This document shows positions 1-64,000 of a stretch of 64,000 nt of DNA, piece after piece (positions within the stretch are counted from its first letter, which is position 1; each line of letters starts with the position of its first letter). This DNA comes from Arenibacter nanhaiticus. GTDB lineage: Bacteria > Bacteroidota > Bacteroidia > Flavobacteriales > Flavobacteriaceae. Where the stretch lies: contig NZ_FQYX01000005.1 of the NCBI RefSeq assembly GCF_900141935.1, forward strand, positions 1 to 64,000, in the 5' to 3' direction. Below the pieces are notes generated by a model. It ran no database searches and was not told the origin of the DNA. It saw only the letters and a list, made by a program, of their open reading frames with translations. A program made the translations under genes and the position numbers.

Positions 1-132
1 TACGAACAAAGCATAGATCGTACGGAAATCAAAAAACTTCCTTCGAACGGAATTGACAGAACAAAAATTAAAAAGCTTCCAAGCAACGGAATTGATAGAA
101 CTAAAATTAAAAAGCTTCCTTCTAATGGATAA
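1..132 (+). CDS. C-terminal fragment of a protein with 13-residue tandem repeats (5' end outside window)
   Basis: An open frame runs from base 1 to a TAA at 130-132 (43 codons). It is made of three near-identical 39-bp / 13-residue units with the core IDRTKIKKLPSNG. The first unit begins at base 13, and the last ends one codon before the stop. The first copy has E for K at its fifth position. The DNA copies differ at silent positions (att/ata, gac/gat, tcg/agc/tct), so the repeat is kept at the protein level. A rho-independent terminator follows 22 bp later, which supports a real gene end. The unit is strongly basic (R, K, K, K). Nothing here shows the rest of the protein or its function. Confidence 0.75.
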   Translation, partial: YEQSIDRTEIKKLPSNGIDRTKIKKLPSNGIDRTKIKKLPSNG

Positions 133-154
133 TTCTTATACTATTTATTAAAAT

Positions 155-190
155 AAGGTTTCTAGATTCATTAGAAACCTTGTTTTTTTT
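155..190 (+). terminator. Rho-independent terminator of the tandem-repeat gene
   Basis: A 10-bp perfect stem (AAGGTTTCTA at 155-164 with its complement at 172-181) encloses a 7-nt loop. It is followed by G and eight T residues up to 190. It lies directly downstream of the partial gene ending at 132. Confidence 0.85.
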
Positions 191-231
191 ACTATATATG
201 TACTTTGAAAACATACCGTATAAAATAAAGC

Positions 232-774
232 ATGTTGAAATCGTACAAAAACCTTGATAATTCCCCGAAAAAATCAAAATCGAGAAGTATCCTTATAGGG
301 AGTATTGTAGCTTTTGTTATTGCTATGACCCCATATTTATTCTACCTATACAAGTCAGCTCCCTCTGGCAGCACCGTGGATTTTTACTTTTTCACTTACG
401 AAAGCAAATACCAAGAAAGTATTTCCTTGGTCATGTGGTTTTTTATGGTAAAGTCTATCCCGTTACTATTAATGCTGATTTGGTTTTTTACATGTAAACA
501 TTGGTGGTATCATGTACTTCTGATTCCTATTGCAATGTTTTCTTTTCAAATTGTCTCCCTTATTTATGAAGACCGATATTTAGACGAAGTAGAACTTTAC
601 TGGTTATTACCAATAATGACCATTATAATTCCATTTGTTTATTTTATACGTTTAAAATTATTCGACAAACATGTTCTAGGCATTGACCTAGATGCCATGG
701 ACCAGGAATTAAACGCTTACAAGGAAAAGGAGCGTTTGGAAAAGGAGCGTTCGGAAAAAGAAAAAAACGGCTAA
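232..774 (+). CDS. Conserved membrane protein of unknown function
   Basis: The product is 180 residues, with a basic N-terminus followed by about four hydrophobic segments (near residues 20-40, 64-87, 93-112 and 122-143). The C-terminal tail of about 35 residues is highly charged, with an almost pure E/K/R end containing two KERLEKERSEKEK-like repeats, probably helical and cytosolic. I do not recognise a named family. The alanine-dehydrogenase-like gene follows 73 bp later on the same strand and may share its transcript. Codon use and composition match the neighbours, so I regard it as a real gene. A polytopic inner-membrane protein is an inference from hydropathy alone. Confidence 0.8.
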   Translation: MLKSYKNLDNSPKKSKSRSILIGSIVAFVIAMTPYLFYLYKSAPSGSTVDFYFFTYESKYQESISLVMWFFMVKSIPLLLMLIWFFTCKHWWYHVLLIPIAMFSFQIVSLIYEDRYLDEVELYWLLPIMTIIIPFVYFIRLKLFDKHVLGIDLDAMDQELNAYKEKERLEKERSEKEKNG

Positions 775-847
775 AGAAAAAATATCGTAATTTTGAATTT
801 GGGAGGTTCCGGTATTTATCGGAATACTAAAGACTGAATTACAGCGT

Positions 848-2047
848 ATGATCCAACATTCCTCACCTTTTAGCAGACATCAATTACTGCCTCAAGAAGA
901 AACTTTAGAAATACTTAGGCAGAAAGGAGAACTGTTTATTGGAATCCCTAAGGAGAATCAATATCAGGAAAAACGGATTTGCCTCACCCCAGATGCCGTA
1001 AATGCCATTACTGCTAATGGACATCGAATCTTAATTGAGTCCGGAGCCGGTGAAGGCTCTAATTATTCCGACATGGACTACACCGATGCCGGAGCAGAAA
1101 TAACCAGGGACACCAAAAAAGTATTCTCCTGCCCTATCCTTTTGAAAGTAGAACCTCCTACCCTTCACGAGATTCAATTAATGAATCCACAGAGCACCAT
1201 TATTTCTGCTTTACAAATAAAGACCCAGAACAAAAAATATTTTGAAGAGCTCGCTAAAAAAAGAGTGACTGCCATTGCTTTTGAATATATCAGAGACGAA
1301 GACGGCAAATACCCTGCTGTAAGATCACTAAGTGAAATCGCCGGAATCTCCTCTGTCTTAATCGCCTCCGAGATCATGTCTGCCACCAATAAGGGAAATG
1401 GCTTAATGTTTGGCAATATTAGTGGCGTTCCGCCAGTAGAGGTAGTCATCATAGGTGCTGGGACCGTAGGTGAATTCGCAGCCAGATCTGCCATAGGTCT
1501 TGGCGCTAATATTAAAATCTTCGATAACTCGATCTCTAAACTACGTTGTATACAAACCAATTTAAAACAAACCGTATACACCTCTACTTTACAGCCTAAA
1601 AACTTATTAAAAGCTCTAAAACGGTGTGATGTAGCCATAGGAGCGATGAGAGGAAAAGATCGCTCTCCGGTAGTCGTTACCAACACCATGGTTGAGCAAA
1701 TGAAAAAAGGAGCCGTTATCATAGATGTAAGTATTGACATGGGAGGATGCTTTGAGTCTAGCGAGGTTACCACCCATGCCAAACCTATAATCTCTAAACA
1801 CGGTGTATTGCATTACGGGGTACCTAACATCCCTTCGAGATACCCCAAAACAGCCTCCATTTCTATAAGCAATATCTTTACTCCCTACTTATTGAAAATC
1901 GGAGAAGATGGAGGGCTAGAAAACGCTCTCCGATTTGACAAAGGTCTAAGAAACGGTTTGTATCTTTACCACGGTATATTAACTAACAAATCTGTAGGCG
2001 AATGGTTCGACCTCTCCTATAGCGACATTAATTTTCTTATTTTTTAA
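848..2047 (+). CDS. ald: Alanine dehydrogenase / NAD(P) transhydrogenase alpha-like protein
   Basis: The 399 residues fit the AlaDh/PNT family. An N-terminal catalytic-type domain (GIPKE at about residue 32 and the conserved KR..LTP segment) is followed by a Rossmann NAD site, GAGTVG at residues 203-208. The IDMGG motif near residue 298 is kept, as is a Lys at about 100 in the position of the substrate-binding Lys of true alanine dehydrogenases (LLKV). The catalytic His of the canonical LHLA motif is replaced by Gln123 (ALQIK), so alanine deamination should not be assumed. If active, it would reversibly convert L-alanine and NAD to pyruvate, ammonium and NADH in the cytosol. Its length is slightly over the usual 370 because of an N-terminal extension of about 30 residues. 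The next gene starts 3 bp after its stop, which suggests an operon. Confidence 0.8.
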   Translation: MIQHSSPFSRHQLLPQEETLEILRQKGELFIGIPKENQYQEKRICLTPDAVNAITANGHRILIESGAGEGSNYSDMDYTDAGAEITRDTKKVFSCPILLKVEPPTLHEIQLMNPQSTIISALQIKTQNKKYFEELAKKRVTAIAFEYIRDEDGKYPAVRSLSEIAGISSVLIASEIMSATNKGNGLMFGNISGVPPVEVVIIGAGTVGEFAARSAIGLGANIKIFDNSISKLRCIQTNLKQTVYTSTLQPKNLLKALKRCDVAIGAMRGKDRSPVVVTNTMVEQMKKGAVIIDVSIDMGGCFESSEVTTHAKPIISKHGVLHYGVPNIPSRYPKTASISISNIFTPYLLKIGEDGGLENALRFDKGLRNGLYLYHGILTNKSVGEWFDLSYSDINFLIF

Positions 2048-2050
2048 TTT

Positions 2051-2434
2051 ATGGCATTTTTAAAACGTTTAGGCTTCTTCATTTTTGGATTATCCATTGG
2101 TTTGGTATTTTTAACCGTATTCCTGAAGAAAAAGTCCGAAGAAACAGGATCGGAATTTTGTTATTTCCCTAATTGCAGAGCTCTTAAAGATATTAGATCT
2201 AAAAACATATCCTATTCCGACGCAATAAACCAACTCATCCAAGAAAAACAATTGGACAGCACCGATATCGATAATTTTTTACAAAATGGAGATGTCAATT
2301 TTAAAAGAAGCCAAACCAGAACCACTCCTTGCAAAACCTATATCATAGAAGGAACCTTACGAGAAAAAGAAGCCGTTCTTACCGTGAAAAATTGCGCTAA
2401 AAAGGCGACCATAGAACGAATTGACACCCAATAA
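2051..2434 (+). CDS. DUF4258-type membrane-anchored small protein
   Basis: The 127 residues begin with one N-terminal membrane helix (about residues 7-26, FFIFGLSIGLVFLTVFL). A periplasmic or cytosolic domain follows with four cysteines: FCYFPNC near residue 40, CKTY, and NCAKK near the end. The C-terminal half (CKTYIIEG...AVLTVKNCAKKATIE) resembles DUF4258, a small domain of unknown biochemical role. The assignment is from memory of the pattern. It starts 3 bp after the alanine-dehydrogenase-like gene, so the two are almost certainly cotranscribed. A terminator follows 20 bp after its stop. Confidence 0.75.
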   Translation: MAFLKRLGFFIFGLSIGLVFLTVFLKKKSEETGSEFCYFPNCRALKDIRSKNISYSDAINQLIQEKQLDSTDIDNFLQNGDVNFKRSQTRTTPCKTYIIEGTLREKEAVLTVKNCAKKATIERIDTQ

Positions 2435-2453
2435 GCAAATCGATTTCTACAAT

Positions 2454-2493
2454 AAAAGCGATCCCGTTAAAAAATATAACAGGATCGCTTTTT
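2454..2493. terminator. Bidirectional-type intrinsic terminator
   Basis: An 11-bp perfect stem (AAAAGCGATCC at 2454-2464 with its complement at 2482-2492) has A residues on the left and T residues on the right. It lies between the rightward DUF4258 gene and the leftward proline dehydrogenase gene, so it could stop transcription from both sides. Confidence 0.85.
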
Positions 2494-2557
2494 AGTTATG
2501 TCGATTTTTGATAGTTTATTAATTACCACAAAAAACTTTTTTTTATTCCAAAGAAAC

Positions 2558-3724
2558 TCACAGTTTACGACGACTGCGTTCTTTTTGCAACAAAGAAAGC
2601 TCTCTACTGGTTTGCCCAGCCACCGAAGTATTTTCTTCAGCTCTTCTGATAAGATAAGGCATCACGTCTCGAACAGGTCCAAAAGGCAAGTATTTGGCTA
2701 CCCTATACCCTCTTTTGGCCAAGTTAAAAGATATATGATCGCTCATTCCGTACAATTGCCCAAACCAAACTCTGTCATCATCAACCTTCATGTTGCGCTC
2801 CTCTAATTGCTCCATCAATTTATAACAACTAACTTCGTTATGGGTTCCCGCGAATAAAGACATCGTCTCTATATTGTCCAACATATAACTAATTACACTG
2901 TCAAAATTTTCATCTGTAGCCATTTTTGATGCACAAATTGGAGTAGGATAACCTTTTTCTTCCGCTCTTAAGTTTTCCTTTTCCATATAAGCACCACGAA
3001 CCACCTTCATTCCAATGATGTAATTGTGCTTCTTTGCATCTTCATGAAGTTTTTTCAAATACGATAAGCGATCCCAACGATAGGTCTGCAGTGTATTGTA
3101 TACCACTGCTTTCTCTTTGTTGTATTTCCGCATCATATCTTCAATTAGCCTGTCTGCTGCGTCTTGCATCCAACTTTCCTCCCCATCTATCAGCAGGGAG
3201 ATATCCAAGTCATGAGCTTTTTTACAAACCTGATCAAACCTATCTACTACCCGCTCCCATTCTTTAGTCTCGGCCTCGGTTAAGCTTTTCCCTGCACTTA
3301 TCTTTTCATATAGACCAAACCTACCAAATCCGGTCGGCTTAAATACGGCAAAAGGAATAGCCTCTTGTTTCTTTACGAAATCCAATATATTTAGGGTTTT
3401 CTCAAAACAAGCTACTAACTGACTTTCTTCTTCCTGACCTTCCACAGAGTAATCCAAAATCGTAGAAACACCTTTTTGATAAAGCTTCTCGGCTACCGAC
3501 AAGCAATCTTCTTCATTAACTCCTCCACAAAAATGATCAAACACGGTCACCCGTATAAGACGCTCAACAGGCAATTTGGCTTTAATTGCAAAATTAGTAA
3601 CCGCAGTACCAATCTTAACCAATGGTTCATTTGCTATTAACTTAAACAAGAAATAGGCTCTTTCTAGTTCTGAGTCGGTTTTAAGAGCAAAAGCCGTTGC
3701 GGTATCCTCAAAAATATCCTTCAT
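2558..3724 (-). CDS. putA: Proline dehydrogenase
   Basis: The 388-residue monofunctional PRODH has the FAD-dependent (beta-alpha)8 barrel. It oxidises L-proline to delta1-pyrroline-5-carboxylate and passes electrons to the quinone pool at the inner membrane. Diagnostic segments are KVVRGAYMEKE (barrel strand with the catalytic Lys/Arg region), GTHNEVS, and the C-terminal substrate-binding helix with two conserved arginines and Glu (RRAEENTSVAGQ). It is not fused to a P5C dehydrogenase, as is usual in Bacteroidota. It is divergent from aroB. A TATATTTG -7 element lies just upstream (3747-3754 on this strand). An Lrp/AsnC regulator, often involved in amino-acid catabolism, is encoded about 2 kb away, but any link is a guess. 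Confidence 0.93.
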   Translation of the reverse strand: MKDIFEDTATAFALKTDSELERAYFLFKLIANEPLVKIGTAVTNFAIKAKLPVERLIRVTVFDHFCGGVNEEDCLSVAEKLYQKGVSTILDYSVEGQEEESQLVACFEKTLNILDFVKKQEAIPFAVFKPTGFGRFGLYEKISAGKSLTEAETKEWERVVDRFDQVCKKAHDLDISLLIDGEESWMQDAADRLIEDMMRKYNKEKAVVYNTLQTYRWDRLSYLKKLHEDAKKHNYIIGMKVVRGAYMEKENLRAEEKGYPTPICASKMATDENFDSVISYMLDNIETMSLFAGTHNEVSCYKLMEQLEERNMKVDDDRVWFGQLYGMSDHISFNLAKRGYRVAKYLPFGPVRDVMPYLIRRAEENTSVAGQTSRELSLLQKERSRRKL

Positions 3725-3746
3725 TTATACGAATTTTATAAGGAGG

Positions 3747-3754
3747 CAAATATA
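3747..3754 (-). promoter_or_regulatory. -7 element of the proline dehydrogenase promoter
   Basis: On the minus strand this reads TATATTTG, an exact match to the Bacteroidota TAnnTTTG box, 22 bp upstream of the start codon at 3724. A TTTG that could act as the -33 box lies at 3781-3784, but the 26-bp spacer is longer than usual. Confidence 0.55.
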
Positions 3755-3819
3755 AGTACAGTATTTGTATTCTTATCACACAAAATAGTGTTTATTTTGT
3801 GTTTCAAATTTTATTTCAA

Positions 3820-4881
3820 ATGAACTCTATTACAACACCATCTTACGCCGTACATTTTAACCAAATTGCTTATACGGAATTAAATAAACATCTCTCGCAG
3901 TCTAAATACTCTAAGATTTTTATTCTAGTAGATGAAAACACCCATAATTACTGTTTGCCAACTTTTTTGGCTCAAATTAACGAAGATTATGATTTTGAAA
4001 TTATAGAAATTGAAGAAGGTGAAGTAAATAAGAATATACACACCTGCACCCAGGTGTGGGAGGTTCTTTCGGAATTGGATGCAGACCGAAAAAGCGCCAT
4101 GATAAACCTTGGTGGAGGCGTCGTTACCGACTTAGGAGGCTTTGTGGCTTCTTGTTTTAAAAGAGGAATAGACTTTATCAATGTCCCCACCACCCTATTA
4201 TCTATGGTAGACGCATCCGTGGGCGGAAAAACCGGAGTAGACCTAGGACCTTTAAAAAATCAAATTGGCGTCATTAATCAGCCACAAATGGTATTGATTG
4301 TCCCAGAGTTTTTAAAAACACTTAACGAACGTCAACTGCAAAGTGGTTTTGCGGAAATGCTTAAACACGGATTAATTAGAGATGCTGCTTATTGGGAAAG
4401 CTTAAAAGCTGTTTTGGACTTTGAGAATATCGCTGATTTTATTTATACCTCGGTTACCATTAAAAATGAAGTCGTTTTACAAGACCCTACCGAACAAAAT
4501 CTTCGTAAGATACTAAACTATGGGCATACACTAGGGCATGCCATAGAATCGTATTTCCTAGAAAGCCCAAAGCACGATTTATTGCTACATGGAGAAGCCA
4601 TCTCCATCGGGATGATCCTAGAAGGATACCTTTCCTTTAAATTGACCGGCCTTCCGGAATCAGAATTAAATGATATTAAAGCTAGTTTTTTAGCCAGATA
4701 CAAGAAAACAACCTTCACCAAAACAGACATAGACACTATTCTGACTTTATTGAAGTTTGATAAGAAAAACTCCCACGGCAATGTAAATTTTGTACTGCTG
4801 AAAAATATTGGGGAATGTGCAATAGACATCAAGGTCCCTGAAGATTTATTAAAGGAAGCCTTTGAATTCTATGCAGAATAA
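3820..4881 (+). CDS. aroB: 3-dehydroquinate synthase
   Basis: This enzyme of the shikimate pathway converts DAHP to 3-dehydroquinate, using NAD and a divalent metal, in the cytosol. The product is 353 residues from the ATG at 3820. A GTG seven codons upstream (3799) also fits the frame, but the ATG gives the usual family N-terminus. Visible motifs are the NAD-binding GGGVVTDLGGFVAS, the substrate-loop SVGGKTGVD, the Lys/His segment FAEMLKHGLI, and metal ligands in NYGHTLGHAIE. Its length is normal for AroB. It is divergently transcribed from proline dehydrogenase and has no aro neighbours, so it is a stand-alone aromatic amino-acid gene here. Confidence 0.95.
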   Translation: MNSITTPSYAVHFNQIAYTELNKHLSQSKYSKIFILVDENTHNYCLPTFLAQINEDYDFEIIEIEEGEVNKNIHTCTQVWEVLSELDADRKSAMINLGGGVVTDLGGFVASCFKRGIDFINVPTTLLSMVDASVGGKTGVDLGPLKNQIGVINQPQMVLIVPEFLKTLNERQLQSGFAEMLKHGLIRDAAYWESLKAVLDFENIADFIYTSVTIKNEVVLQDPTEQNLRKILNYGHTLGHAIESYFLESPKHDLLLHGEAISIGMILEGYLSFKLTGLPESELNDIKASFLARYKKTTFTKTDIDTILTLLKFDKKNSHGNVNFVLLKNIGECAIDIKVPEDLLKEAFEFYAE

Positions 4882-5273
4882 ACACTCTTACAAAAATACA
4901 AGAACACTTCTTGGATGTTTGGTTTCGGTTAAAGGATAAGAACCAGACATCCAAGCTAGTCAATACACCTAAAAATAATTTAGTAAACCTCCCAAAAACA
5001 ACCTCGTAGCTTCTTGCAAAACAGCTAGGTAAGAATAAGATTGCTCCAACTGTTTTCTTTAAACTCAAAAGATAATTCATCAAAAAAAAGCTGTGTTTAA
5101 AATGCAAAACTGCGTTTATCTAGTAAACAACAGTTGTTACATCACCTTCACACAGACTCCCTATTAAAAAAGCCTTTCCAACCTGTTCTCTTCATTGCAA
5201 GCGGAACCCCATAAATTATCGCAAATCAATATCCTTTATAACGCAATCAGGTCAAAGAAAACTAAGTTTTATA
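4882..5273. other. Intergenic region downstream of aroB
   Basis: No credible coding sequence is seen in these 392 bp. It holds a strong inverted repeat (4911-4954, listed separately) and a small palindrome, AACAAC-A-GTTGTT, at 5126-5138. An open frame on the minus strand (4829-5107) overlaps the aroB end and has no recognisable protein character. Both flanking genes end here (convergent), and neither has a classical terminator apart from the inverted repeat. Confidence 0.6.
4911..4954. repeat. 14-bp inverted repeat with 16-nt loop, 29 bp after the aroB stop
   Basis: The left arm TTGGATGTTTGGTT (4911-4924) pairs with AACCAGACATCCAA (4941-4954). The only imperfection would be a G-U pair in RNA. 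No T-run follows on either strand, so it is not a textbook terminator. It may be an mRNA 3'-end stabilising hairpin or a protein-binding site. Confidence 0.6.
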
Positions 5274-5795
5274 TTAGACAGACATATATTTTTGTTCCAA
5301 AATCAATTGATGGTGTTTTTGATGCCCACAGATCACAAATCCCAAAATAGCAACACTCCATTTTATATTGCTTGCCGTTCCTTCACGCCTTAGCATTTCA
5401 TCATCCAAACCCGAAAACAAGGAAATAGTAGCAGCCCTAACAGTTCGATACTCCTCTACGATACTCTCTTTACTTCTACTATTAGCATTACAATGCAAAA
5501 CAAAATCATCCTGATCAAATCCCGGTAGGGAAGTTTTATCATTTCGCAAAAACCGCAAGGCCCTATATTGAAATACACGTTCGGCATCTATAACATGTAC
5601 GAGAACTTCGGCAATTGTCCATTTCCCTTTCCCATAAGACGACAAAAATAGACCATCAGGTATGCTTTCTATAAAAGAAATAAACTCATCACTACCATCC
5701 TTTAACAAATCCATCAATTGATCGCCATTCAATAAAGAGACATAAGAGCCATAAAACTCATTATGCACCTCATCAGGTAAATTAAACTTGTTCAT
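5274..5795 (-). CDS. DinB/YfiT-superfamily putative metal-dependent protein
   Basis: The 173 residues match the DinB four-helix-bundle fold. The usual metal-binding histidines can be placed in VLVHVIDAER (about residue 55) and in the C-terminal GHQKHH (about residue 160). Family members include thiol-dependent S-transferases and stress-induced proteins. The substrate cannot be predicted from sequence. It is cytosolic, with no signal peptide. It lies downstream of the Lrp-type regulator on the same strand, but a terminator (5808-5845) separates them, so it probably has its own promoter. Confidence 0.85.
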   Translation of the reverse strand: MNKFNLPDEVHNEFYGSYVSLLNGDQLMDLLKDGSDEFISFIESIPDGLFLSSYGKGKWTIAEVLVHVIDAERVFQYRALRFLRNDKTSLPGFDQDDFVLHCNANSRSKESIVEEYRTVRAATISLFSGLDDEMLRREGTASNIKWSVAILGFVICGHQKHHQLILEQKYMSV

Positions 5796-5807
5796 ATATG
5801 CCCTAAA

Positions 5808-5845
5808 TTAAAAAAATCCCAAACAAATAATTTGAATGGGATTTT
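5808..5845 (-). terminator. Terminator of the Lrp/AsnC gene
   Basis: On the minus strand a stem of AAAATCCCA with its complement (5813-5821 / 5837-5845) is extended by an inner CAAAT/ATTTG pair. It is followed by a run of seven T residues. It sits 20 bp after the stop of the regulator gene. Confidence 0.75.
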
Positions 5846-5865
5846 AAGTTATTATTCACCTATAA

Positions 5866-6345
5866 TTACATTTCATTAAAAATGGTATGCATCAATCGTT
5901 TTTTATCATTAATACTTTCCTCTAATGAAATCATCGTTTCTGTTCTGCTGATTCCATCGATATCATCAATTTTAAAGATAATATTTTTAGCGTGATTGGT
6001 ATCTTTTGCACGGATCTTACAGAAAATATTAAACTTACCTGTGGTAATATGAGCAACAGTTACATTTGGTATCAAATTTAATCTTTCCAAAACAAATTTT
6101 GTCTGGTGGGTTTTTTCCAAGAAAATACCAACATAGGCAATAAATGCATATCCAAGCTTTACATAATCTAAAGTCAAGGAAGACCCTCTTATGATCCCCG
6201 CCTCTTCCATTTTCTTAACACGAACATGCACAGTACCGGCAGAAATCAAAAGCTTTTTCGCTATATCTGTAAACGGCGTCCTAGTGTTATCTATTAACAT
6301 ATCTAGGATTTGATGGTCTATTTCGTCTAATTTTACTTTACTCAT
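5866..6345 (-). CDS. Lrp/AsnC family transcriptional regulator
   Basis: The 159 residues comprise an N-terminal winged helix-turn-helix (about residues 5-60: DEIDHQILDMLIDNTRTPFTDIAKKL...AGTVHVRVKKMEEAGII) and a C-terminal RAM / AsnC effector domain (about residues 70-145, with FNIFCKIRAKD and DDIDGISRTETMI). Family members form octamer-like rings that bind amino acids and control amino-acid metabolism genes or their own promoter. The target is unknown. Proline dehydrogenase and the alanine-dehydrogenase-like gene are within 5 kb. It has its own promoter (6364-6394) and terminator (5808-5845), so it is monocistronic. Confidence 0.92.
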   Translation of the reverse strand: MSKVKLDEIDHQILDMLIDNTRTPFTDIAKKLLISAGTVHVRVKKMEEAGIIRGSSLTLDYVKLGYAFIAYVGIFLEKTHQTKFVLERLNLIPNVTVAHITTGKFNIFCKIRAKDTNHAKNIIFKIDDIDGISRTETMISLEESINDKKRLMHTIFNEM

Positions 6346-6363
6346 TAGTGTTTAGTTTAATTG

Positions 6364-6394
6364 CAAAAATAAAACAAAAACAAATTAAATTCAA
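6364..6394 (-). promoter_or_regulatory. Promoter of the Lrp/AsnC gene
   Basis: On the minus strand TTG (6392-6394), a 20-bp spacer and TATTTTTG (6364-6371) fit the Bacteroidota -33/-7 pattern. The start codon is 18 bp further on. It is assigned by consensus only. Confidence 0.5.
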
Positions 6395-6456
6395 TAAAAC
6401 AATGTTTTTTTTATGAAAAATGTAACGGATTTAAGGTTTTAAAAAAGTATTCCAAT

Positions 6457-7560
6457 TTATTTTAACAACAAACAGACCTCTACATACTTCTCCAGCTCCT
6501 GTACATCACTGTTATTTAAACAGTTAAATGTTTTATGCCCGTACACACCCTCCAAGACACCTATATCTTCCAGCCTTTCTTTAAAAACAACCTCCCCATC
6601 TATCAGGGTTTCTTTAAATAAAACCCCTGCACTCTCCCCCTTTTTATATTTAGGATCAAAAAGGTGGATATTTTTAATCAATACATCATAATACAATTTA
6701 TTATTGTTGGGGATTTCGGTGTATTTCTTAATATCATAATTGTTTACTTCATTTTTAGCTATAACATCCAAGGCTTTTTCTAACGCTATGTAAATAAACC
6801 GCCTAGTTTCCTCTCTTTGGTAATCACCTTTAAAATGCCCTGCTTCAAACAAAACTGTAGGAGTATTTAGCATTTGAAAAGTATCCCCAATACAATTGCT
6901 ATTAAAACCATCATCGTATCTACCCACCTGACCAGGAATAAATTTCTGCAACTCCTGGTTCATAGCCACAATTAATTGCATACTCATTCCCCTGGTCTTA
7001 GAAATACTTCGTTCTTCATCCTGAGCCGGCGCCAAAAAAGAAACCGTTGCAGGCATTGGTGTTTTTCCTACATTAAAAATAGTACGCTGGTCATGAAGAT
7101 TAAAACAAAAATTAGGCCTAAACCCTTCGTACACATTTCTCAGAACGACACTTTCGGGCTGAGTTCTTTGTTGCGCATCCCTGTTCAAATCAACTTCATT
7201 TGCATTTACCCTTGTATAAGCTGCAGCCCCATCCGGATTTAAAATAGGGATAATTTTAATGGTGCAGTTTTTAAGAATTGACAATGCATTTGGTTCATCG
7301 GTCTGCAAAAAATTTAGAAGGTCTAAAACAGCTTTAGTAGTAGTAGATTCATTTCCGTGCATTTGAGACCACATTAAGATTTTTGTCTCCCCACCACCTA
7401 AAGTTACCATTTTAATTTCGCGATCCTCAACAGACCTGCCTATGGTTTGAACCTTAAAATTTTCCGGGAGTTTTTCTAAATACCCATCGATGTCACTTCC
7501 CACAACATACCTTCCTTTTATTGATCCCTCCTTTATAACACTATACTTCTTATGACTCAT
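6457..7560 (-). CDS. M14-family zinc carboxypeptidase-like protein
   Basis: The 367-residue product starts at the ATG at 7560. A TTG start 14 codons upstream is less likely because it falls inside the promoter box at 7588-7595. M14 signatures are present: zinc ligands His and Glu in MHGNEST, the NPDGAAAYTRVNANEVDLNRD segment (substrate-binding Asn/Arg), the third zinc ligand His in FNLHDQR, and a catalytic-type Glu in TVLFEAGHF. No signal peptide is evident, so it may be cytosolic, unlike most secreted carboxypeptidases. Intracellular M14 proteins often act on cell-wall-derived or modified peptides, but the substrate is not known here. It is monocistronic, followed by the Lrp gene on the same strand. 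Confidence 0.87.
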   Translation of the reverse strand: MSHKKYSVIKEGSIKGRYVVGSDIDGYLEKLPENFKVQTIGRSVEDREIKMVTLGGGETKILMWSQMHGNESTTTKAVLDLLNFLQTDEPNALSILKNCTIKIIPILNPDGAAAYTRVNANEVDLNRDAQQRTQPESVVLRNVYEGFRPNFCFNLHDQRTIFNVGKTPMPATVSFLAPAQDEERSISKTRGMSMQLIVAMNQELQKFIPGQVGRYDDGFNSNCIGDTFQMLNTPTVLFEAGHFKGDYQREETRRFIYIALEKALDVIAKNEVNNYDIKKYTEIPNNNKLYYDVLIKNIHLFDPKYKKGESAGVLFKETLIDGEVVFKERLEDIGVLEGVYGHKTFNCLNNSDVQELEKYVEVCLLLK

Positions 7561-7587
7561 TACAACCGTAAATTTATTAGCTAGCAA

Positions 7588-7595
7588 CAAAGGTA
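7588..7595 (-). promoter_or_regulatory. -7 element of the M14 peptidase promoter
   Basis: TACCTTTG on the minus strand, 27 bp upstream of the ATG at 7560, matches TAnnTTTG. It decides the start: the alternative TTG at 7602 would lie upstream of the transcription start. Confidence 0.5.
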
Positions 7596-7809
7596 AGGTC
7601 AAAATTAATTACATCTGTAACTTCTGAAGTTTACTTTTGTAAACCCAAAGCAATTCATTCGGGGCGTTGCTTTTTGTAAAATGTTACATTTGTATCACCA
7701 ACTTCTCGTTAATATATTTTACATATACAAAAACCTCAAAATCAGTTTTTTATATATATTTACCTAAATTTTTAAATTAATTAACAATTATAATTTTAAA
7801 GATTATTCA

Positions 7810-7841
7810 TTGGTTTTATAATTGTAAATTACGTATTTTTG
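7810..7841 (+). promoter_or_regulatory. Promoter of the XRE regulator gene
   Basis: TTG (7810-7812), a 21-bp spacer and TATTTTTG (7834-7841) match the Bacteroidota consensus. The ATG at 7858 is 16 bp after the -7 box. The 200 bp upstream are very AT-rich. Confidence 0.55.
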
Positions 7842-7857
7842 ACTATATTAAATTACA

Positions 7858-8250
7858 ATGGTAAACACTTCGGAATTCATTGAGAGACTAAACAAAGTGC
7901 TGGGTTTTTACGATCTTTCAGCCTCTGTTTTCGCGGATAAAATTGGTGTCCAGCGCTCTAGTATCTCCCATCTTTTATCGGGCAGAAACAAGCCTAGCCT
8001 AGAATTTGTATTGAAGGTAATTTCGGCTTTTCCCGACGTAGATCTATATTGGCTTTTAAACGGTAAGGGCTCCTTTCCTAGCCGATCAAAAACAAATGAC
8101 GTCGAAAAGGAAATCGTTGTTGCTCCAGAAACCCAGCCTAAAAAACCAATCCAGCAATATGTTGATCCTTCTGAAAAACACAAGACCATTGAAAAGATTA
8201 TCATCTTTTATACGGACGGAAGCTTTAAAGCTTATAATGAAAATGGTTAA
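7858..8250 (+). CDS. XRE-family helix-turn-helix regulator
   Basis: The 130 residues have an N-terminal HTH_3/XRE domain (about residues 5-65; the recognition-helix region reads KIGVQRSSISHLLSGRNKPSLEFVLKV, ending in LYWLLNGKGSF). A polar linker of about 30 residues and a conserved C-terminal tail (IEKIIIFYTDGSFKAY) follow. It is probably a DNA-binding repressor. There are no adjacent phage or toxin genes, so a housekeeping regulator is more likely than a phage repressor. The lipoprotein gene starts 67 bp downstream on the same strand. Confidence 0.9.
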   Translation: MVNTSEFIERLNKVLGFYDLSASVFADKIGVQRSSISHLLSGRNKPSLEFVLKVISAFPDVDLYWLLNGKGSFPSRSKTNDVEKEIVVAPETQPKKPIQQYVDPSEKHKTIEKIIIFYTDGSFKAYNENG

Positions 8251-8317
8251 ATAAATATTTTCTTTTTTTCCCACATCCCGACTAGATAATCACCCTTAAT
8301 TTCTTTATTTTGCAGGC

Positions 8318-8698
8318 ATGATAAATAAGATGTTTTTAGGTTTAGTTGTGCTACTTTTTGGCGCTAGCTCTTGTTACCAACCAGAGCGAAATTGTAAAAA
8401 ATTTCAAAATGGAAAGTTTTCGTTTACAACAGAAATAAACGGTGAAACCAAGACCACCATTTTTACTCGTGAAGACGCTATTGAAATTGACGAGTTTGAA
8501 GGAAGGATAGACACCTCGTCCGTAAGATGGATTAACGATTGCGAATATATCGTCAAAAAATTACATCCAAGAAACATGGCCGAAGAAAAGTCTATTCACA
8601 TGAAAATATTATCTACCTCGGAAGATTCTTATACTTTTGAATACAGCGTTGTGGGAAACACTAAAAAATCGATAGGTACTGCTATCAAAATAGAATAA
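8318..8698 (+). CDS. Small putative lipoprotein
   Basis: The 126 residues begin with a hydrophobic leader ending in ASSC at residue 19, a plausible signal peptidase II site, so it is likely a lipoprotein of the cell envelope. The mature part contains CKKFQNGKF...F and the strongly conserved-looking VRWINDCEYIVKKL. I know this pattern as a recurrent small flavobacterial lipoprotein. Some database entries may carry enzyme names such as topoisomerase IV, which nothing in this sequence supports. Its function is unknown. No terminator is seen after it; a long non-coding region follows. Confidence 0.75.
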   Translation: MINKMFLGLVVLLFGASSCYQPERNCKKFQNGKFSFTTEINGETKTTIFTREDAIEIDEFEGRIDTSSVRWINDCEYIVKKLHPRNMAEEKSIHMKILSTSEDSYTFEYSVVGNTKKSIGTAIKIE

Positions 8699-9346
8699 CT
8701 TTTTTAACGTACTTAATAATCTGGCCGCTTAAATAACCCTAACTATTAGCTGTGGTGACATAAATCTTATTACAGTGCGGCCATTTTCCCGACGATCTTT
8801 TTTCTCGCCACACGAGAACACTAAGTCACTTCATTAAAAACAACACTTTATTTCCACAATTAAAATCGCGACACAAAATTACCCACTCTAACAAACAACT
8901 GCGAGGATTATTAAATTTTAATAATATAAGTGTCTTTTTTTTTAGTAAACAAGCCAAACACAGCCATCTTGTCTGCACGAAGCTTTTTAAGTTAAAACCA
9001 TACTACCAGATGAGTTTATTCAAAAGCCCGTCAAACAGCCTTAAAAGGATACCTATAGGGGTTTCGTCAGCAAAACCCTCAAGACCTTACTCAACAATCC
9101 CGTTTATACAGATTTTATAGAATATTTCCTTGGGCGCCCCCTCCTTCGTCGGTCGGGCACTTGGCTATATCCCTTGCTCCGCTTCGGGGATGCCGCCGCG
9201 GTCCCTAACGCGGAAAAACACAAAAATGTACCTCTATGCTAATGTGGGAATTACTGCCCAGAAGAACCTTCGATACTTCCCTTTAATAAACATACTTCTT
9301 CCTCCCAAGAAACCCCTTTCTGATATCCAACCTACATATTGGCAAT
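8699..9346. other. Long intergenic region carrying repeat copy 1
   Basis: About 650 bp between convergent genes show no credible ORF (the 72-codon frame at 9130 runs through the GC-rich repeat). It contains an AT-rich palindrome at 8907-8925 (ATTATTAAA...TTTAATAAT), a nine-T run near 8935 and the GC-rich 83-bp element at 9132-9214. Base composition is otherwise AT-rich. It could be an untranslated 3' region or hold a small RNA gene, but there is no direct evidence. Confidence 0.6.
9132..9214 (+). repeat. 83-bp GC-rich interspersed repeat, copy 1
   Basis: This differs at only four positions from the copy at 48247-48329. It starts GGGCG and ends CCCTAACGCGGA. It is over 65% GC in an AT-rich setting and contains short palindromes around GGGGATGCCGCCGCGG. 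Flanks are not shared with the other copies, and no target-site duplication is visible. Confidence 0.9.
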
Positions 9347-9375
9347 AAAAAAAGCCAAACTAAATTAGTTTGGCT
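9347..9375 (-). terminator. Terminator of the sterol-desaturase-family gene
   Basis: An 11-bp stem (AGCCAAACTAA at 9353-9363 with its complement at 9365-9375) is followed on the minus strand by seven T residues. It includes the stop codon of the gene. Confidence 0.85.
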
Positions 9376-10321
9376 GGCTAAACGACACTTCTGCTGTCGA
9401 CTTACTTTCTTTTTTTAGCAATCGTTGTTGTTGCTTTACTGTTAACGTACTGCCGTCCGGACTCCATCCTGGAGGTCCAAAAATATACATCAAGGCATGG
9501 GAGAACTTTTTAGATCGTTTTACATCCAAATAAATATCCTTAAACTCATGTGTTAATATCACTACAGGGTTATAGGTATCCGGCGCGTGGGTCACCCCGT
9601 ACTTTACATCAATATTTTCATCATACTCTTTCCAAGTACCAAACATTTTGTCAAAAATATTCAAGAACCCACCATGGTTTTTATCTAAATATTCTACATT
9701 TTGCGCATGATGCACCTGATGCATCGTATGAGTATTAAAGATCTTTTCTAGAAAACCTAGCTTGGGAATATACACCGAATGCAACTGAAATTGCCATAAA
9801 GCCTCAATCCCTAAGCACACCACGACCATTTCTGGCGGAAAACCAATAGCTGGCATCCACATATAAAACAATGGTTTGTAAAAAATAGTAAACCATCCGT
9901 TACGAATAGCAGTTCCCAAATTAAAATTTTCAGAAGAATGATGCACTATATGTGCAGCCCATAGTATTCGGATCTCATGATTGGCCCTATGAAACCAATA
10001 ATATGTAAAATCATCGGCTAATTGACAAAAAATCCACACATACCACACATATCCAAATGATGAATACCCTAAAACATTAGCCCTAACACCATCGGTAACA
10101 GGATTGAACAATTCATAAGTATATTCAAAAATGACAATAGCCGAAACAACTTTAATCAAGGGAGCGATAATGGCCGATCCAATACCCATAAATCCACTAG
10201 CAGCTAAATCTTTCCAGTTATATAATTGGTCGTCTCCGTGGGTTTTACTATAGGTAAGTTCTAATAAAATAAAAGCAATAAAGCAAGGTACACCATATAC
10301 CAGGGGGTTGGTAAAATCCAT
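9365..10321 (-). CDS. Sterol desaturase / fatty acid hydroxylase family membrane protein (first of two)
   Basis: The 318 residues include several hydrophobic segments and the His-box set of the FA-hydroxylase superfamily: HRANHE (about residue 110), HIVHHSSE (about 124) and HTMHQVHHAQN (about 200). These bind a di-iron centre that hydroxylates or desaturates lipid chains using O2 at the inner membrane. In Bacteroidota the lipid substrate is usually unknown; hydroxylated fatty acids of aminolipids or sulfonolipids and carotenoid rings are possible. It is monocistronic with its own terminator. A second, divergent paralogue lies at 28021-28896. Confidence 0.9.
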   Translation of the reverse strand: MDFTNPLVYGVPCFIAFILLELTYSKTHGDDQLYNWKDLAASGFMGIGSAIIAPLIKVVSAIVIFEYTYELFNPVTDGVRANVLGYSSFGYVWYVWIFCQLADDFTYYWFHRANHEIRILWAAHIVHHSSENFNLGTAIRNGWFTIFYKPLFYMWMPAIGFPPEMVVVCLGIEALWQFQLHSVYIPKLGFLEKIFNTHTMHQVHHAQNVEYLDKNHGGFLNIFDKMFGTWKEYDENIDVKYGVTHAPDTYNPVVILTHEFKDIYLDVKRSKKFSHALMYIFGPPGWSPDGSTLTVKQQQRLLKKESKSTAEVSFSQPN

Positions 10322-10404
10322 AAATCAATCAATTTTCCTCAAATATAGCAATATAATAAGATTCTTAAAGAATATAAAAGAAAGACTGCTAATAAGGTGG
10401 GGGA

Positions 10405-10836
10405 TTATTTTTTCAAACCTCGAAGCAATTCGTTTTGTTCTTCCATAAGTTTTTCCATACTGGCCAACAATTGGATATCTTTTGGTGTTTTTACCTCTGT
10501 GTCTTTAGGGTCTTCGGCTTTTGTCCTAAAACGGGTCATAAATTTTATAACCACAAAAATAGTGAAGGCAATAATTAAAAAATCTACCAAAACCTCAATA
10601 AGAGCTCCATACCCTATAGCAACTTCTTCAGATTTCCCTTGAGCTTCTCTTAAAACGTATTGTTTGTCCGCAAAATGAACATCGCTAGTCAAAAGAGACA
10701 AAGGCGGCATAATTACCTTATTAACCAATACACTAACCACTTTATTAAAAGCAGTCCCTATAATAATCCCTACCGCCATATCAATCATATTCCCCTGAAT
10801 GGCAAAACTCTTAAACTCATCAAAAAACTTCTTCAT
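10405..10836 (-). CDS. mscL: Large-conductance mechanosensitive channel MscL
   Basis: The 143-residue protein forms a homopentameric pore in the inner membrane that opens under hypo-osmotic stress. The N-terminal amphipathic helix (MKKFFDEFKSFAIQGN) is followed by TM1 with the glycine-rich pore segment (MIDMAVGIIIGTAFNKVV), TM2 (about residues 80-100) and a charged C-terminal helix (MEKLMEEQNELLRGLKK). The chosen ATG at 10836 gives the classic MKKF start; a GTG two codons upstream is possible. The gene begins only 12 bp after the parC stop, so it is probably the last gene of a parE-parC-mscL transcript. Confidence 0.95.
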   Translation of the reverse strand: MKKFFDEFKSFAIQGNMIDMAVGIIIGTAFNKVVSVLVNKVIMPPLSLLTSDVHFADKQYVLREAQGKSEEVAIGYGALIEVLVDFLIIAFTIFVVIKFMTRFRTKAEDPKDTEVKTPKDIQLLASMEKLMEEQNELLRGLKK

Positions 10837-10848
10837 ACACACTACCTA

Positions 10849-13539
10849 TCAAAAAAGCTTCGACTGCCCTTCACTATCATCTTGTTTATCATCAGACATT
10901 TCAGCCTTTTTCTCCTTTTCCGCGGCCCGAGGATCTACATTTTCCTCATCTACGACTTCCATGTCAGCAGCATCTTCTTCCTTTTCCGCTTCATTTTCTG
11001 GCGCTTCATAAGGGAGCGACTCTAGTACGTTTATGCTTTTAACCTTATCTGCAGTCAGTTGATTCCCTATCGCTTTTATTCCTTTAATAGCGATAAAATC
11101 CTCTACATCAACAACCTGACTTGGCCTCACTTCCTTTCCTCTAGGCTTCACAAATTCTATTTCTACCACAGGCCTCCAATCAGTAGAGATTATTTCTAAA
11201 AATGATTTAGGGTGATCCGAAATTACCAACTCTTCTTTATTCTCGCTTTCTATCAAAAAACGCTTTAAATAATAGCGCTCTTTCTCCCCTTCGTAATGAA
11301 TCACCGAAATTGGCTTATTAGGAGTCCATTTCTCCAAGACAATCATATTCTCATCAAAATGAGTCGTCAATTCTGGAATTATAGTTTTAACTACTCCTTT
11401 TTGAGTAGCCACCAACAACAGATCTTCTCCTTTAAACTCGCCCAACAACTCTCCTCTACCATCTACATTTAATCGCCTAACGATATCATCGAACCAAATT
11501 TTTCTCGGTTTTAGAGTAGAGACCCCTTTTTCTTTTAATTCTATTCGCTTAACTGAATACTTACTTACAATATTTCCTTTAGAAGCCCTTCCCTTAATAA
11601 GAACGTCTGCAAAATCTATATCCCACTTTAGTTTTTTAACACTCCCCACCTGTCGCAACAATACAGTTACGACTTCGGCCTCACCGTTAGGGTTTGCCGA
11701 AAAATAAAGAATCTCCGAATTAGCCTTGCCATTGGTAAGGTCATAAACCTTATCACGGGTTATACTGGTTACACTAAATCGTTTTACATAGCTAGGACCA
11801 CCTTTGCCGTCCTTATAAATCATATTGTAGATAGTGCGTTTATCCTTTTTCTTAAATACCGCTACATGAATAATATTCTTCCCTACAAAAATCTTTGAAT
11901 CAACCTTGGAAACCATCATTTTGCCATCTCTCGTAAACACTATAACATCGTCAATATCGCTACAATCCGTAACATATTCATCGCGTTTTAACGAAGTACC
12001 TACGAAGCCTTCCTCCCTATTTACATACAGTTTCGTGTTTCTAATAGCAACCTTGGTAGCTTCGATATCGTCAAAAACCCTAATTTCTGATTTTCGCTCT
12101 TTTTCTTTGCCGTATTTTTCTTTTAATGATTTAAAATAATGAATGGCAAAATCGACCAAATTCTCTAAATGATGTCTTACTTCGGCAATACGCTCCTCTA
12201 AATTATCTAAATACTGCTGCGCTTTATCCAAATCAAATTTAGAAATACGTTTAATCCTTATTTCCGTCAGCCTTACAATATCTTCTTCGGTAACCGCTCT
12301 TTTCAAGTGAGCCGTAAAAGGCTTAAGCCCTTGGCCTATTGCTGCTATAACACCTTCCCAAGTTTCCTGTTCTTCTATATCCCTATATATCCTATTCTCT
12401 ATAAAGATTCGCTCTAGAGATGCAAAATGCCACTGCTCTTCTAGCTCCCTCAACTGAATCTCCAATTCTGCCCTCAATAGTGATACCGTATAGTCGGTAG
12501 AGCGGGCCAACATTTCGGTAACCCCTATAAACAACGGCTTATTATCTTCTATAATACATCCTAATGGAGATATAGAAGTTTCACAAGCTGTAAAAGCATA
12601 TAAGGCATCAATGGTTTTATCGGGAGAAATACCGCTTGGCAGATGTACTAAAATTTCAACATCCGCAGCCGTATTATCCTCTATCTTTTTTACTTTTATC
12701 TTGCCTTTATCATTGGCTTTTAATATTGAATCTATTAAAGTAGAGGTATTGGTTCCATGAGGTATCTCACTTATAATCAGTGTGTTTTTATCTAACTGAG
12801 CTATTTTAGCCCTTACCCGTATCTTACCCCCTCGTAGACCATCGTTATAATTACTTACATCAATGATACCTCCGGTTGGAAAATCTGGATAAAACTTAAA
12901 TCGCTGTCCTTTCAAATGTTTAATGGACGCATCGATTAATTCATTAAAGTTATGAGGAAGCACCTTTGTAGAGAGACCTACTGCAATACCTTCGGCCCCT
13001 TGAGCCAATAACAACGGAAATTTAACCGGCAAGTTCACCGGTTCTTTTTTTCTACCGTCATAAGACAATTGCCATTCGGTGATTTTAGGGCTAAAAACAA
13101 CTTCTAGAGCAAACTTGGTCAAACGAGCCTCTATATATCGAGATGCGGCCGCTCGGTCCCCCGTCAATATATTACCCCAGTTCCCCTGGGTATCTATCAG
13201 TAAATCTTTTTGCCCAATTTGAACCATAGCATCTGCAATACTCGCATCGCCATGGGGATGGTATTGCATCGTATGCCCAACCACATTCGCCACCTTGTTG
13301 TACCGACCGTCATCGAGCTCCTTTAAAGCATGCATAATCCTTCGCTGCACCGGCTTAAAACCATCTTCGATAGCAGGCACTGCACGCTCTAATATAACAT
13401 AGGAAGCATAATCTAAGAACCAGTCCTTATACATCCCGGTAACCTTGGTAAGGGCGTCTTGAGGCTCATCAGTATTTTCGGTTGACATATCGGTCATGTC
13501 TTCATTCAATCCTTCGTTAAACTCCTCGTTTTCCTCCAT
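10849..13539 (-). CDS. parC: DNA topoisomerase IV subunit A
   Basis: The 896-residue breakage-reunion subunit of topoisomerase IV decatenates daughter chromosomes together with ParE. The winged-helix catalytic domain has the quinolone-determining region HPHGDASIADA (residues 94-104; Ser100 and Asp103) and the catalytic Tyr135 in ASRYIEARL. The C-terminal half carries the DNA-wrapping beta-propeller and ends in an acidic tail rich in E/D (about the last 60 residues). The acidic N-terminal 30 residues are an extension. It starts 31 bp after parE in the same operon, which argues for ParC over GyrA. Confidence 0.93.
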   Translation of the reverse strand: MEENEEFNEGLNEDMTDMSTENTDEPQDALTKVTGMYKDWFLDYASYVILERAVPAIEDGFKPVQRRIMHALKELDDGRYNKVANVVGHTMQYHPHGDASIADAMVQIGQKDLLIDTQGNWGNILTGDRAAASRYIEARLTKFALEVVFSPKITEWQLSYDGRKKEPVNLPVKFPLLLAQGAEGIAVGLSTKVLPHNFNELIDASIKHLKGQRFKFYPDFPTGGIIDVSNYNDGLRGGKIRVRAKIAQLDKNTLIISEIPHGTNTSTLIDSILKANDKGKIKVKKIEDNTAADVEILVHLPSGISPDKTIDALYAFTACETSISPLGCIIEDNKPLFIGVTEMLARSTDYTVSLLRAELEIQLRELEEQWHFASLERIFIENRIYRDIEEQETWEGVIAAIGQGLKPFTAHLKRAVTEEDIVRLTEIRIKRISKFDLDKAQQYLDNLEERIAEVRHHLENLVDFAIHYFKSLKEKYGKEKERKSEIRVFDDIEATKVAIRNTKLYVNREEGFVGTSLKRDEYVTDCSDIDDVIVFTRDGKMMVSKVDSKIFVGKNIIHVAVFKKKDKRTIYNMIYKDGKGGPSYVKRFSVTSITRDKVYDLTNGKANSEILYFSANPNGEAEVVTVLLRQVGSVKKLKWDIDFADVLIKGRASKGNIVSKYSVKRIELKEKGVSTLKPRKIWFDDIVRRLNVDGRGELLGEFKGEDLLLVATQKGVVKTIIPELTTHFDENMIVLEKWTPNKPISVIHYEGEKERYYLKRFLIESENKEELVISDHPKSFLEIISTDWRPVVEIEFVKPRGKEVRPSQVVDVEDFIAIKGIKAIGNQLTADKVKSINVLESLPYEAPENEAEKEEDAADMEVVDEENVDPRAAEKEKKAEMSDDKQDDSEGQSKLF

Positions 13540-13570
13540 ATAGAAAGATTCGTATTGTATTGGTTTATAA

Positions 13571-15427
13571 TTAGTTTTCTTCTACTATATCTAGCTCTAC
13601 TTTAAGATTTTCTATGATAAATTTTTGTCGTTCGGGAGTGTTTTTCCCCATATAAAATTCCAATAAATTTTCAATAGACATTGCTTTATCCAACATCACC
13701 GGCTCTAATCGTATATCGGCACCGATAAAGTATCTAAACTCATCAGGTGAAATCTCCCCCAAACCTTTAAACCTTGTGATTTCTGGTTTTCCGGACAGCT
13801 TTTCTATAGCTGCCGTTTTCTCCTCCTCACTATAACAATATAACGTTTCCTTTTTGTTTCGAACCCTAAACAAGGGGGTTTGCAGGATATACAAATGGTT
13901 TTCTTTAATCAACTCCGGAAAGAATTGAAGAAAAAAAGTAATTAACAACAACCTGATATGCATTCCATCGACATCGGCATCGGTAGCGATCACAATATTA
14001 TTATACCGCAAATCCTCCATTGACTCCTCTATGTTCAATGCTGCCTGAAGCAGGTTGAATTCCTCATTTTCATACACAATCTTTTTGGTCATTCCATAGG
14101 AGTTCAAGGGCTTTCCCTTTAAACTAAATACCGCTTGTGTATTTACGTCCCTAGATTTTGTAATCGACCCCGATGCAGAATCACCCTCGGTAATAAACAA
14201 GGTACTCTCTAAACTACGTTCATTTTTAGTATCTCCTAAATGCACTCGGCAGTCTCTTAATTTTTTATTGTGCAAACTGGCCTTTTTAGCCCTATCCTTG
14301 GCCAATTTACGAATACCGGACAATTCCTTTCGCTCCCGTTCTGCCTGCATGATTTTCCGTTGCAGCTTTTCGGCCGTTTCTGGATTCTTATGCAGATAGT
14401 TATCTAAGTAAGTACCGACAAAGTCATTGATATAAGTCCTTACGGTAGGCAATTCGCCTCCCATATCGGTGGACCCTAATTTGGTTTTCGTCTGACTCTC
14501 AAAGACCGGCTCCATTACCTTGATGGCAATCGCGGAGACTATGGATTTCCTCACATCTGAAGGATCGTAGTTTTTATTGTAAAAATCGCGTACAGTTTTT
14601 ACAATCGCCTCACGAAAAGCTGCCTGGTGCGTTCCTCCCTGGGTGGTGTTTTGTCCATTGACAAAGGAGTGATACTCTTCACTGTATTGTGTTTTACTAT
14701 GGGTTATCGCTATTTCTATGTCTTCTCCCTTTAAATGAATAATAGGGTAAGCCATATCCTCCATACTATTATTATCTTCCAAAAGATCCTTTAATCCATT
14801 TTCGGAATGAAATTTTTCACCATTAAAAACAATAGTTAATCCAGGGTTTAGGTACACGTAGTTTTTAAGCATTCGCTCTACGTACTCATTCCTAAACTTA
14901 TAGTTTTTAAAAATAGCTTCATCTGGCGAGAAGGTAACTTTTGTCCCTTTCCGTCTGGAGGTTTCCTCGGGCCCATTCTCACTAATAAGGGTTCCTTGTT
15001 CAAATTCGGCCGTTTTAAGCATCCCCTCCCGTGAAGACTGTACTTTAAAGGAGCTCGATAAGGCATTTACCGCTTTGGTACCTACCCCGTTAAGACCTAC
15101 CGATTTTTTAAAGGCCCGAGAATCATATTTTCCACCGGTATTCATCTTGGAAACTACATCTACAACCTTACCCAAAGGTATCCCTCGCCCATAATCGCGT
15201 ACGTTCACCTCTTTATCCTTAATCCCGATTTCGATGGTCTTGCCCGCCCCCATGACAAATTCATCTATACAGTTATCTATAACTTCTTTGAGAAGAATAT
15301 AAATACCGTCGTCTGCCGAGGAGCCATCTCCTAATTTACCTATATACATTCCAGGGCGCATTCTAATATGCTCCTTCCAATCTAACGATCTAATATTATC
15401 TTCAGTATACTGGGCGTTTTCTAACAT
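13571..15427 (-). CDS. parE: DNA topoisomerase IV subunit B
   Basis: This 618-residue ATPase subunit has a GHKL ATP-binding domain ([19 protein letters not shown] and [14 protein letters not shown] near residues 47-125), a transducer domain, and a C-terminal Toprim domain with EGDSASG (about residue 415) and [10 protein letters not shown]. Its short form lacks the insertion seen in some GyrB proteins, which fits ParE. It is the first gene of the parE-parC-mscL operon. A palindrome and direct repeat just upstream (15443-15473) might be an operator. Confidence 0.94.
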
Positions 15428-15442
15428 TAATTAGGGTTTTAA

Positions 15443-15473
15443 ACGAAAGTGTTGCTAATATAGCAAGTGTTGC
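15443..15473. promoter_or_regulatory. Palindrome plus direct repeat upstream of parE
   Basis: TTGCTA-ATA-TAGCAA (15452-15466) is a perfect 6-bp inverted repeat. It overlaps two direct copies of AAGTGTTGC-type sequence on either side. It lies 20-45 bp upstream of the parE start, where an operator would sit. No protein is known to bind it. Confidence 0.35.
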
Positions 15474-15651
15474 AAAAAGATAAAACCCTTAAGCGATAAA
15501 GTAATCAACAATAAAAATTTAATAATTGTTCACAATCTTCACCATTAAGGATAAAATCACAAATCACGAAACAAAAAAAGCTGCAGTAATCAGCATTATT
15601 ATCAACCAACAATACTCTTAAAACCGCAATTTGCTCCAATTACAATCTATG

Positions 15652-15702
15652 AAAAAAAAATTAAACGCCTTACAGTCTTAAAAATACCGTAAAACGTTTA
15701 AT
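15652..15702 (-). terminator. Terminator of ychF
   Basis: On the minus strand an imperfect stem (ATTAAACG at 15660-15667 with its complement at 15695-15702, extended by TTAC/GTAA pairing inside) is followed by eight or more T residues. It is located 67-117 bp after the ychF stop. Confidence 0.65.
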
Positions 15703-15768
15703 ATAAAATTCTATAAAGATACACTATACTTTCTTCCTATAAATAAAGAAAGAACAAAACAAGAAAAA

Positions 15769-16863
15769 CTACACATTAAATCTAAAATGCATCACATCAC
15801 CATCTTTAACAATATACTCCTTGCCTTCTACACGCATTTTTCCAGCTTCCTTAACTTTAGATTCACTTCCGAAACTTACAAAATCAGAATAAGCAATAAC
15901 TTCTGCACGTATAAATCCCTTTTCAAAATCGGTATGGATCACTCCAGCTGCCTGAGGCGCGGTCGCTCCTACAGGAATCGTCCATGCTCTTACTTCTTTT
16001 ACACCTGCAGTAAAATATGTTTCTAAATTCAACAACTTATAAGCTCCCCTGATTAATTTTGCCGATCCTGGCTCCGTTAAACCTAGGTCTTCTAAAAACA
16101 TTTGACGCTCCTCATAACTTTCCAACTCCGTAATATCTGCCTCTGTCCCCACAGCCAAAAAGATTACCTCGGCATTTTCCTTGGCAACAGCTTCTTTTAC
16201 CTGTTCTACATAAACATTTCCAGTGGTAGCGGCATCTTCATCGACATTACAAACATACATTACCGGTTTATCCGTAATAAACTGCAATGGCTTTACAAAT
16301 TCGGCGTGCTCATCTTCACTAAACTCAATAGCTCTAACAGAAACACCAGCTTCTAGACCTTGTTTTAATTTTAAAAGTACCGCCTCTTCTTTCTGAGCCT
16401 CTTTATTTCCTGTTTTAGCCGCACGCTTTACTTTTTCTAGCTTTTTATCAACAGTTTCCAAATCTTTTAACTGCAATTCCATATCAATGGTTTCTTTATC
16501 CCTGATAGGATTTACAGAACCGTCAACATGCACAATATTATCATTGTCAAAACAACGAAGCACATGCAAAATAGCGTCAGTTTCACGGATGTTCCCCAAA
16601 AATTGATTCCCTAACCCTTCTCCTTTACTTGCTCCTTTCACAAGTCCTGCAATATCCACGATCTCTACAGTAGCTGGCAAAACCCGCTCCGGATTAACCA
16701 ACTCCTCTAGCTTCTGTAATCTTGTATCCGGCACATTTACAACGCCGATATTAGGTTCTATGGTGCAAAAAGGAAAATTGGCACTTTGCGCTTTTGCATT
16801 AGACAAACAATTAAAAAGTGTTGATTTACCTACATTGGGCAATCCTACGATACCTGCTTTCAT
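15769..16863 (-). CDS. ychF: Redox-regulated ATPase YchF
   Basis: This 364-residue Obg-family P-loop NTPase prefers ATP and associates with ribosomes. Visible elements are the G1 loop GLPNVGKST (about residue 7), G3 DIAGL (about 70), the non-GTP G4 variant VCNVDE (about 205) that explains ATP use, a coiled-coil domain (about residues 125-200), and a C-terminal TGS-like domain (last 85 residues, with [11 protein letters not shown] and [10 protein letters not shown]). The ATG at 16863 is preferred over an upstream TTG because it gives the normal MKAGIVG start. A promoter with TATCTTTG lies 69 bp upstream. Confidence 0.95.
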
Positions 16864-16931
16864 TATCAATTATAATTATACGCCAGAATTATTTAAAAAT
16901 ATTCCCATGCTCTGGCTGTTTAAAACAGCTA

Positions 16932-16966
16932 CAAAGATACTATTTAAGTCCATTTTCTAATACAAA
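16932..16966 (-). promoter_or_regulatory. Promoter of ychF
   Basis: On the minus strand TTTG (16963-16966), a 23-bp spacer and TATCTTTG (16932-16939) give a very good -33/-7 pair. The leader would be about 60 nt long. Confidence 0.55.
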
Positions 16967-17036
16967 TTAATTATGATAAATTTTTTAAAAGATTATTTAC
17001 GTAAATTTAAAGAAACCAAAACCTAAACGACTAATT

Positions 17037-19745
17037 ATGAAACTATCATGTTTTTTATCTTTGGCATTTTTATTTCACCTCAACACACTACTAGGTCAGC
17101 TTACAGTGACAGGAACAGTCGTAGATGATAGCGGACAGGCGCTAGCAGGTGTCAATATTGTAGAAAAGGGCACTACCAATGGTACGGCCACTGACTTCGA
17201 TGGCAAGTATCAAATTTCTGTAGCCAAAAACGCTACCCTTATTTTTAGCTACATTGGCTACAATACCACGGAAAAAATTGTCAATGGAAACCCGATAATT
17301 AATATTACCCTGACAGAAGGAATGCTTTTATCCGAAGTACAGGTCGTCGGCTCCAGAAGCTCTAAAAGAACAGCCACGGACACTGCTGTCCCAATCGATG
17401 TACTCGATGTTGCCGACATAGCCACTACCACAGGTAAAGTCGAGGTAAATGACATTCTTCAATACGCAGCCCCTTCCTTTAATGCCAGCAAACAATCAGG
17501 ATCGGACGGAGCCGATCATATTGTCCCGGCTTCTTTAAGGGGACTAGGGCCAGACCAGACCCTGGTACTTATTAACGGAAAAAGACGCCACCAATCTTCC
17601 TTGGTAAATATTTTTGGTACTCGAGGTCGAGGAAACTCAGGTACAGACCTAAATGCCATCCCCTCCTCTGCTATTAAAAGAATAGAAGTTTTACGCGATG
17701 GAGCTTCTGCACAATACGGGTCCGATGCTATTGCTGGGGTTATCAATATTGTTCTTAAAGATAATAGTCAAGGATTCACTGGCGGTATTACTTATGGCGG
17801 AAACAGTACTGCAATAGGCGAAGGCTGGGCCGAAGAATCAGGAGAAACCCTTTACAATGTAGAGGGCAAAAATAGATTGGACGGAAAAAGCAGGAATTTC
17901 GATGGCATCACAACAAAAATCGATGCTAATTACGGTATGCCCCTAGGAGAAAACGGTGGTTTTGTAAATATTACAACAGAATTGCTTTCTAAAGAAAAAA
18001 CCTTAAGGCCAGGATTTTCTTGGCGAAAAGGATACGGTAGCGCTGCCGTAGACGGATTTAACTTTATGATAAATTCTGCGGTTCCTGTTGGAGATAAAAC
18101 AGAAGTGTACGCCTTTGGGGGGCGAAACTTTAGAGACACAGACGCTTACGCCTTTTCTAGAGACGCTTATATTCAAGGTGATGCCGATGCCTCGGACAAC
18201 AGAACAGTACCTAGCTTGTACCCGGATGGATTTACACCTAGAATTACTTCTCTGATTACCGATGTATCTGTATCAGCAGGCATCCGACATGAAATGGAAA
18301 ACGGATGGAATGTAGATTTTAACAACACTTACGGTAAAAACAATTTTCACTATTACATCAAGGAAAGCAACAACGCTTCCATGAAGGAAGCATCTCCAAC
18401 GGATTTTGATGCTGGAGGCCACTTTTTAGCAATGAACACTACTGGACTGGAATTCAATAAATATTTTGAAGATATTGCTTCCGGACTTAATATCGCTTAT
18501 GGTTTGGAATATAGAACTGAAAATTTCGGAATTTTTGCCGGAGAAGAATCCTCTTACGCCTTGTACGACAACAACGGAACTCCTATTAGCAATCCCGCTT
18601 CACAAACCGTTGCCACCGACGGAAACGGTCAAGACCTACCCGGAGGCTCACAAGGATTTCCCGGCTATAGTCCGGATAACGAGGTAGATAGAAGCAGATC
18701 TAATTACGGTATATATGTAGATTCAGAATTAAATATTACAGACAACTTTATGGTTGCCGGAGCCTTGCGTTTCGAAGATTACAGTGATTTTGGAAATACC
18801 TTCAACTTCAAATTGGCTAGTAGATATAAAATCAACAACGATTTATCTATAAGAGGCTCCATCTCTACTGGTTTTAGAGCCCCTTCTTTAGCACAGCTAT
18901 ATTACAACCTGATTTTCAACAATATTGTAGCAGGAGAATCTGTCCCGTCCCTATTATCTGCTAACAACAGTACTGTTACTAAGGCTTTTGGAATAGGCCA
19001 ATTAAACGAGGAGAAGGCTTTCAATGCTAGTTTAGGTTTTACTTATAGAAAAAAAGGGTTTACCGCTACTATAGATGCCTACTCTATTACTGTTAAAGAC
19101 AGAATTATTTTAACAGATAACTTTACCGATCAAGCTGTTTTAGGTCCCTTAAAGGTAGACGCTGCCCAATTTTTCGCCAATGGGGTAGACACAAGAACCT
19201 CCGGTATCGACATGGTGCTCTCTTATGAAACTTGGGTAGGCGATGCTGGAAAAATAAAGGTAGGACTTATCGGAAACATCAACGATCTTAAAATTAAAGA
19301 GATCCATAATGGCAACCTCAACCAGTTTACCTTTTTCGGTCCCTTTTCCCAAGCTTATTTAAAAGCCGCCGCGCCAGATTATAAATTTGGCTTAAATATG
19401 AGGTATTCTTCCGAAAAATTCGATGCCAACCTTAGTCTAACGCAATTCAGTGAAGTTACTTTGCAAGATTTTCAATGGGTAGAAACACCTGCTACCACCC
19501 AAGCTGAGGCTGACGCCTTATTTCCTGTTGCCACGGATATTTACAAAGCAAAAATGGTAACCGATGCCAGCGTGGGATACCAGCTCAATAGCAACCTTAA
19601 GTTCACAGTAGGTGCCAATAACCTATTCAACACTTACCCTACTTCACAATTTGATGGCTGGACAGACCAAGGAGGCTTGGCCGACTCTGTACAAATGGGA
19701 TCGGACGGCACCTATATCTTTGGGAGATTGAATTTTAAATTTTAA
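17037..19745 (+). CDS. TonB-dependent outer-membrane receptor with N-terminal CarboxypepD_reg-like domain
   Basis: The 902 residues start with a Sec signal peptide (about residues 1-20, cut after LLGQ). A CarboxypepD_reg-like beta-sandwich (about 22-100; TGTVVDDSGQALAGVNIVEKGTTNGTATDFDGKY) precedes a plug domain (about 115-240; LRGLGPDQTLVLINGKRRH and VLRDGASAQYGSDAIAGVINI) and a 22-strand barrel ending in ...FGRLNFKF with a terminal Phe. Its plug is similar to those of receptors annotated for siderophores or general TonB substrates. No SusD partner follows, so polysaccharide uptake by a SusCD pair is unlikely. The substrate is unknown. A strong terminator lies just downstream, so the gene is monocistronic. 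Confidence 0.92.
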   Translation: MKLSCFLSLAFLFHLNTLLGQLTVTGTVVDDSGQALAGVNIVEKGTTNGTATDFDGKYQISVAKNATLIFSYIGYNTTEKIVNGNPIINITLTEGMLLSEVQVVGSRSSKRTATDTAVPIDVLDVADIATTTGKVEVNDILQYAAPSFNASKQSGSDGADHIVPASLRGLGPDQTLVLINGKRRHQSSLVNIFGTRGRGNSGTDLNAIPSSAIKRIEVLRDGASAQYGSDAIAGVINIVLKDNSQGFTGGITYGGNSTAIGEGWAEESGETLYNVEGKNRLDGKSRNFDGITTKIDANYGMPLGENGGFVNITTELLSKEKTLRPGFSWRKGYGSAAVDGFNFMINSAVPVGDKTEVYAFGGRNFRDTDAYAFSRDAYIQGDADASDNRTVPSLYPDGFTPRITSLITDVSVSAGIRHEMENGWNVDFNNTYGKNNFHYYIKESNNASMKEASPTDFDAGGHFLAMNTTGLEFNKYFEDIASGLNIAYGLEYRTENFGIFAGEESSYALYDNNGTPISNPASQTVATDGNGQDLPGGSQGFPGYSPDNEVDRSRSNYGIYVDSELNITDNFMVAGALRFEDYSDFGNTFNFKLASRYKINNDLSIRGSISTGFRAPSLAQLYYNLIFNNIVAGESVPSLLSANNSTVTKAFGIGQLNEEKAFNASLGFTYRKKGFTATIDAYSITVKDRIILTDNFTDQAVLGPLKVDAAQFFANGVDTRTSGIDMVLSYETWVGDAGKIKVGLIGNINDLKIKEIHNGNLNQFTFFGPFSQAYLKAAAPDYKFGLNMRYSSEKFDANLSLTQFSEVTLQDFQWVETPATTQAEADALFPVATDIYKAKMVTDASVGYQLNSNLKFTVGANNLFNTYPTSQFDGWTDQGGLADSVQMGSDGTYIFGRLNFKF

Positions 19746-19757
19746 ACTATATGTTTT

Positions 19758-19799
19758 CAAAAAAAGACAAAACCCGCAATTGGCGGGTTTTGTCTTTTT
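19758..19799. terminator. Strong bidirectional terminator between the TonB receptor and ferredoxin genes
   Basis: A 17-bp perfect stem (arms 19761-19777 and 19783-19799) has a 5-nt loop, with A-tract and T-tract ends usable by both converging genes. Confidence 0.92.
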
Positions 19800-19828
19800 A
19801 TTGATCAGGATACGAAATAAGGTTTTAC

Positions 19829-20179
19829 CTATTCCGGATGCATAAAACGTTGCTTTCCTAAAAGAACCTCCTCGGTCTCTACATTATCATCATCGGGCAC
19901 GCAACAGTCTACCGGACAGACCGCAGCACACTGCGGCTCCTCGTGAAATCCTTGACATTCCGTACACTTATCTGGTACTATGTAGTAAATCTCATCACTG
20001 ACTGGCTCTTGCGACTCATCAGCATCGACTTCTTTGCCATCAGGTAAGACTACCTTGCCTTTTAGTGAAGTACCATCACTATAACGCCAATCATCTGCAC
20101 CTTCATAAATTGCAGTATTTGGACACTCAGGTTCACATGCCCCACAATTTATACACTCATCTGTTATTATAATTGCCAT
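19829..20179 (-). CDS. fdx: 2[4Fe-4S] ferredoxin, Allochromatium type
   Basis: The 116-residue electron carrier has a first cluster motif C-x2-C-x2-C-x3-CP (Cys10, 13, 16, 20) and a second motif [18 protein letters not shown]. The second has eight residues between its second and third cysteines, the hallmark of the Alvin-type ferredoxins with very low and split potentials. An insertion of about 50 residues between the two motifs and an acidic C-terminal helix also fit this type. It is cytosolic. It is divergent from the acyl-CoA reductase gene (66 bp between the starts), and I know this neighbourhood (fdx / acyl-CoA reductase / serC / serA) as recurrent in Bacteroidota. A functional link is only inferred. 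Confidence 0.92.
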
Positions 20180-20245
20180 ATTTTTTTATTTCTAATGCTT
20201 ACTTTTGCACAAAGGTAAAGCCTAATAAAATCTTTTACAAATATA

Positions 20246-21307
20246 ATGACAGACCTTACACATATATCAAACTCTTTTGTTAAACTTGGAAGTTTTTTTC
20301 AAGAATATTACGAATATTCAAAGAATAATACCGAAATAAACAGCAATCAACAATCATGGTTTCAAAAATTTGACGAAGCTATAACCTTATCTGGACATAA
20401 AAACGGCTGGTTTACTAAAGAGAATATTCTTTATAGTCTTAAAAGTTGGGCCGAGCAATTGACTGCTGAAAATCTGGAAGAATGGCTTTCTACCTATGAG
20501 ATAGAGAAAAATCAACCAAAAACCGTTGCTATTGTAATGGCCGGAAATATTCCCTTGGTAGGTTTTCATGACTTTTTAAGCACCTTGATAACAGGAAACA
20601 GAATATTAATAAAATTGTCGTCCAATGACAGCGTATTATTGCCCTGTGTAGCCCAATACTTGATAGAAATAGAACCGACCTTCAAGGACAAAATTGATTT
20701 TACAGACGGAAAATTAGACGCTTTTGACGCGGTCATAGCTACCGGAAGCAATAACACATCGCGTTATTTTGAACACTACTTTAGTAAAAAACCTAACCTT
20801 ATCCGAAAAAGCAGGAACTCCGTTGCGGTCCTTACCAACAACGAGACCAAAGAACAACTGACTGCCTTAGGAGAGGATATTTTTAGATATTATGGCTTAG
20901 GTTGCAGAAGTATTTCAAAAATATTTGTTCCTAGAGACTATAATTTTGATCAACTTTATGAGGCTATTTACAGCTATAAGGACATTTTAGACCAAGCTAA
21001 ATTCTCTAATAATTACGACTACAATAAAGCCGTCTATTTAATGAGTGAATACAAAATTCTGGACAACGGTTTTTTAATGCTCAAGGAAGATACTAATTAC
21101 GCCTCTCCTATAGCTACTTTATTTTATGAATACTACGATTCTTTAGAAGAACTAAAAAATAAACTAACAGCTAATAGTGATAGATTGCAATGCATCGTAG
21201 CTGATGGTGTTTTAAAAGATGAAGTTAAATTTGGCCACACACAAAAGCCTTCTTTAAAAGACTATGCAGATAACATAGACACCGTGGAATTTTTAATAAA
21301 AACATAA
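20246..21307 (+). CDS. LuxC-like acyl-CoA reductase family protein
   Basis: The 353 residues resemble the LuxC / acyl-CoA reductase family of the aldehyde dehydrogenase superfamily. VAIVMAGNIPLVGFHDFLSTLITGNRILIKLSSND is the nucleotide-binding region, SNNTSRYFEHYF a conserved segment, and GLGCRSISKIFVP carries the presumed nucleophilic Cys (about residue 220). Classic LuxC reduces activated fatty acids to aldehydes with NADPH. Here no luxAB or luxDE genes are present, so the aldehyde's use is unknown. The protein is shorter than LuxC of Vibrio (about 480). Next come serC and serA on the same strand after a 271-bp gap. Confidence 0.82.
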   Translation: MTDLTHISNSFVKLGSFFQEYYEYSKNNTEINSNQQSWFQKFDEAITLSGHKNGWFTKENILYSLKSWAEQLTAENLEEWLSTYEIEKNQPKTVAIVMAGNIPLVGFHDFLSTLITGNRILIKLSSNDSVLLPCVAQYLIEIEPTFKDKIDFTDGKLDAFDAVIATGSNNTSRYFEHYFSKKPNLIRKSRNSVAVLTNNETKEQLTALGEDIFRYYGLGCRSISKIFVPRDYNFDQLYEAIYSYKDILDQAKFSNNYDYNKAVYLMSEYKILDNGFLMLKEDTNYASPIATLFYEYYDSLEELKNKLTANSDRLQCIVADGVLKDEVKFGHTQKPSLKDYADNIDTVEFLIKT

Positions 21308-21578
21308 TTTAAAAATACCTTTTTTATTTAGACACATCCTTATAAATTTATCACCTTAAATCCTAGAAAGATTATAGCGTTATTAACCGATTATAACATT
21401 TTTAAAAAGGTCATAATACATAAGATGTACAAAAGAATTCTTTCCATAGAAAACAACAAAAAGAACAAATAACAAAACTCCAATAGTGACAAGGACGACA
21501 TAACAGTATTATATGGCTTAATAACTATAGAATACCGATATACACTAAGGAGTTATTTTTAATAATAAACAGAAAGTA

Positions 21579-22643
21579 ATGAAAAAGCATAATTTTAGCG
21601 CAGGACCCTGCATTTTACCACAAGAAGTAATGATGAAAGCTTCTGAAGCCGTTTTAGATTTTAATGGTTCTGGACTTTCCCTAATAGAAATTTCACACAG
21701 AAGCAAGGATTTTGTAGCAGTAATGGAAAACGCAAGATCACTAGCTTTAGATCATCTAGGCCTAAAAGGAAAAGGATACCAGGCGTTATTTCTTCATGGA
21801 GGTGCCAGCATGCAATTTTTAATGGTTGCTTATAATCTGTTGGAGAAAAAAGCAGGTTATCTAAATACAGGGACATGGAGCAATAACGCTATTAAAGAAG
21901 CGAAGCTTTTTGGCGATGTAGTAGAAGTTGCATCTTCCAAGGATAAGGGATACAATTATATTCCGAAAGATTTTTCGGTACCAAATGACCTCGATTACCT
22001 TCACATAACTTCCAATAACACTATTTACGGGACACAGATGAAATCATTCCCTAAGGGAAATGTGCCTCTAATATGCGATATGAGTTCGGATATCTTTTCA
22101 AGACAATTAGATTTCTCACAATTTGATTTAATCTATGCAGGTGCACAAAAAAACATGGGCCCCGCCGGTACTACTTTAGTGGTCGTTAAAGAAGATATCT
22201 TAGGAAAGGTGACCAGAAAAATACCTTCTATCCTAAATTACCAATTGCAAATAGAAAAAGAAAGCATGTTTAACACACCTGCTGTTTTCCCTATCTACGT
22301 CTCTATGCTAACCCTAGAGTGGTTGCAAAACATAGGCGGTATACCGGCTATAGAGAAAATAAATAACAAAAAAGCACAGTTGTTATATTCGGAAATAGAC
22401 CTAAATCCAATGTTTAAGGGCTACGCAAAAAAAGAAGACCGTTCCATTATGAACGCAACCTTTAATCTTACGGAGAACAAGCTAAAAGAAGAGTTCGAAG
22501 GAATGTGTAAGGAAGGGGGCATTAACGGTTTAAACGGTCATAGATCTGTAGGTGGCTATAGAGCTTCTATGTACAACGCCCTATCGTTGGAGAGCGTTGG
22601 TGTTTTGGTAGATATCATGAGCGAGTTAGAGCGAAAAGGATAA
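21579..22643 (+). CDS. serC: Phosphoserine aminotransferase
   Basis: The 354-residue PLP enzyme converts 3-phosphohydroxypyruvate and glutamate to O-phosphoserine (second step of serine synthesis; also used for vitamin B6). It starts with the typical HNFSAGPCILP. The PLP phosphate-binding region is HGGASMQF, Asp in CDMSSDIF stacks on the cofactor, and Lys in YAGAQKNMGPAG forms the Schiff base. The C-terminus has GHRSVGGYRASMYNA. serA follows 111 bp downstream; a shared transcript is likely. Its length is normal. Confidence 0.96.
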   Translation: MKKHNFSAGPCILPQEVMMKASEAVLDFNGSGLSLIEISHRSKDFVAVMENARSLALDHLGLKGKGYQALFLHGGASMQFLMVAYNLLEKKAGYLNTGTWSNNAIKEAKLFGDVVEVASSKDKGYNYIPKDFSVPNDLDYLHITSNNTIYGTQMKSFPKGNVPLICDMSSDIFSRQLDFSQFDLIYAGAQKNMGPAGTTLVVVKEDILGKVTRKIPSILNYQLQIEKESMFNTPAVFPIYVSMLTLEWLQNIGGIPAIEKINNKKAQLLYSEIDLNPMFKGYAKKEDRSIMNATFNLTENKLKEEFEGMCKEGGINGLNGHRSVGGYRASMYNALSLESVGVLVDIMSELERKG

Positions 22644-22754
22644 TTTGTTTTTCATCCTATGACAACTGCTTGAACGAGCCATAAAAAGTAAAATATATAA
22701 TAATAAAAACGCCTTTTTTCAAGTTAAACCGAAAGAACAAAAAGGCCACGACCT

Positions 22755-23705
22755 ATGAAAGTATTAGCAAACGACGGAATATCTAAAAGCGGACAAGAAG
22801 CCCTTAATAAAGCAGGCTTTGAAGTCCTGGAAGTAAATGTTGCCCAAGAGCAATTAGCAAAATACATCAACGACCAACAGGTTTCAGTTTTATTGGTACG
22901 TAGCGCTACAAAAGTCACAAAAGAGGTATTGGACAACTGTCCGACACTTAAGATTATTGGTCGTGGAGGCGTTGGTATGGATAATATAGAAGTAGAATAC
23001 GCCAAGTCCAAAGGCCTGCATGTTATCAACACCCCGGCAGCTTCCTCATCTTCCGTAGCAGAATTAGTTTTTGCGCATTTGTTTAGCGGAGTACGCTTTT
23101 TACACGATGCCAATAGAAACATGCCTCTAGAAGGAGATAGTAATTTTAAAAAACTGAAACAAGCCTACGCCAAAGGGGCCGAATTAAGAGGAAAAACCTT
23201 AGGAATCATCGGTTTTGGAAGAATTGGAAGCGAAACCGCAAAAATAGCCTTAGGAATAGGCATGAAAGTACAATTTGTTGATCCTGTATTACAAGAAACA
23301 ACCGTAACGGTTCCTTTTTTTGATGGTCAATCTGTTTCTTTTAGCTTAAAAAGCACTTCTTTGGAAATGCTCTTAAAATCATCCGATTTTATAAGCCTCC
23401 ATGTCCCGGCACAAAACAGTTACCTAATCGGTAAAAAAGAATTTGACTTGATGAAGCCAGGTGTGGGTATTGTAAATGCTGCCCGTGGTGGAGTTTTGGA
23501 TGAAGTTGCCCTTGTAGATGCCCTTGAAAGCGGAAAAGTTGCCTTTGCCGGTTTGGATGTTTTTGAAACGGAACCCAATCCAGAAATAAGGATTCTAATG
23601 CACCCAGATATTTCCCTAACCCCTCATATTGGTGCTTCTACTGCCGAAGCCCAGGATAGAATTGGGCTGGAACTTGCCTCCCAGATCATTACTATTTTTA
23701 ATTAA
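22755..23705 (+). CDS. serA: D-3-phosphoglycerate dehydrogenase (short form)
   Basis: The 316-residue D-2-hydroxyacid dehydrogenase has the NAD-binding motif GIIGFGRIGSETAK (about residues 152-165), Arg in NAARGGVLDE, Glu in FETEPNP and the catalytic His in LTPHIGAST. It would oxidise 3-phosphoglycerate to 3-phosphohydroxypyruvate, the substrate of SerC next door. It lacks the C-terminal ACT domain of E. coli SerA, so serine feedback inhibition through ACT is not expected. It ends on Phe-Asn right after the second domain. Placement beside serC makes SerA more likely than another hydroxyacid dehydrogenase. Confidence 0.92.
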   Translation: MKVLANDGISKSGQEALNKAGFEVLEVNVAQEQLAKYINDQQVSVLLVRSATKVTKEVLDNCPTLKIIGRGGVGMDNIEVEYAKSKGLHVINTPAASSSSVAELVFAHLFSGVRFLHDANRNMPLEGDSNFKKLKQAYAKGAELRGKTLGIIGFGRIGSETAKIALGIGMKVQFVDPVLQETTVTVPFFDGQSVSFSLKSTSLEMLLKSSDFISLHVPAQNSYLIGKKEFDLMKPGVGIVNAARGGVLDEVALVDALESGKVAFAGLDVFETEPNPEIRILMHPDISLTPHIGASTAEAQDRIGLELASQIITIFN

Positions 23706-23760
23706 TGTTCATTGGAAGGCTCTTTTTTGTAACTTGTAAAAAACATTAATTCCACATATT

Positions 23761-24393
23761 ATGTCAGGATTATTAGATTTACTAAGCAGTTCCACTGGCC
23801 AGCAACTGGTCAGTGGAGTTGCCTCACAAACAGGACAACCCGAAGGTAAAACCGCCGAAGTTTTAGCCGTGGCCCTACCGTTGATCATGGGTGCCATGAA
23901 AAAAAACGCAAGCTCTCCAAGTGGAGCACAAAGTTTAATGAGCGCTTTAAATAAGAACCATGACGGGAGCCAATGGGACAATATAGGCCAAGTGTTCAGC
24001 GGCGGAGTCAATGATTCGCTCAAGAAGGATGGGGCCGGAATACTTGGACATGTATTTGGCAACAAACAAAGTACGGTCGAAAATGCCTTAAGCAAACAAT
24101 CTGGAATGAACACCAGCACCATTGCAGAGATTCTTAAAATTGCAGCTCCATTATTAATGGCTTACTTGGCTAAGAACAAGAATCAGTCCAATGTCAATGA
24201 CGCCAACGGCCTTACCGGATTACTTGGAAACCTCTTGAGTGGACAATCATCTCAAAACCAAAGCCTGATCAATTCCTTATTGGATGCCGATGGGGATGGA
24301 AGTGTTTTGGACGATGTAGCCGGAATGGTGCTAGGGTCTAAGAAAAAGAAAGATGGATTAGGTGGATTAATGGAAGGTCTTTTTGGAAAATAA
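23761..24393 (+). CDS. DUF937 family protein
   Basis: The 210 residues match the DUF937 (YidB-like) pattern: LLDLLSSSTGQQLVSGVASQTG at the start, then a helical repeat region rich in G, N, S and Q, and a C-terminal DADGDGSVLDDVAGMVLG that resembles a single calcium-binding EF-hand loop. It is low in aromatic residues and has no signal peptide. Its function is unknown. It is 55 bp downstream of serA on the same strand and has its own terminator right after it (24418-24451). Confidence 0.85.
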   Translation: MSGLLDLLSSSTGQQLVSGVASQTGQPEGKTAEVLAVALPLIMGAMKKNASSPSGAQSLMSALNKNHDGSQWDNIGQVFSGGVNDSLKKDGAGILGHVFGNKQSTVENALSKQSGMNTSTIAEILKIAAPLLMAYLAKNKNQSNVNDANGLTGLLGNLLSGQSSQNQSLINSLLDADGDGSVLDDVAGMVLGSKKKKDGLGGLMEGLFGK

Positions 24394-24417
24394 ACGTCTC
24401 TTTTAACGATATTTTAG

Positions 24418-24451
24418 AAATGCCATTTGTTTCCCAATTGGCATTTTTTTT
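24418..24451 (+). terminator. Terminator of the DUF937 gene
   Basis: An AAATGCCA/TGGCATTT stem (24418-24425 and 24439-24446) is followed by T residues to 24451. It overlaps an in-frame upstream ATG (24420) of the next gene, so that start is unlikely to be used. Confidence 0.8.
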
Positions 24452-24464
24452 GTATCTTTTGGAT

Positions 24465-24923
24465 ATGAAAACTTGGATAAAAGCAAGCGGTATTTTTGTT
24501 TTAACGATGATTTTTTCTCTCGCCAGCTGTAATAGTACTAAACAAGCTATTACCGTTACGGACGAAGAGAAAGCTGCCTTTTCCAAAACCCAAGGAGATA
24601 CCATTGCAATTGCAGACGAGAAAACCTCCTATCAAATAATTATCATAGAACCTGGATTTGATTTTTGGCTGCAAAGCATCGCAAAACCCGAAGGCTATTA
24701 TTCCCAATCGTTTTTGGAAAACCGAAATCATTTATACGTGATCGAATGGAATTCAAGAGTTTTACAACCTTTTAGATACGACCCTAACCTTTACGAGATG
24801 CAAATCGACTATAATCCACAAATAGATTATGGTTATGAAGTAAATTATAAGCTCTATAATTACTTCATTTACTTTCAGAGAAAATATAATCAACGCCTTG
24901 GTCCTTTTGTTCCTCGTATATAA
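24465..24923 (+). CDS. DUF6146 family putative lipoprotein
   Basis: From the ATG at 24465 the product is 152 residues. The in-frame ATG at 24420 is rejected because it lies in the terminator of the previous gene. The leader IFVLTMIFSLASCNS ends with a lipobox-like LASC, so it is probably a lipoprotein. The mature part has the conserved-looking YQIIIIEPGFDFWLQ, YYSQSFLENRNHLYVIEWNSR and a Tyr-rich end (YEVNYKLYNYFIYFQRKY). I recognise this as DUF6146, present in many Flavobacteriia, with no known function. It is followed by a DUF6787 gene, an arrangement I recall as common. Confidence 0.82.
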   Translation: MKTWIKASGIFVLTMIFSLASCNSTKQAITVTDEEKAAFSKTQGDTIAIADEKTSYQIIIIEPGFDFWLQSIAKPEGYYSQSFLENRNHLYVIEWNSRVLQPFRYDPNLYEMQIDYNPQIDYGYEVNYKLYNYFIYFQRKYNQRLGPFVPRI

Positions 24924-24935
24924 AACTTATATTTG
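24906..24935 (+). promoter_or_regulatory. Promoter of the DUF6787 gene
   Basis: TTTG (24906-24909), an 18-bp spacer and TATATTTG (24928-24935) give an almost ideal Bacteroidota promoter. It overlaps the 3' end of the DUF6146 gene and lies 20 bp upstream of the next ATG. Confidence 0.65.
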
Positions 24936-24955
24936 CTTCCGATTTTATAAGATTT

Positions 24956-25276
24956 ATGAAGAAATTAAAAGAGCGATGGGGCGTTACCTCTAATTTGCAA
25001 TTGGCCGTTATCTTTATGGTGTTTTCAATTACCGGTTCTTCAGCTGTGTTTGCAGCGAAACCTTTTCTTGCATGGATTGGATTAGACCGTCATAATTTTT
25101 CTCCCGATTTTATTTGGGGAGGACTCCTTTACCTAACCTTTAGGATATTGCTGATTTTTCCAATATACCAGATTCTGTTAGTTATTTACGGATGGTTTTT
25201 TGGTCAGTTTAAATTCTTTTGGGCCTTCGAAAAAAAGATGTTAGCAAGATTAGGACTCGGATTTCTTTTAAAATAA
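24956..25276 (+). CDS. DUF6787 family membrane protein
   Basis: The 106 residues start with a basic segment KKLKERWGVTSNLQLAVIFMVFSITGSS leading into the first membrane helix (about residues 15-35). A second hydrophobic stretch (about 55-85, LYLTFRILLIFPIYQILLVIYGWFFG) and the ending FWAFEKKMLARLG follow. This matches DUF6787, a small inner-membrane family with unknown role. It has its own promoter just upstream. Confidence 0.82.
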   Translation: MKKLKERWGVTSNLQLAVIFMVFSITGSSAVFAAKPFLAWIGLDRHNFSPDFIWGGLLYLTFRILLIFPIYQILLVIYGWFFGQFKFFWAFEKKMLARLGLGFLLK

Positions 25277-25318
25277 ACATTCCCTTGTCTATAAAATTAT
25301 GCATTAGGCCTGTTATTT

Positions 25319-25330
25319 ATTCACGTGAAT
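25319..25330. promoter_or_regulatory. 12-bp perfect palindrome overlapping a GTG start
   Basis: ATTCACGTGAAT is self-complementary over 12 bp and covers the presumed GTG start codon (25325-25327) of the next gene. It might be an operator for the metal-receptor locus, or chance. Confidence 0.3.
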
Positions 25331-25657
25331 TTTAAATTAAAAAAATATATTTTTTCAATTGTTGCTATCTTATTGTTGGCCGCTATCAGTGTGCCTACAA
25401 TACTAAAGATACAGCATGCTTTATATGAACACCAGAATTTTGTTTGTAAGGAAAAAGGAAGTTTACATATTCATGAGATAGAATTTGAATGTGATTTTGA
25501 TACCTTAACAATTACCCATTACTACATATGGCCTTTTCAGGAAATTACTAATTATTTGGCCGTTGAAAAAACAACCAAAATCATTAACTTCTATCACTTT
25601 CTAAGTAAATACCAAAAACTACATTTCTCTAGAAGAGGTCCGCCAAAGTTTTCATAA
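25325..25657 (+). CDS. Small secreted or anchored His/Cys protein next to a metal-type TonB receptor
   Basis: The 110-residue product has a GTG start, and no in-frame ATG gives a better N-terminus. A membrane helix or signal sequence (about residues 8-27) is followed by a short extracytoplasmic domain. This domain has HALYEHQNFVC and LHIHEIEFECDF, clustered His and Cys residues that could bind a metal. No family is recognised. It is 45 bp upstream of a TonB receptor with a His-rich loop, on the same strand. The pair suggests metal binding or delivery in the periplasm, but that is inference from neighbourhood and residues only. Confidence 0.65.
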   Translation: MNFKLKKYIFSIVAILLLAAISVPTILKIQHALYEHQNFVCKEKGSLHIHEIEFECDFDTLTITHYYIWPFQEITNYLAVEKTTKIINFYHFLSKYQKLHFSRRGPPKFS

Positions 25658-25702
25658 CACACTCATTTAAAATCATTTACATTTATTTTTAAGTTTCAAG
25701 TT

Positions 25703-28000
25703 ATGAAAAAATTATTCTTGTCAATGCTTTGCATTTTGACAACCGTGGCAACGCATGCACAAAATTTTTTAGAAGGAACAGCCCTAGACAAGACTACAAA
25801 TGAACCCCTAGAGCAGGTAGCCATTTATTTCCCCCAATTAGAACAAGGCGGTATTTCCAATGACAATGGACACTACCGAATCAATGATTTACCCGAAGGC
25901 ACTTACAATATCGTAGCCTCTTATATTGGTTTTCAGACATTTTCCCAAACCATAACCATAAAAAAAGGAAGGAACACCTTAGATTTTAGGCTGTATCCAA
26001 GTGCTATTGAGATGGAGGAGGTTATTGTATCTACCCCTTTCCACAAGCTACAGAGTGAAAACGTTATGAAGGTAGAGTTTGCAAAAATCGCAGCGCTAAA
26101 ATCAAAAGGAGCCCCTACCCTAATCGAAGGTATTGGAACCATTCCTGGCGTAGATATGGTTTCTACGGGTATTGGAATCGGAAAACCTGTAATTAGAGGA
26201 TTAACATCTAACAGGGTTTTAGTCTACACCCAGGGTATACGATTAGAAAACCAACAGTTTGGTGCAGAACACGGTCTTGGCGTTAATGAAGCCGGAATAG
26301 AAAGCGTTGAGGTTATTAAAGGCCCCGCATCCCTACTCTATGGCTCCGATGCCATGGGAGGTGTACTTTATTTAAACCCAGAAAAGTTTGCAATTTTAAA
26401 TACTACCGAAGGCGATCTAAACCTGGACTACAACACCAATACTCAAGGAATAACGAGCAATGTGGGTGTAAAATCGTCTGGAGATAGATTTAAGTTCTTG
26501 GCTCGAGCAGCAACCATCAACCATGTAGACTATAAAGCTGGAGACGGGAATAGAGTTACCAATTCTAGATTTAACGAAAAAGACCTAAAAATGGGTCTGG
26601 GCTATCAAGCCACTTCCTTCAAAAGTGAAATTAGATATAACTATAACCAGTCTAACTTAGGAATTCCCGAGACTATTAGCACACAAACCACCTCTAGAAC
26701 ACCAGAACTGCCGTATCAAAAAATCAACAACCATATTTTAAGCTCTAAAACCAAGATTTTCTTTAAAGACTCAAATTTAGACATCACACTAGGATATGTA
26801 GGCAATGATCGGAAAGAATTTGAAGACCACCATCATCATGAGGAACATGAGGATGAGCATGACCACCATGAAGAGCACACTACAACTGACGACCATGACG
26901 AAGAGGAACATATGGAGGCTGCTTTACATATGAAACTCAACACTTTTACTTACGATATACAATACCACCTACCAAAATGGAATAAGTTTGAAACCATTAT
27001 TGGCGCTCAAGGAATACATCAATCCAATACCAATTTTGGAGAAGAGATATTAATTCCTGATGCTGTTACCAATGATATTGGTGTTTTAGGTACAACGCAT
27101 TTTCATCTTAACGAAAACAACGATTTTCAATTAGGCTTTCGCTACGACCATAGAAATATAGCCGGAAAGGCCTATGGAGAATTGGGAGAAGAAGGACATA
27201 TCCCTGCATTGAACCGTAGCTTCAATAGCTTTAATGGCGCTTTTGGCTATAAAAATAATATTTCGGAACAATTCACCACCCGTTTCAATATCGCTACAGG
27301 ATTTAGAGCCCCTAATTTAGCGGAACTAACCTCTTACGGTAGCCATGAAGGCGCCAATAGATTTGAAATTGGAAATCCGGATTTAAAAAATGAACAAAAT
27401 ATACAATTCGATTTGGCCTTGGAATTTAAGAATGAACATTTCGAATTTTTTCTAAATGGATTTTACAATACCATCACGAATTATATCTTTATCGCTCCCG
27501 ATGGCACTTTTATAAACGAAAATGTTGTATACAACTACCTACAAGAAAATGCGACGCTCTACGGAGGGGAAATCGGTTTTCATTTACACCCACATCCCTA
27601 CGATTGGTTGCATATAGAAAGTAGCTACCAAACGGTATATGGTGAACTAAACAACGGAGAGCACTTACCTTTAATTCCGGCCAATAATTTGACCAACACC
27701 TTTAGGGTCGAATTTGTGAACGAGCACCCTTGGTGGTTAAACACCAATGCGTACGTTACGTTAAACACGACCTTTAAACAAGGAAAAGTAAACGTTTACG
27801 AAACGGTAAGTCCCGGATATTCCCTTTTAAATGCCGGGTTCGGAAGTGAAGTGAAATTTCTAAAAAAATCTATGAAGATCAATATCAGCGCAAATAATAT
27901 TTTAGACAAACGCTATATTAGTCATCTTTCGCGCCTAAAACCCGATGGCATCCCAAATATGGGAAGATCGGTTTCTATAGGGGTAAATATTCTTTTATAA
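25703..28000 (+). CDS. TonB-dependent receptor with His-rich loop, probable metal (zinc-type) uptake
   Basis: The 765 residues include a signal peptide (about 1-19, THAQ), a CarboxypepD_reg-like domain (about 22-105), a plug with IRGLTSNRVLVYTQGIR and GPASLLYGSDAMGGV (about 160-215), and a barrel. Around residues 374-405 one loop consists almost only of H, E and D (for example HHHHEEHEDEHDHHEEH, then DDHDEEEH). Such loops are a mark of outer-membrane receptors for Zn, Ni or Cu ions, as in ZnuD-like proteins. The metal cannot be told from sequence. It may share a transcript with the small His/Cys gene upstream. A terminator follows its stop. Confidence 0.9.
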   Translation: MKKLFLSMLCILTTVATHAQNFLEGTALDKTTNEPLEQVAIYFPQLEQGGISNDNGHYRINDLPEGTYNIVASYIGFQTFSQTITIKKGRNTLDFRLYPSAIEMEEVIVSTPFHKLQSENVMKVEFAKIAALKSKGAPTLIEGIGTIPGVDMVSTGIGIGKPVIRGLTSNRVLVYTQGIRLENQQFGAEHGLGVNEAGIESVEVIKGPASLLYGSDAMGGVLYLNPEKFAILNTTEGDLNLDYNTNTQGITSNVGVKSSGDRFKFLARAATINHVDYKAGDGNRVTNSRFNEKDLKMGLGYQATSFKSEIRYNYNQSNLGIPETISTQTTSRTPELPYQKINNHILSSKTKIFFKDSNLDITLGYVGNDRKEFEDHHHHEEHEDEHDHHEEHTTTDDHDEEEHMEAALHMKLNTFTYDIQYHLPKWNKFETIIGAQGIHQSNTNFGEEILIPDAVTNDIGVLGTTHFHLNENNDFQLGFRYDHRNIAGKAYGELGEEGHIPALNRSFNSFNGAFGYKNNISEQFTTRFNIATGFRAPNLAELTSYGSHEGANRFEIGNPDLKNEQNIQFDLALEFKNEHFEFFLNGFYNTITNYIFIAPDGTFINENVVYNYLQENATLYGGEIGFHLHPHPYDWLHIESSYQTVYGELNNGEHLPLIPANNLTNTFRVEFVNEHPWWLNTNAYVTLNTTFKQGKVNVYETVSPGYSLLNAGFGSEVKFLKKSMKINISANNILDKRYISHLSRLKPDGIPNMGRSVSIGVNILL

Positions 28001-28006
28001 AAATTT

Positions 28007-28060
28007 AAAAAACAAACTACCTATGGCCTATGCTTACTTAAGCCATAGGTAATTTGTTTT
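28007..28060. terminator. Bidirectional terminator between the metal receptor and the second sterol desaturase gene
   Basis: An ACCTATGGC stem (28019-28027 with its complement at 28042-28050) is flanked by AAACAAA on the left and TTTGTTTT on the right, which also pair. The right part includes the stop codon of the leftward gene. Confidence 0.8.
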
Positions 28061-28896
28061 AAAAAGGAATTTGGGATTTTTTCATCACCTTCGAATCCCA
28101 GTTGCAGCTTTCCACTATCTTCAGGAATGTAATTGGTTTTAAAAATATAGTCCCACAAACTAAGGCTAATACCGTAATTAACCCCATTTTTTCCTTTTGG
28201 CAATTTATAGGCATGATGATACAAATGCATTACTGGATTGTTTAGCAAGTACTTTAATGGTCCCCACGTTATTTTAATATTAGCATGGTTTAAATGGCCG
28301 ATGGTAATCGCAAAAAAGTGAACCATAAAAGCCTGCCCGGGCTCAAAGCCTCCTAAAATCATGACTCCAAACGTTTTTAACGGCTTGTAAAATATATTTT
28401 CCATCCAATGATATCGCAAATGTGCGGCAAATCCCATTTCCTTGACACTGTGGTGTATTTGATGAAATTTCCACAAGACAGGATAGGTATGCAAAAGCAC
28501 ATGAGTAAACCATTGCACAAAATCTAAGACCAAAAAAAACACTAACAATTGCCCCCAATTAGGGAGTTCCGAGAGATTTAAAAGAGTTAGACTGCTTTTA
28601 TCAATCCCAAAATCGTTAAATAGCAGCCCTATAACCTTATAAAACCCACTGATCGCAATTGCGAAAAGGAAAAAATTAAAAAACATATAGAAACCATCTA
28701 ACCAAAAATCTTTCCGGAAAATAGATTGTTCTTTTCGCCAAGGAAACAAGATTTCCATGCCCCATACTATTAAAGATATTATGATTAGGCCCCAGAAATA
28801 ATTTGAATACCAAGGAACATCAAAAACAATAGACTTCCCTGTCCAATTTACAGTTCCCATAAAGGCATTCGAAAATGCCTGTAAATACTTTTCCAA
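28021..28896 (-). CDS. Sterol desaturase / fatty acid hydroxylase family membrane protein (second)
   Basis: The 291 residues contain three or four membrane segments and the His boxes HVLLH (about residue 135), HQIHHSVKEMGFAAHLRYHW (about 147-166) and HLYHHAYKLP (about 230) of the di-iron hydroxylase superfamily. It is only distantly similar to the protein at 9365-10321, so it is not a recent duplicate. It begins 18 bp after the cytochrome c gene of the sulfite dehydrogenase pair and is on the same strand, so it probably belongs to that operon. No role for a lipid hydroxylase in sulfite oxidation is known to me; the association may be incidental. Confidence 0.88.
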   Translation of the reverse strand: MEKYLQAFSNAFMGTVNWTGKSIVFDVPWYSNYFWGLIIISLIVWGMEILFPWRKEQSIFRKDFWLDGFYMFFNFFLFAIAISGFYKVIGLLFNDFGIDKSSLTLLNLSELPNWGQLLVFFLVLDFVQWFTHVLLHTYPVLWKFHQIHHSVKEMGFAAHLRYHWMENIFYKPLKTFGVMILGGFEPGQAFMVHFFAITIGHLNHANIKITWGPLKYLLNNPVMHLYHHAYKLPKGKNGVNYGISLSLWDYIFKTNYIPEDSGKLQLGFEGDEKIPNSFLKQITYGLSKHRP

Positions 28897-28914
28897 AATT
28901 TTAATTAATTATTG

Positions 28915-29397
28915 TTACTCCTTTAACTCGTACCATTCAATATTAGACAAAGATTCTCTCCTGCCTTTACTGATAACAGGATAATTGGTTACCAGATAGT
29001 TGACGATTACAGCTTCATTTTCACCTAAATCCCATAAATTTTGGGTTTCCTGCATCCATCGGATGGTTGCAATCCACCTTTCTTCGTTCATCCTGTTTTG
29101 CATGACCAATTGCGCCGAATGACAGTTAGTGCAATTGTTTACCACTGCCATATACCCTTCTGCTTCCTTCAATCCTGTTCTTAAATGAATTCCATTCTCT
29201 ACCTTATCCCAATCGTCCTGCTCCGGGTCTATACTTGTGATTTCCACTTTGGGAGTATCGCTAGCCAGTAATAAAGACTCAGGAGACACCATATAGGTGA
29301 TCCCAATAAAGGCAAATAAGAAAACTATACCGCATAAAACCAAAAGCTGCTTATAAAGCTCTTTTACGTTGTTTTTAAAACTCCGTTCCTTTTCCAT
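28915..29397 (-). CDS. Monohaem c-type cytochrome subunit (SorB-like)
   Basis: The 160 residues begin with an N-terminal membrane anchor (about 17-40), then a periplasmic cytochrome domain with a single haem site CTNCH (Cys89, Cys92, His93). Met residues further on (M99, M103 and others) could be the sixth ligand. It starts directly at the stop of the molybdenum enzyme gene (no gap), so the two are translationally coupled. It likely accepts electrons from the sulfite-oxidising subunit and passes them to the respiratory chain, like SorB. The membrane anchor differs from soluble SorB. Confidence 0.85.
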   Translation of the reverse strand: MEKERSFKNNVKELYKQLLVLCGIVFLFAFIGITYMVSPESLLLASDTPKVEITSIDPEQDDWDKVENGIHLRTGLKEAEGYMAVVNNCTNCHSAQLVMQNRMNEERWIATIRWMQETQNLWDLGENEAVIVNYLVTNYPVISKGRRESLSNIEWYELKE

Positions 29398-30618
29398 TTA
29401 GCTGATTTTTACGGCTATGCGGTGGCAAGCATTGTTTAAATACCCTTTTGGGTTCCATCCAGGCAATAACATAGGCTGACTAACCCCCTTAGCATCGGTT
29501 GCCTTCACCCATACTTCGTAATAACCAGGTTTTGGAAAAGAAATACTGGCCTTAAAATGTTGCCATGCCAACCTGTTTACTGGTTTTTCCAAACCACATT
29601 CGGACCAAGTGGCACCAAAATCTATAGAATAGGACACCTTGGAAACTTCTAACTCCCCTGCCCAAGCATGACCTCTAATATTTAATTTCTTGTCCAAAGG
29701 TAATACCGCACCCGATTTTGGATAGGTAATTAGGGATTTTACCGGCATAGATTCTATGATGCGCATATCTTCATCCTTTACACTTTCTCCTGGTGCTACT
29801 GGATTTTTGGGAACTTTATAAGAAGATCCGGTCATTTTTTCACCATCGTGGACAATATTTCTTACACTTATCCCTTGTATCCATTTTCCCGAGGTTGAAG
29901 CTGGCCATCCCCCACAAACCAAACGCAAAGGATATCCATGTACCAAAGGGATGTCCTCGCCATTCATTTTAAAAGCCAACAAGGTCTCTTCTTGCATAGC
30001 CTTGCCAATTGGCACTCCCCTTGAGATAGGTTTTTTTGAAGGATCCCTGCTCAAATGCTCATCAATGGCATGGTATCCAATATAGACTGCATCAGCCTTA
30101 ATCCCTACATCTTCAAGAACATCCTTTAGCCGCACTCCTGTCCATGACGGACAAGCAACAGCACCAACATCCCATTGATTTCCTTTGGCAGGAGGATCAA
30201 ATTCTTTACGGCCATTACCACCGCACTCCAAGGTGAGTTGGTAGGTGTGCTGTTTAAAATTGTTTTTTAACTCTTCAAGTGTATACGTTTTTTTTTGTTT
30301 TACGGATTCCCCGTCAATAGTTAACGCCCATTCTTTAATATTTATGTTTTCAGGAACCAACCCATTGTTTCTGACAAACATAAACTTATTGGGGGTGATT
30401 TTATCATCTAGTAAATGCGCCAGAGCTTCCATATTCCATGGCTTACTATTTAAAACCAACATTTCCTTGTCCTTATTAAACAAAGCGAACGGATCTGGGT
30501 CCTGCATCCCTAAGGGGATATAATTTTCTGGCATTGTTGCACCATAAACAATTTCGGCTCCTAAAATACTGGCCAGAGACCCCAAAACAGAGCTTCTAAC
30601 AAAATTTCTTCTTTTCAT
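29398..30618 (-). CDS. Sulfite oxidase-family molybdoenzyme (SorA/SoxC-like)
   Basis: From the ATG at 30618 the product is 406 residues. A start 12 codons upstream is rejected because MKRRNFVRSS forms the start of a Tat-type leader (RRNFV, then a hydrophobic stretch to about residue 27). The molybdopterin domain carries the Mo-ligand Cys132 in LECGGNGRKEF, followed by the IGYHAIDEHLS region, VPLVHGYPLRLV and the dimerisation domain with an immunoglobulin-like fold (about residues 290-400). It should oxidise sulfite to sulfate in the periplasm and pass electrons to the adjacent cytochrome. The catalytic residues suggest an active enzyme; the substrate could also be another S-oxide or similar small molecule. 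Confidence 0.88.
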   Translation of the reverse strand: MKRRNFVRSSVLGSLASILGAEIVYGATMPENYIPLGMQDPDPFALFNKDKEMLVLNSKPWNMEALAHLLDDKITPNKFMFVRNNGLVPENINIKEWALTIDGESVKQKKTYTLEELKNNFKQHTYQLTLECGGNGRKEFDPPAKGNQWDVGAVACPSWTGVRLKDVLEDVGIKADAVYIGYHAIDEHLSRDPSKKPISRGVPIGKAMQEETLLAFKMNGEDIPLVHGYPLRLVCGGWPASTSGKWIQGISVRNIVHDGEKMTGSSYKVPKNPVAPGESVKDEDMRIIESMPVKSLITYPKSGAVLPLDKKLNIRGHAWAGELEVSKVSYSIDFGATWSECGLEKPVNRLAWQHFKASISFPKPGYYEVWVKATDAKGVSQPMLLPGWNPKGYLNNACHRIAVKIS

Positions 30619-30727
30619 TAATTGATCATAAATTAAACTAACCCCTAAAATCATGAGGGATTATTGCGTCCTTAAGGCGCTATTAACGATAAAACTTATT
30701 ATAAATCCACCAAACCAAAGTCTTTCC

Positions 30728-31027
30728 TTATTTGGTGGTCACTGATTTTTTTTCGGAAGGACTAAACACATAGGTATATAACCACATTAAGGTAAACGAT
30801 GGTATTATATCAAAGCCTGGAACTATTTCCTCTATAAAATTTACAACTCCTGCAACTTTACCAATTTTACCTTTATAAAGACGAGTCATCAGCCAAGCCG
30901 AAACAGGAGCCCAAACAATATCCGAAAATTCCCCTATTCCAGGAATAACAAAAGAAAGCATTCCTATTCCATCAAAAAGAAGACCTAAAAATAAGTCTCT
31001 AATTTTATCACCCCTTTCCACCGCCAT
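30728..31027 (-). CDS. Small conserved membrane protein
   Basis: The ATG at 31027 gives 99 residues, MAVERGDKIRDLF onward; an upstream non-ATG start would add 15 residues without hydrophobic or conserved character. About two membrane segments (FLGLLFDGIGMLSFVIPGIG and VPGFDIIPSFTLMWLYTYVF) flank WAPVSAWLMTRLYKGKIGKVAGVVNFIEE. The PG-rich turns look conserved. No named family is recognised; a similar layout exists in small Bacteroidota membrane proteins. It sits between the sulfite dehydrogenase operon and folE, all on the minus strand with gaps over 100 bp. Confidence 0.75.
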   Translation of the reverse strand: MAVERGDKIRDLFLGLLFDGIGMLSFVIPGIGEFSDIVWAPVSAWLMTRLYKGKIGKVAGVVNFIEEIVPGFDIIPSFTLMWLYTYVFSPSEKKSVTTK

Positions 31028-31191
31028 AATTGATAATTTAAAATTCTCGGAATCCCCTATTGTAATAAACAAACATAAGCCCCTGTATAAAATGGTTTTA
31101 CGCTATTTATTTTTGATTCTACTTTTATATCGTTCTTTAAAATCTCCTGTATCCTTTCTATATTTTTAAAATGTGTTAAACAAGCTTTTTT

Positions 31192-31791
31192 TTAGGAAAG
31201 CTTGGCACTGATTAATTTTAAAAACTCATTCCTTGTCTCTATCTTTTCAAATTGCCCGCGAAAACCAGATGTAGTAGTAACAGAATTTTGCTTCTGCACC
31301 CCTCTCATCATCATACACATATGGGAGGCCTCTATCACTACAGCTACTCCTTTAGGTTTCAAAGTATTGTTTAAACACTCTAAGATGTCGTGAGTTAACC
31401 TTTCCTGCACCTGTAACCTTCTTGCAAAAACATCGACTACTCGCGGTATCTTACTTAAACCAACAATTTGACCATCAGGAATATAAGCAATATGAGCTTT
31501 TCCAAAAAAAGGCAACATATGATGCTCACAGAGCGAATAAAGTTCTATATCCTTTATAATAACCATATCATCATAGGATTCCTTAAACAAGGCTCCTTCC
31601 AATATTTCTACCGCATCTTGTTTGTATCCTTGGGTTAAAAACAACATGGCCTTGGCTGCCCTTTCTGGCGTTTTAAGGAGACCCTCCCTCGATACGTCTT
31701 CTCCTATTTCATTAATTATGGAGGAGTAACGGTTTTTAACTTCGTCCGTAATTTCTAAATTATACTCTTCCAAACTCTTGTATGGTGCCAT
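31192..31791 (-). CDS. folE: GTP cyclohydrolase I
   Basis: The 199-residue enzyme turns GTP into dihydroneopterin triphosphate, the first step of folate and pterin synthesis. Zinc ligands are in [14 protein letters not shown] (Cys and His) and MCMMMRGV (Cys). The [23 protein letters not shown] region holds the active-site Lys/Arg. The decamer tunnel-fold length is normal. It is monocistronic; a weak hairpin (CAAGCTTT with its complement, 31181-31204) overlaps the stop codon and may be its terminator. Confidence 0.96.
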
Positions 31792-31925
31792 AAACTTATG
31801 TGTATTTTGTTTTTGTGCCGCTTTTATCGACCACTTTTATTTAAAAAATCTAAATTAATATTTAATTTTAACCCGTTGACAGTTTTTAACCGCCAACTGT
31901 GTTAAATACTTGGTAAATTAATAAG

Positions 31926-31950
31926 AAAACACCCCAATATAGGGTGTTTT
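31926..31950. other. Terminator-like hairpin between divergent genes folE and the ABC ATPase
   Basis: A 9-bp perfect stem AAAACACCC/GGGTGTTTT (31926-31934 and 31942-31950) has a 7-nt loop. It looks like an intrinsic terminator, yet both flanking genes are transcribed away from it. It might end a short unlisted transcript or lie in a leader. Confidence 0.45.
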
Positions 31951-32056
31951 ATATTCATTTTCTAAATTACGCCCTTATCCATTTTTTTCCCTTAACCTCC
32001 TTCTTATTTTGTATTCTTGGTGGTTATGTTTACTTTCAGCCCATAATTATTGATGA

Positions 32057-32716
32057 ATGATCAAGGCAAATAATATTAAGAAATTCTACGGAAACCTTCA
32101 AGTTCTAAAAGGTGTCGATGTGCATATTCAAAAAGGAGAGGTTGTCTCTATTGTTGGCCCGTCTGGCGCAGGGAAAACAACCCTATTACAAATACTGGGC
32201 ACTTTGGATGTGTTGACGAATAAGGATGATGGAGAGTTAAAAATCAACAAAGAGGATGTAACCAGATTATCAGAGAAGGAGCTGGCCAAATTTAGAAATA
32301 AAAATATTGGATTTATTTTTCAATTTCATCAATTATTGCCAGAATTTACTGCCTTGGAAAACGTTTGTATCCCTGCTTTCATTAAGGGAACCTCTAAAAA
32401 TGATGCCGAAGCCAGAGCCACAGAATTATTGGGTTTTTTGGGATTGTCGCACCGAATTAATCACAAACCTACTGAGCTTTCAGGAGGTGAACAACAAAGA
32501 GTTGCCGTTGCTCGGGCCTTGGTAAATAACCCGGCCGTTGTTTTTGCTGATGAACCCAGTGGTAATTTAGATTCTGAAAGCGCAGATAAACTACATAAAT
32601 TATTTTTTGATTTAAGGGATAAATTTGGTCAAACCTTTGTTATCGTTACCCACAATGAGGAATTAGCAAATATGGCCGATAGAAAGCTTACCATGGTAGA
32701 TGGTGTTATACAATAA
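32057..32716 (+). CDS. ABC transporter ATP-binding protein, LolD/MacB type
   Basis: The 219 residues have Walker [12 protein letters not shown] (about residue 34), Q-loop [16 protein letters not shown], the signature [15 protein letters not shown] (about 140), Walker [13 protein letters not shown] (about 160) and the H-loop VTHNEEL. These fit the LolD/FtsE/MacB subfamily, in which the ATPase drives lipoprotein release or macrolide/peptide export with a separate permease. No permease is adjacent here, so the partner is elsewhere. It overlaps the next gene by one base (TAATG). Confidence 0.92.
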
Positions 32717-33279
32717 TGAACGTACTTCATAATGTTTGGAATTTCATATGGTCTCCTTCTTATATCAAACTAGGGCAGCCTACTAGTTCCGCCAAAGCTC
32801 ATCTGTTCGCTAACTTACTGATACTAGGCGCTATGTTCGGTGTTGCGATTGGTCTTTTCAATCAATCCCTGCTAAAGCTGTTAAATATTGACCTAGGAGT
32901 ACATGCCAGCGATCTGTTTATGGCTAAAAAATCGGCCCTAGGAATATTTTTTTCCGTTGCTATCCTAGCCCCTGTACTAGAAGAAGCTATATTTAGAGGT
33001 CCTCTTATATTATTTAAAGACAAAAAATATTTTAGGCATTTCCTATATCTTTCCGTACTTTTATTTGGAGCTGTACATTTATTCAACTTTCAATTTTCCA
33101 AGGAAATTTTTATCCTTGGACCATTGCTTTCGGCACCACAAATAATACTAGGGGTATTCTTAGCGTATATCCGAATAAAATTAGGGTTATTATGGGCCAT
33201 CCTCCTACATGCCAGCTACAACGCTATCTTTTTGGGACCTATAATCATTTTAAAACTATTTAATATTTCTTTGGAATGA
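32716..33279 (+). CDS. CPBP-family intramembrane glutamic endopeptidase
   Basis: The 187-residue integral membrane protein has about five helices. The CPBP (Abi/CAAX) motifs are seen as EEAIFRGPLIL (about residue 90, catalytic Glu pair), FGAVHLFNF (about 116) and LWAILLHASYNAIF (about 157), giving the E-E-x3-R, H and H/N residues of this protease family. Homologues include Rce1, PrsW-like and bacteriocin-immunity proteins; the substrate is unknown. It overlaps the ATPase gene upstream by 1 bp and the next gene by 4 bp, so all three are translationally coupled. Confidence 0.9.
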   Translation: MNVLHNVWNFIWSPSYIKLGQPTSSAKAHLFANLLILGAMFGVAIGLFNQSLLKLLNIDLGVHASDLFMAKKSALGIFFSVAILAPVLEEAIFRGPLILFKDKKYFRHFLYLSVLLFGAVHLFNFQFSKEIFILGPLLSAPQIILGVFLAYIRIKLGLLWAILLHASYNAIFLGPIIILKLFNISLE

Positions 33280-34040
33280 CCAAAAAAGAGTTAAAAGAAT
33301 TTTTAGACGCCAAGGTAATTCAATATAATCTCCCCGAGTTTTTACAATCGGACCCTATTCAAATTCCCCACCTGTTTTCCATTAAGGAGGATATAGAAAT
33401 AAGCGGATTTTTAACCGCTACCATTGCTTGGGGCAATCGAAAGAGTATTATTACCAATGCTAATAAAATGATGGAGTTGATGGATTCTTCTCCCTATGAT
33501 TTTATAATGAACCATGAAGCCAGTGATTTGGAAAAACTGCAAGGTTTTGTCCATCGCACCTTTAATGGAGATGACCTGACCTTTTTTGTTCGCAGCTTAA
33601 AAAATATATACAAGCATCACCATGGCCTGGAGGATGTTTTTTCCAAAGCAACGGATACCTTGCCATTGCAAGCCGCAATTTCTAGTTTTAAATCCGTATT
33701 TTTTGAAATCCCACATCCTGCCAGAACTACCAAACACATCTCGGACCCTTTAAAAGGCTCGGCAGCAAAACGTATCAACATGTTTTTAAGATGGATGGTC
33801 AGAGATAATACGACAGGGGTAGATTTTGGTATTTGGAAAAAGCTTTCCCCTGCTCAATTATCATGTCCTTTGGACGTTCACTCGGGCAATGTGGCCCGAA
33901 AATTAGGCCTGATCAAAAGAAAACAGAACGATGGCAAGGCCTTGGCCGAATTGGACGCAAATCTTCGGAAATTAGATCCCATGGACCCTGTAAAATACGA
34001 TTTTGCCTTATTTGGATTGGGAGTGTTTGAGAAATTCTAA
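33276..34040 (+). CDS. TIGR02757 family protein
   Basis: The 254 residues contain the conserved starts EFLDAKVIQYN, ISGFLTATIAWGNRKSII, HRTFNGDDLTFF and the C-terminal DVHSGNVARKLGL, the pattern of TIGR02757, common in Bacteroidota and spirochaetes. Its biochemical function is not known. A distant relation to DNA glycosylase-like helix-hairpin-helix folds is possible, since the end (DVHSGNVARKLGL...LRKLDPMDPVKYDFALFGLG) recalls the PVDTHV region, but this is a guess. It overlaps the protease gene by 4 bp (ATGA) and closes the three-gene operon. Confidence 0.85.
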   Translation: MTKKELKEFLDAKVIQYNLPEFLQSDPIQIPHLFSIKEDIEISGFLTATIAWGNRKSIITNANKMMELMDSSPYDFIMNHEASDLEKLQGFVHRTFNGDDLTFFVRSLKNIYKHHHGLEDVFSKATDTLPLQAAISSFKSVFFEIPHPARTTKHISDPLKGSAAKRINMFLRWMVRDNTTGVDFGIWKKLSPAQLSCPLDVHSGNVARKLGLIKRKQNDGKALAELDANLRKLDPMDPVKYDFALFGLGVFEKF

Positions 34041-34194
34041 TAGCGTTTTTCTGTCGTTGAAAAAACAACTAATACAACAGCATAGCTTCTAATAAAAATA
34101 TCCGGCACTAACATATGGCTACTTAAAACATACATAAAGTTTATATCCTATAATTAATTTCCTATTTTTAAACGGACACTAACATAGATAAATA

Positions 34195-35691
34195 ATGATT
34201 AAAAAGAATTCCCTATTACTACTTGCTTTTATAATGATATTCGGAGCTATTGGAGCCCAGGAACGTAAAATCCCAACAGACACTATCGTTGTCACCAAAC
34301 ATAGCGTTACCGCCAATGGAACTTCTTTTTCCTACACCGCCCAAACAGGAATGTTGCCGCTTTGGGACGAATTGGGTGCTCCTATAGCGACCTTAAACTA
34401 CACCTATTATACCCGAGACAACATAAAGAATCGAGCAGAAAGACCTTTGTTGATTTCCTTTAATGGCGGACCAGGTTCTGCTTCTGTTTGGATGCAGTTA
34501 GCTTATACAGGCCCCAGGATTTTAAATATTGACGATGAGGGATACCCGGTTCAGCCGTACGGTATAAAAGAAAACCCTTTTACCATTCTGGACATCGCAG
34601 ATATTGTGTATGTGAATCCTGTAAACACTGGCTATTCTAGAACCATTCCAGAAAGCGGGAAAGATGTAGATCGCAGTAAATTCTTTGGTATCAATGCCGA
34701 TATAAAATATTTGGCAGAATGGCTTAATACTTTTGTTACCAGAAACAACCGTTGGCAATCGCCCAAATATATTATTGGTGAAAGTTATGGGGGTACCCGT
34801 GTAGCCGGTCTTGCCCTTGCTTTACAAAATCAGCAATGGATGTATTTAAATGGGGTAATTATGGTGTCCCCAGCAGACTATAAGGTACTCCGCACTGGCG
34901 GACCAGTATCCGAAGCCCTAAATTTACCTTATTTTACTGCCGCTGCCTGGTATCACAAGGCATTAAACCCTGACCTTCAAGAGAAGGATCTGTCTGAGAT
35001 TTTGCCAGAATCTGAAGCCTATACCATTAATACCCTAATCCCGGCCCTTGCAAAGGGCGGATTTATTTCGGAAGAAGAAAAAAACGAAGTAGCCACCAAA
35101 ATGGCTCGTTTTTCCGGATTGAGTACAAAGGAAATTTTGGAACATAATTTATCGGTACCGACAAAATATTTCTGGAAAGCACTTCTTAGAAACAAAGGAG
35201 GTTATAACATTGGTCGTTTAGACTCGCGTTACCTGGGGATCGATAGACAGCTCGCAGGGAACTCGCCCGATTATAGTGCCGAGCTTACCTCTTGGCTTCA
35301 TTCTTTTACTCCTGCCATTAATTATTATTTACAGGAAGAATTGAAGTTTAAAACCGACGTTAAGTACAATATGTTCGGAAATGTTCACCCCTGGAACAAT
35401 GAAAATGATAATACTTTGGACAATTTGCGCCAAGCGATGGCACAGAACCCTTATTTACACGTCTTATATCAGGCGGGATATTATGACGGGGCTACAACCT
35501 ATTTCAACAGTAAATACAGTATGTGGCAGGTAGATCCTAGCGGTAGACTTAAAGATCGGTTTAGTTTTAAAGGATACCGAAGCGGACACATGATGTACTT
35601 GCGAAAAGAAGACTTAAAACAAGCAAATGACGATATTAGAATCTTTATTCAAAACACATTAACAAACGGAAAACCTGCAAAATACGAATGA
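34195..35691 (+). CDS. Secreted serine carboxypeptidase, S10 family
   Basis: The 498 residues begin with a signal peptide (about 1-21, ending GAQ). The alpha/beta-hydrolase peptidase has FNGGPGSASVW (oxyanion and substrate site, about residue 95), the nucleophile in GESYGGTR (Ser about 197), an acidic residue in GYYDGATTYF (about 425) and the catalytic His in RSGHMMYL (about 465). S10 enzymes remove C-terminal residues from peptides at acidic pH and are rarer in bacteria than in eukaryotes. It probably works in the periplasm or outside the cell. It overlaps the next gene by 4 bp (ATGA). Confidence 0.92.
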   Translation: MIKKNSLLLLAFIMIFGAIGAQERKIPTDTIVVTKHSVTANGTSFSYTAQTGMLPLWDELGAPIATLNYTYYTRDNIKNRAERPLLISFNGGPGSASVWMQLAYTGPRILNIDDEGYPVQPYGIKENPFTILDIADIVYVNPVNTGYSRTIPESGKDVDRSKFFGINADIKYLAEWLNTFVTRNNRWQSPKYIIGESYGGTRVAGLALALQNQQWMYLNGVIMVSPADYKVLRTGGPVSEALNLPYFTAAAWYHKALNPDLQEKDLSEILPESEAYTINTLIPALAKGGFISEEEKNEVATKMARFSGLSTKEILEHNLSVPTKYFWKALLRNKGGYNIGRLDSRYLGIDRQLAGNSPDYSAELTSWLHSFTPAINYYLQEELKFKTDVKYNMFGNVHPWNNENDNTLDNLRQAMAQNPYLHVLYQAGYYDGATTYFNSKYSMWQVDPSGRLKDRFSFKGYRSGHMMYLRKEDLKQANDDIRIFIQNTLTNGKPAKYE

Positions 35692-36188
35692 ATTCAGACA
35701 CTCATAAACCCCAGACTCCCAAAAGCTTTATGCGGACTATGACCGTATTACATGCAGTATTGACAACGGGAGTTTTTATTATCCTTGTAGCGGTCTACTA
35801 TAGTAGTGATGCCCTTATTTTTGGGTTTCAAGACACCGAAGATATTTACAGAATTATAATCCCACTAGTAGCTATGATTGGTTATTTTGGTGGTAATTTA
35901 ATATTTAAAAAACAATTGGATGCCATTGATCCGAAGGCATCTTTAAAGTCAATATTAAGTCGTTATTCTTCGGCCTCCATCATAAAATATGCATTTATTG
36001 AGGGTGCCGCTATTTTTAGTCTCATCGCTTTTTCGAGGATACATAACGTTTTTTACCTTGTAATATCCGTATTGCTGCTTTTGTATTTATGGTCTCAAAG
36101 ACCAACTAAGTTAAAAGTAATGAGCGATTTAAAATTAAAAAAAGATCACGAAGAATTGTTTATGAAAAACGAAGAAACGCTCCCCTAA
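35688..36188 (+). CDS. Membrane protein of unknown function coupled to the S10 peptidase
   Basis: The 166 residues have about four hydrophobic segments (near 20-40, 60-80, 105-120 and 125-140) and charged ends. No family is recognised. The start codon lies inside the S10 gene stop (4-bp overlap), so translation is probably coupled. It may be a conserved flavobacterial membrane protein of this neighbourhood. The function is not inferable. Confidence 0.75.
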   Translation: MNSDTHKPQTPKSFMRTMTVLHAVLTTGVFIILVAVYYSSDALIFGFQDTEDIYRIIIPLVAMIGYFGGNLIFKKQLDAIDPKASLKSILSRYSSASIIKYAFIEGAAIFSLIAFSRIHNVFYLVISVLLLLYLWSQRPTKLKVMSDLKLKKDHEELFMKNEETLP

Positions 36189-36240
36189 ACACTTGTTTTA
36201 AAAACCAGCCAACACATCATAATCCAACACAAGCTAAGAT

Positions 36241-36930
36241 ATGAAGTTTAATACGATCAATTTATGCGCCCTCCTTTTTCTTTTATTGAACATACAAACA
36301 ATTATGGCTCAAGATTGGCCGGCACTGCATCACTTTAAAAAAGACAATAAAAAAATCGGGCTTCCAAAAGAGGGCGAAAACAGGGTGGTTTTTATGGGGA
36401 ATTCTATTACCATAGGCTGGTTGCAAATGCAGCCCGATTTTTTCCAAGACACTCCCTATATCAATAGAGGCATCAGCGGACAAACCACACCTCAGATGCT
36501 GGTGCGGTTTAGGCAAGATGTTATCAACCTACACCCTGCTGTTGTGGTGATTTTGGCCGGTACCAATGATATTGCCGGAAATACCGGTCCGGCTACTGTA
36601 GAAATGATACAGGACAATATTGTCTCCATGGCCGAATTGGCCAAGGCTAATGGGATTAAAGTAGTACTTTCGTCCGTACTCCCTGTTTTTGATTACCCTT
36701 GGAAACCCGGACTTGAACCGGTAGAAAAAATTGCTAAATTAAATCGGTACCTTAAAAATTACAGCGAAGAAAACAACATGGTATACCTCGATTATTTTTC
36801 TGCCCTGGTCGATGATTGCAATGGATTGCCAAAAAAATATTCGGAAGATGGGGTGCATCCTAATATTGAAGGCTATAAAATAATGGCTCCCTTGGCTCAA
36901 AAAGCAATTGATAAAGCCTTATCGCAATAA
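36241..36930 (+). CDS. Secreted SGNH/GDSL-family hydrolase
   Basis: The 229 residues have a signal peptide (about 1-23, ending MAQ). Blocks of the SGNH superfamily are present: GNSITIGW with the nucleophilic Ser55, the oxyanion Gly in RGISGQTT, Asn109 in GTND (107-110), and DGVHPN near residue 208 with the Asp and His of the triad. Enzymes of this type deacetylate or de-esterify polysaccharides, lipids or xenobiotic esters; the substrate is not predicted. The gene is 52 bp after the membrane protein gene and may belong to the same transcript. Confidence 0.92.
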   Translation: MKFNTINLCALLFLLLNIQTIMAQDWPALHHFKKDNKKIGLPKEGENRVVFMGNSITIGWLQMQPDFFQDTPYINRGISGQTTPQMLVRFRQDVINLHPAVVVILAGTNDIAGNTGPATVEMIQDNIVSMAELAKANGIKVVLSSVLPVFDYPWKPGLEPVEKIAKLNRYLKNYSEENNMVYLDYFSALVDDCNGLPKKYSEDGVHPNIEGYKIMAPLAQKAIDKALSQ

Positions 36931-37130
36931 GGAATAAAATCTCCGATATTTAATTCTATTAAAAACCGGACAAATAAAAGCAGAGTTTTCTCTTCCCCAG
37001 CCATCCGCACCCCTAGAAGTCCATCCACTCCCTTGACAATAAAAACACTTACATAAAAGTATTTACAAATTAAAACCTCGCCCTTTTATATTCTCTTTGT
37101 CCAGAGTGACCTCATTTAATAATCATTGGT

Positions 37131-37138
37131 TAATTTTG
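37131..37138 (+). promoter_or_regulatory. -7 element upstream of the glycosyltransferase gene
   Basis: TAATTTTG matches TAnnTTTG and lies only five bases before the ATG at 37144, so the mRNA would be nearly leaderless. No -33 box is found at the usual distance. Confidence 0.35.
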
Positions 37139-37143
37139 TAAGC

Positions 37144-38151
37144 ATGCAAAATCCGAAAGTTAGCGTCCTAATTCCTTTTAAAAACACTGAAGAGTTCCTT
37201 TCAGAATGTATCTCCTCTATTATAGATCAAACCTATCAAAACTGGGAAGTTCTGGCAGTCAATGACGGGTCCGACGACAATAGTTGCCAAATTATGGACC
37301 ATTATGCCAACCATGATTCAAGAATTACCGTTTTACAAAATGAAGGCCAAGGGATCATTCACGCGCTAAGAACAGCCTATAGCAAGAGTAACGGCTCCCT
37401 TATTACCCGCATGGATTCTGATGATATGATGACTCCCAACAAACTGCAGCTCATGACCACTGCCCTATTAAAAAACGGTCTTGGGCATGTGGCCTTAGGA
37501 AAAGTTTCTTATTTCTCTAAAGAAGGGGTCTCCAATGGGTATAAAAGTTATGAAAAGTGGTTAAACCGTCTAAGTGAAAAAGGAACGAATTTTTCAGAAA
37601 TATACAAAGAATGCGTAATACCCTCTCCCTGTTGGATGGTGCACAGAAGCGATTTGGATAAGGCAAAAGCCTTTACTCCCGACCAATACCCCGAAGACTA
37701 TGACCTTGCTTTTCGCTTTTATGAAAAACAATTTAAGTGTATCCCTTCAGAAAATGTTCTTCATTATTGGCGCGATTACCAAGACAGAACCTCCCGTACT
37801 AGTGAACATTATGCCCAAAATTATTTTTTGGACCTAAAAATGCACTATTTCTTAAAACTCGATCATGATAAAAATAGACCATTAGTCCTTTGGGGTGCCG
37901 GAAAAAAAGGAAAAAACATTGCTAAGATCTTAGTAGAACAAGGAGTGCCATTTTTCTGGCTGTGCAATAATCAGCAAAAAATAGGGAAAATCATTTATGG
38001 CCAACACATGTTATCCTACAAGCATTTACCCCAGCTCAATCGTCCTCAAGTAATCGTTACTGTGGCCAATAAGGAAGCTCAAGAGTTTATTAAGGAGCAT
38101 CTTCAAGGAATGAATATGCTTTTGGCAGAGGACTATTTTTTATTTTGCTAA
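37144..38151 (+). CDS. Glycosyltransferase family 2 with C-terminal Rossmann-like domain
   Basis: From the ATG at 37144 the product is 335 residues; a TTG six codons upstream would fall across the -7 box. The GT-A domain (about 5-220) has VSVLIPFKNTEEFL, VNDGSDDNS and the metal-binding DSDD at 91-94. After about residue 240 a separate domain begins with LVLWGAGKKGKNIAKILVEQG, a GxGxxG nucleotide-binding motif as found in nucleoside-sugar or imino-sugar Rossmann domains of PglD type. The end holds a cluster of hydrophobic and aromatic residues. It transfers a sugar from a nucleotide-sugar to an unknown acceptor; there are no other sugar genes beside it. Confidence 0.88.
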   Translation: MQNPKVSVLIPFKNTEEFLSECISSIIDQTYQNWEVLAVNDGSDDNSCQIMDHYANHDSRITVLQNEGQGIIHALRTAYSKSNGSLITRMDSDDMMTPNKLQLMTTALLKNGLGHVALGKVSYFSKEGVSNGYKSYEKWLNRLSEKGTNFSEIYKECVIPSPCWMVHRSDLDKAKAFTPDQYPEDYDLAFRFYEKQFKCIPSENVLHYWRDYQDRTSRTSEHYAQNYFLDLKMHYFLKLDHDKNRPLVLWGAGKKGKNIAKILVEQGVPFFWLCNNQQKIGKIIYGQHMLSYKHLPQLNRPQVIVTVANKEAQEFIKEHLQGMNMLLAEDYFLFC

Positions 38152-38265
38152 GGGTAGACAAACCCTAAGAATCTGGCGTTAAACACGCTAGTCAAAGCTT
38201 CTTGTCATTGTTTTTTACCCGAAAATCCATTTCGTTTTTTGATTCCTTTTCCTAAATACTTTTCT

Positions 38266-38273
38266 TATATTTG
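38266..38273 (+). promoter_or_regulatory. -7 element of the BatA-type gene promoter
   Basis: TATATTTG fits TAnnTTTG. It overlaps an in-frame GTG at 38273, which therefore cannot be the start codon if this promoter is right. The ATGs at 38285 and 38291 remain. Confidence 0.5.
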
Positions 38274-38290
38274 TGAAATTAAATATGGGA

Positions 38291-40213
38291 ATGCTATTTA
38301 AACATCCGGAACTTCTTTGGGCCTTATTTCTGCTACTGATTCCTATATTTATTCACCTTGTTCAGTTACGTAGATTTAAGAAAACTCCTTTTACCAACGT
38401 CAAATTATTACAAGAAATAATTTCGGAGTCCAGACGGAGTAAATCCATAAAAAAATGGCTATTATTAATGACTAGAATGTTATTAATAACCGCCTTGGTC
38501 TTTGCGTTTTCCCAACCTTTTTTTGCCGAAAATACGGCATTAAAGAAAAAAGAAAGGGTCTTTTACATAGACAACTCCTTTAGCATGCAGGCAAAGCTGA
38601 GCAACGGTACTTTATTGGAAAATGCAGTACAAGAAATCTTAAAACACGTTCCTGAGGATCAGGAATTTTCTCTTTTTACCAATGACGGGGTGTTTAGAAA
38701 GGTTTTTATAAAAGACATTAAAAACAACCTGCTATCTCTTTCCCATTCAGCAAACCAATTATCCCTAGAGGAGGTTTATTTAAAGGCAAACACCCTTTTC
38801 AAGGACCGTTTAGAGACTGTGAACGATTTGGTTATAATTTCGGATTTTCAAGCAAACATGGTTTCTAAACGCAAAGATTACCCCGGAAATACCCAAACCC
38901 ATCTGATACAAATTACGCCTGACAACAATATTAATGTCGCCATAGATACTGCTTATATTTCTAATACATCTTCCGAAAATATAACCTTGACAGGGCATTT
39001 ATCGAGTAATGGTCAAATAAAAAGCACCCCAGTATCCTTGTTTAATGAGAAACAATTAATTGCGAAAACAGCGGCTATTTTTGGTGCTGACAATAAGGCC
39101 TCGGTTACTTTTTCTTTGCCCCAAAACGAATCCATAAATGGCCTCATAGAGATCTCGGACCCAGTCCTTCAATATGACAATGAACTTTATTTTAATATTA
39201 ATAAAAAGGAAAAAATAAAGGTATTGTCCATAGGAGATGACAACAGTAATTATCTTGAACGTATATTCTCTAAAGATGAATTTGATTATATAAACAGTAG
39301 TATAAGAACATTAAACTATAGCGTTTTGGGAGCGCAAAACCTTATCATAGTCAATGAGCTCCAAGACATTCCCGGTGCTCTTCAGTCGGCTTTGATTACC
39401 TATAAAAATAATGGCGGCAGTCTGGTTTTTGTACCTGCTTTTAAGACCGATTTTAAAGAGTATAACAATTTCTTGAGTCAGGTAATGGGATCATCCTTTA
39501 CTTCTCTTGTTTCCGAACATCGTATCATAAGCAACATTAATTTTTCCCATCCCCTATACCGCAATGTATTCGATAAGGAAATCAACAATTTCCAATACCC
39601 TTCTGTAGAACAATATTACAAGCTTAAATCAATACTGCCGAAGATACTTTCGTATGCCAACCAAGAGCCTTTTTTATGCGGAATAGATGGTAATTATCTA
39701 TTTACATCGCCCCTTTCCGATGAATATTCTAATATAACTAAATCGCCTTTAATTGTTCCTACCTTCTATCAAATAGGGGTCAACAGCTTAAAATTGCCTT
39801 CTATTTATGAAGTTTTGGGGCAAAACACCACCATTGATATTCCCATAGTATTGATCAAGGATAATGTCTTATCGGTAACCAATAACCAATTACAATATAT
39901 TCCTAGGCAACAAGCCTTTGCTAATAAAACTACTCTCTTTTTTGACAAAGACCTGTCCAAAGCAGGTATTTATAGCATTACAAATGACAAGACGCCTATT
40001 CAAAACATCAGTTTTAATCCCTCTAGAAAAGAAAGTCAACTTAATTATATAGACCTCAAAAACCTTACTGCTACTACTAAAAATAACGCCATAGCTAGCT
40101 TCTTCGATCAATTAGAAAAAGAGAATAGCATCGCGGAGCTTTGGAAATGGTTTGTTATTTTAGCCTTAGCATTTATCCTTATCGAAGTTCTTATCCAAAA
40201 ATACCTGAAATGA
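38291..40213 (+). CDS. BatA-domain membrane protein
   Basis: The 640-residue product starts MLFKHPELLWALFLLLIPIFIHLVQ, the aerotolerance BatA N-terminal segment, then a second helix near residue 58-78. A long extracytoplasmic part with a von Willebrand-A-like stretch follows (about 80-190; RVFYIDNSFSMQAK has the DxSxS metal motif as DNSFSM), and the C-terminus ends in one more helix (about 620-636). These proteins are common in Bacteroidota, with suggested roles in stress tolerance; their biochemical role is unknown. I chose 38291 because homologues begin MxFKHPEL. The dihydroorotase-like gene overlaps its end by 4 bp. Confidence 0.9.
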   Translation: MLFKHPELLWALFLLLIPIFIHLVQLRRFKKTPFTNVKLLQEIISESRRSKSIKKWLLLMTRMLLITALVFAFSQPFFAENTALKKKERVFYIDNSFSMQAKLSNGTLLENAVQEILKHVPEDQEFSLFTNDGVFRKVFIKDIKNNLLSLSHSANQLSLEEVYLKANTLFKDRLETVNDLVIISDFQANMVSKRKDYPGNTQTHLIQITPDNNINVAIDTAYISNTSSENITLTGHLSSNGQIKSTPVSLFNEKQLIAKTAAIFGADNKASVTFSLPQNESINGLIEISDPVLQYDNELYFNINKKEKIKVLSIGDDNSNYLERIFSKDEFDYINSSIRTLNYSVLGAQNLIIVNELQDIPGALQSALITYKNNGGSLVFVPAFKTDFKEYNNFLSQVMGSSFTSLVSEHRIISNINFSHPLYRNVFDKEINNFQYPSVEQYYKLKSILPKILSYANQEPFLCGIDGNYLFTSPLSDEYSNITKSPLIVPTFYQIGVNSLKLPSIYEVLGQNTTIDIPIVLIKDNVLSVTNNQLQYIPRQQAFANKTTLFFDKDLSKAGIYSITNDKTPIQNISFNPSRKESQLNYIDLKNLTATTKNNAIASFFDQLEKENSIAELWKWFVILALAFILIEVLIQKYLK

Positions 40214-41463
40214 ACATACTTATAAAAAAAGCACAGATAGTAGATCCTTCTAACAAAGAATACCATTTAAAAAAGCACGATATTCTTATTAAGGACGGAA
40301 TAATTGCAGAAATCGCTACTGATATCCAAACAGGGGAAAATATTGAAATCCTTGAAAAGGACAACCTACATGTTTCCACGGGTTGGTTTGACAGTAGCGT
40401 TAGTTTTGGAGAACCTGGATATGAAGAAAGAGAGACCATTAAACACGGTCTATTCGTGGCAGCAAAAAGTGGATTTACAGATATCGTCCTAAACCCTAAT
40501 ACCAACCCTGTTCCAGACAGTAGTTCGGACATTGTATTTTTAAAAAATGCAGCCAAAGAAAGTGCTACAAGCTTATATCCTTTAGGAGCCCTAACTGTAG
40601 GAGCGGAAGGAGAAGCTCTTGCAGAGCTCTACGATATGAAGAACGCCGGAGCGGTAGGATTCTACGATTACAAACACCCTTTAAAAAATGCCAATCTTTT
40701 AAAGATTGCCTTGCAATACAACCAAAACTTCAATGGCCTTGTACATTCCTTTCCACTAGACAAGCAAATTTCAGGAAAAGGAATTGTCAGCGAAGGAGAG
40801 ATATCTACCAAACTAGGGCTAAAAGGTATCCCCCACCTGGCCGAAGAGCTGTTTATAGCGAGAGATCTTTATATTTTGGAATATACCGGTGGAAAATTAC
40901 ATATTCCCACCATATCTACTGCCAAGGGAGTAAAACTTATAGCAGAAGCAAAGAAAAAAGGATTGGACGTCAGCTGCAGTGTTGCCATTCACAATTTATA
41001 TTTTACCGATGCCTCTTTGGAAGGTTTCGATTCTCATTTTAAGTTGATGCCACCTCTGCGCACCAAAGAAGACAGCAAGGCATTAATAGCAGGTTTACAA
41101 GACGGTACCATCGACTACGTTACCACAGACCATAGGCCTATGGATATAGAGCTTAAAAGAGTAGAATTCGACAATGCCGAAGACGGTACCATAGGCTTGG
41201 AAACCGCCTTTGGCATTTTAAATCAACTATTTGATTTGGAAACCTTAATTTCCTTGTTGACCAAAGGACGGGAACGCTATGGTATTCCTACCCCAAAACT
41301 ACAAGTGGGTGAAAGCGCAACATTAACCCTTTTTAATCCTGAACCAGAATTTACTTTAGACACTGAACACATCCTTTCAGCCTCTAAAAACAGCTGTTTT
41401 ATAGGGAGTACCCTAAAAGGAAAAGTATATGGCAGCATTGCCAAAAAACAATTAATTTCTTAA
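40210..41463 (+). CDS. Dihydroorotase-like protein lacking key metal ligands
   Basis: The 417 residues (ATG at 40210, overlapping the BatA-type stop by 4 bp; the earlier in-frame ATG inside that gene is rejected) match class I dihydroorotase over the full length. Yet the DxHxH metal motif is DSSVS (61-65), and the later metal His in the CHVST segment is replaced (HIPTIST, 231-237). Asp153 and His179 and the Asp of TTDH (307) are kept. A normal binuclear zinc centre is therefore unlikely. It may be a structural partner of aspartate transcarbamylase, as with the pseudo-dihydroorotases known in Pseudomonas, or have another function. A true pyrC must exist elsewhere if the cell makes pyrimidines. 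Confidence 0.85.
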   Translation: MNILIKKAQIVDPSNKEYHLKKHDILIKDGIIAEIATDIQTGENIEILEKDNLHVSTGWFDSSVSFGEPGYEERETIKHGLFVAAKSGFTDIVLNPNTNPVPDSSSDIVFLKNAAKESATSLYPLGALTVGAEGEALAELYDMKNAGAVGFYDYKHPLKNANLLKIALQYNQNFNGLVHSFPLDKQISGKGIVSEGEISTKLGLKGIPHLAEELFIARDLYILEYTGGKLHIPTISTAKGVKLIAEAKKKGLDVSCSVAIHNLYFTDASLEGFDSHFKLMPPLRTKEDSKALIAGLQDGTIDYVTTDHRPMDIELKRVEFDNAEDGTIGLETAFGILNQLFDLETLISLLTKGRERYGIPTPKLQVGESATLTLFNPEPEFTLDTEHILSASKNSCFIGSTLKGKVYGSIAKKQLIS

Positions 41464-41486
41464 AATTAACATTTAATATTTAAAAA

Positions 41487-41804
41487 ATGAATCAGACAAC
41501 TATCAACGAAGGCAAAACTATGGCCGTCATTAGTTACATAACCGTAATTGGACTCCTCATTGCCTATATCGCCAATAATAGCAAACAAAATCAATACACA
41601 AAGTTCCATATCGGACAATCGATACGAGTATGGATCCTTTCTATCGTTATCTCTATAAGTTTGGGATTATTGAGTTCGTTATTAGGTATTCATTTCCTTG
41701 AAGCTCTTCGCTGGCTTCCGTTTATTTTCGCTATTATGGGCGCCGTAAATGCTTATAACGGAAAAGTGACAAAATTGCCTTTTATTGGAACTATTGGCGA
41801 ATAA
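41487..41804 (+). CDS. Small polytopic membrane protein, DUF4870-like (first of pair)
   Basis: The 105 residues form about three helices: NEGKTMAVISYITVIGLLIAYIANN, a middle segment (about 48-65), and LEALRWLPFIFAIMGAVNAYNG. The start EGKT.AVISY and the FHIGQS motif resemble the DUF4870 / TIC20-like small membrane proteins. The function is unknown. It begins 23 bp after the dihydroorotase-like gene and ends before a terminator (41825-41853). The next gene is a relative with the same N-terminal pattern, so a local duplication is likely. Confidence 0.8.
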   Translation: MNQTTINEGKTMAVISYITVIGLLIAYIANNSKQNQYTKFHIGQSIRVWILSIVISISLGLLSSLLGIHFLEALRWLPFIFAIMGAVNAYNGKVTKLPFIGTIGE

Positions 41805-41824
41805 AAATTACACGTTCAACAATT

Positions 41825-41853
41825 AAAAGAGGTCTAAAAAGGCCTCTTTTATT
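41825..41853 (+). terminator. Terminator after the first small membrane protein gene
   Basis: AAAAGAGG/CCTCTTTT (41825-41832 and 41843-41850) with a short loop, then T-rich sequence. Confidence 0.7.
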
Positions 41854-41887
41854 GTGCGTGCTTTAAACTTGAACTAACTTAGATTTC

Positions 41888-42211
41888 ATGAACACTATTA
41901 AAGAAGGAAAAACTACTGCAATTGTCGCTTACTTAACTATGGTAGGCGCCCTAATTGCCATTTCTATGAATTCAGATGCTAAGAACGATTTTGCACGCTT
42001 TCATACCAGACAAGCATTTGGATTACACCTTGTCTTTCTCGGTTTTGCCATATTTTTAAGTAATTGGTACAACGAATATGCATGGTATGGCCTATATGTA
42101 TTTTATATCGTCCTATGGTTTTACGGATTTCTGGGAGCCCTAAACGAGAAAAAAATAAGCGTTCCCTTAGTCGGCAATTATTTTCAAAAATGGTTTACTT
42201 TTATTCAATAA
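41888..42211 (+). CDS. Small polytopic membrane protein, DUF4870-like (second of pair)
   Basis: The 107 residues share the pattern IKEGKTTAIVAYLTMVGALIAI...FARFHTRQAFGLHL with the upstream gene (EGKT-A-V/I-Y-T-V-G-LIA; FH-x2-Q). About three helices are predicted, with many aromatics in the last one (YGLYVFYIVLWFYGFLGAL). The esterase gene starts two bases after its stop, so the two genes are probably cotranslated. Its role is unknown. Confidence 0.8.
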   Translation: MNTIKEGKTTAIVAYLTMVGALIAISMNSDAKNDFARFHTRQAFGLHLVFLGFAIFLSNWYNEYAWYGLYVFYIVLWFYGFLGALNEKKISVPLVGNYFQKWFTFIQ

Positions 42212-42212
42212 G

Positions 42213-42872
42213 ATGACAACAGCACCTCTTTCCCTAGAACACATTATAAGACCTTCTTCTATTACTACCTCTAAGCCACCGGTTCTCTTTATGTTTCACG
42301 GGTACGGCAGTAATGAAGAAGATTTATTTTCCTTTGCCGAGGAATTGCCAAAAGAGCTTTGTATTATTTCTGTCCGCGCCCCCTACCCTATGCAACCCTA
42401 TGGCAATGCATGGTATGCCATTAATTTTGAAGCCGAAAAAGGCAAATGGAACGATGAGGAACAGGCAGCCCTATCAAGGGATAAAATAAAAGACTTTATC
42501 GATGAAGCGTGTAGCACTTATGGCCTAGACCAGACCAACGTAAGTTTGTTAGGATTTAGCCAAGGCACCATCCTTAGTTATGCCGTAGCCTTGTCTTACC
42601 CGGAGAAAATTAAAAATGTAATTGCCTTAAGCGGTTACATCAACGAAAATATTATCCTCGATAATTATAAAGAGAATGACTATAGCCACCTAAGCATTTA
42701 TGCCTCCCATGGTAATGTAGACCAAGTTATCCCGGTCTCATGGGCGCAAAAGGCCCCAGAATTCTTGAAAAGTTTAGATATAGACCACCTTTATCAAGAA
42801 TTCCCGGTCGGCCATGGAGTAGCGCCTCAAAACTTTTACGCCTTTAAAGAGTGGCTAAGCCATAAAATTTAA
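42213..42872 (+). CDS. Alpha/beta-hydrolase, phospholipase/carboxylesterase family
   Basis: The 219 residues show the fold of the PF02230 carboxylesterases: oxyanion segment FMFHGYGSNEED (about residue 27), nucleophile in GFSQGTIL (Ser about 111), Asp in SHGNVDQVIP (about 172) and His in PVGHGVAPQN (about 201). No signal peptide; cytosolic esterase or thioesterase. It overlaps the 3' end of the oppositely oriented gene 42869-43363 by 4 bp. Confidence 0.9.
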   Translation: MTTAPLSLEHIIRPSSITTSKPPVLFMFHGYGSNEEDLFSFAEELPKELCIISVRAPYPMQPYGNAWYAINFEAEKGKWNDEEQAALSRDKIKDFIDEACSTYGLDQTNVSLLGFSQGTILSYAVALSYPEKIKNVIALSGYINENIILDNYKENDYSHLSIYASHGNVDQVIPVSWAQKAPEFLKSLDIDHLYQEFPVGHGVAPQNFYAFKEWLSHKI

Positions 42873-43363
42873 TGACTTCTAGTATATAAAAGATGATCTG
42901 TTAAGGAAAAATCAATTCCCAGATCATCTTTTAATTCATATTTAATCAATAACTCTCCCCAATATTTTCCATCAGAGAAATCGGCTAAGATCCATTTGTG
43001 GTTCAGCACCTTTATTTTATTGATCTTAAAATCATTTTCCATTCCTTCATAAGGAATCAGGGGGTTGTCGCCTTTATTCTCATTGGTTTCCAATAATTTA
43101 TCGGAAATATAAAGACTGACATCTTTTATATCAAGATGGTCGTAATAAGCAAGGGCGTCATCATTGTTCTCCAAAGAAAAGTACTGCATCCCTAGAACCT
43201 TTAATTGTAATTTTTGAACCGAATCTTCTAATTGCTCTATTCGTGCTTGCTTTGTTTCTATAGCCTTATTTTTTGCCTGTACCATATTACTGGTACTTAC
43301 AAATTGGTAAAGGGTTATCATTGACACAAAAATAAATAGGTAGAAATAAATCTTTTTCTTCAT
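42869..43363 (-). CDS. Membrane-anchored coiled-coil protein of unknown function
   Basis: The 164 residues have an N-terminal helix (about 5-24) followed by a heptad-like coiled coil (about 30-58, KAIETKQARIEQLEDSVQKLQLKV) and a small domain ending in KYWGELLIKYEL. Database entries of this type are sometimes named hydrolase, but no catalytic motif is visible, so I call it unknown. The MBL-fold gene lies 12 bp upstream on the same strand, so the two share a transcript. The stop overlaps the stop of the esterase on the other strand by 4 bp. Confidence 0.78.
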   Translation of the reverse strand: MKKKIYFYLFIFVSMITLYQFVSTSNMVQAKNKAIETKQARIEQLEDSVQKLQLKVLGMQYFSLENNDDALAYYDHLDIKDVSLYISDKLLETNENKGDNPLIPYEGMENDFKINKIKVLNHKWILADFSDGKYWGELLIKYELKDDLGIDFSLTDHLLYTRSH

Positions 43364-43375
43364 TCAATACTTTTC

Positions 43376-44140
43376 TTAAATGTATAAACTTAAATTATCG
43401 TAGGCCAAATGTACATTTTTTGGCAATTGTTTTTCCAATTCATCATGAAAACCTAAGTGATGACTTATATGGGTCAAATAGGCTTTATCGGGTTTCACCT
43501 CTTTGATAAAAGCCAAAGCTTCCTCTAAATTAAAATGAGAATGATGCGGATCTAACCGCAAAGCATTAATAACCAATACTTTTACCCCTTTTATTTTTTC
43601 TATTTCTTCTGAAGCAATTCGTTTGACATCCGTTAAATAGGCGAAATCCTGAATTCGATACCCAAAGACTTGAATCCTGTTATGTTCTGCATCAATGGGG
43701 ATAGCTTTCGTATTCCCTATTTTAAAGGGAACGTTATTCTCTACTATATTAATTTCCACCGCTGGGGCCCCGGGATATCTATTGACATCCGAAAATATAT
43801 AATCGAATCTTGTCTTTATGGAATTAATGACCCTCTCATGGGCAAAAACCGGAATATCTCCCTGTCTAAAGAAAAAAGGCCTAATATCGTCTATCCCAGC
43901 AGTATGGTCCGAATGCTCATGGGTGAATAATATGCCATCTATTTTTGTGACCTGATTGGCAAGCATCTGTTGCCTAAAATCGGGTCCGCAATCTATGATG
44001 TAATTATAGTCGTCCCACTCGACCATTACCGACACTCTAAGCCGTTTATCCTTCGGGTTTTTACTTAAGCAAACGGGATGTTTACTACCTATAACTGGGA
44101 TTCCTTGTGATGTTCCGGTACCTAAAAATGTTATTTTCAC
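43376..44140 (-). CDS. MBL-fold metallo-hydrolase (PhnP/RNase Z-like)
   Basis: The 254 residues start with KITFLGTGTSQGIPVIG and contain the metal-binding motif THEHSDHTAGIDD (about residue 75), an Asp/His in IDAEHNR, and the terminal LTHISHHLG. This fits the PhnP-type phosphodiesterase group, whose members cleave cyclic phosphates or phosphonate products. The Cys-containing SKHPVC after the first strand may bind a structural zinc as in PhnP. It is cytosolic. It is transcribed with the downstream coiled-coil gene. Confidence 0.9.
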   Translation of the reverse strand: MKITFLGTGTSQGIPVIGSKHPVCLSKNPKDKRLRVSVMVEWDDYNYIIDCGPDFRQQMLANQVTKIDGILFTHEHSDHTAGIDDIRPFFFRQGDIPVFAHERVINSIKTRFDYIFSDVNRYPGAPAVEINIVENNVPFKIGNTKAIPIDAEHNRIQVFGYRIQDFAYLTDVKRIASEEIEKIKGVKVLVINALRLDPHHSHFNLEEALAFIKEVKPDKAYLTHISHHLGFHDELEKQLPKNVHLAYDNLSLYI

Positions 44141-44203
44141 TGCGATATATCTATTTAATCCAAATTTATAACTTATTTACTTAAATTGATAGCGCAATCT
44201 TTT

Positions 44204-44211
44204 TAACTTTG
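44204..44211 (+). promoter_or_regulatory. -7 element upstream of the 485-residue unknown gene
   Basis: TAACTTTG fits TAnnTTTG and is 20 bp before the ATG at 44232. A TTG at 44186-44188 is 15 bp upstream, closer than the usual spacing. Confidence 0.4.
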
Positions 44212-44231
44212 CCACAAGCAAAAACCACTAC

Positions 44232-45689
44232 ATGTCTATTTTTAAAAAAGAAATTGCTTTTACCAACGTACCATCAACAAAAGCAAAAACCTTACGGATA
44301 AATTTAAATCCGGATATCTATGGAACCTTTTCCGAAATAGGAGCCGGACAAGAAACTTCTGGTCATTTTTTTAAATCGGGAGGCGCTTCGGGAACTATTG
44401 CCAAAGCAATGAGTGCCTATGATAAAGATTTTAGTGATGCTATATACGGCATTGAAGAAGATGGCAGATATGTCACTCAATCGAGGTTAAAAAAAATGTT
44501 GAGTCACGAAATGGCTCATATGGACGAAAGAATAAGTCGAGAAAAACATCCCGACAGATTATTTTTCTCCTATGCCAATACCGTGGCCACGATTGATTTT
44601 TCAAAACGCTATAAAGGCCATGGATGGGTTGGAATTCGTTACCAACTAGATCCTAACCAAACCGAACTTAACGAAATTATCCTACACCTGCGTTTTAAAC
44701 AAAACGAGGCGCGATTGCAACAAGAAACACTGGGTATATTAGGGGTAAACTTAATCTATGGCGCTTTTTACAAACACGACAAGCCCAGAAAATTATTAAA
44801 ATACCTATACGACCATATCGACAAGGATACCATAGAAATTGATATGATCAATTTTTCCGGCCCTAATTTCAGCGAAGTAGACAACAGATTAATGAGTCTA
44901 CAGCTGGTTAAAAATGACATGACCGATGCGGTGATGTTTGGCCCTGATGGTAACAACCTGTTGCCGGCCGCTATCTTGTACAAAAAAAACCTCTTGGCTT
45001 TACGCGGAAGTTTTAGACCGGTGACCAAGGTAAATATGGATATGTTTCAAAAGTCATACGAAATATTTATCCGCGAAAACAGTGTCGAAGAAGAAAATAC
45101 CGTCGTTATTTTTGAAATTACCCTCTCTAACCTAAGGGCTTCCGGAGAAATTGATGAACGCGATTTTATGGACCGGGCAGAACTGTTGTGTTCCTTGGGC
45201 CATACGGTAATGATCTCTAAATTCCAGGAGTACTTTAAATTGGTAGAATACTTTAGCAACTATACCAAAGCTAGGATAGGGCTGACCATGGGAGTAAACA
45301 ACCTGGTCGATATCTTTGATGAAAAATACTATAGACACCTAAGTGGAGGTATTCTTGAAGCCTTCGGAAAACTGTTCTTTAAAGACCTTAAGGTGTACCT
45401 ATACCCTATGAGAAATGACGAAACCGGACAAATAATGACCAGCAATACCGTAAAGGTTCATCCTAGAATGAAAGAATTGTACAAATTCTTCAAATACAAC
45501 GGTAAGGTTATGGACATCATTGATTACGACCCTGAAATACTACATGTTTTCTCTAGGGATGTTCTTAAACAAATATCTAATGGTGAAGAAGGCTGGGAAA
45601 CTGTACTACCGGAAGGAATTGCAGAAATCATAAAAAAGAAACATCTTTTTGGATATAATCCCACAAATGAAATAGCAAAAATCGAATAA
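44232..45689 (+). CDS. Large conserved protein of unknown function
   Basis: The 485 residues look soluble and well folded, with no signal peptide or membrane helix. The opening TKAKTLRINLNPDIYGTFSEIGAGQETSGHFFKSGGASGTIAKAMSAYDKDFSDAIYG is very conserved-looking, followed by FFSYANTVATIDF and SGEIDERDFMDRAELLCSLG. I have seen such proteins in Flavobacteriia and other phyla under inconsistent names (receptor or nicotinate-related). No motif here supports a TonB receptor. The repeated small-residue patterns and GAGQ/GGASG stretch suggest nucleotide or phosphate binding, which is only an inference. It is monocistronic with a good terminator after it. Confidence 0.8.
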   Translation: MSIFKKEIAFTNVPSTKAKTLRINLNPDIYGTFSEIGAGQETSGHFFKSGGASGTIAKAMSAYDKDFSDAIYGIEEDGRYVTQSRLKKMLSHEMAHMDERISREKHPDRLFFSYANTVATIDFSKRYKGHGWVGIRYQLDPNQTELNEIILHLRFKQNEARLQQETLGILGVNLIYGAFYKHDKPRKLLKYLYDHIDKDTIEIDMINFSGPNFSEVDNRLMSLQLVKNDMTDAVMFGPDGNNLLPAAILYKKNLLALRGSFRPVTKVNMDMFQKSYEIFIRENSVEEENTVVIFEITLSNLRASGEIDERDFMDRAELLCSLGHTVMISKFQEYFKLVEYFSNYTKARIGLTMGVNNLVDIFDEKYYRHLSGGILEAFGKLFFKDLKVYLYPMRNDETGQIMTSNTVKVHPRMKELYKFFKYNGKVMDIIDYDPEILHVFSRDVLKQISNGEEGWETVLPEGIAEIIKKKHLFGYNPTNEIAKIE

Positions 45690-45692
45690 AAT

Positions 45693-45722
45693 AAAAAGCC
45701 CCATTAAATTGGGGCTTTTTTT
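45693..45722. terminator. Bidirectional terminator between the unknown gene and bcp
   Basis: An AAAAAGCCCCA stem (45693-45703) pairs with TGGGGCTTTTT (45710-45720), with a 6-nt loop and T residues to 45722. It serves the rightward unknown gene and the leftward bcp. Confidence 0.9.
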
Positions 45723-45732
45723 ATAGGTTCGT

Positions 45733-46191
45733 TTATACGCCTTCCAAAATCTGGGCGGCATGATCTTTTGTTTTCACCTTTTCAATCACCCTCTCTACTA
45801 CTCCTTCTTCATTAATTATAAAGGTCATTCTGTGAATGCCGTCATATTTTTTTCCCATAAAACTCTTAGGCCCCCAAACACCAAAGGCTTCAATCACCTT
45901 GCGGTCTTCGTCGGCCAATAACGGAAAAGGAAACTCGTATTTATTTCTAAAATTAGATTGTCTTTTAGCAGAATCTGCACTTACTCCTAGTAATTCATAC
46001 CCTTGCCCCTGTAATTCAGCATAATTATCGCGCAGGTTGCAAGCTTCGGCAGTACATCCTGGAGTACTTGCTTTTGGATAGAAAAACACCACTAATTTTT
46101 TCCCTTTATAATCAGAAAGATTAATAGTATTGTTGTCTTGATCTATTGCAGAAAACGAAGGAACCTTATCCCCAACTTTTAATGTGTCCAT
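45733..46191 (-). CDS. bcp: Thioredoxin-dependent thiol peroxidase (Bcp/PrxQ)
   Basis: The 152-residue peroxiredoxin has the peroxidatic Cys in ASTPGCTAEACNLRD (about residue 44) and a second Cys five residues later (the CxxxxC pattern of PrxQ: GCTAEAC), which resolves the sulfenic acid. It reduces hydrogen peroxide and organic hydroperoxides using thioredoxin in the cytosol. The following region FPLLADEDRKVIEAFGVWG is typical. It is divergent from nth with 54 bp between the starts. Confidence 0.95.
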   Translation of the reverse strand: MDTLKVGDKVPSFSAIDQDNNTINLSDYKGKKLVVFFYPKASTPGCTAEACNLRDNYAELQGQGYELLGVSADSAKRQSNFRNKYEFPFPLLADEDRKVIEAFGVWGPKSFMGKKYDGIHRMTFIINEEGVVERVIEKVKTKDHAAQILEGV

Positions 46192-46245
46192 AGTTTAAAT
46201 TTAAGTAAATTTATAGTTTAAAATAAGCATAAAACTACGTAATAA

Positions 46246-46908
46246 ATGACAAAAGCCGAAAAAGTTGAATTTACGATACAAACTCTTCAGAAGCTCTACC
46301 CTAGTATCCCCGTACCTTTAGACCACAAAGACCCTTATACGCTGTTAATTGCAGTTTTATTATCGGCACAAAGCACCGATGTTCGGGTAAATATGATTAC
46401 CCCGTTATTGTTCGAAGTAGCCGACAACCCATACGATATGGTAAAATTAAGTGTCGATGAAATTAGGGAAATCATTAAGCCGGTCGGACTCTCCCCTATG
46501 AAGGCGAAGGGAATCCATGGGCTATCAAAAATGCTCATAGAAAAATACGATGGCGTAGTCCCACAGGATATGGCCTTGTTAGAAGAGTTTCCCGGGGTAG
46601 GTCATAAAACAGCGGGGGTCGTGGTGGCCCAAGCCTTTGGAATACCTGCTTTTCCGGTCGATACCCATATCCATAGACTTATGTATCGATGGGGATTTAC
46701 CAATGGCAAAAATGTCGTACAAACCGAAAAAGATGCCAAACGCTTATTTCCAAAAGAGCTATGGAACGACCTTCACCTACAGATCATATGGTACGGAAGG
46801 GAATACTCGCCGGCCAGAGGCTGGGATTTAGAAAAAGACATTATCACCAAAACCATCGGTAGGAAAACAGTTCTAGACCAATATTATAAACTAAAAAAGA
46901 CCAATTGA
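46246..46908 (+). CDS. nth: Endonuclease III-type DNA glycosylase lacking the iron-sulfur cluster
   Basis: The 220 residues contain the helix-hairpin-helix LLEEFPGVGHKTAGVV with the catalytic Lys121 and the PVDTHIHR segment with Asp139, as in E. coli Nth (Lys120, Asp138). The enzyme should remove oxidised pyrimidines and cleave the abasic site. The C-terminal four-cysteine loop that binds [4Fe-4S] in E. coli is missing: this protein has no cysteine at all, and the corresponding part reads YGREYSPARGWDLEKD. Length is normal. The stop codon lies inside the downstream terminator. It is divergent from bcp. Confidence 0.93.
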   Translation: MTKAEKVEFTIQTLQKLYPSIPVPLDHKDPYTLLIAVLLSAQSTDVRVNMITPLLFEVADNPYDMVKLSVDEIREIIKPVGLSPMKAKGIHGLSKMLIEKYDGVVPQDMALLEEFPGVGHKTAGVVVAQAFGIPAFPVDTHIHRLMYRWGFTNGKNVVQTEKDAKRLFPKELWNDLHLQIIWYGREYSPARGWDLEKDIITKTIGRKTVLDQYYKLKKTN

Positions 46909-46923
46909 TCATTGGTCTTTTTT
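46893..46923. terminator. Bidirectional terminator after nth
   Basis: AAAAAAGACCAAT (46893-46905) pairs perfectly with ATTGGTCTTTTTT (46911-46923) around a 5-nt loop. The nth stop codon is in the loop. It also stands just downstream of the small ORF on the minus strand. Confidence 0.9.
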
Positions 46924-46927
46924 AGGT

Positions 46928-47071
46928 CTAGTTTAAATTACTTTCGAACTGCATATTGTTGCATTCAACAATTTGTAAGGATTTGGAATAACTCATCAAA
47001 AACGCTATAGTTTCCGAATTTGCCTTGGTAAGTTTACACTTGCTTTGATTTTCAGAGTAAATTTTTTCCAT
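46928..47071 (-). CDS. Possible small protein of 47 residues downstream of the sigma factor gene
   Basis: An ATG at 47071 opens a 47-codon frame ending in TAG at 46928-46930, on the same strand as the ECF sigma factor and 73 bp after its stop. The translation begins MEKIYSENQSKCKLTK, has the hydrophobic core TIAFLMSYSKSLQIVE and ends QFESNLN. A terminator follows immediately (46893-46923), which supports this as the gene end. It contains two Cys (C12, C37). No homology search was possible. The sequence looks like a compact helix-forming peptide, and a link to the sigma factor is possible. Confidence 0.5.
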   Translation of the reverse strand: MEKIYSENQSKCKLTKANSETIAFLMSYSKSLQIVECNNMQFESNLN

Positions 47072-47144
47072 AGTATAAAAGTATTGTTATGATAAGATAA
47101 CGCCACTTACTTGGATATATTGCCCTGTAGATCGTAAGTTGTGA

Positions 47145-47726
47145 TTAATTCGTTAAAACGATATTGTTTTTTTCTATGATTTTTCGAAGATTAATAAGAG
47201 CATAACGCATTCTTCCCAAGGCTGTATTAATGCTTACACCGGTGTTTTCGGAGATTTCCTTAAAACTCATGTCCTTGTAAATACGCATCACCAGCACTTC
47301 TTTTTGATCTTCCGGAAGCTCCTCTATCATTACATTTAAATCTGAATCTATCTGATCTTTGATCATCTGCTTCTCTACATTCAACTTTTGATCCCCAATG
47401 ACAGAAAAAATATTAAAATCATCAGTTCCTTCAAACATAGGCATCCTTTTATTTCTTCTAAAATGATCGATGACCAGGTTATGTGAAATTCTCATTACCC
47501 AAGGTAAAAATTTACCTTCTTCACTGTATTTCCCCCTTTTCAGGGTGTTGATTACCTTTATAAATGTATCCTGAAAAATATCTTGGGTAATATCTTTATC
47601 CAGAACTTTGGAATAAATAAAGCTGCTAATACGTTGGTTATGACGGTTAATTAATACCTCCAAGGCCTTTTCGTTACCGTTTATATAGTCTTTTACTAAT
47701 ACTGAATCGTCTATCTGCAGTTCCAT
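47145..47726 (-). CDS. ECF-type RNA polymerase sigma factor (first of tandem pair)
   Basis: The 193 residues have the sigma-70 region 2 (about 15-85: NRHNQRISSFIYSKV..DIFQDTFIKVI, then LPWVMRISHNLVIDHFRRNKR as region 2.4) and region 4 (about 125-180: LPEDQKEVLVMRIYKDMSFKEISENTGVSINTALGRMRYALINLR). No N- or C-terminal extension and no anti-sigma gene is adjacent. It is about 75% identical, by eye, to the protein at 48517-49098. The small ORF at 46928-47071 follows 73 bp downstream. The regulon is unknown. Confidence 0.93.
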   Translation of the reverse strand: MELQIDDSVLVKDYINGNEKALEVLINRHNQRISSFIYSKVLDKDITQDIFQDTFIKVINTLKRGKYSEEGKFLPWVMRISHNLVIDHFRRNKRMPMFEGTDDFNIFSVIGDQKLNVEKQMIKDQIDSDLNVMIEELPEDQKEVLVMRIYKDMSFKEISENTGVSINTALGRMRYALINLRKIIEKNNIVLTN

Positions 47727-48025
47727 ACAAATTTTGTTTTAAGGATTAAACTAGATGCCTTGCCAAAACGGGTCGGACTTCATTTTTGTCAAAGTTTACT
47801 AAAGTGCTGCAGCTTTAATAAATGTTGTTATTTTCTTACATCATAAAAGTATAGAAAACATGAAGTATGGTAAAAAGTATGTTGTAAAACGGCTTTATTG
47901 TGATGTCAAATGCCGATTTTATATTTCTTTGCTATAATAATAGTCGAATATCGCAGTTAGCTAAAAAAGAAAGCCTTTTAAAACAAACATGCTTAAGCCT
48001 AAAAACGCTCCCCATAGTACCTTTT

Positions 48026-48059
48026 ATATCAAAACAATAGAAGGTATTGATTTTGATAT
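48026..48059. repeat. Hairpin-forming inverted repeat in the sigma intergenic region
   Basis: ATATCAAAACAATA (48026-48039) pairs with TATTG-A-TTTTGATAT (48045-48059) around the loop GAAGG, giving 14 base pairs with a single bulged A. No T-tract follows on either strand, so it is not a terminator. Confidence 0.6.
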
Positions 48060-48246
48060 AATGAAAATACCTTAATAATTTCTAGTGATGAGGATAGTCC
48101 TAACTGTATGTAAGAAGACCAAAAAAGCTTTAAATCTGGGGGGCTGTCATAAATACCCCCAGATACTATACGGTATATGGAACCCTTATAAACGAGGCCG
48201 CCCCGCTGTTGGGAGTAGGTAAGGAATTTTTGAAGTATCAAAATTG

Positions 48247-48329
48247 GGGCGTTCCCTCCTTCGTCGGGCGGGCACTTGGCTATATCCCTTGCTCCGCTGC
48301 GGGGATGCCGCCGCGGTCCCTAACGCGGA
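48247..48329 (+). repeat. 83-bp GC-rich interspersed repeat, copy 2
   Basis: It reads GGGCGTTCCC at the start and CCCTAACGCGGA at the end, and has CCGCTGCGG and CCGCCGCGG palindromes inside. It differs from copy 1 at four positions and from copy 3 at four. The edges are sharp: GC-rich sequence stops abruptly at both ends. The terminal GCGTT/AACGC form a 5-bp inverted repeat. Confidence 0.92.
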
Positions 48330-48516
48330 TACTCTAAAAATGAAGCAAAACCAAGTTTTACCCCTCATCCCTATTATGTGTCGCACAGGAAGTTTACACT
48401 ATATAACAATAGCCCCATATAAAAGCATTTGTTTTGCTTCTAAATAGGGCCATCGGCAGAGTATTTTACACCACCAACATATTGGAACAATCTTTATTGC
48501 GATTCCTTAGAACTAG

Positions 48517-49098
48517 TTAATTCGTTAGTGTAAGCTGATGCTTTTCTACCATTTTCCGAAGATTTATCAAGGCATATCGCATTCTTCCCAAAGCAGTATT
48601 GATACTGACTCCCGTGTTTTCTGATATTTCCTTAAAACTCATATCCCTATAAATGCGCATTTCTACCACCTCTCTTTGGTCTACCGGCAATTCCTTTACC
48701 ATTAGGGAAAGTTCTATATCTATCTGGTCTTTTATGAGTCTCCTTTCCGCGTTTAAATGGTCGTCTCCCATAACAGAAAAAATATTAAAATTTTTAGACA
48801 CCTCAAACTTGGGCATTCTATTGTTTTTTCTAAAATAGTCTATGATTAGATTATGGGATATCCGCATTACCCAGGGCAAAAATTTCCCTTCTTCAATATA
48901 CATTCCCTTCTTTAAGGTTTTAATCACCTTTATAAAAGTATCCTGAAATATGTCTTCGGTAACCACCTTGTCTTGAACTTTGGAGTAAATAAAGCTGCTA
49001 AGGCGTTGATTATGACGATTTATCAATGTCTCCAGAGACTTTTCGTCTCCATTGATATAGTTGCTTACCAGTACTGAGTCTTCAATTAATAGTTCCAT
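48517..49098 (-). CDS. ECF-type RNA polymerase sigma factor (second of tandem pair)
   Basis: The 193 residues have exactly the same length as the first sigma factor and the same domain limits. Region 4 SFKEISENTGVSINTALGRMRYALINLR is identical between the two, while regions 2.4 and the linker differ (NNRMPKFEVSKNF against NKRMPMFEGTDDF). This suggests a tandem duplication with divergence in promoter recognition or regulation. Its start codon abuts a long hairpin (49101-49190) which would form the mRNA leader. No anti-sigma gene is adjacent. Confidence 0.93.
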   Translation of the reverse strand: MELLIEDSVLVSNYINGDEKSLETLINRHNQRLSSFIYSKVQDKVVTEDIFQDTFIKVIKTLKKGMYIEEGKFLPWVMRISHNLIIDYFRKNNRMPKFEVSKNFNIFSVMGDDHLNAERRLIKDQIDIELSLMVKELPVDQREVVEMRIYRDMSFKEISENTGVSINTALGRMRYALINLRKMVEKHQLTLTN

Positions 49099-49100
49099 AT

Positions 49101-49190
49101 AAATTACTTTTTAGGAACCTAATAGCAAGCTTCTCTTTTTTGTAAAAAAAAGCTATTAGGCAATTCCATTATTTTTTAAAAAAGTAATTT
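49101..49190 (-). promoter_or_regulatory. Long imperfect hairpin abutting the second sigma factor start codon
   Basis: AAATTACTTTTT (49101-49112) pairs with AAAAAGTAATTT (49179-49190). Inside, GGAA-CCTAATAGC (49114-49126) pairs with GCTATTAGG-CAA-TTCC (49152-49167), and a T-run/A-run pair closes the core. About 25 paired bases in all. The base of the hairpin is 2 bp from the start codon at 49098. On the minus strand this would be the mRNA leader and could control translation. Confidence 0.5.
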
Positions 49191-49323
49191 CAGGTCTATA
49201 AGTCGTTGGTACTAGGATTTAACCCAAATATATAAAAAATTCGGGTTTTCCATAAAAGATTGTCATAAACAATAGCATTTTAATTGTATTATGACTGCTG
49301 GCATTTTATAAATACACATATTG

Positions 49324-49331
49324 TATCTTTG
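49324..49331 (+). promoter_or_regulatory. -7 element of the uvrA promoter
   Basis: TATCTTTG, a full match to TAnnTTTG, is 17 bp before the ATG at 49349. No clear -33 box is seen. No SOS box was recognised. Confidence 0.5.
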
Positions 49332-49348
49332 CTTTCTTAAATAGGCAT

Positions 49349-52132
49349 ATGGCTTCAATTAAAGATATAAATCCCAAGGAGAACATTATAATTAAAGGAG
49401 CAAAGCTCCATAATTTAAAAAATATAGATGTCGTAATTCCTAGAAACAAATTAGTGGTGATCACAGGTTTGTCGGGATCTGGGAAATCGAGCTTGGCCTT
49501 TGACACCTTATATGCAGAGGGACAAAGGAGGTATGTAGAGAGTTTATCTTCCTATGCCCGACAGTTTTTAGGAAAATTAGACAAACCCAAGGTCGATTAT
49601 ATTAAGGGAATAGCCCCGGCCATAGCCATAGAACAAAAGGTAAATTCTACCAATCCTAGATCTACCGTAGGCACCACCACGGAAATATATGATTATTTAA
49701 AATTACTCTTTGCCCGTATCGGCCGCACCATTTCGCCCGTATCCGGAGAAGAAGTAAAAAAACATACCGTCACCGATGTTGTAGAGCACATTAAGTCCTT
49801 TGAGGAAGGTACCAAGTTATTGTTGCTTGCCCCTATAACTATCAGTAAAGACAGAGATCCTATAAAATCCCTTCAACTATTCTCCAAACAAGGATATGCC
49901 AGAATATTCTACAAGGGCGAGGTTATCCGTATAGATGATGATATTGAAGAAATAGATCGTGAGTTTCAATTGGTCATTGACAGGATTATCTTCAAAAACG
50001 ATGAAGATTTTTTCAATCGTTTGGCCAATGCTATTGACACAGCCTTTTTCGAAGGCAAGGGCGAATGCATCATTCAGGAACTAGCTTCGGGAAACAACAC
50101 CCATTTTAGCAATAAATTTGAATTGGACGGGATGCAGTTCTTAGAGCCCAATGTTCATTTGTTTAGCTTTAACAATCCCTACGGTGCCTGTCCTAGCTGT
50201 GAGGGCTATGGGGATATCGTAGGTATAGACGAAGATTTAGTCGTTCCCAATACGGCCTTGTCCGTGTATGAAAATGCTATTTTCCCCTGGAAAGGAGAAA
50301 GTATGGGCGCCTACAGGGACCAATTGGTAAATGCGGCCTATAAATTTGACTTCCCCATTCACAAACCTTGGTACCAATTAAGCGAAGCTCAAAGACAATT
50401 AGTGTGGGACGGCAACAGTCATTTTACCGGCTTGACCGAATTTTTTGGGATTTTAGAAGAAAAAAACTATAAAATCCAAAATAGGGTGATGTTGTCTCGC
50501 TACCGTGGAAAGACCAAATGTAATAGCTGTAAGGGAAAACGGTTGCGAAAGGAAACGGATTATGTGAGAGTATCCGAAAAATCTATTTCCGACCTCGTTG
50601 AAATGCCTATTGAAAACCTGATTTTATTTTTTAAGGAGATACAACTGAGTGAAAATGAGCAAAAAATAGCCCACCGCCTGCTGCAAGAAATAAACAGCAG
50701 ACTAGGGTTCCTTAACAATGTTGGCCTAAGCTATTTAACCTTGAACAGAAAATCGAATTCCCTATCGGGGGGCGAGAGTCAGCGTATTAATTTAGCGACC
50801 TCCTTGGGCAGCAGCCTAGTAGGATCTATGTATATCTTGGATGAGCCCAGTATTGGCCTTCATCCAAAAGACACCGAAAATTTAATCGTAGTACTAAAAT
50901 CGCTCCGCGATTTAGGCAATACGGTTATTGTAGTAGAGCACGATGAAGACATTATGAGAGCTGCCGATGAAGTGATCGATATTGGCCCTAAAGCCGGAAC
51001 CCATGGCGGGGAAGTAGTCGCCCATGGCACCATGGATCAGATCTTACAATCGAACTCCCTTACCGCTGCCTATTTAAATGGTAGCAAGAAAATTGCAGTG
51101 CCCAAACAAAGAAGGACTTATAAGAATTATATCACCATTAGGGGGGCCAGGGAAAATAACCTTAAGAATATCGATGTTACCTTCCCTCTCAATGCGCTAA
51201 CGGTCATTACAGGCGTGTCGGGGAGCGGTAAAAGTACCCTGGTAAAAAAACTATTATACCCGATTATCCTGAAGGAAATTGGCGGATATGGCGAAAAATC
51301 AGGTCAGTTTACTTCCGTAGAAGGCAATTTTAAAGATATTAAACACATAGAGTTTGTAGACCAAAACCCAATAGGTAGGTCCTCTCGATCTAACCCAGTT
51401 ACCTATATCAAGGCCTATGATGATATTAGGAATCTCTTCGCTAGCCAAAAATTAAGCCAGTTAAGAGGCTATCAACCAAAACACTTTTCATTTAATGTCG
51501 ACGGGGGGCGCTGTGAGAAATGTAAGGGCGACGGTGAAATCACCGTAGAGATGCAATTCATGGCAGATGTGTATCTGGAATGCGAGACCTGTTCCGGAAA
51601 ACGATTCAAAAAAGAGGTCCTAGAGGTAAAATTCCATGATGCCAATATAGACGATGTCCTTTCTATGACCATAGACGATGCCGTTGAATTCTTTGAAAAA
51701 AATAAACAGACCAAAATAGTAGGCAAATTAAAACCGCTTCAAGATGTTGGCCTGGGATATGTTACCCTAGGACAGTCCTCTTCTACCCTTTCCGGTGGCG
51801 AAGCACAACGTATAAAGCTAGCTTCCTTTTTGGTAAAAGGGAATACAGCCGATAAAGCCTTGTTCATTTTTGACGAACCTACCACTGGCTTACATTTCCA
51901 CGATATCAAAAAATTGCTAAAATCCTTTAACGCCCTCATAGAAAAAGGCCATTCCATAACCGTTATAGAACACAATATAGATCTTATAAAATGTGCCGAT
52001 TATATTATAGATCTCGGATTGCAAGGCGGTGATAAAGGGGGGAATCTTATTGTACAGGGAACTCCAGAAGAAGTCGCAAAAAATAAAACTTCTTATACAG
52101 CTACATACCTAAGGCCAAAGCTAAAAGCTTAG
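49349..52132 (+). CDS. uvrA: Excinuclease ABC subunit UvrA
   Basis: The 927-residue damage-recognition ATPase of nucleotide excision repair has two ABC modules. Walker A motifs are GLSGSGKSSL (about residue 31) and GVSGSGKSTL (about 625). Zinc-finger Cys pairs are CPSCEGYGD (about 273), CNSCKGKRL (about 391) and CEKCKGDGE / CETCSGKRF (about 719 and 745). Signature motifs are LSGGESQRI and LSGGEAQRI. The length is normal for UvrA and the protein is complete. It probably has its own promoter (TATCTTTG at 49324). Confidence 0.97.
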   Translation: MASIKDINPKENIIIKGAKLHNLKNIDVVIPRNKLVVITGLSGSGKSSLAFDTLYAEGQRRYVESLSSYARQFLGKLDKPKVDYIKGIAPAIAIEQKVNSTNPRSTVGTTTEIYDYLKLLFARIGRTISPVSGEEVKKHTVTDVVEHIKSFEEGTKLLLLAPITISKDRDPIKSLQLFSKQGYARIFYKGEVIRIDDDIEEIDREFQLVIDRIIFKNDEDFFNRLANAIDTAFFEGKGECIIQELASGNNTHFSNKFELDGMQFLEPNVHLFSFNNPYGACPSCEGYGDIVGIDEDLVVPNTALSVYENAIFPWKGESMGAYRDQLVNAAYKFDFPIHKPWYQLSEAQRQLVWDGNSHFTGLTEFFGILEEKNYKIQNRVMLSRYRGKTKCNSCKGKRLRKETDYVRVSEKSISDLVEMPIENLILFFKEIQLSENEQKIAHRLLQEINSRLGFLNNVGLSYLTLNRKSNSLSGGESQRINLATSLGSSLVGSMYILDEPSIGLHPKDTENLIVVLKSLRDLGNTVIVVEHDEDIMRAADEVIDIGPKAGTHGGEVVAHGTMDQILQSNSLTAAYLNGSKKIAVPKQRRTYKNYITIRGARENNLKNIDVTFPLNALTVITGVSGSGKSTLVKKLLYPIILKEIGGYGEKSGQFTSVEGNFKDIKHIEFVDQNPIGRSSRSNPVTYIKAYDDIRNLFASQKLSQLRGYQPKHFSFNVDGGRCEKCKGDGEITVEMQFMADVYLECETCSGKRFKKEVLEVKFHDANIDDVLSMTIDDAVEFFEKNKQTKIVGKLKPLQDVGLGYVTLGQSSSTLSGGEAQRIKLASFLVKGNTADKALFIFDEPTTGLHFHDIKKLLKSFNALIEKGHSITVIEHNIDLIKCADYIIDLGLQGGDKGGNLIVQGTPEEVAKNKTSYTATYLRPKLKA

Positions 52133-52493
52133 GCTTTAGGCCTGCTTATTTCTTTATGCCGTTAAAACCAAGTTTTTCGGCTGTGTGTATGGTGAAAAAC
52201 GTATGATTTTCACCGCTGCACTATTTTTTTTGCGTTAGGGACCGCGGCGGCATCCCCGCGGCGGAGCAAGGGATATAGCCAAGGGCCCGCCCGACGAAGG
52301 AGGGAACGCCCTAAACACAAGTACCTGTACTACAACTTATTACAATAGAAACACCTTCTTTTCTACTGCCCAACACTCTTTAAATTGCCCTCTTTCCTAT
52401 CAATGCTTTTTTGTTTAGTACCGTTTTTGGCATGTTGTTTGTATGGTTCTAATCGAATGTCAATAGTAGCATTCTGAATTAAAACCTTATGAT
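52133..52493. other. Intergenic region between uvrA and the secreted protein gene, with repeat copy 3
   Basis: The 361 bp have no ORF. They contain copy 3 of the GC-rich repeat (52229-52311, minus orientation). The rest is AT-rich, and no clear promoter box for the following gene was found. Confidence 0.6.
52229..52311 (-). repeat. 83-bp GC-rich interspersed repeat, copy 3 (inverted)
   Basis: The reverse complement aligns base for base with copy 2 over 83 bp with four differences, two of them at the last bases (CGCAAA instead of CGCGGA). The orientation is opposite to the other two copies. No flanking similarity is visible, as in the other copies. Confidence 0.9.
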
Positions 52494-53753
52494 ATGAGAA
52501 ATTTACTACTACTTGTTACAGCGCTAATTTTAGGTACTGCCCCTACCTTTGCCGCATCTCTAGAGGATAAGGCGGCGGTAAGCGATGCATATAGATATCA
52601 AAACTCTTTTATATTTATTGAAAGCGGAATTACATTTTCCGTTTACCCAGATGGGGAGTTCGATTTTTATATCGATGACCGTGTTGGCGGTATAAATGCC
52701 AATGTAAATATTGGACGAGCGAACATAACCTTCAACAGTGGTTACAACTATGACCCCTATGTACAATACGACGATTACGGGGCGATTTTACAAATTGAAA
52801 ACGTACCTATTTATTACGATTATTACGGTAGGGTATCTCAAATTGGGAATGTCGATATCCGATACAGAAATTCTAGGGTTTCCAGGGTTGGTGGATTACG
52901 TGTTTACTACGACCATAGAGGGTATTTTAGTCACCACAGAGGCTATATAAATGTGTATAACAGGCACTATGTTTACAGACCGTTCCACGATTATTTTGCA
53001 CGCCCTGCAGTAGGTTTTCACATGGTATACCATAGACCGTACAGAAGGTACTATGAGCCTGTTAGGTACAGCTATTACAGGCCGTACCACTATAACCCAA
53101 GAAGAGCACATGTACATGTTGGAAAGCATTATAAATACCACCCTAAAAAACACAAAAGAGACAAAGTCTATAGAAATGATAAAAGAGTAGCGGTCAGGGA
53201 CCATGGGTATAGAACCGCCCCTGCGTCGAGGTCTAACAGGACTGTACAGCAATATAACGATCGGAATCATTATAGAAACTCTTCTTCGAGATCCAATGCC
53301 GTTCAAGTGAACCATGATAGAAATAAAGACTCTAAGAACAGGGATTCGTACAAAAACAATAATGGTCATAGAAACTATAGGGGTGCTGCAGACAGGTCTA
53401 CCACCCATAGATCGGTAACAAAAAAGGAAGTGACCACTACAAAAAGTAAAAGCACAAATCCTCGTTACCAAGATCGCAACAACAACTCTAGCACTTCGCG
53501 CTCTGCCAGGGTCACTACTAGAACATCGAGTAAAAAAGAGGCTTCTAGTCAGCCGCATAGACATGTAACTAGGAATACTAGTGCTACAAAAAATAGACAT
53601 GAAAAAACCCGTAAGGAGTCTCCGTCTGAAAGATCAAAGTCGACTGTAAGAACTGCTTCGAGAAGGTCTTCTGATAGGGAATCGTCTGGAAGGGTAAGAA
53701 GTAATGTATCCGGTTCAAATACATCAAGAACTGGAAATATAAGAGGAAATTAA
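52494..53753 (+). CDS. Secreted Tyr/His/Arg-rich protein with a disordered basic tail
   Basis: The 419 residues have a signal peptide (about 1-20, ending TFA). A probably folded region follows (about 35-150) with repeated aromatic strands: GEFDFYIDDRVGG, NSGYNYDPYVQY, NVPIYYDYYGRVSQIGNVDIRYR, GGLRVYYDHRGYF. After about residue 155 the sequence is rich in Y, H, R and then S, T, N, K, R (RSSRSNAVQVNH, TRTSSKKEASS), likely unstructured and very basic. The N-terminal part resembles a recurrent flavobacterial secreted family; the long tail is unusual. It could bind anionic surfaces, DNA or polysaccharide. The terminator after it is very strong (53779-53819). Confidence 0.8.
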   Translation: MRNLLLLVTALILGTAPTFAASLEDKAAVSDAYRYQNSFIFIESGITFSVYPDGEFDFYIDDRVGGINANVNIGRANITFNSGYNYDPYVQYDDYGAILQIENVPIYYDYYGRVSQIGNVDIRYRNSRVSRVGGLRVYYDHRGYFSHHRGYINVYNRHYVYRPFHDYFARPAVGFHMVYHRPYRRYYEPVRYSYYRPYHYNPRRAHVHVGKHYKYHPKKHKRDKVYRNDKRVAVRDHGYRTAPASRSNRTVQQYNDRNHYRNSSSRSNAVQVNHDRNKDSKNRDSYKNNNGHRNYRGAADRSTTHRSVTKKEVTTTKSKSTNPRYQDRNNNSSTSRSARVTTRTSSKKEASSQPHRHVTRNTSATKNRHEKTRKESPSERSKSTVRTASRRSSDRESSGRVRSNVSGSNTSRTGNIRGN

Positions 53754-53778
53754 GTTAGTTTTAGGTTAGTTGGTTGTA

Positions 53779-53819
53779 TAGCCCTGTTGCAAAATTTTTG
53801 CAACAGGGCTATTTTTTTT
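53779..53819 (+). terminator. Terminator of the secreted basic protein gene
   Basis: A 15-bp perfect stem (53779-53793 with its complement at 53797-53811) is followed by eight T residues. It is one of the strongest terminators of the window. Confidence 0.92.
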
Positions 53820-53919
53820 GACTCCAAAGAGGTCCTTTACATAAATTGGGATAATGAAGCGCTAATCTATGTTGTTCTGCGGTTCGTAAAGGCCGAAAAA
53901 GTTTCGCCCTGAGGAGAGA

Positions 53920-55389
53920 TTATATTCTTGTCCTTAATTTTTCCACATACTTGGCCAAAATCCTATATACATCTTCCGATATTTTAAACCGGTACAGGGC
54001 CATGACATACACGAGCACTATAAAGGTACTCTTAAGCCCTATATTTATTACAGGATGAAAAGGAAACTGAAAAAAATAAAAAATTCCCCCTACCACTATT
54101 AAAAGCAATAAAACCTTGAAGGTATCAATCGTAATAGGCTGGATATTGAATTTAGATTTCACATAAGCCAGTTTTATGCTATTATAAATGAAAAACGCCA
54201 TAAAACTAGCAATTGCAGCACCATCCAATCCATATTTAGGGATCAGCCAAAGGTTCAACAGTATGGTGAGTACAGCCAAAAGCACCCCCAGAAGCAGCAG
54301 GGTTCTGTAAAAATCGGAATTATACAGAATGGCATTGTTGTTTCCCAGCATGGCATCATATACTTTGGCCAGTCCTATAATGACAACTATGATATAGCCC
54401 CCTCTATAGCTATCGGGCAGTAAATCGAATAAATTATCTAGGTTTAAAATTATCAATAGAAACAAAAGTCCCGATACTATAAAAAGCGTCAGTGAGCTTT
54501 TTCTATATAGACTTTTTAGGGCTTGGTAATCTTGTTTATGTAGAATTTCAGCGGTCAACGGGTAGGTTATATTGTGCATGGACCTGGATGGAACCGCTAT
54601 CACCGTCGCAATATACCCTGCCACGGAATAATAGGCTACATTTTTGATGGCAATAAACTGATTGATCATTACCTTATCTACCTCCAACAGGACGATGGCT
54701 GCCGACCCCCCTAATATAATCAAGGCACTATAACTAATGATTTCAGGGGTATTTTTAGGGAAGTTGAAATTTAACCTTATCTGCTGAAGTCGAAGTGCAT
54801 ACAGCTTCATAACCACTGTCCTTAGCACATAAAGACCCACCAAGGCATTTAGAAATTGAGGCACAGAAATAAGATTCCAATACACCAACATCAAAAGCAA
54901 AGTCACCCCTATCCTACTAAAAACCTCCTTCATGAAATTTCCAAAAACAGATTTCATTCGCACCTTGGCCCAGGCATAGTAGACTTCAAAATAGGCCATA
55001 GCCACCCCCACGATAAATATATGCCAAACGTACCCTTTTACGATCGCATTTTCCCTGGACAAAAACTGTCCTATAGCCTCATTGGCGATATAGGATAGCA
55101 CCCCAATTGGCACTACTAGTAAAAGTGGCAATAGCAGCATTAAGGTCAAAAAACCATCGGTTTTTTGACTGGCTTGGAAACCTGCGTAGTATTTCACCAA
55201 AGCATTGGGAACCCCAAAAGCCAGAACAGGCATAATCACTGCCGAAGCCGATAGAATAACGTTGACCAATCCAAAATATTCATCGCTTAAAAAACGCGTA
55301 TATAGAAAAAGTAGATTTATTCCCCCGATGGCAAATCCAAAGTAGGTGATCAGGGTATTGCTCAAGGATTGTTTTAAAACTATTCCCAT
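53920..55389 (-). CDS. Polysaccharide flippase (Wzx/MATE-like)
   Basis: The 489 residues contain about 14 predicted helices spread evenly, as in the polysaccharide-biosynthesis flippase family (MVF/MATE-type fold). The start GIVLKQSLSNTLITYFGFAIGGINLLFL is typical. It moves lipid-linked saccharide across the inner membrane. It is the last gene of a three-gene unit: it overlaps the glycosyltransferase gene upstream by 10 bp (55380-55389), so the two are translationally coupled. The charged sites in TMs are consistent with the family, but the exact glycan is unknown. Confidence 0.9.
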   Translation of the reverse strand: MGIVLKQSLSNTLITYFGFAIGGINLLFLYTRFLSDEYFGLVNVILSASAVIMPVLAFGVPNALVKYYAGFQASQKTDGFLTLMLLLPLLLVVPIGVLSYIANEAIGQFLSRENAIVKGYVWHIFIVGVAMAYFEVYYAWAKVRMKSVFGNFMKEVFSRIGVTLLLMLVYWNLISVPQFLNALVGLYVLRTVVMKLYALRLQQIRLNFNFPKNTPEIISYSALIILGGSAAIVLLEVDKVMINQFIAIKNVAYYSVAGYIATVIAVPSRSMHNITYPLTAEILHKQDYQALKSLYRKSSLTLFIVSGLLFLLIILNLDNLFDLLPDSYRGGYIIVVIIGLAKVYDAMLGNNNAILYNSDFYRTLLLLGVLLAVLTILLNLWLIPKYGLDGAAIASFMAFFIYNSIKLAYVKSKFNIQPITIDTFKVLLLLIVVGGIFYFFQFPFHPVINIGLKSTFIVLVYVMALYRFKISEDVYRILAKYVEKLRTRI

Positions 55390-56660
55390 TGTAAAAATTT
55401 GGACAATTTTCTGGTCAACTCCCTTCTATGAAACTGTCCTATAGTGGCCGCTGGCAGTATTAGCTCCTTCGTTTTATAGGCCATAAACCATTCTAAAAGC
55501 TGTTTTTTTATAAGCTCTTTTTCTTGGTATTCAAAGGTGTTGCCGGTATGGGTTTTGGCAATAATCTGTCCTACTTCCCATGCCTTAGGACCAATTCCCA
55601 AGATAGGCCTTTTGGCCGCCATATATTCGAAAACCTTGCCGGGAATAATCCCTTTTGTTTCCTCAGAATCGATCTCGACCAATAACAATACTTGCGATTT
55701 TTTTTGAAAACGCAAAGCATCTTCATGAGAAACATAGCCTAACAGCTCGGTATAGGGCTTTAGTCCAGCACCATACACACTCTTAAGGACATCTGCACTG
55801 ACAACCCCGGCCAATTGCAGTTTAAACCTTTCCTTAAAACTTGCATTCTCTTTAATCAGTTCTGCCAGCGCCTTCCATAAACTAGCCGGATTACGCCCCG
55901 AAAGCAAAGAACCTATATGCGATATGGTAAAAGTTTTGTCTAAGGGTATATTTACATCCTCCAAGGTATCGTAACCATTGGTAATAACTTCAATAGGTTT
56001 ATTGGTAATAACCGAAAATTCCTTTTTGGTAGTATTGCTAGTAACCAGAATTTTATCGGCACTGTTCAAAACCAAATTCTCTAAATGTTCGTGTTTTTTT
56101 CTTGAAGCGCGACTGAGTTTTAACTTTTGGTGATACCCTATAGATGTCCAAGGGTCCCTAAAATCTGCCAGCCATTTTACAGAGTGGCGTTTTTTTAAGC
56201 CATGCCCTATAAGGTGTACGCTATGTGGTGGGCCAGTAGTAATAATGGTTGCGATATTTTCTTTTTGAAGCACCTCTGATAAAAACTTCACAGAAGGTTT
56301 AACCCAAAATTTTCTGGCATCCGGAATAAATAAGTTGCCCCGAACCCACAACAAGGCTTTCTCTATGGTGGTCTGATTTTTTGTCGTAATGATCCCGGCA
56401 CTGATTTGGGCAGTCTTTTTTGATGAAAAAATACTCGCTAGCCCATAGGGTTCAAATATTGGATGCCTATATATTTTTATTCCCTCTGGCACCTCGTTCA
56501 AAAAAGATTCATCGGTCATCGGGTAATGGGGATTTTTGGGTACATACAATACCGGTTCTATATTAAAATCCCTAAGATACTTTACAAATTTTAACCATCG
56601 CTGAACCCCTGGCCCTCCTGCTGGGGGCCAATAATAAGTAATAATGAGAACCTTCTGCAT
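55380..56660 (-). CDS. Glycosyltransferase, GT4-like
   Basis: The 426 residues show a GT-B fold: the N-terminal domain begins VLIITYYWPPAGGPGVQRWLKFVKYL and has DFRDPWTSIG (about residue 170), and the C-terminal domain has GSLLSGRNPASLWKAL, TELLGYVSHEDALRF and the nucleotide-sugar site EIDSEETKGIIPGKVFEYMAAKRPILGIG (about 330-358). It transfers a hexose from an NDP-sugar, perhaps in surface polysaccharide assembly with the flippase. Its start overlaps the YfhO gene stop by one base (56660). Confidence 0.9.
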   Translation of the reverse strand: MQKVLIITYYWPPAGGPGVQRWLKFVKYLRDFNIEPVLYVPKNPHYPMTDESFLNEVPEGIKIYRHPIFEPYGLASIFSSKKTAQISAGIITTKNQTTIEKALLWVRGNLFIPDARKFWVKPSVKFLSEVLQKENIATIITTGPPHSVHLIGHGLKKRHSVKWLADFRDPWTSIGYHQKLKLSRASRKKHEHLENLVLNSADKILVTSNTTKKEFSVITNKPIEVITNGYDTLEDVNIPLDKTFTISHIGSLLSGRNPASLWKALAELIKENASFKERFKLQLAGVVSADVLKSVYGAGLKPYTELLGYVSHEDALRFQKKSQVLLLVEIDSEETKGIIPGKVFEYMAAKRPILGIGPKAWEVGQIIAKTHTGNTFEYQEKELIKKQLLEWFMAYKTKELILPAATIGQFHRRELTRKLSKFLQWE

Positions 56661-59092
56661 TAGGAGGCGGTTTTGTTCTGGCGTTGCTTATAGCTATATC
56701 CTAACCCCATTAATATAATTAACCCAATCAATATAGACACTGCCATCGTAATCTTTCCTCCTGTTTTTACGACTTCAGGTTCAAACCTAAATTCTACTAG
56801 GTGTTTCCCGGCGGGTATTGCCAGGGCTCTAAGTACATAGTTTACCTCAAAATGTTCTTTTAGTTCCCCGTCTATATAAGCATTCCATCCATTTGCATAG
56901 TACATCTCCGAAAACACAGCGATTCCCTCATATTGGTTATCAGCGGTGTATTTAAGATAATTGGGCTTATATTCTAGGAGTTCAATACTCGCTGTAGAGT
57001 CCACATTATAAGTAAAACTTGTCAGCTGGTCGAACTTTTGGGTATTTACTACAGCCTTTTCTTTTAAGTCCAACCCACCCAAGGCCGATATTTCTTCATC
57101 GGCAGATGTTACTGGCACAAGTTCCTTAACAAACCAGGCATTCCCATTGGCATCTGGATTCAGTGCCGGATACTTTTGTCCTTCCTCTTCTTGGATAACG
57201 TATTTTACATTGAGCATGTTCAGGATCCCAATATTATTTTTTGCGATCTGATAATCGAACAAGTCTTGGATTCCGGCTGGTTTCGCCGCATGATAGCCTC
57301 CTATGGATTGGTTAAAATAGGAGGTCCTTGCCCCGTTTAAACCCTCGGAGGGATCAAACACCCTAAAAACTGTAGTGTCCTTACGCAGTTCCTTTTCCAA
57401 GGCCGTCTCTTGGAAAGGTACTGTCATTCTTCGTTGGGCTACAAAATCGTCCTTATCTACATATCTCTTGGCAACGCCTACCAAATCAAAAACGGTTAAA
57501 ACCCCTAAGGCTAATATAGCCCAATGTTGTTTTATCTTATCTTTTATAAAGAACCAAATAACCAAGGCCGCCAATACCACATAGGTAATCGATCTAAAAA
57601 TGTCTTGGGTATATACCGCCTTACGATCGGCCTTTATCAAGGACACCAAATCGTCTCCGTAGTACTGTCGGTACATCTCGTCGCTCGGCCCTTCAAAATT
57701 AAATATTCCCTTTAAAAGCAGTAAGAGTCCGCCTATTCCTAGGCTTATCATAAGAGCGATTTTTAAATCCTTTATTTTTTTCGAAGTTGGAATAGCGGTA
57801 TTAAATAATGCCACCAATGTTAACATGGCCATAATTGGCACACACAGCTCTAATATTACTTGTATAGAAGAAACAGCTCTGAATTTATTGTACAGCGGAA
57901 AATAATCGATCATAAAATCGGTCAGGGCTCCAAAATTCTTCCCCCAAGACAGTACAAGGGACATTACTGTTCCTCCTACCAGCCACCATTTAGATTTTCC
58001 TTGCACCAAAAACAAGCCGAGTACAAAAAGAAAAATTACTATAGCCCCTATGTATGCTGGAGCGGCAACAATAGGCTGCTCTCCCCAATACAGTGGTAAG
58101 CCACTAGCAAATTCCAAGGCTTTTGTTCTTGGGATCCCATTTTCGGTCAAAAAAGCATAGGTCTTGGAATCTTCTCCTAAATTTTCATTCCCAGACCCAC
58201 CAAAAAGTCTTGGAACGAACAAATTCAAGGATTCTGAAATCCCGTAACTGTACTGGGTGATATATTCCCTGTCTAGTCCCGATTTATTTTCTTTAGGTGT
58301 TCCATTGGGGGTTATGGTTAATTCGGAGGCACCTCTGGTACTCCAATCGGCATATTCCTTAGTGGCCATTAAACTGGTTGCGTTTGCCGCCACTCCTAAA
58401 ATCACCGCTCCAATTAATATCCCAACAGCGATTCCAAAATGTTTAAGAGTCCGTTTTTTAATAGCATCTACAAGGTAGGCCGCTCCCAATATCAAAACCA
58501 ACAACATAAAATAAAACGTCATTTGATAATGGTTGGCGCCTACTTCCAATGCCATGGCTATAGCCGTAAGAATAAACCCCCATAAATATTTTTTTCTAAA
58601 AACAAGAACGATTCCTCCTAGCAGCATAGGAAAATACCCGATGGCATGTGCTTTTGCATTATGCCCTACTCCTAAAATAATAATTAAATAGGTAGAAAAA
58701 CCAAAGGTAAGGGCTCCCAATACTGCTAATTTATAGTCCACTTTTAAACAACAGAGCAAAATATAGAAACCAATAAAATATAAAAATAGATAATCGGCCG
58801 GGCGTGGTAAAAAACGGATGAGCCTATCGAGTTTTTTAACGTAGTCGTGCGGATAATAGGCCCCCAATTGATAGGTAGGCATACCTCCAAAGGCACTATT
58901 GGTCCAATAAGGCTCCTCTCCGGTAGCTTTCCGGAAATCTATCTGCTCTTTGGCCATTCCGGTAAACTGAACAATATCAGACTGCTGAATGACCTTCCCC
59001 TGTAAAACAGGATAAAAATAAGCTAGTGCGGCAATTATAAAAAATACAAGAACAAAAAAATGGGTAAAAAAGGCTTTAAGACCGTTCCTCAT
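56660..59092 (-). CDS. YfhO-family membrane glycosyltransferase-like protein
   Basis: The 810-residue polytopic protein has at least 12 helices with a large periplasmic domain (about residues 560-775). The first loop carries IQQSDIVQFTGMAKEQIDFRKATGEEPYWTNSAFGGMPTYQ, typical of GT-C / YfhO proteins with an Asp-containing catalytic loop. In Gram-positives, YfhO transfers sugars to lipoteichoic acid. In Bacteroidota the substrate is not known; linkage to a flippase and a GT4 enzyme suggests surface glycan modification. It starts the three-gene run toward 53920, with all junctions overlapping. Confidence 0.9.
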   Translation of the reverse strand: MRNGLKAFFTHFFVLVFFIIAALAYFYPVLQGKVIQQSDIVQFTGMAKEQIDFRKATGEEPYWTNSAFGGMPTYQLGAYYPHDYVKKLDRLIRFLPRPADYLFLYFIGFYILLCCLKVDYKLAVLGALTFGFSTYLIIILGVGHNAKAHAIGYFPMLLGGIVLVFRKKYLWGFILTAIAMALEVGANHYQMTFYFMLLVLILGAAYLVDAIKKRTLKHFGIAVGILIGAVILGVAANATSLMATKEYADWSTRGASELTITPNGTPKENKSGLDREYITQYSYGISESLNLFVPRLFGGSGNENLGEDSKTYAFLTENGIPRTKALEFASGLPLYWGEQPIVAAPAYIGAIVIFLFVLGLFLVQGKSKWWLVGGTVMSLVLSWGKNFGALTDFMIDYFPLYNKFRAVSSIQVILELCVPIMAMLTLVALFNTAIPTSKKIKDLKIALMISLGIGGLLLLLKGIFNFEGPSDEMYRQYYGDDLVSLIKADRKAVYTQDIFRSITYVVLAALVIWFFIKDKIKQHWAILALGVLTVFDLVGVAKRYVDKDDFVAQRRMTVPFQETALEKELRKDTTVFRVFDPSEGLNGARTSYFNQSIGGYHAAKPAGIQDLFDYQIAKNNIGILNMLNVKYVIQEEEGQKYPALNPDANGNAWFVKELVPVTSADEEISALGGLDLKEKAVVNTQKFDQLTSFTYNVDSTASIELLEYKPNYLKYTADNQYEGIAVFSEMYYANGWNAYIDGELKEHFEVNYVLRALAIPAGKHLVEFRFEPEVVKTGGKITMAVSILIGLIILMGLGYSYKQRQNKTAS

Positions 59093-59113
59093 GGCTGGTT
59101 TTATGGTAAAGGG

Positions 59114-59377
59114 TTATTCAATTTCCTCAAAATCTATATATTCTCCGACTTTTTTTGAGGGCTTCGTTTTTTTGGAGTTCTTTTTCTCTATGATGACCTC
59201 TCCATTTTGTTCTTCGGTATAGTTATTTTGTTGGGCATAACCGCCAAATTTTTTATTAAAATGATCCTGTGTTTTTTTAGCGGCATATCGCAATAGTATT
59301 GGCCCAAGCCATTTTGCTAGAATTTTAAGCAAATAGTATACTAATAGTATAATTAATATCGTTCTTAAGAAACCCAT
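59114..59377 (-). CDS. DUF4834 family small membrane protein
   Basis: The 87 residues have one N-terminal membrane helix (about 4-32; MGFLRTILIILLVYYLLKILAKWLGPILLRYAAKK) and a polar tail with GEYIDFEEIE at the end. This matches DUF4834, a family limited to Bacteroidota with unknown role. It is 21 bp upstream of the YfhO gene on the same strand, so it probably heads the operon. Its promoter is inside the palindrome at 59397-59428. Confidence 0.88.
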   Translation of the reverse strand: MGFLRTILIILLVYYLLKILAKWLGPILLRYAAKKTQDHFNKKFGGYAQQNNYTEEQNGEVIIEKKNSKKTKPSKKVGEYIDFEEIE

Positions 59378-59396
59378 ATTATTAATAAATTTAAAC

Positions 59397-59428
59397 CCAA
59401 AAATACAATTCTATCGTTGTATTTTTGG
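59397..59428. promoter_or_regulatory. Symmetrical divergent promoter region
   Basis: CCAAAAATACAA (59397-59408) pairs with TTGTATTTTTGG (59417-59428) as a 12-bp perfect inverted repeat. Each arm contains a TATTTTTG -7 box, one for each direction: the leftward DUF4834 gene and the rightward outer-membrane gene. The palindrome is thus formed by the two -7 boxes. Confidence 0.55.
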
Positions 59429-59463
59429 TGCTAAAGTCATAAAATAATAATAAAATAGCATCC

Positions 59464-60474
59464 ATGGCATACCTTGCTAAAATCAAATACTTTAAAAGGA
59501 TCGTTCTCTTGGGATTTATTTTTTCCTATACGCTAAGCTTTTCCCAATATACCGATGTCATCAATTCTAATCGCCCCGGCGAATCAGTGAGTGCCTATGC
59601 TGTTGGTAGAAATGTTTTACAGGCCGAAGCGGGACTTTCTTTTGAGCAGCAAGATCATTCTCGACTACTTACGGAATCGGATATTTTTGGAGTAGACCTA
59701 TCCCTACGCTATGGGCTGCTTTGGGAACGTTTAGAAATTAACTACGAAGGCATATTTAACAATCAGGACAAGCTAGATTTAAACTCTGGTATCACCAATG
59801 AAAACAAGGATTTTTACAGAAACAGGCTTGGATTAAAATATTTACTCTACGCCCCCTTTAAAAACGAAGAAAGGAACAAGCCCGATATTTACAGTTGGAA
59901 AGCCAACAATAAATTTAAGTTAAAAAACCTACTTCCGGCAATCAGTATTTATGCTGGCGCTAATTTTGTATTTGGCGACAACCCTTATTATAAAAACGCC
60001 CCTATCGCATCACCAAGAGTTATGATCGCCACCCAAAGCAGAATAACGCCAAGGTTCGTTCTTATTTCCAATATTGCCTATGATAAAATAGGGACCGATT
60101 TTGAGGAATGGAATTATTCCGTATCCTTATCCCATTCTTTCAGAGACCCCAACTGGAGCGTATTCATAGAAAACCAAGGAATTAAGGGAGAGCTGTATTC
60201 CGATATCCTATTCAGGAGCGGTGTCGCCCATTTAATTACAAACAACCTACAGGCCGATATTAATTTTGGTGCTAGTTTTAAAAGCACGCCTAGTAGAATA
60301 TTCGGGGCCTTGGGGATGTCTTACAGGTTAGATATGCACCAATATAAAGAAACTCCCATCTCCGATGCAGAGGGTGGCCCTATAAAGAAGAACAGCATGA
60401 AAAAGAAGGGCAAAAAGCAGCAGCAAAACTATAAAAAAAATACCAAGAAAAACAAAGGAGAAATTAACTTCTAA
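59464..60474 (+). CDS. Outer-membrane beta-barrel protein, transporter-type (PF13557-like)
   Basis: The 336 residues have a signal peptide (about 1-27, ending FSQ). A region follows of alternating hydrophobic and polar residues typical of a beta barrel: NRPGESVSAYAVGRNVLQAEAGLSFE, LSLRYGLLWERLEINYEG, PSIRIFGALGMSYRL. This fits the family annotated as MetA-pathway phenol-degradation outer-membrane proteins, whose substrate specificity is not reliable. The C-terminal 35 residues are a highly basic, low-complexity tail (KKKGKKQQQNYKKNTKKNKG). It stands alone on its strand. Confidence 0.82.
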   Translation: MAYLAKIKYFKRIVLLGFIFSYTLSFSQYTDVINSNRPGESVSAYAVGRNVLQAEAGLSFEQQDHSRLLTESDIFGVDLSLRYGLLWERLEINYEGIFNNQDKLDLNSGITNENKDFYRNRLGLKYLLYAPFKNEERNKPDIYSWKANNKFKLKNLLPAISIYAGANFVFGDNPYYKNAPIASPRVMIATQSRITPRFVLISNIAYDKIGTDFEEWNYSVSLSHSFRDPNWSVFIENQGIKGELYSDILFRSGVAHLITNNLQADINFGASFKSTPSRIFGALGMSYRLDMHQYKETPISDAEGGPIKKNSMKKKGKKQQQNYKKNTKKNKGEINF

Positions 60475-60571
60475 TGACACAAAAAATTAAGCCTTTTGCA
60501 GGAACAAAATAACTTTTCAGTTTTTTCTATAAATTAATATCCCTAATATTGAACCATACAAACACAATCGT

Positions 60572-61690
60572 ATGGTTACCTTAAAAGAAGCTACAACAAA
60601 ATCAGAATTAAAAGAATTCGTAAAATTTCCATTTTCCCTCTATAAAGATTCCCCTTATTGGGTTCCACCAATCATCGCTGACGAATTAGCATCCTTTGAC
60701 AGGGATAAAAATCCGGTTTTCAAAGATGCCGATGCGTGGTTTTTCTTAGCCTATAAAAACAATAAAATTGTAGGTAGGGTTGCCGCTATTGTGAACCATA
60801 TAGAGATTAACCAACAAAAGGTTAAAAAGATGCGTTTTGGCTGGTTCGATTTTATAGATGACACAGAAGTTAGCGAGGCCCTTTTACAAAAGGTCTCCGA
60901 GATTGGGAAAGAACACCAGCTCAGCTATATGGAAGGTCCGGTTGGATTCTCCAACATGGACAAGGTGGGCGTCCTAACCGAAGGGTACGACCATATTGGC
61001 TCTATGATTACCTGGTACAACTATCCTTATTACGTACAGCATATAGAGCGTCTTGGTTTTACCGTGGAAAAAGAATATGTAGAAAACAAATTTCCTTTTG
61101 CCAATGCCGATCCTATTTTCTTTGAAAAGGCCAATCTATTGGTAAAGAAAAGATACGGCGTTAAAGAGCTTAATTTCACCAAAACGGAAGAAGTTATGGC
61201 CATGGCCGATGAAATGTTCGATCTTTTCAACGAGAGCTACGCCAAGCTATCTTCCTTTGTTCCGATCACCGATATCCAGAAAGAGTATTTTAAAAAGAAG
61301 TACATCAGTTTTATTAATCCAGAATACATAAAATTTGTTGTTGACAAGAACGATAAGCTGATCGCCTTTGGAATTGTGATGCCTTCCTTTTCCACTGCAT
61401 TGCAAAAAGCCAAGGGAAAATTGTTCCCCTTTGGCCTTTTCCACCTCCTATGGGCGAAGAAAAAAAGCAAGGAAGTGCTTTTTTATTTAATTGGGGTACA
61501 CCCAGAATACCAAAACAAGGGAGTTACCGCCGTTATTTTCAACCAATACCATGAAACTTTTTCAAAAAAAGGAATTGAAACCTGTATTAGGACCCCAGAA
61601 TTGGCCGACAATGTAGCTATTCGTCAATTATGGAAGCATTTTGATCCAAAGATATATAAAAGAAGAAGTACCTATCGCAAGGATTTGTAG
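60572..61690 (+). CDS. Long GNAT-superfamily N-acetyltransferase-like protein
   Basis: The 372 residues contain an acetyl-CoA-binding region of GNAT type near the C-terminus (VLFYLIGVHPEYQNKGVTAVIFNQYHE, about 308-335) and a first GNAT half (NNKIVGRVAAIVNHIEI, about 68-84). A fused or doubled GNAT fold is likely. Older annotations may call such proteins GTP cyclohydrolase, without support in this sequence. The substrate is unknown. It converges on an alpha-oxoamine synthase that may make a sulfonolipid backbone; an N-acyltransferase role in that pathway is a speculation. Confidence 0.85.
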   Translation: MVTLKEATTKSELKEFVKFPFSLYKDSPYWVPPIIADELASFDRDKNPVFKDADAWFFLAYKNNKIVGRVAAIVNHIEINQQKVKKMRFGWFDFIDDTEVSEALLQKVSEIGKEHQLSYMEGPVGFSNMDKVGVLTEGYDHIGSMITWYNYPYYVQHIERLGFTVEKEYVENKFPFANADPIFFEKANLLVKKRYGVKELNFTKTEEVMAMADEMFDLFNESYAKLSSFVPITDIQKEYFKKKYISFINPEYIKFVVDKNDKLIAFGIVMPSFSTALQKAKGKLFPFGLFHLLWAKKKSKEVLFYLIGVHPEYQNKGVTAVIFNQYHETFSKKGIETCIRTPELADNVAIRQLWKHFDPKIYKRRSTYRKDL

Positions 61691-61720
61691 GCACAAACGC
61701 TATACAAACCATTTAAATTT

Positions 61721-61757
61721 AAAAAGCCCACTCATGAATTCATGAGTGGGCTTTTTA
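61721..61757. terminator. Perfect-palindrome bidirectional terminator
   Basis: A 36-bp sequence (61721-61756) is completely self-complementary: AAAAAGCCCACTCATGAA and its complement with no loop. A-tract and T-tract ends allow termination in both directions between the GNAT gene and the oxoamine synthase gene. Confidence 0.93.
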
Positions 61758-61775
61758 CTATTGTTCTATGAAAGT

Positions 61776-63035
61776 TTATTCTCCCATTGCAGCACTTACT
61801 GCGGCAGATAATCTTTTATAAGTTCCATTTTGCAAACGCTCTCTAATCACAGAGAAAGCCTCTAATGTTTCCGAGACATCTACCAAGGTATGCGTTGCCG
61901 TAGGAATCATTCTAAGCAAGATCAATCCTTTTGGAATAACAGGATACACTACGATAGAGCAGAATATACCAAAGTTCTCCCTTAAGTCTTTTACCAATGC
62001 CATTGCTTCTGGAATACTACCGTTAAGATACACAGGCGTAACACAACTTGTGGTCGTTCCGATATCAAAACCTCTTTCTTTAAGTCCATTTTGCAGCGCA
62101 TTCACATTTTCCCAAAGTTTAGCTTTCAGCTCTGGTTGTGTACGCAACATATCCAAACGCTTTAATGCTCCTTTTACATAAATCATAGGTAATGACTTAG
62201 CAAACATCTGAGAACGCAAGTTATATTTCAAATAATCTATAATTTCCTTATCAGCAGCTAAAAAAGCACCGATTCCGGCCATGGATTTAGCAAAGGTAGC
62301 GAAGTATACATCGATACCATCTTGTATGCCCTGCTCTTCTCCTGCACCTGCCCCTGTAGCTCCTAAGGTACCAAAACCATGGGCATCATCTACAAATAAT
62401 CTGAAGTTGTATTTTTCTTTTAGAGCAACAATCTCTTTTAGTTTTCCTTGCTCTCCTCTCATTCCAAAAACCCCTTCGGAGATCACCAAGATACCACCTC
62501 CGGTCTGCTCGGCCATTTTAACGGCACGATCCAAGTTTTTCTCAAGGCTTTCAATGTCATTGTGCTTAAAGGTAAAACGCTTGCCCATATGCAAACGCAC
62601 ACCATCAATAATACAAGCATGAGAATCCACATCATAAACGATGATATCGTCTTTAGAAACCAAAGCATCAATGGCAGAAACCATTCCTTGATATCCAAAG
62701 TTTAACAAATATGCCGATTCTTTCTGAACGAAATCGGCCAATTCTTGCTCTAATTGCTCATGGAATTCTGTATGACCACTCATCATCCTTGCTCCCATTG
62801 GGAATGCAGCTCCGTATTCTAGGGCCGCTTCTCCATCTACCTTTTTAACTTCTGGCAAATTGGCAAGTCCTAAATAATCATTAATACTCCAAGTAATAAC
62901 TTCTTTTCCTTGGAACTTCATCCTATTAGAAATCGGACCTTCTAATTTAGGGAATACAAAATACCCTTCTGCCTGGGATGCCCATTTTCCTAATGGACCT
63001 TTATTTTCAATAATTCTTTCAAATAAATCTCTCAT
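61776..63035 (-). CDS. Alpha-oxoamine synthase, possibly cysteate acyltransferase (capnine synthesis)
   Basis: The 419-residue PLP enzyme of the AONS/KBL/SPT family has YDVDSHACIIDGVR, the PLP-aromatic and Asp region VDDAHGFGTLG (about residue 216) and the Schiff-base Lys in FATFAKSMAGIG (about 250). Members condense an amino acid with an acyl-CoA or acyl-ACP. In Flavobacteriia a member condenses L-cysteate with a fatty acyl donor to form 3-ketocapnine for sulfonolipids. The neighbour is a cysteine-synthase-like gene that could supply cysteate. Serine palmitoyltransferase or glycine C-acetyltransferase cannot be excluded. The gene has its own promoter and a strong terminator. Confidence 0.75.
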   Translation of the reverse strand: MRDLFERIIENKGPLGKWASQAEGYFVFPKLEGPISNRMKFQGKEVITWSINDYLGLANLPEVKKVDGEAALEYGAAFPMGARMMSGHTEFHEQLEQELADFVQKESAYLLNFGYQGMVSAIDALVSKDDIIVYDVDSHACIIDGVRLHMGKRFTFKHNDIESLEKNLDRAVKMAEQTGGGILVISEGVFGMRGEQGKLKEIVALKEKYNFRLFVDDAHGFGTLGATGAGAGEEQGIQDGIDVYFATFAKSMAGIGAFLAADKEIIDYLKYNLRSQMFAKSLPMIYVKGALKRLDMLRTQPELKAKLWENVNALQNGLKERGFDIGTTTSCVTPVYLNGSIPEAMALVKDLRENFGIFCSIVVYPVIPKGLILLRMIPTATHTLVDVSETLEAFSVIRERLQNGTYKRLSAAVSAAMGE

Positions 63036-63058
63036 CTAGCCTACATTGGTTATGATTA

Positions 63059-63090
63059 CAAAAGTATATATTTTTAATAAGCATTCACAA
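63059..63090 (-). promoter_or_regulatory. Promoter of the oxoamine synthase gene
   Basis: On the minus strand TTG (63088-63090), a 21-bp spacer and TACTTTTG (63059-63066) match the -33/-7 pattern. The start codon is 23 bp downstream of the -7 box. Confidence 0.55.
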
Positions 63091-63102
63091 CTTATTTAAT
63101 AC

Positions 63103-63133
63103 ATAAAAGCAACGGTATATTAAACCGTTGCTT
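63103..63133 (-). terminator. Terminator of the cysteine-synthase-like gene
   Basis: AAGCAACGGT (63107-63116) pairs with ACCGTTGCTT (63124-63133); on the minus strand a TTTT run follows. It separates the gene from the downstream oxoamine synthase, which has its own promoter. Confidence 0.75.
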
Positions 63134-63161
63134 CTACAGCTTTGGAATACTTTTAAACTTT

Positions 63162-64000
63162 TCACTTTACAAATTCTATCTTTTTAGGCTCCTTAACATT
63201 TTTACTGTCAAAAAAGCCTTGATCGCCCATCCACTGGTCGCTGTATATCTTACTCATATATCGGGAACCATGATCGGGGAATACAACAACTACATTGCTA
63301 TTTTCATCAAACTCGCCTAATTCATCAAGTTGCTTTACTGCTTGCATTACGGCACCACTAGTGTAGCCGGCAAATATGCCTTCGGTACGCGATATGTTTC
63401 TTGCCATATGGGCGCTTTCTTCATCGGTCACCTTAACAAACTCGTCAATCACCTCGAAAATGGTCGCGGTTGGAATTAAATTTTTCCCTAAGCCTTCTAT
63501 ACGGTAGGGATAAATTTCATTAGGATCGAGCTCTTTTGTTTCGTGATATTTTTTCAATACCGAACCAAAAGCATCCACGCCAATAACCCTAATATCTGGA
63601 TTTTGTTCTTTTAAATATTTTGCTGTTCCCGAAATAGTACCCCCGGTACCGCTACAAGCAATGAAATGGGTAATATGGCCATTGGTTTGTTTCCAAATTT
63701 CCGGACCGGTACTCTTATAATGGGCGTCGGTATTTAACTCGTTAAAATACTGGTTGATATAAATAGAACCTTCTGTTTCTTGATGAAGTCTCTTCGCAAC
63801 CTCATAATACGACCTAGGATCATCTGCACTGACATGGGCAGGGCAAACATACACTTGTGCCCCCATAGATCTTAACATATCTATTTTGTCCTTTGATGAT
63901 TTTGAACTGACGGCCAAAATACAGTCGTACCCTTTTATGATACTAATCATGGCAATACTAAAACCAGTATTCCCCGAGGTCGTTTCTATAATAGTACTTC
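63162..64000 (-). CDS. PLP-dependent cysteine/cystathionine synthase-family enzyme (5' end outside window)
   Basis: The frame continues past the M at 63950 to the window edge (64000) and includes [12 protein letters not shown], the phosphate-binding loop of the O-acetylserine sulfhydrylase / cystathionine beta-synthase fold. The PLP Lys lies upstream, outside the window. Other marks are [14 protein letters not shown] (PLP phosphate cradle), [23 protein letters not shown] and the CBS-like end [21 protein letters not shown]. Cysteine synthase or a CBS-like enzyme is most direct; cysteate synthase (phosphoserine plus sulfite) is possible, given the oxoamine synthase neighbour. At least 279 residues are present. 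Confidence 0.82.

Follow-up and report, generated by a model that had tools for sequence, protein, structure and literature searches.

What is the short box of DNA that begins at position 48247 of this stretch, and why do two further copies of it lie in the same stretch? The window (i.e., the whole of the DNA analysed, 64,000 nt) belongs to Arenibacter nanhaiticus, whose genome comprises 4.36 Mb in 85 contigs. The first-pass annotation, made from the letters of the window, allowed for a REP- or MITE-like element, a structural RNA or a site for a chromosome-organising protein. Are these readings equally good once the rest of the genome, its relatives and the known repeat and RNA families are considered?

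An 80-bp repeat with three copies in the window

Rechecking the positions in the window confirmed that all three copies are where they had been placed (Table 1), in gaps between open reading frames (ORFs) of at least 100 amino acids and with flanks unrelated to one another. The reported unit of 83 bp needs trimming: the conserved core is 80 bp, GGGCGTT...AACGC, usually with TTT just before it, and it is present in 78 of the 83 copies of this genome that entered our flank profile (83 of 87 hits, leaving aside two without a recognisable start, one cut short and one caught by a duplicate or short-flank rule). Pairwise identity of 95% or more applies to the copy at 48247 against those at 9132 (95%) and 52232 (96%) but is not true of every pair, since 9132 and 52232 are about 91% identical. 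Scanned at E <= 1 with a structure model, R1, built from an alignment (A1) of 33 copies of the long-arm form from this genome, the window yields exactly these three copies and no other match. We set aside a coding repeat as unlikely: single-base gaps separate one copy from another, and their place is between ORFs. As a separate observation, the copy at 48247 is flanked by two tandem ORFs of 193 aa (window 47145-47726 and 48517-49098), which have a 300-nt stretch in common at 73% identity.

Table 1. Copies of the element in the window and the parts of the fold drawn for copy 2
Feature	Position	Strand	Details
Element copy 1, short-arm	9132..9211	+	R1 41.0 bits, E 2.5e-9; orthologous site occupied in sister species
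Copy 1 outer stem, partly broken	within 9132..9211	+	GCGCC with AACGC
Element copy 2, short-arm (reported copy)	48247..48326	+	R1 49.7 bits, E 7.7e-12; orthologous site occupied in sister species
Copy 2 outer stem, 5' side, GCGTT	48249..48253	+	pairs with 48322-48326
Copy 2 hairpin 1 (CCC...GGG)	48254..48268	+	length and loop differ among copies
Copy 2 long arm	48270..48320	+	GGG/CCC (48270-48272 with 48318-48320), pair step, then apical hairpin
Copy 2 co-varying pair step	48274-48275 with 48315-48316	+	one of the two pairs is an A/G mismatch here
Copy 2 apical hairpin (ATCCC...GGGAT), variable three-base loop	48284..48306	+	far shorter than in the long-arm subfamily
Copy 2 outer stem, 3' side, AACGC	48322..48326	+	
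Element copy 3, short-arm	52232..52311	-	R1 55.8 bits, E 1.4e-13; orthologous site occupied in sister species

Copy number and subfamilies

The estimate of over one hundred copies in the genome was borne out. When at most three mismatches are allowed, a 28-base inner motif gives 86 matches in this genome; with at most two, an 18-base motif gives 151 and a motif of the right end of both subfamilies gives 210. A pattern for the long-arm form gives 45. Reversed-pattern controls returned 0 matches against each of these counts (86, 45, 151 and 210). Across the genus, the right-end pattern counts 210 copies here and 227 in a sister species (G012) versus 4-13 in 16 other congeners, so that multiplication in the ancestor of the two species is the simplest reading.

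The second form, recognised by a script on fetched copies, is of the type GGGCGTTCCCCTATCGGGTCGCGCTTTCCGCTGTATCTTTTTT-hairpin-AAAAAAGGATGCCGCTGCAATCCCTAACGC; the sequence of its long apical hairpin varies between copies, with complementarity mostly retained. Intermediates between the short-arm and long-arm subfamilies exist, and so do chimeras that join the left part of one subfamily to the right part of the other (loci L183 and L191, and short copies in loci L056, L104 and L105). In other congeners, copies in L165, L166, L177, L179 and L180 carry an extra hairpin of the TGCCT..CGG..GGCA type at a constant place between TCCC and TAACGC, which makes of the fold a four-way junction.

Relation to Flavo-1

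Does the repeat belong to a family that already has a name? Weinberg et al. 2010 list Flavo-1 among the candidate RNAs of Bacteroidetes (PMC2864571, consulted in part); Rfam holds it as RF01705, typed "Gene; sRNA" and with no known function, and a review names it without a function (PMC9029176, in the part consulted). With the RF01705 gathering score of 42 bits as the cut-off for membership, the threshold is reached by 8 of 9 long-arm copies scanned from this genome and by all 20 loci scanned from the family, each the best R1 match of its genome; the matches to the long-arm form lie on the strand opposite to the GGGCGTT...AACGC reading. None of the window copies reaches this threshold, and the copy at 48247 has no match even at E <= 10 (271 bp scanned); among short-arm copies at other loci, the best score is 37.6 bits and most have no match at all. 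The bridge between the two forms is R1, which was built from long-arm copies only and nonetheless gives the window copies E values of 1.4e-13, 7.7e-12 and 2.5e-9. The window copies have the core sequence, the fold and the phylum of Flavo-1 but differ from it in hairpin 1, in an apical arm that is much shorter and in scores below threshold. Judged on sequence and fold, they are very probably a divergent, short-arm subfamily of the Flavo-1 family.

An impression that similar boxes occur in other Flavobacteriaceae was right in substance. When one genome per genus was scanned with R1 (E <= 0.001, at most 20 candidates scored per genome), 136 of 199 genomes of the family had matches. In the genome collection, at least 118 stretches contain an exact motif of the long-arm form, and the matches listed for it include Mesonia, Algibacter, Aquimarina, Flavobacterium, Chryseobacterium, Pedobacter and Sphingobacterium, as well as a Chitinophagaceae bacterium and Marinifilum. 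A match to the inner motif on a viral contig (L031) was discarded, that contig being without the element. The portions consulted of PMC2864571, PMC9029176 and PMC9723704 contain no description of Flavo-1 as a DNA repeat and say nothing of its copy number or of a fixed, alternating placement. Literature searches by sequence fragments and on repeats of this group gave no lead.

A three-way junction supported by covariation

The fold that we drew is a three-way junction, in which an outer stem (GCGTT/AACGC) encloses hairpin 1 together with a long arm, and the long arm contains a conserved internal loop. This hand-drawn junction replaced the RNAalifold structure of A1, which also beat shuffles, because it explains the changes among GGG/CCC, GCG/CGC and GCT/AGC in the main arm. 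In A1, these combinations occur in 6, 3 and 7 copies, respectively, so that 16 of 33 are matched and 17 of 33 are unmatched.

Covariation supports the junction. The first-pass annotation had proposed an alignment of all copies as a check for covarying stems, and such stems were found: in each of four alignments, cells changed on both sides of a pair exceed those of shuffled alignments, and 0 of 500 shuffles reached the observed number. For A1, 90.6% of cells are paired versus 86.9% when shuffled, and 44 cells are changed on both sides versus 21.6; two weaker measures are not decisive here (6 doubly changed pairs versus 5.6, 316/500; 19/500 for pair types). For A2 (86 distinct short-arm copies), the corresponding values are 96.7% versus 95.1% and 33 versus 6.2, with pair types at 103/500. 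For A3, the best model matches at 29 loci of 29 other genera, they are 92.4% versus 80.4% and 100 versus 27.4. For A4, with 87 matches at 80 loci picked by an exact 26-base motif, they are 90.1% versus 77.6% and 314 versus 95, and here the pairs with a double change also stand out (22 versus 11.7, 0/500). A3 and A4 were both chosen with the model and aligned to it and therefore lean towards it; sliding the partner columns by one to three positions lowers pairing in them to 39-54%. The four sets overlap in ancestry, and so their counts are not independent events.

In the outer stem, the share of paired cells is 99.1% for short-arm copies and 100 and 98.1% across genera (A3 and A4), where compensatory changes occur. 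Within the short-arm set, pair 33-75 of the long arm is C-G in 47 copies, T-A in 20, G-C in 3 and unpaired in 16 of the 86. Folding energies of single copies, calculated for the three in the window, are no better than those of shuffled sequences (z -0.12 to +0.30).

Does the fold act as RNA or as DNA?

If the working form were a transcript of one strand, G.U pairs should be tolerated on that strand and A.C mismatches should not. Counted over 6,078 cells of columns in which at least half of the sequences have a Watson-Crick pair, the alignments contain 55 G.T and 70 A.C mismatches (A1, 9 and 17; A2, 0 and 7; A3, 7 and 16; A4, 39 and 30), and in A4, the widest set, G.T is slightly the commoner. 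An A.C on the strand counted is a G.U on the strand of the Rfam entry; hence, the expected excess appears on neither strand. By comparison, 16 distinct tRNAs from the fetched sequences have 15 G.T and 0 A.C in 252 stem cells, in a small control whose stem-finding script gave G.T half credit. One position has a stable T.G pair in 77 of 86 short-arm copies, and this pair is absent from the count, which was confined to columns with a Watson-Crick majority.

Orientation relative to genes is free. In tandem gaps of this genome, the two senses are represented by 14 and 22 short-arm copies and by 9 and 4 long-arm copies; the sister species has 11 and 14, and other genera have 8 and 12. A similar picture comes from Flavobacterium psychrophilum, where, according to the part consulted of a transcriptome study (PMC9723704), Flavo-1 hits lie indistinctly in sense or antisense, many of them outside transcribed regions, and gave no clue to function, while several 5' transcribed regions overlap such hits.

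Could the repeat nonetheless be a small noncoding RNA, or a structured element of untranslated regions, that works as a transcript from many copies? The conserved fold, the sRNA type of the Rfam entry, the overlaps with 5' transcribed regions in F. psychrophilum and the one stable T.G pair are consistent with this idea. What speaks against it is the lack of an overall excess of G.T over A.C, which the tRNA control does show, together with the absence of a preferred orientation to genes, the indifference of the F. psychrophilum hits to sense and transcription and a copy number (about 210 per genome) that would be unusual for an RNA gene. We therefore regard an RNA as improbable. The structural part of the earlier RNA reading survives in the covarying fold, whereas the mismatch pattern and the free orientation tell against its RNA part, and we judge that mutations, placement and spacing probably fit a site acting at the level of DNA better than they fit an RNA.

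Fixed sites, constraint and past mobility

The high identity of the window copies amid unrelated flanks had been taken to mean either recent mobility or strong constraint. There is no sign of recent movement: when 113 copies were tested against 1.19 Mb of the sister species, 35 could be placed, and all 35 sites are common to the two species; a script recognised 34 of them, and the remaining one, which the regular expression had passed over, was identified by eye. In a later set, partly of the same sites, 23 of 23 were shared. The element itself has been kept while its flanks have diverged. Orthologous short-arm elements (28) are 96.3% identical, with 60-bp flanks at 74 and 70% and unrelated flanks at 51%; orthologous long-arm elements (6) are 91.4% identical, with flanks at 77 and 58%. 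Gapped alignment of 150-bp flanks gives 84 and 80% identity over the aligned columns. Among 27 orthologous pairs (the 28 minus one of unequal length), all 78 substitutions fall within 22 of 79 columns, leaving 57 unchanged; unpaired columns have 57 of the substitutions (6.4% per site) and paired columns have 21 (1.7%). Where base pairs differ between orthologues, a double change that preserves Watson-Crick pairing accounts for only 2 of 16.

Can exchange between copies, rather than selection, account for this sameness? Gene conversion could mimic purifying selection, and some conversion between copies is likely; one orthologous pair (L065) has 11 differing sites, as if one member had been replaced by another copy. 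However, orthologues (96.3%) are closer than paralogues (92.5%), which excludes complete homogenisation. We conclude that the element was amplified, is now fixed in place and is probably constrained mainly as DNA.

How does the element compare with known mobile repeats? REP, BIME and REPIN repeats, which go with RAYT transposases and are described in part in PMC3733652, resemble the element in being palindromic, intergenic and high in copy number and in lying mostly at gene ends and rarely between divergent genes. The element is a three-way junction of 80-95 bp, however, whereas a REP is a hairpin of 20-40 bp; of the REP end tags GTAG/CGTC, the CGTC of the short-arm form sits inside hairpin 1 and not at an end; and, unlike REPs, neighbouring elements alternate in orientation over many kilobases in two sister species. 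A RAYT flanked by the element was looked for in this genome and not found: the sole Y1_Tnp match (L040 1420-1854, -) is bordered, by eye, by different hairpins and not by the 80-bp element. These short hairpins, of the CAGATTCATC..GGAGGAC type, make L040 a separate candidate REP system in its own right. At L040 1180-1210, moreover, a repeat-like CTTCGGCTGTGTTCAGTACAAGC stretch is read into an ORF start (ACTEHSRS); it presumably resembles another Bacteroidetes repeat.

MITEs are short, noncoding, amplified sequences with short inverted ends. The element has all of these traits, its inverted ends being GCGTT/AACGC, but differs in that neither a target duplication nor recent movement was detected and the loci read contain no autonomous parent. 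The reported absence of target duplications was upheld over 83 copies (best z 2.4 in 1,800 tests of offset and length), with the qualification that the insertions are old and a duplication may have decayed or blurred in the flanks. An insertion sequence or a MITE with target duplication was accordingly set aside. So was an integron attC site, in which the GTT/AAC ends stand in the order opposite to that of the element.

What remains of the REP- or MITE-like reading is past amplification (210 and 227 copies versus 4-13); the missing target duplication and the missing cognate RAYT count against the rest, and a REP/RAYT system is not supported. Might the repeat still be purely selfish, i.e., a nonautonomous REP/REPIN or MITE moved in trans and devoid of host function, with gene conversion or a shared recent origin behind the similarity of the sister species? 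Its burst-like copy numbers and the chimeras of short-arm and long-arm halves are what such an element would leave behind, and across 199 genomes a Y1_Tnp match accompanies the element in 64 of 136 genomes versus 9 of 63 without it (p 7e-6), a co-occurrence of which genome size may be the cause. Against this, a Y1_Tnp match is lacking in 19 of the 36 genomes rich in the element (at least 15 matches), the only one here lies between other hairpins, and target duplication was not detected; in addition, no placeable site differs between sister species whose flanks have diverged by about a quarter, and orthologues are more alike than paralogues. A purely selfish element is, in our estimation, an unlikely account.

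Spacing, orientation and gene context

Where do the copies lie, and how are they arranged relative to one another? In the sister species, the elements occupy 33 convergent, 25 tandem and 5 divergent gaps (6 of 69 without a gap assignment being left out), against 104, 515 and 140 element-free gaps. In this genome, the convergent/tandem/divergent counts are 36/36/4 for short-arm copies and 7/13/3 for long-arm copies, after exclusion of those inside an ORF (7 of the 83 short-arm and 1 of the 33 long-arm copies). Among copies of this genome that have two neighbouring genes, divergent gaps thus contain 4 of 76 (short-arm) and 3 of 23 (long-arm); in the sister species they contain 5 of 63. At 28 loci of other genera, by contrast, tandem gaps prevail (convergent 4, tandem 20, divergent 2 and one-neighbour 2), so convergent enrichment is not general.

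The copies are too evenly spaced in both sister species. The coefficient of variation (CV) of spacing in G012 is 0.66, versus 1.00 (sd 0.12) for random positions (0 of 2,000) and 0.95 when gaps of matching classes are drawn at random (0 of 1,000); a second calculation for G012 gave 0.62 versus 0.98 (0 of 2,000). Over 0.83 Mb of this genome it is 0.69 versus 0.93 at random (0.6%). Orientation alternates as well. Neighbours lie on the same strand in 14 of 64 cases in G012 (16 of 66 with a wider expression) and in 12 of 45 in this genome overall; among pairs of this genome that are not both covered by the G012 stretches, the figure is 3 of 25 (p 1.6e-4), and for the two species together it is 19 of 91 (p 2e-8). 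With distance, same-strand neighbours go from 0 of 8 below 1.2 kb through 1 of 16 up to 8 kb, 2 of 16 up to 14 kb and 6 of 22 up to 20 kb to 10 of 29 beyond. The 8 close pairs found by script in the loci of this genome each join a short-arm and a long-arm copy with their AACGC ends facing, and two more, in L083 and L102, are arranged in the same way. Outside the two species the data are sparse. In six other genera, scanned with an incomplete pattern, alternation is not seen: neighbours within 40 kb lie on the same strand in 14 cases and on opposite strands in 18. A set of 8-kb loci gives 2 same and 6 opposite. A strand bias with replication was considered and rejected (66 of 113, p 0.09, with the origin assumed at coordinate 1).

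Does alternation require a function? Nearby direct repeats invite deletions, and their avoidance could produce the pattern with no function at all. Alternation is still seen at 8-14 kb between copies of 80 bp, which makes us doubt that repeat avoidance is the whole story.

Gene context raises one more candidate, a two-way transcription terminator or protector of mRNA 3' ends between convergent genes. Although the fold can form on either strand and, in the two sister species, convergent gaps are enriched and divergent gaps rare, such a role seems quite doubtful to us, since 25 of 63 classified copies in G012 lie in tandem gaps in either orientation, tandem gaps prevail in other genera (20 of 28), G.T is no commoner than A.C and both the spacing and the alternation of neighbours would be left unexplained.

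A folded DNA site for a host protein?

Of the readings offered at the outset, a site for a chromosome-organising protein fits the constraint in place, the regular spacing and the alternation best, although it is not proven. Overall, we favour an amplified short-arm repeat of the Flavo-1 type that is kept as a folded DNA site for a putative host protein, and we give this reading a probability of roughly 55%; because the rivals are not exclusive of each other or of this reading, the odds need not sum to one. In the mechanism that we propose, the family would have multiplied in a single burst, in an ancestor shared by the two species, and would not have spread since. Its fold would act as DNA, in the form of extruded or single-stranded hairpins and not of a transcript, and the putative protein would bind this folded DNA. 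A part in chromosome structure or topology has been proposed for the REP/BIME repeats of E. coli; by analogy, copies of the element may be kept at gene ends as sites of that kind, a role that we put forward tentatively. It is a long shot that the copies are polar anchors dividing the chromosome into units of roughly 16 kb, where about 200 folded, evenly spaced, alternating sites would be read by a putative protein according to the orientation of the junction, much like the convergent boundary sites of loop-extrusion systems.

Why does the distinction matter? Rfam has listed Flavo-1 since 2010 as an sRNA without a function, whereas the present data favour a DNA element; if it is one, the entry is due for refiling, and a role in protein binding, topology or chromosome structure can then be tested across a large bacterial family. 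With more than 200 copies in each, the two sister species amount to a natural amplification experiment, and their orientation and spacing statistics constrain any mechanism that may be proposed.

Sequences and genes next to the copies

Downstream of AACGC there is often an AT-rich tail of degenerate CAAT repeats of 7-8 bases (e.g., L053 1957-2055), and several of these tails then carry a motif like CTAATCAGGGAAGTTC, possibly a second repeat family. Some copies lie near rRNA genes. A congener short-arm copy (L169 680-759, -) is about 500 bp upstream of a 16S rRNA gene (1-174, -), and in this genome a long-arm copy (L206 1440-1534, +) is about 860 bp upstream of a 16S match (2395-2438, +), which is truncated where the contig ends and falls below threshold. 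Other congener copies near contig ends (L161-L163) have similar downstream sequence, as if they marked the edge of a repeated rRNA unit.
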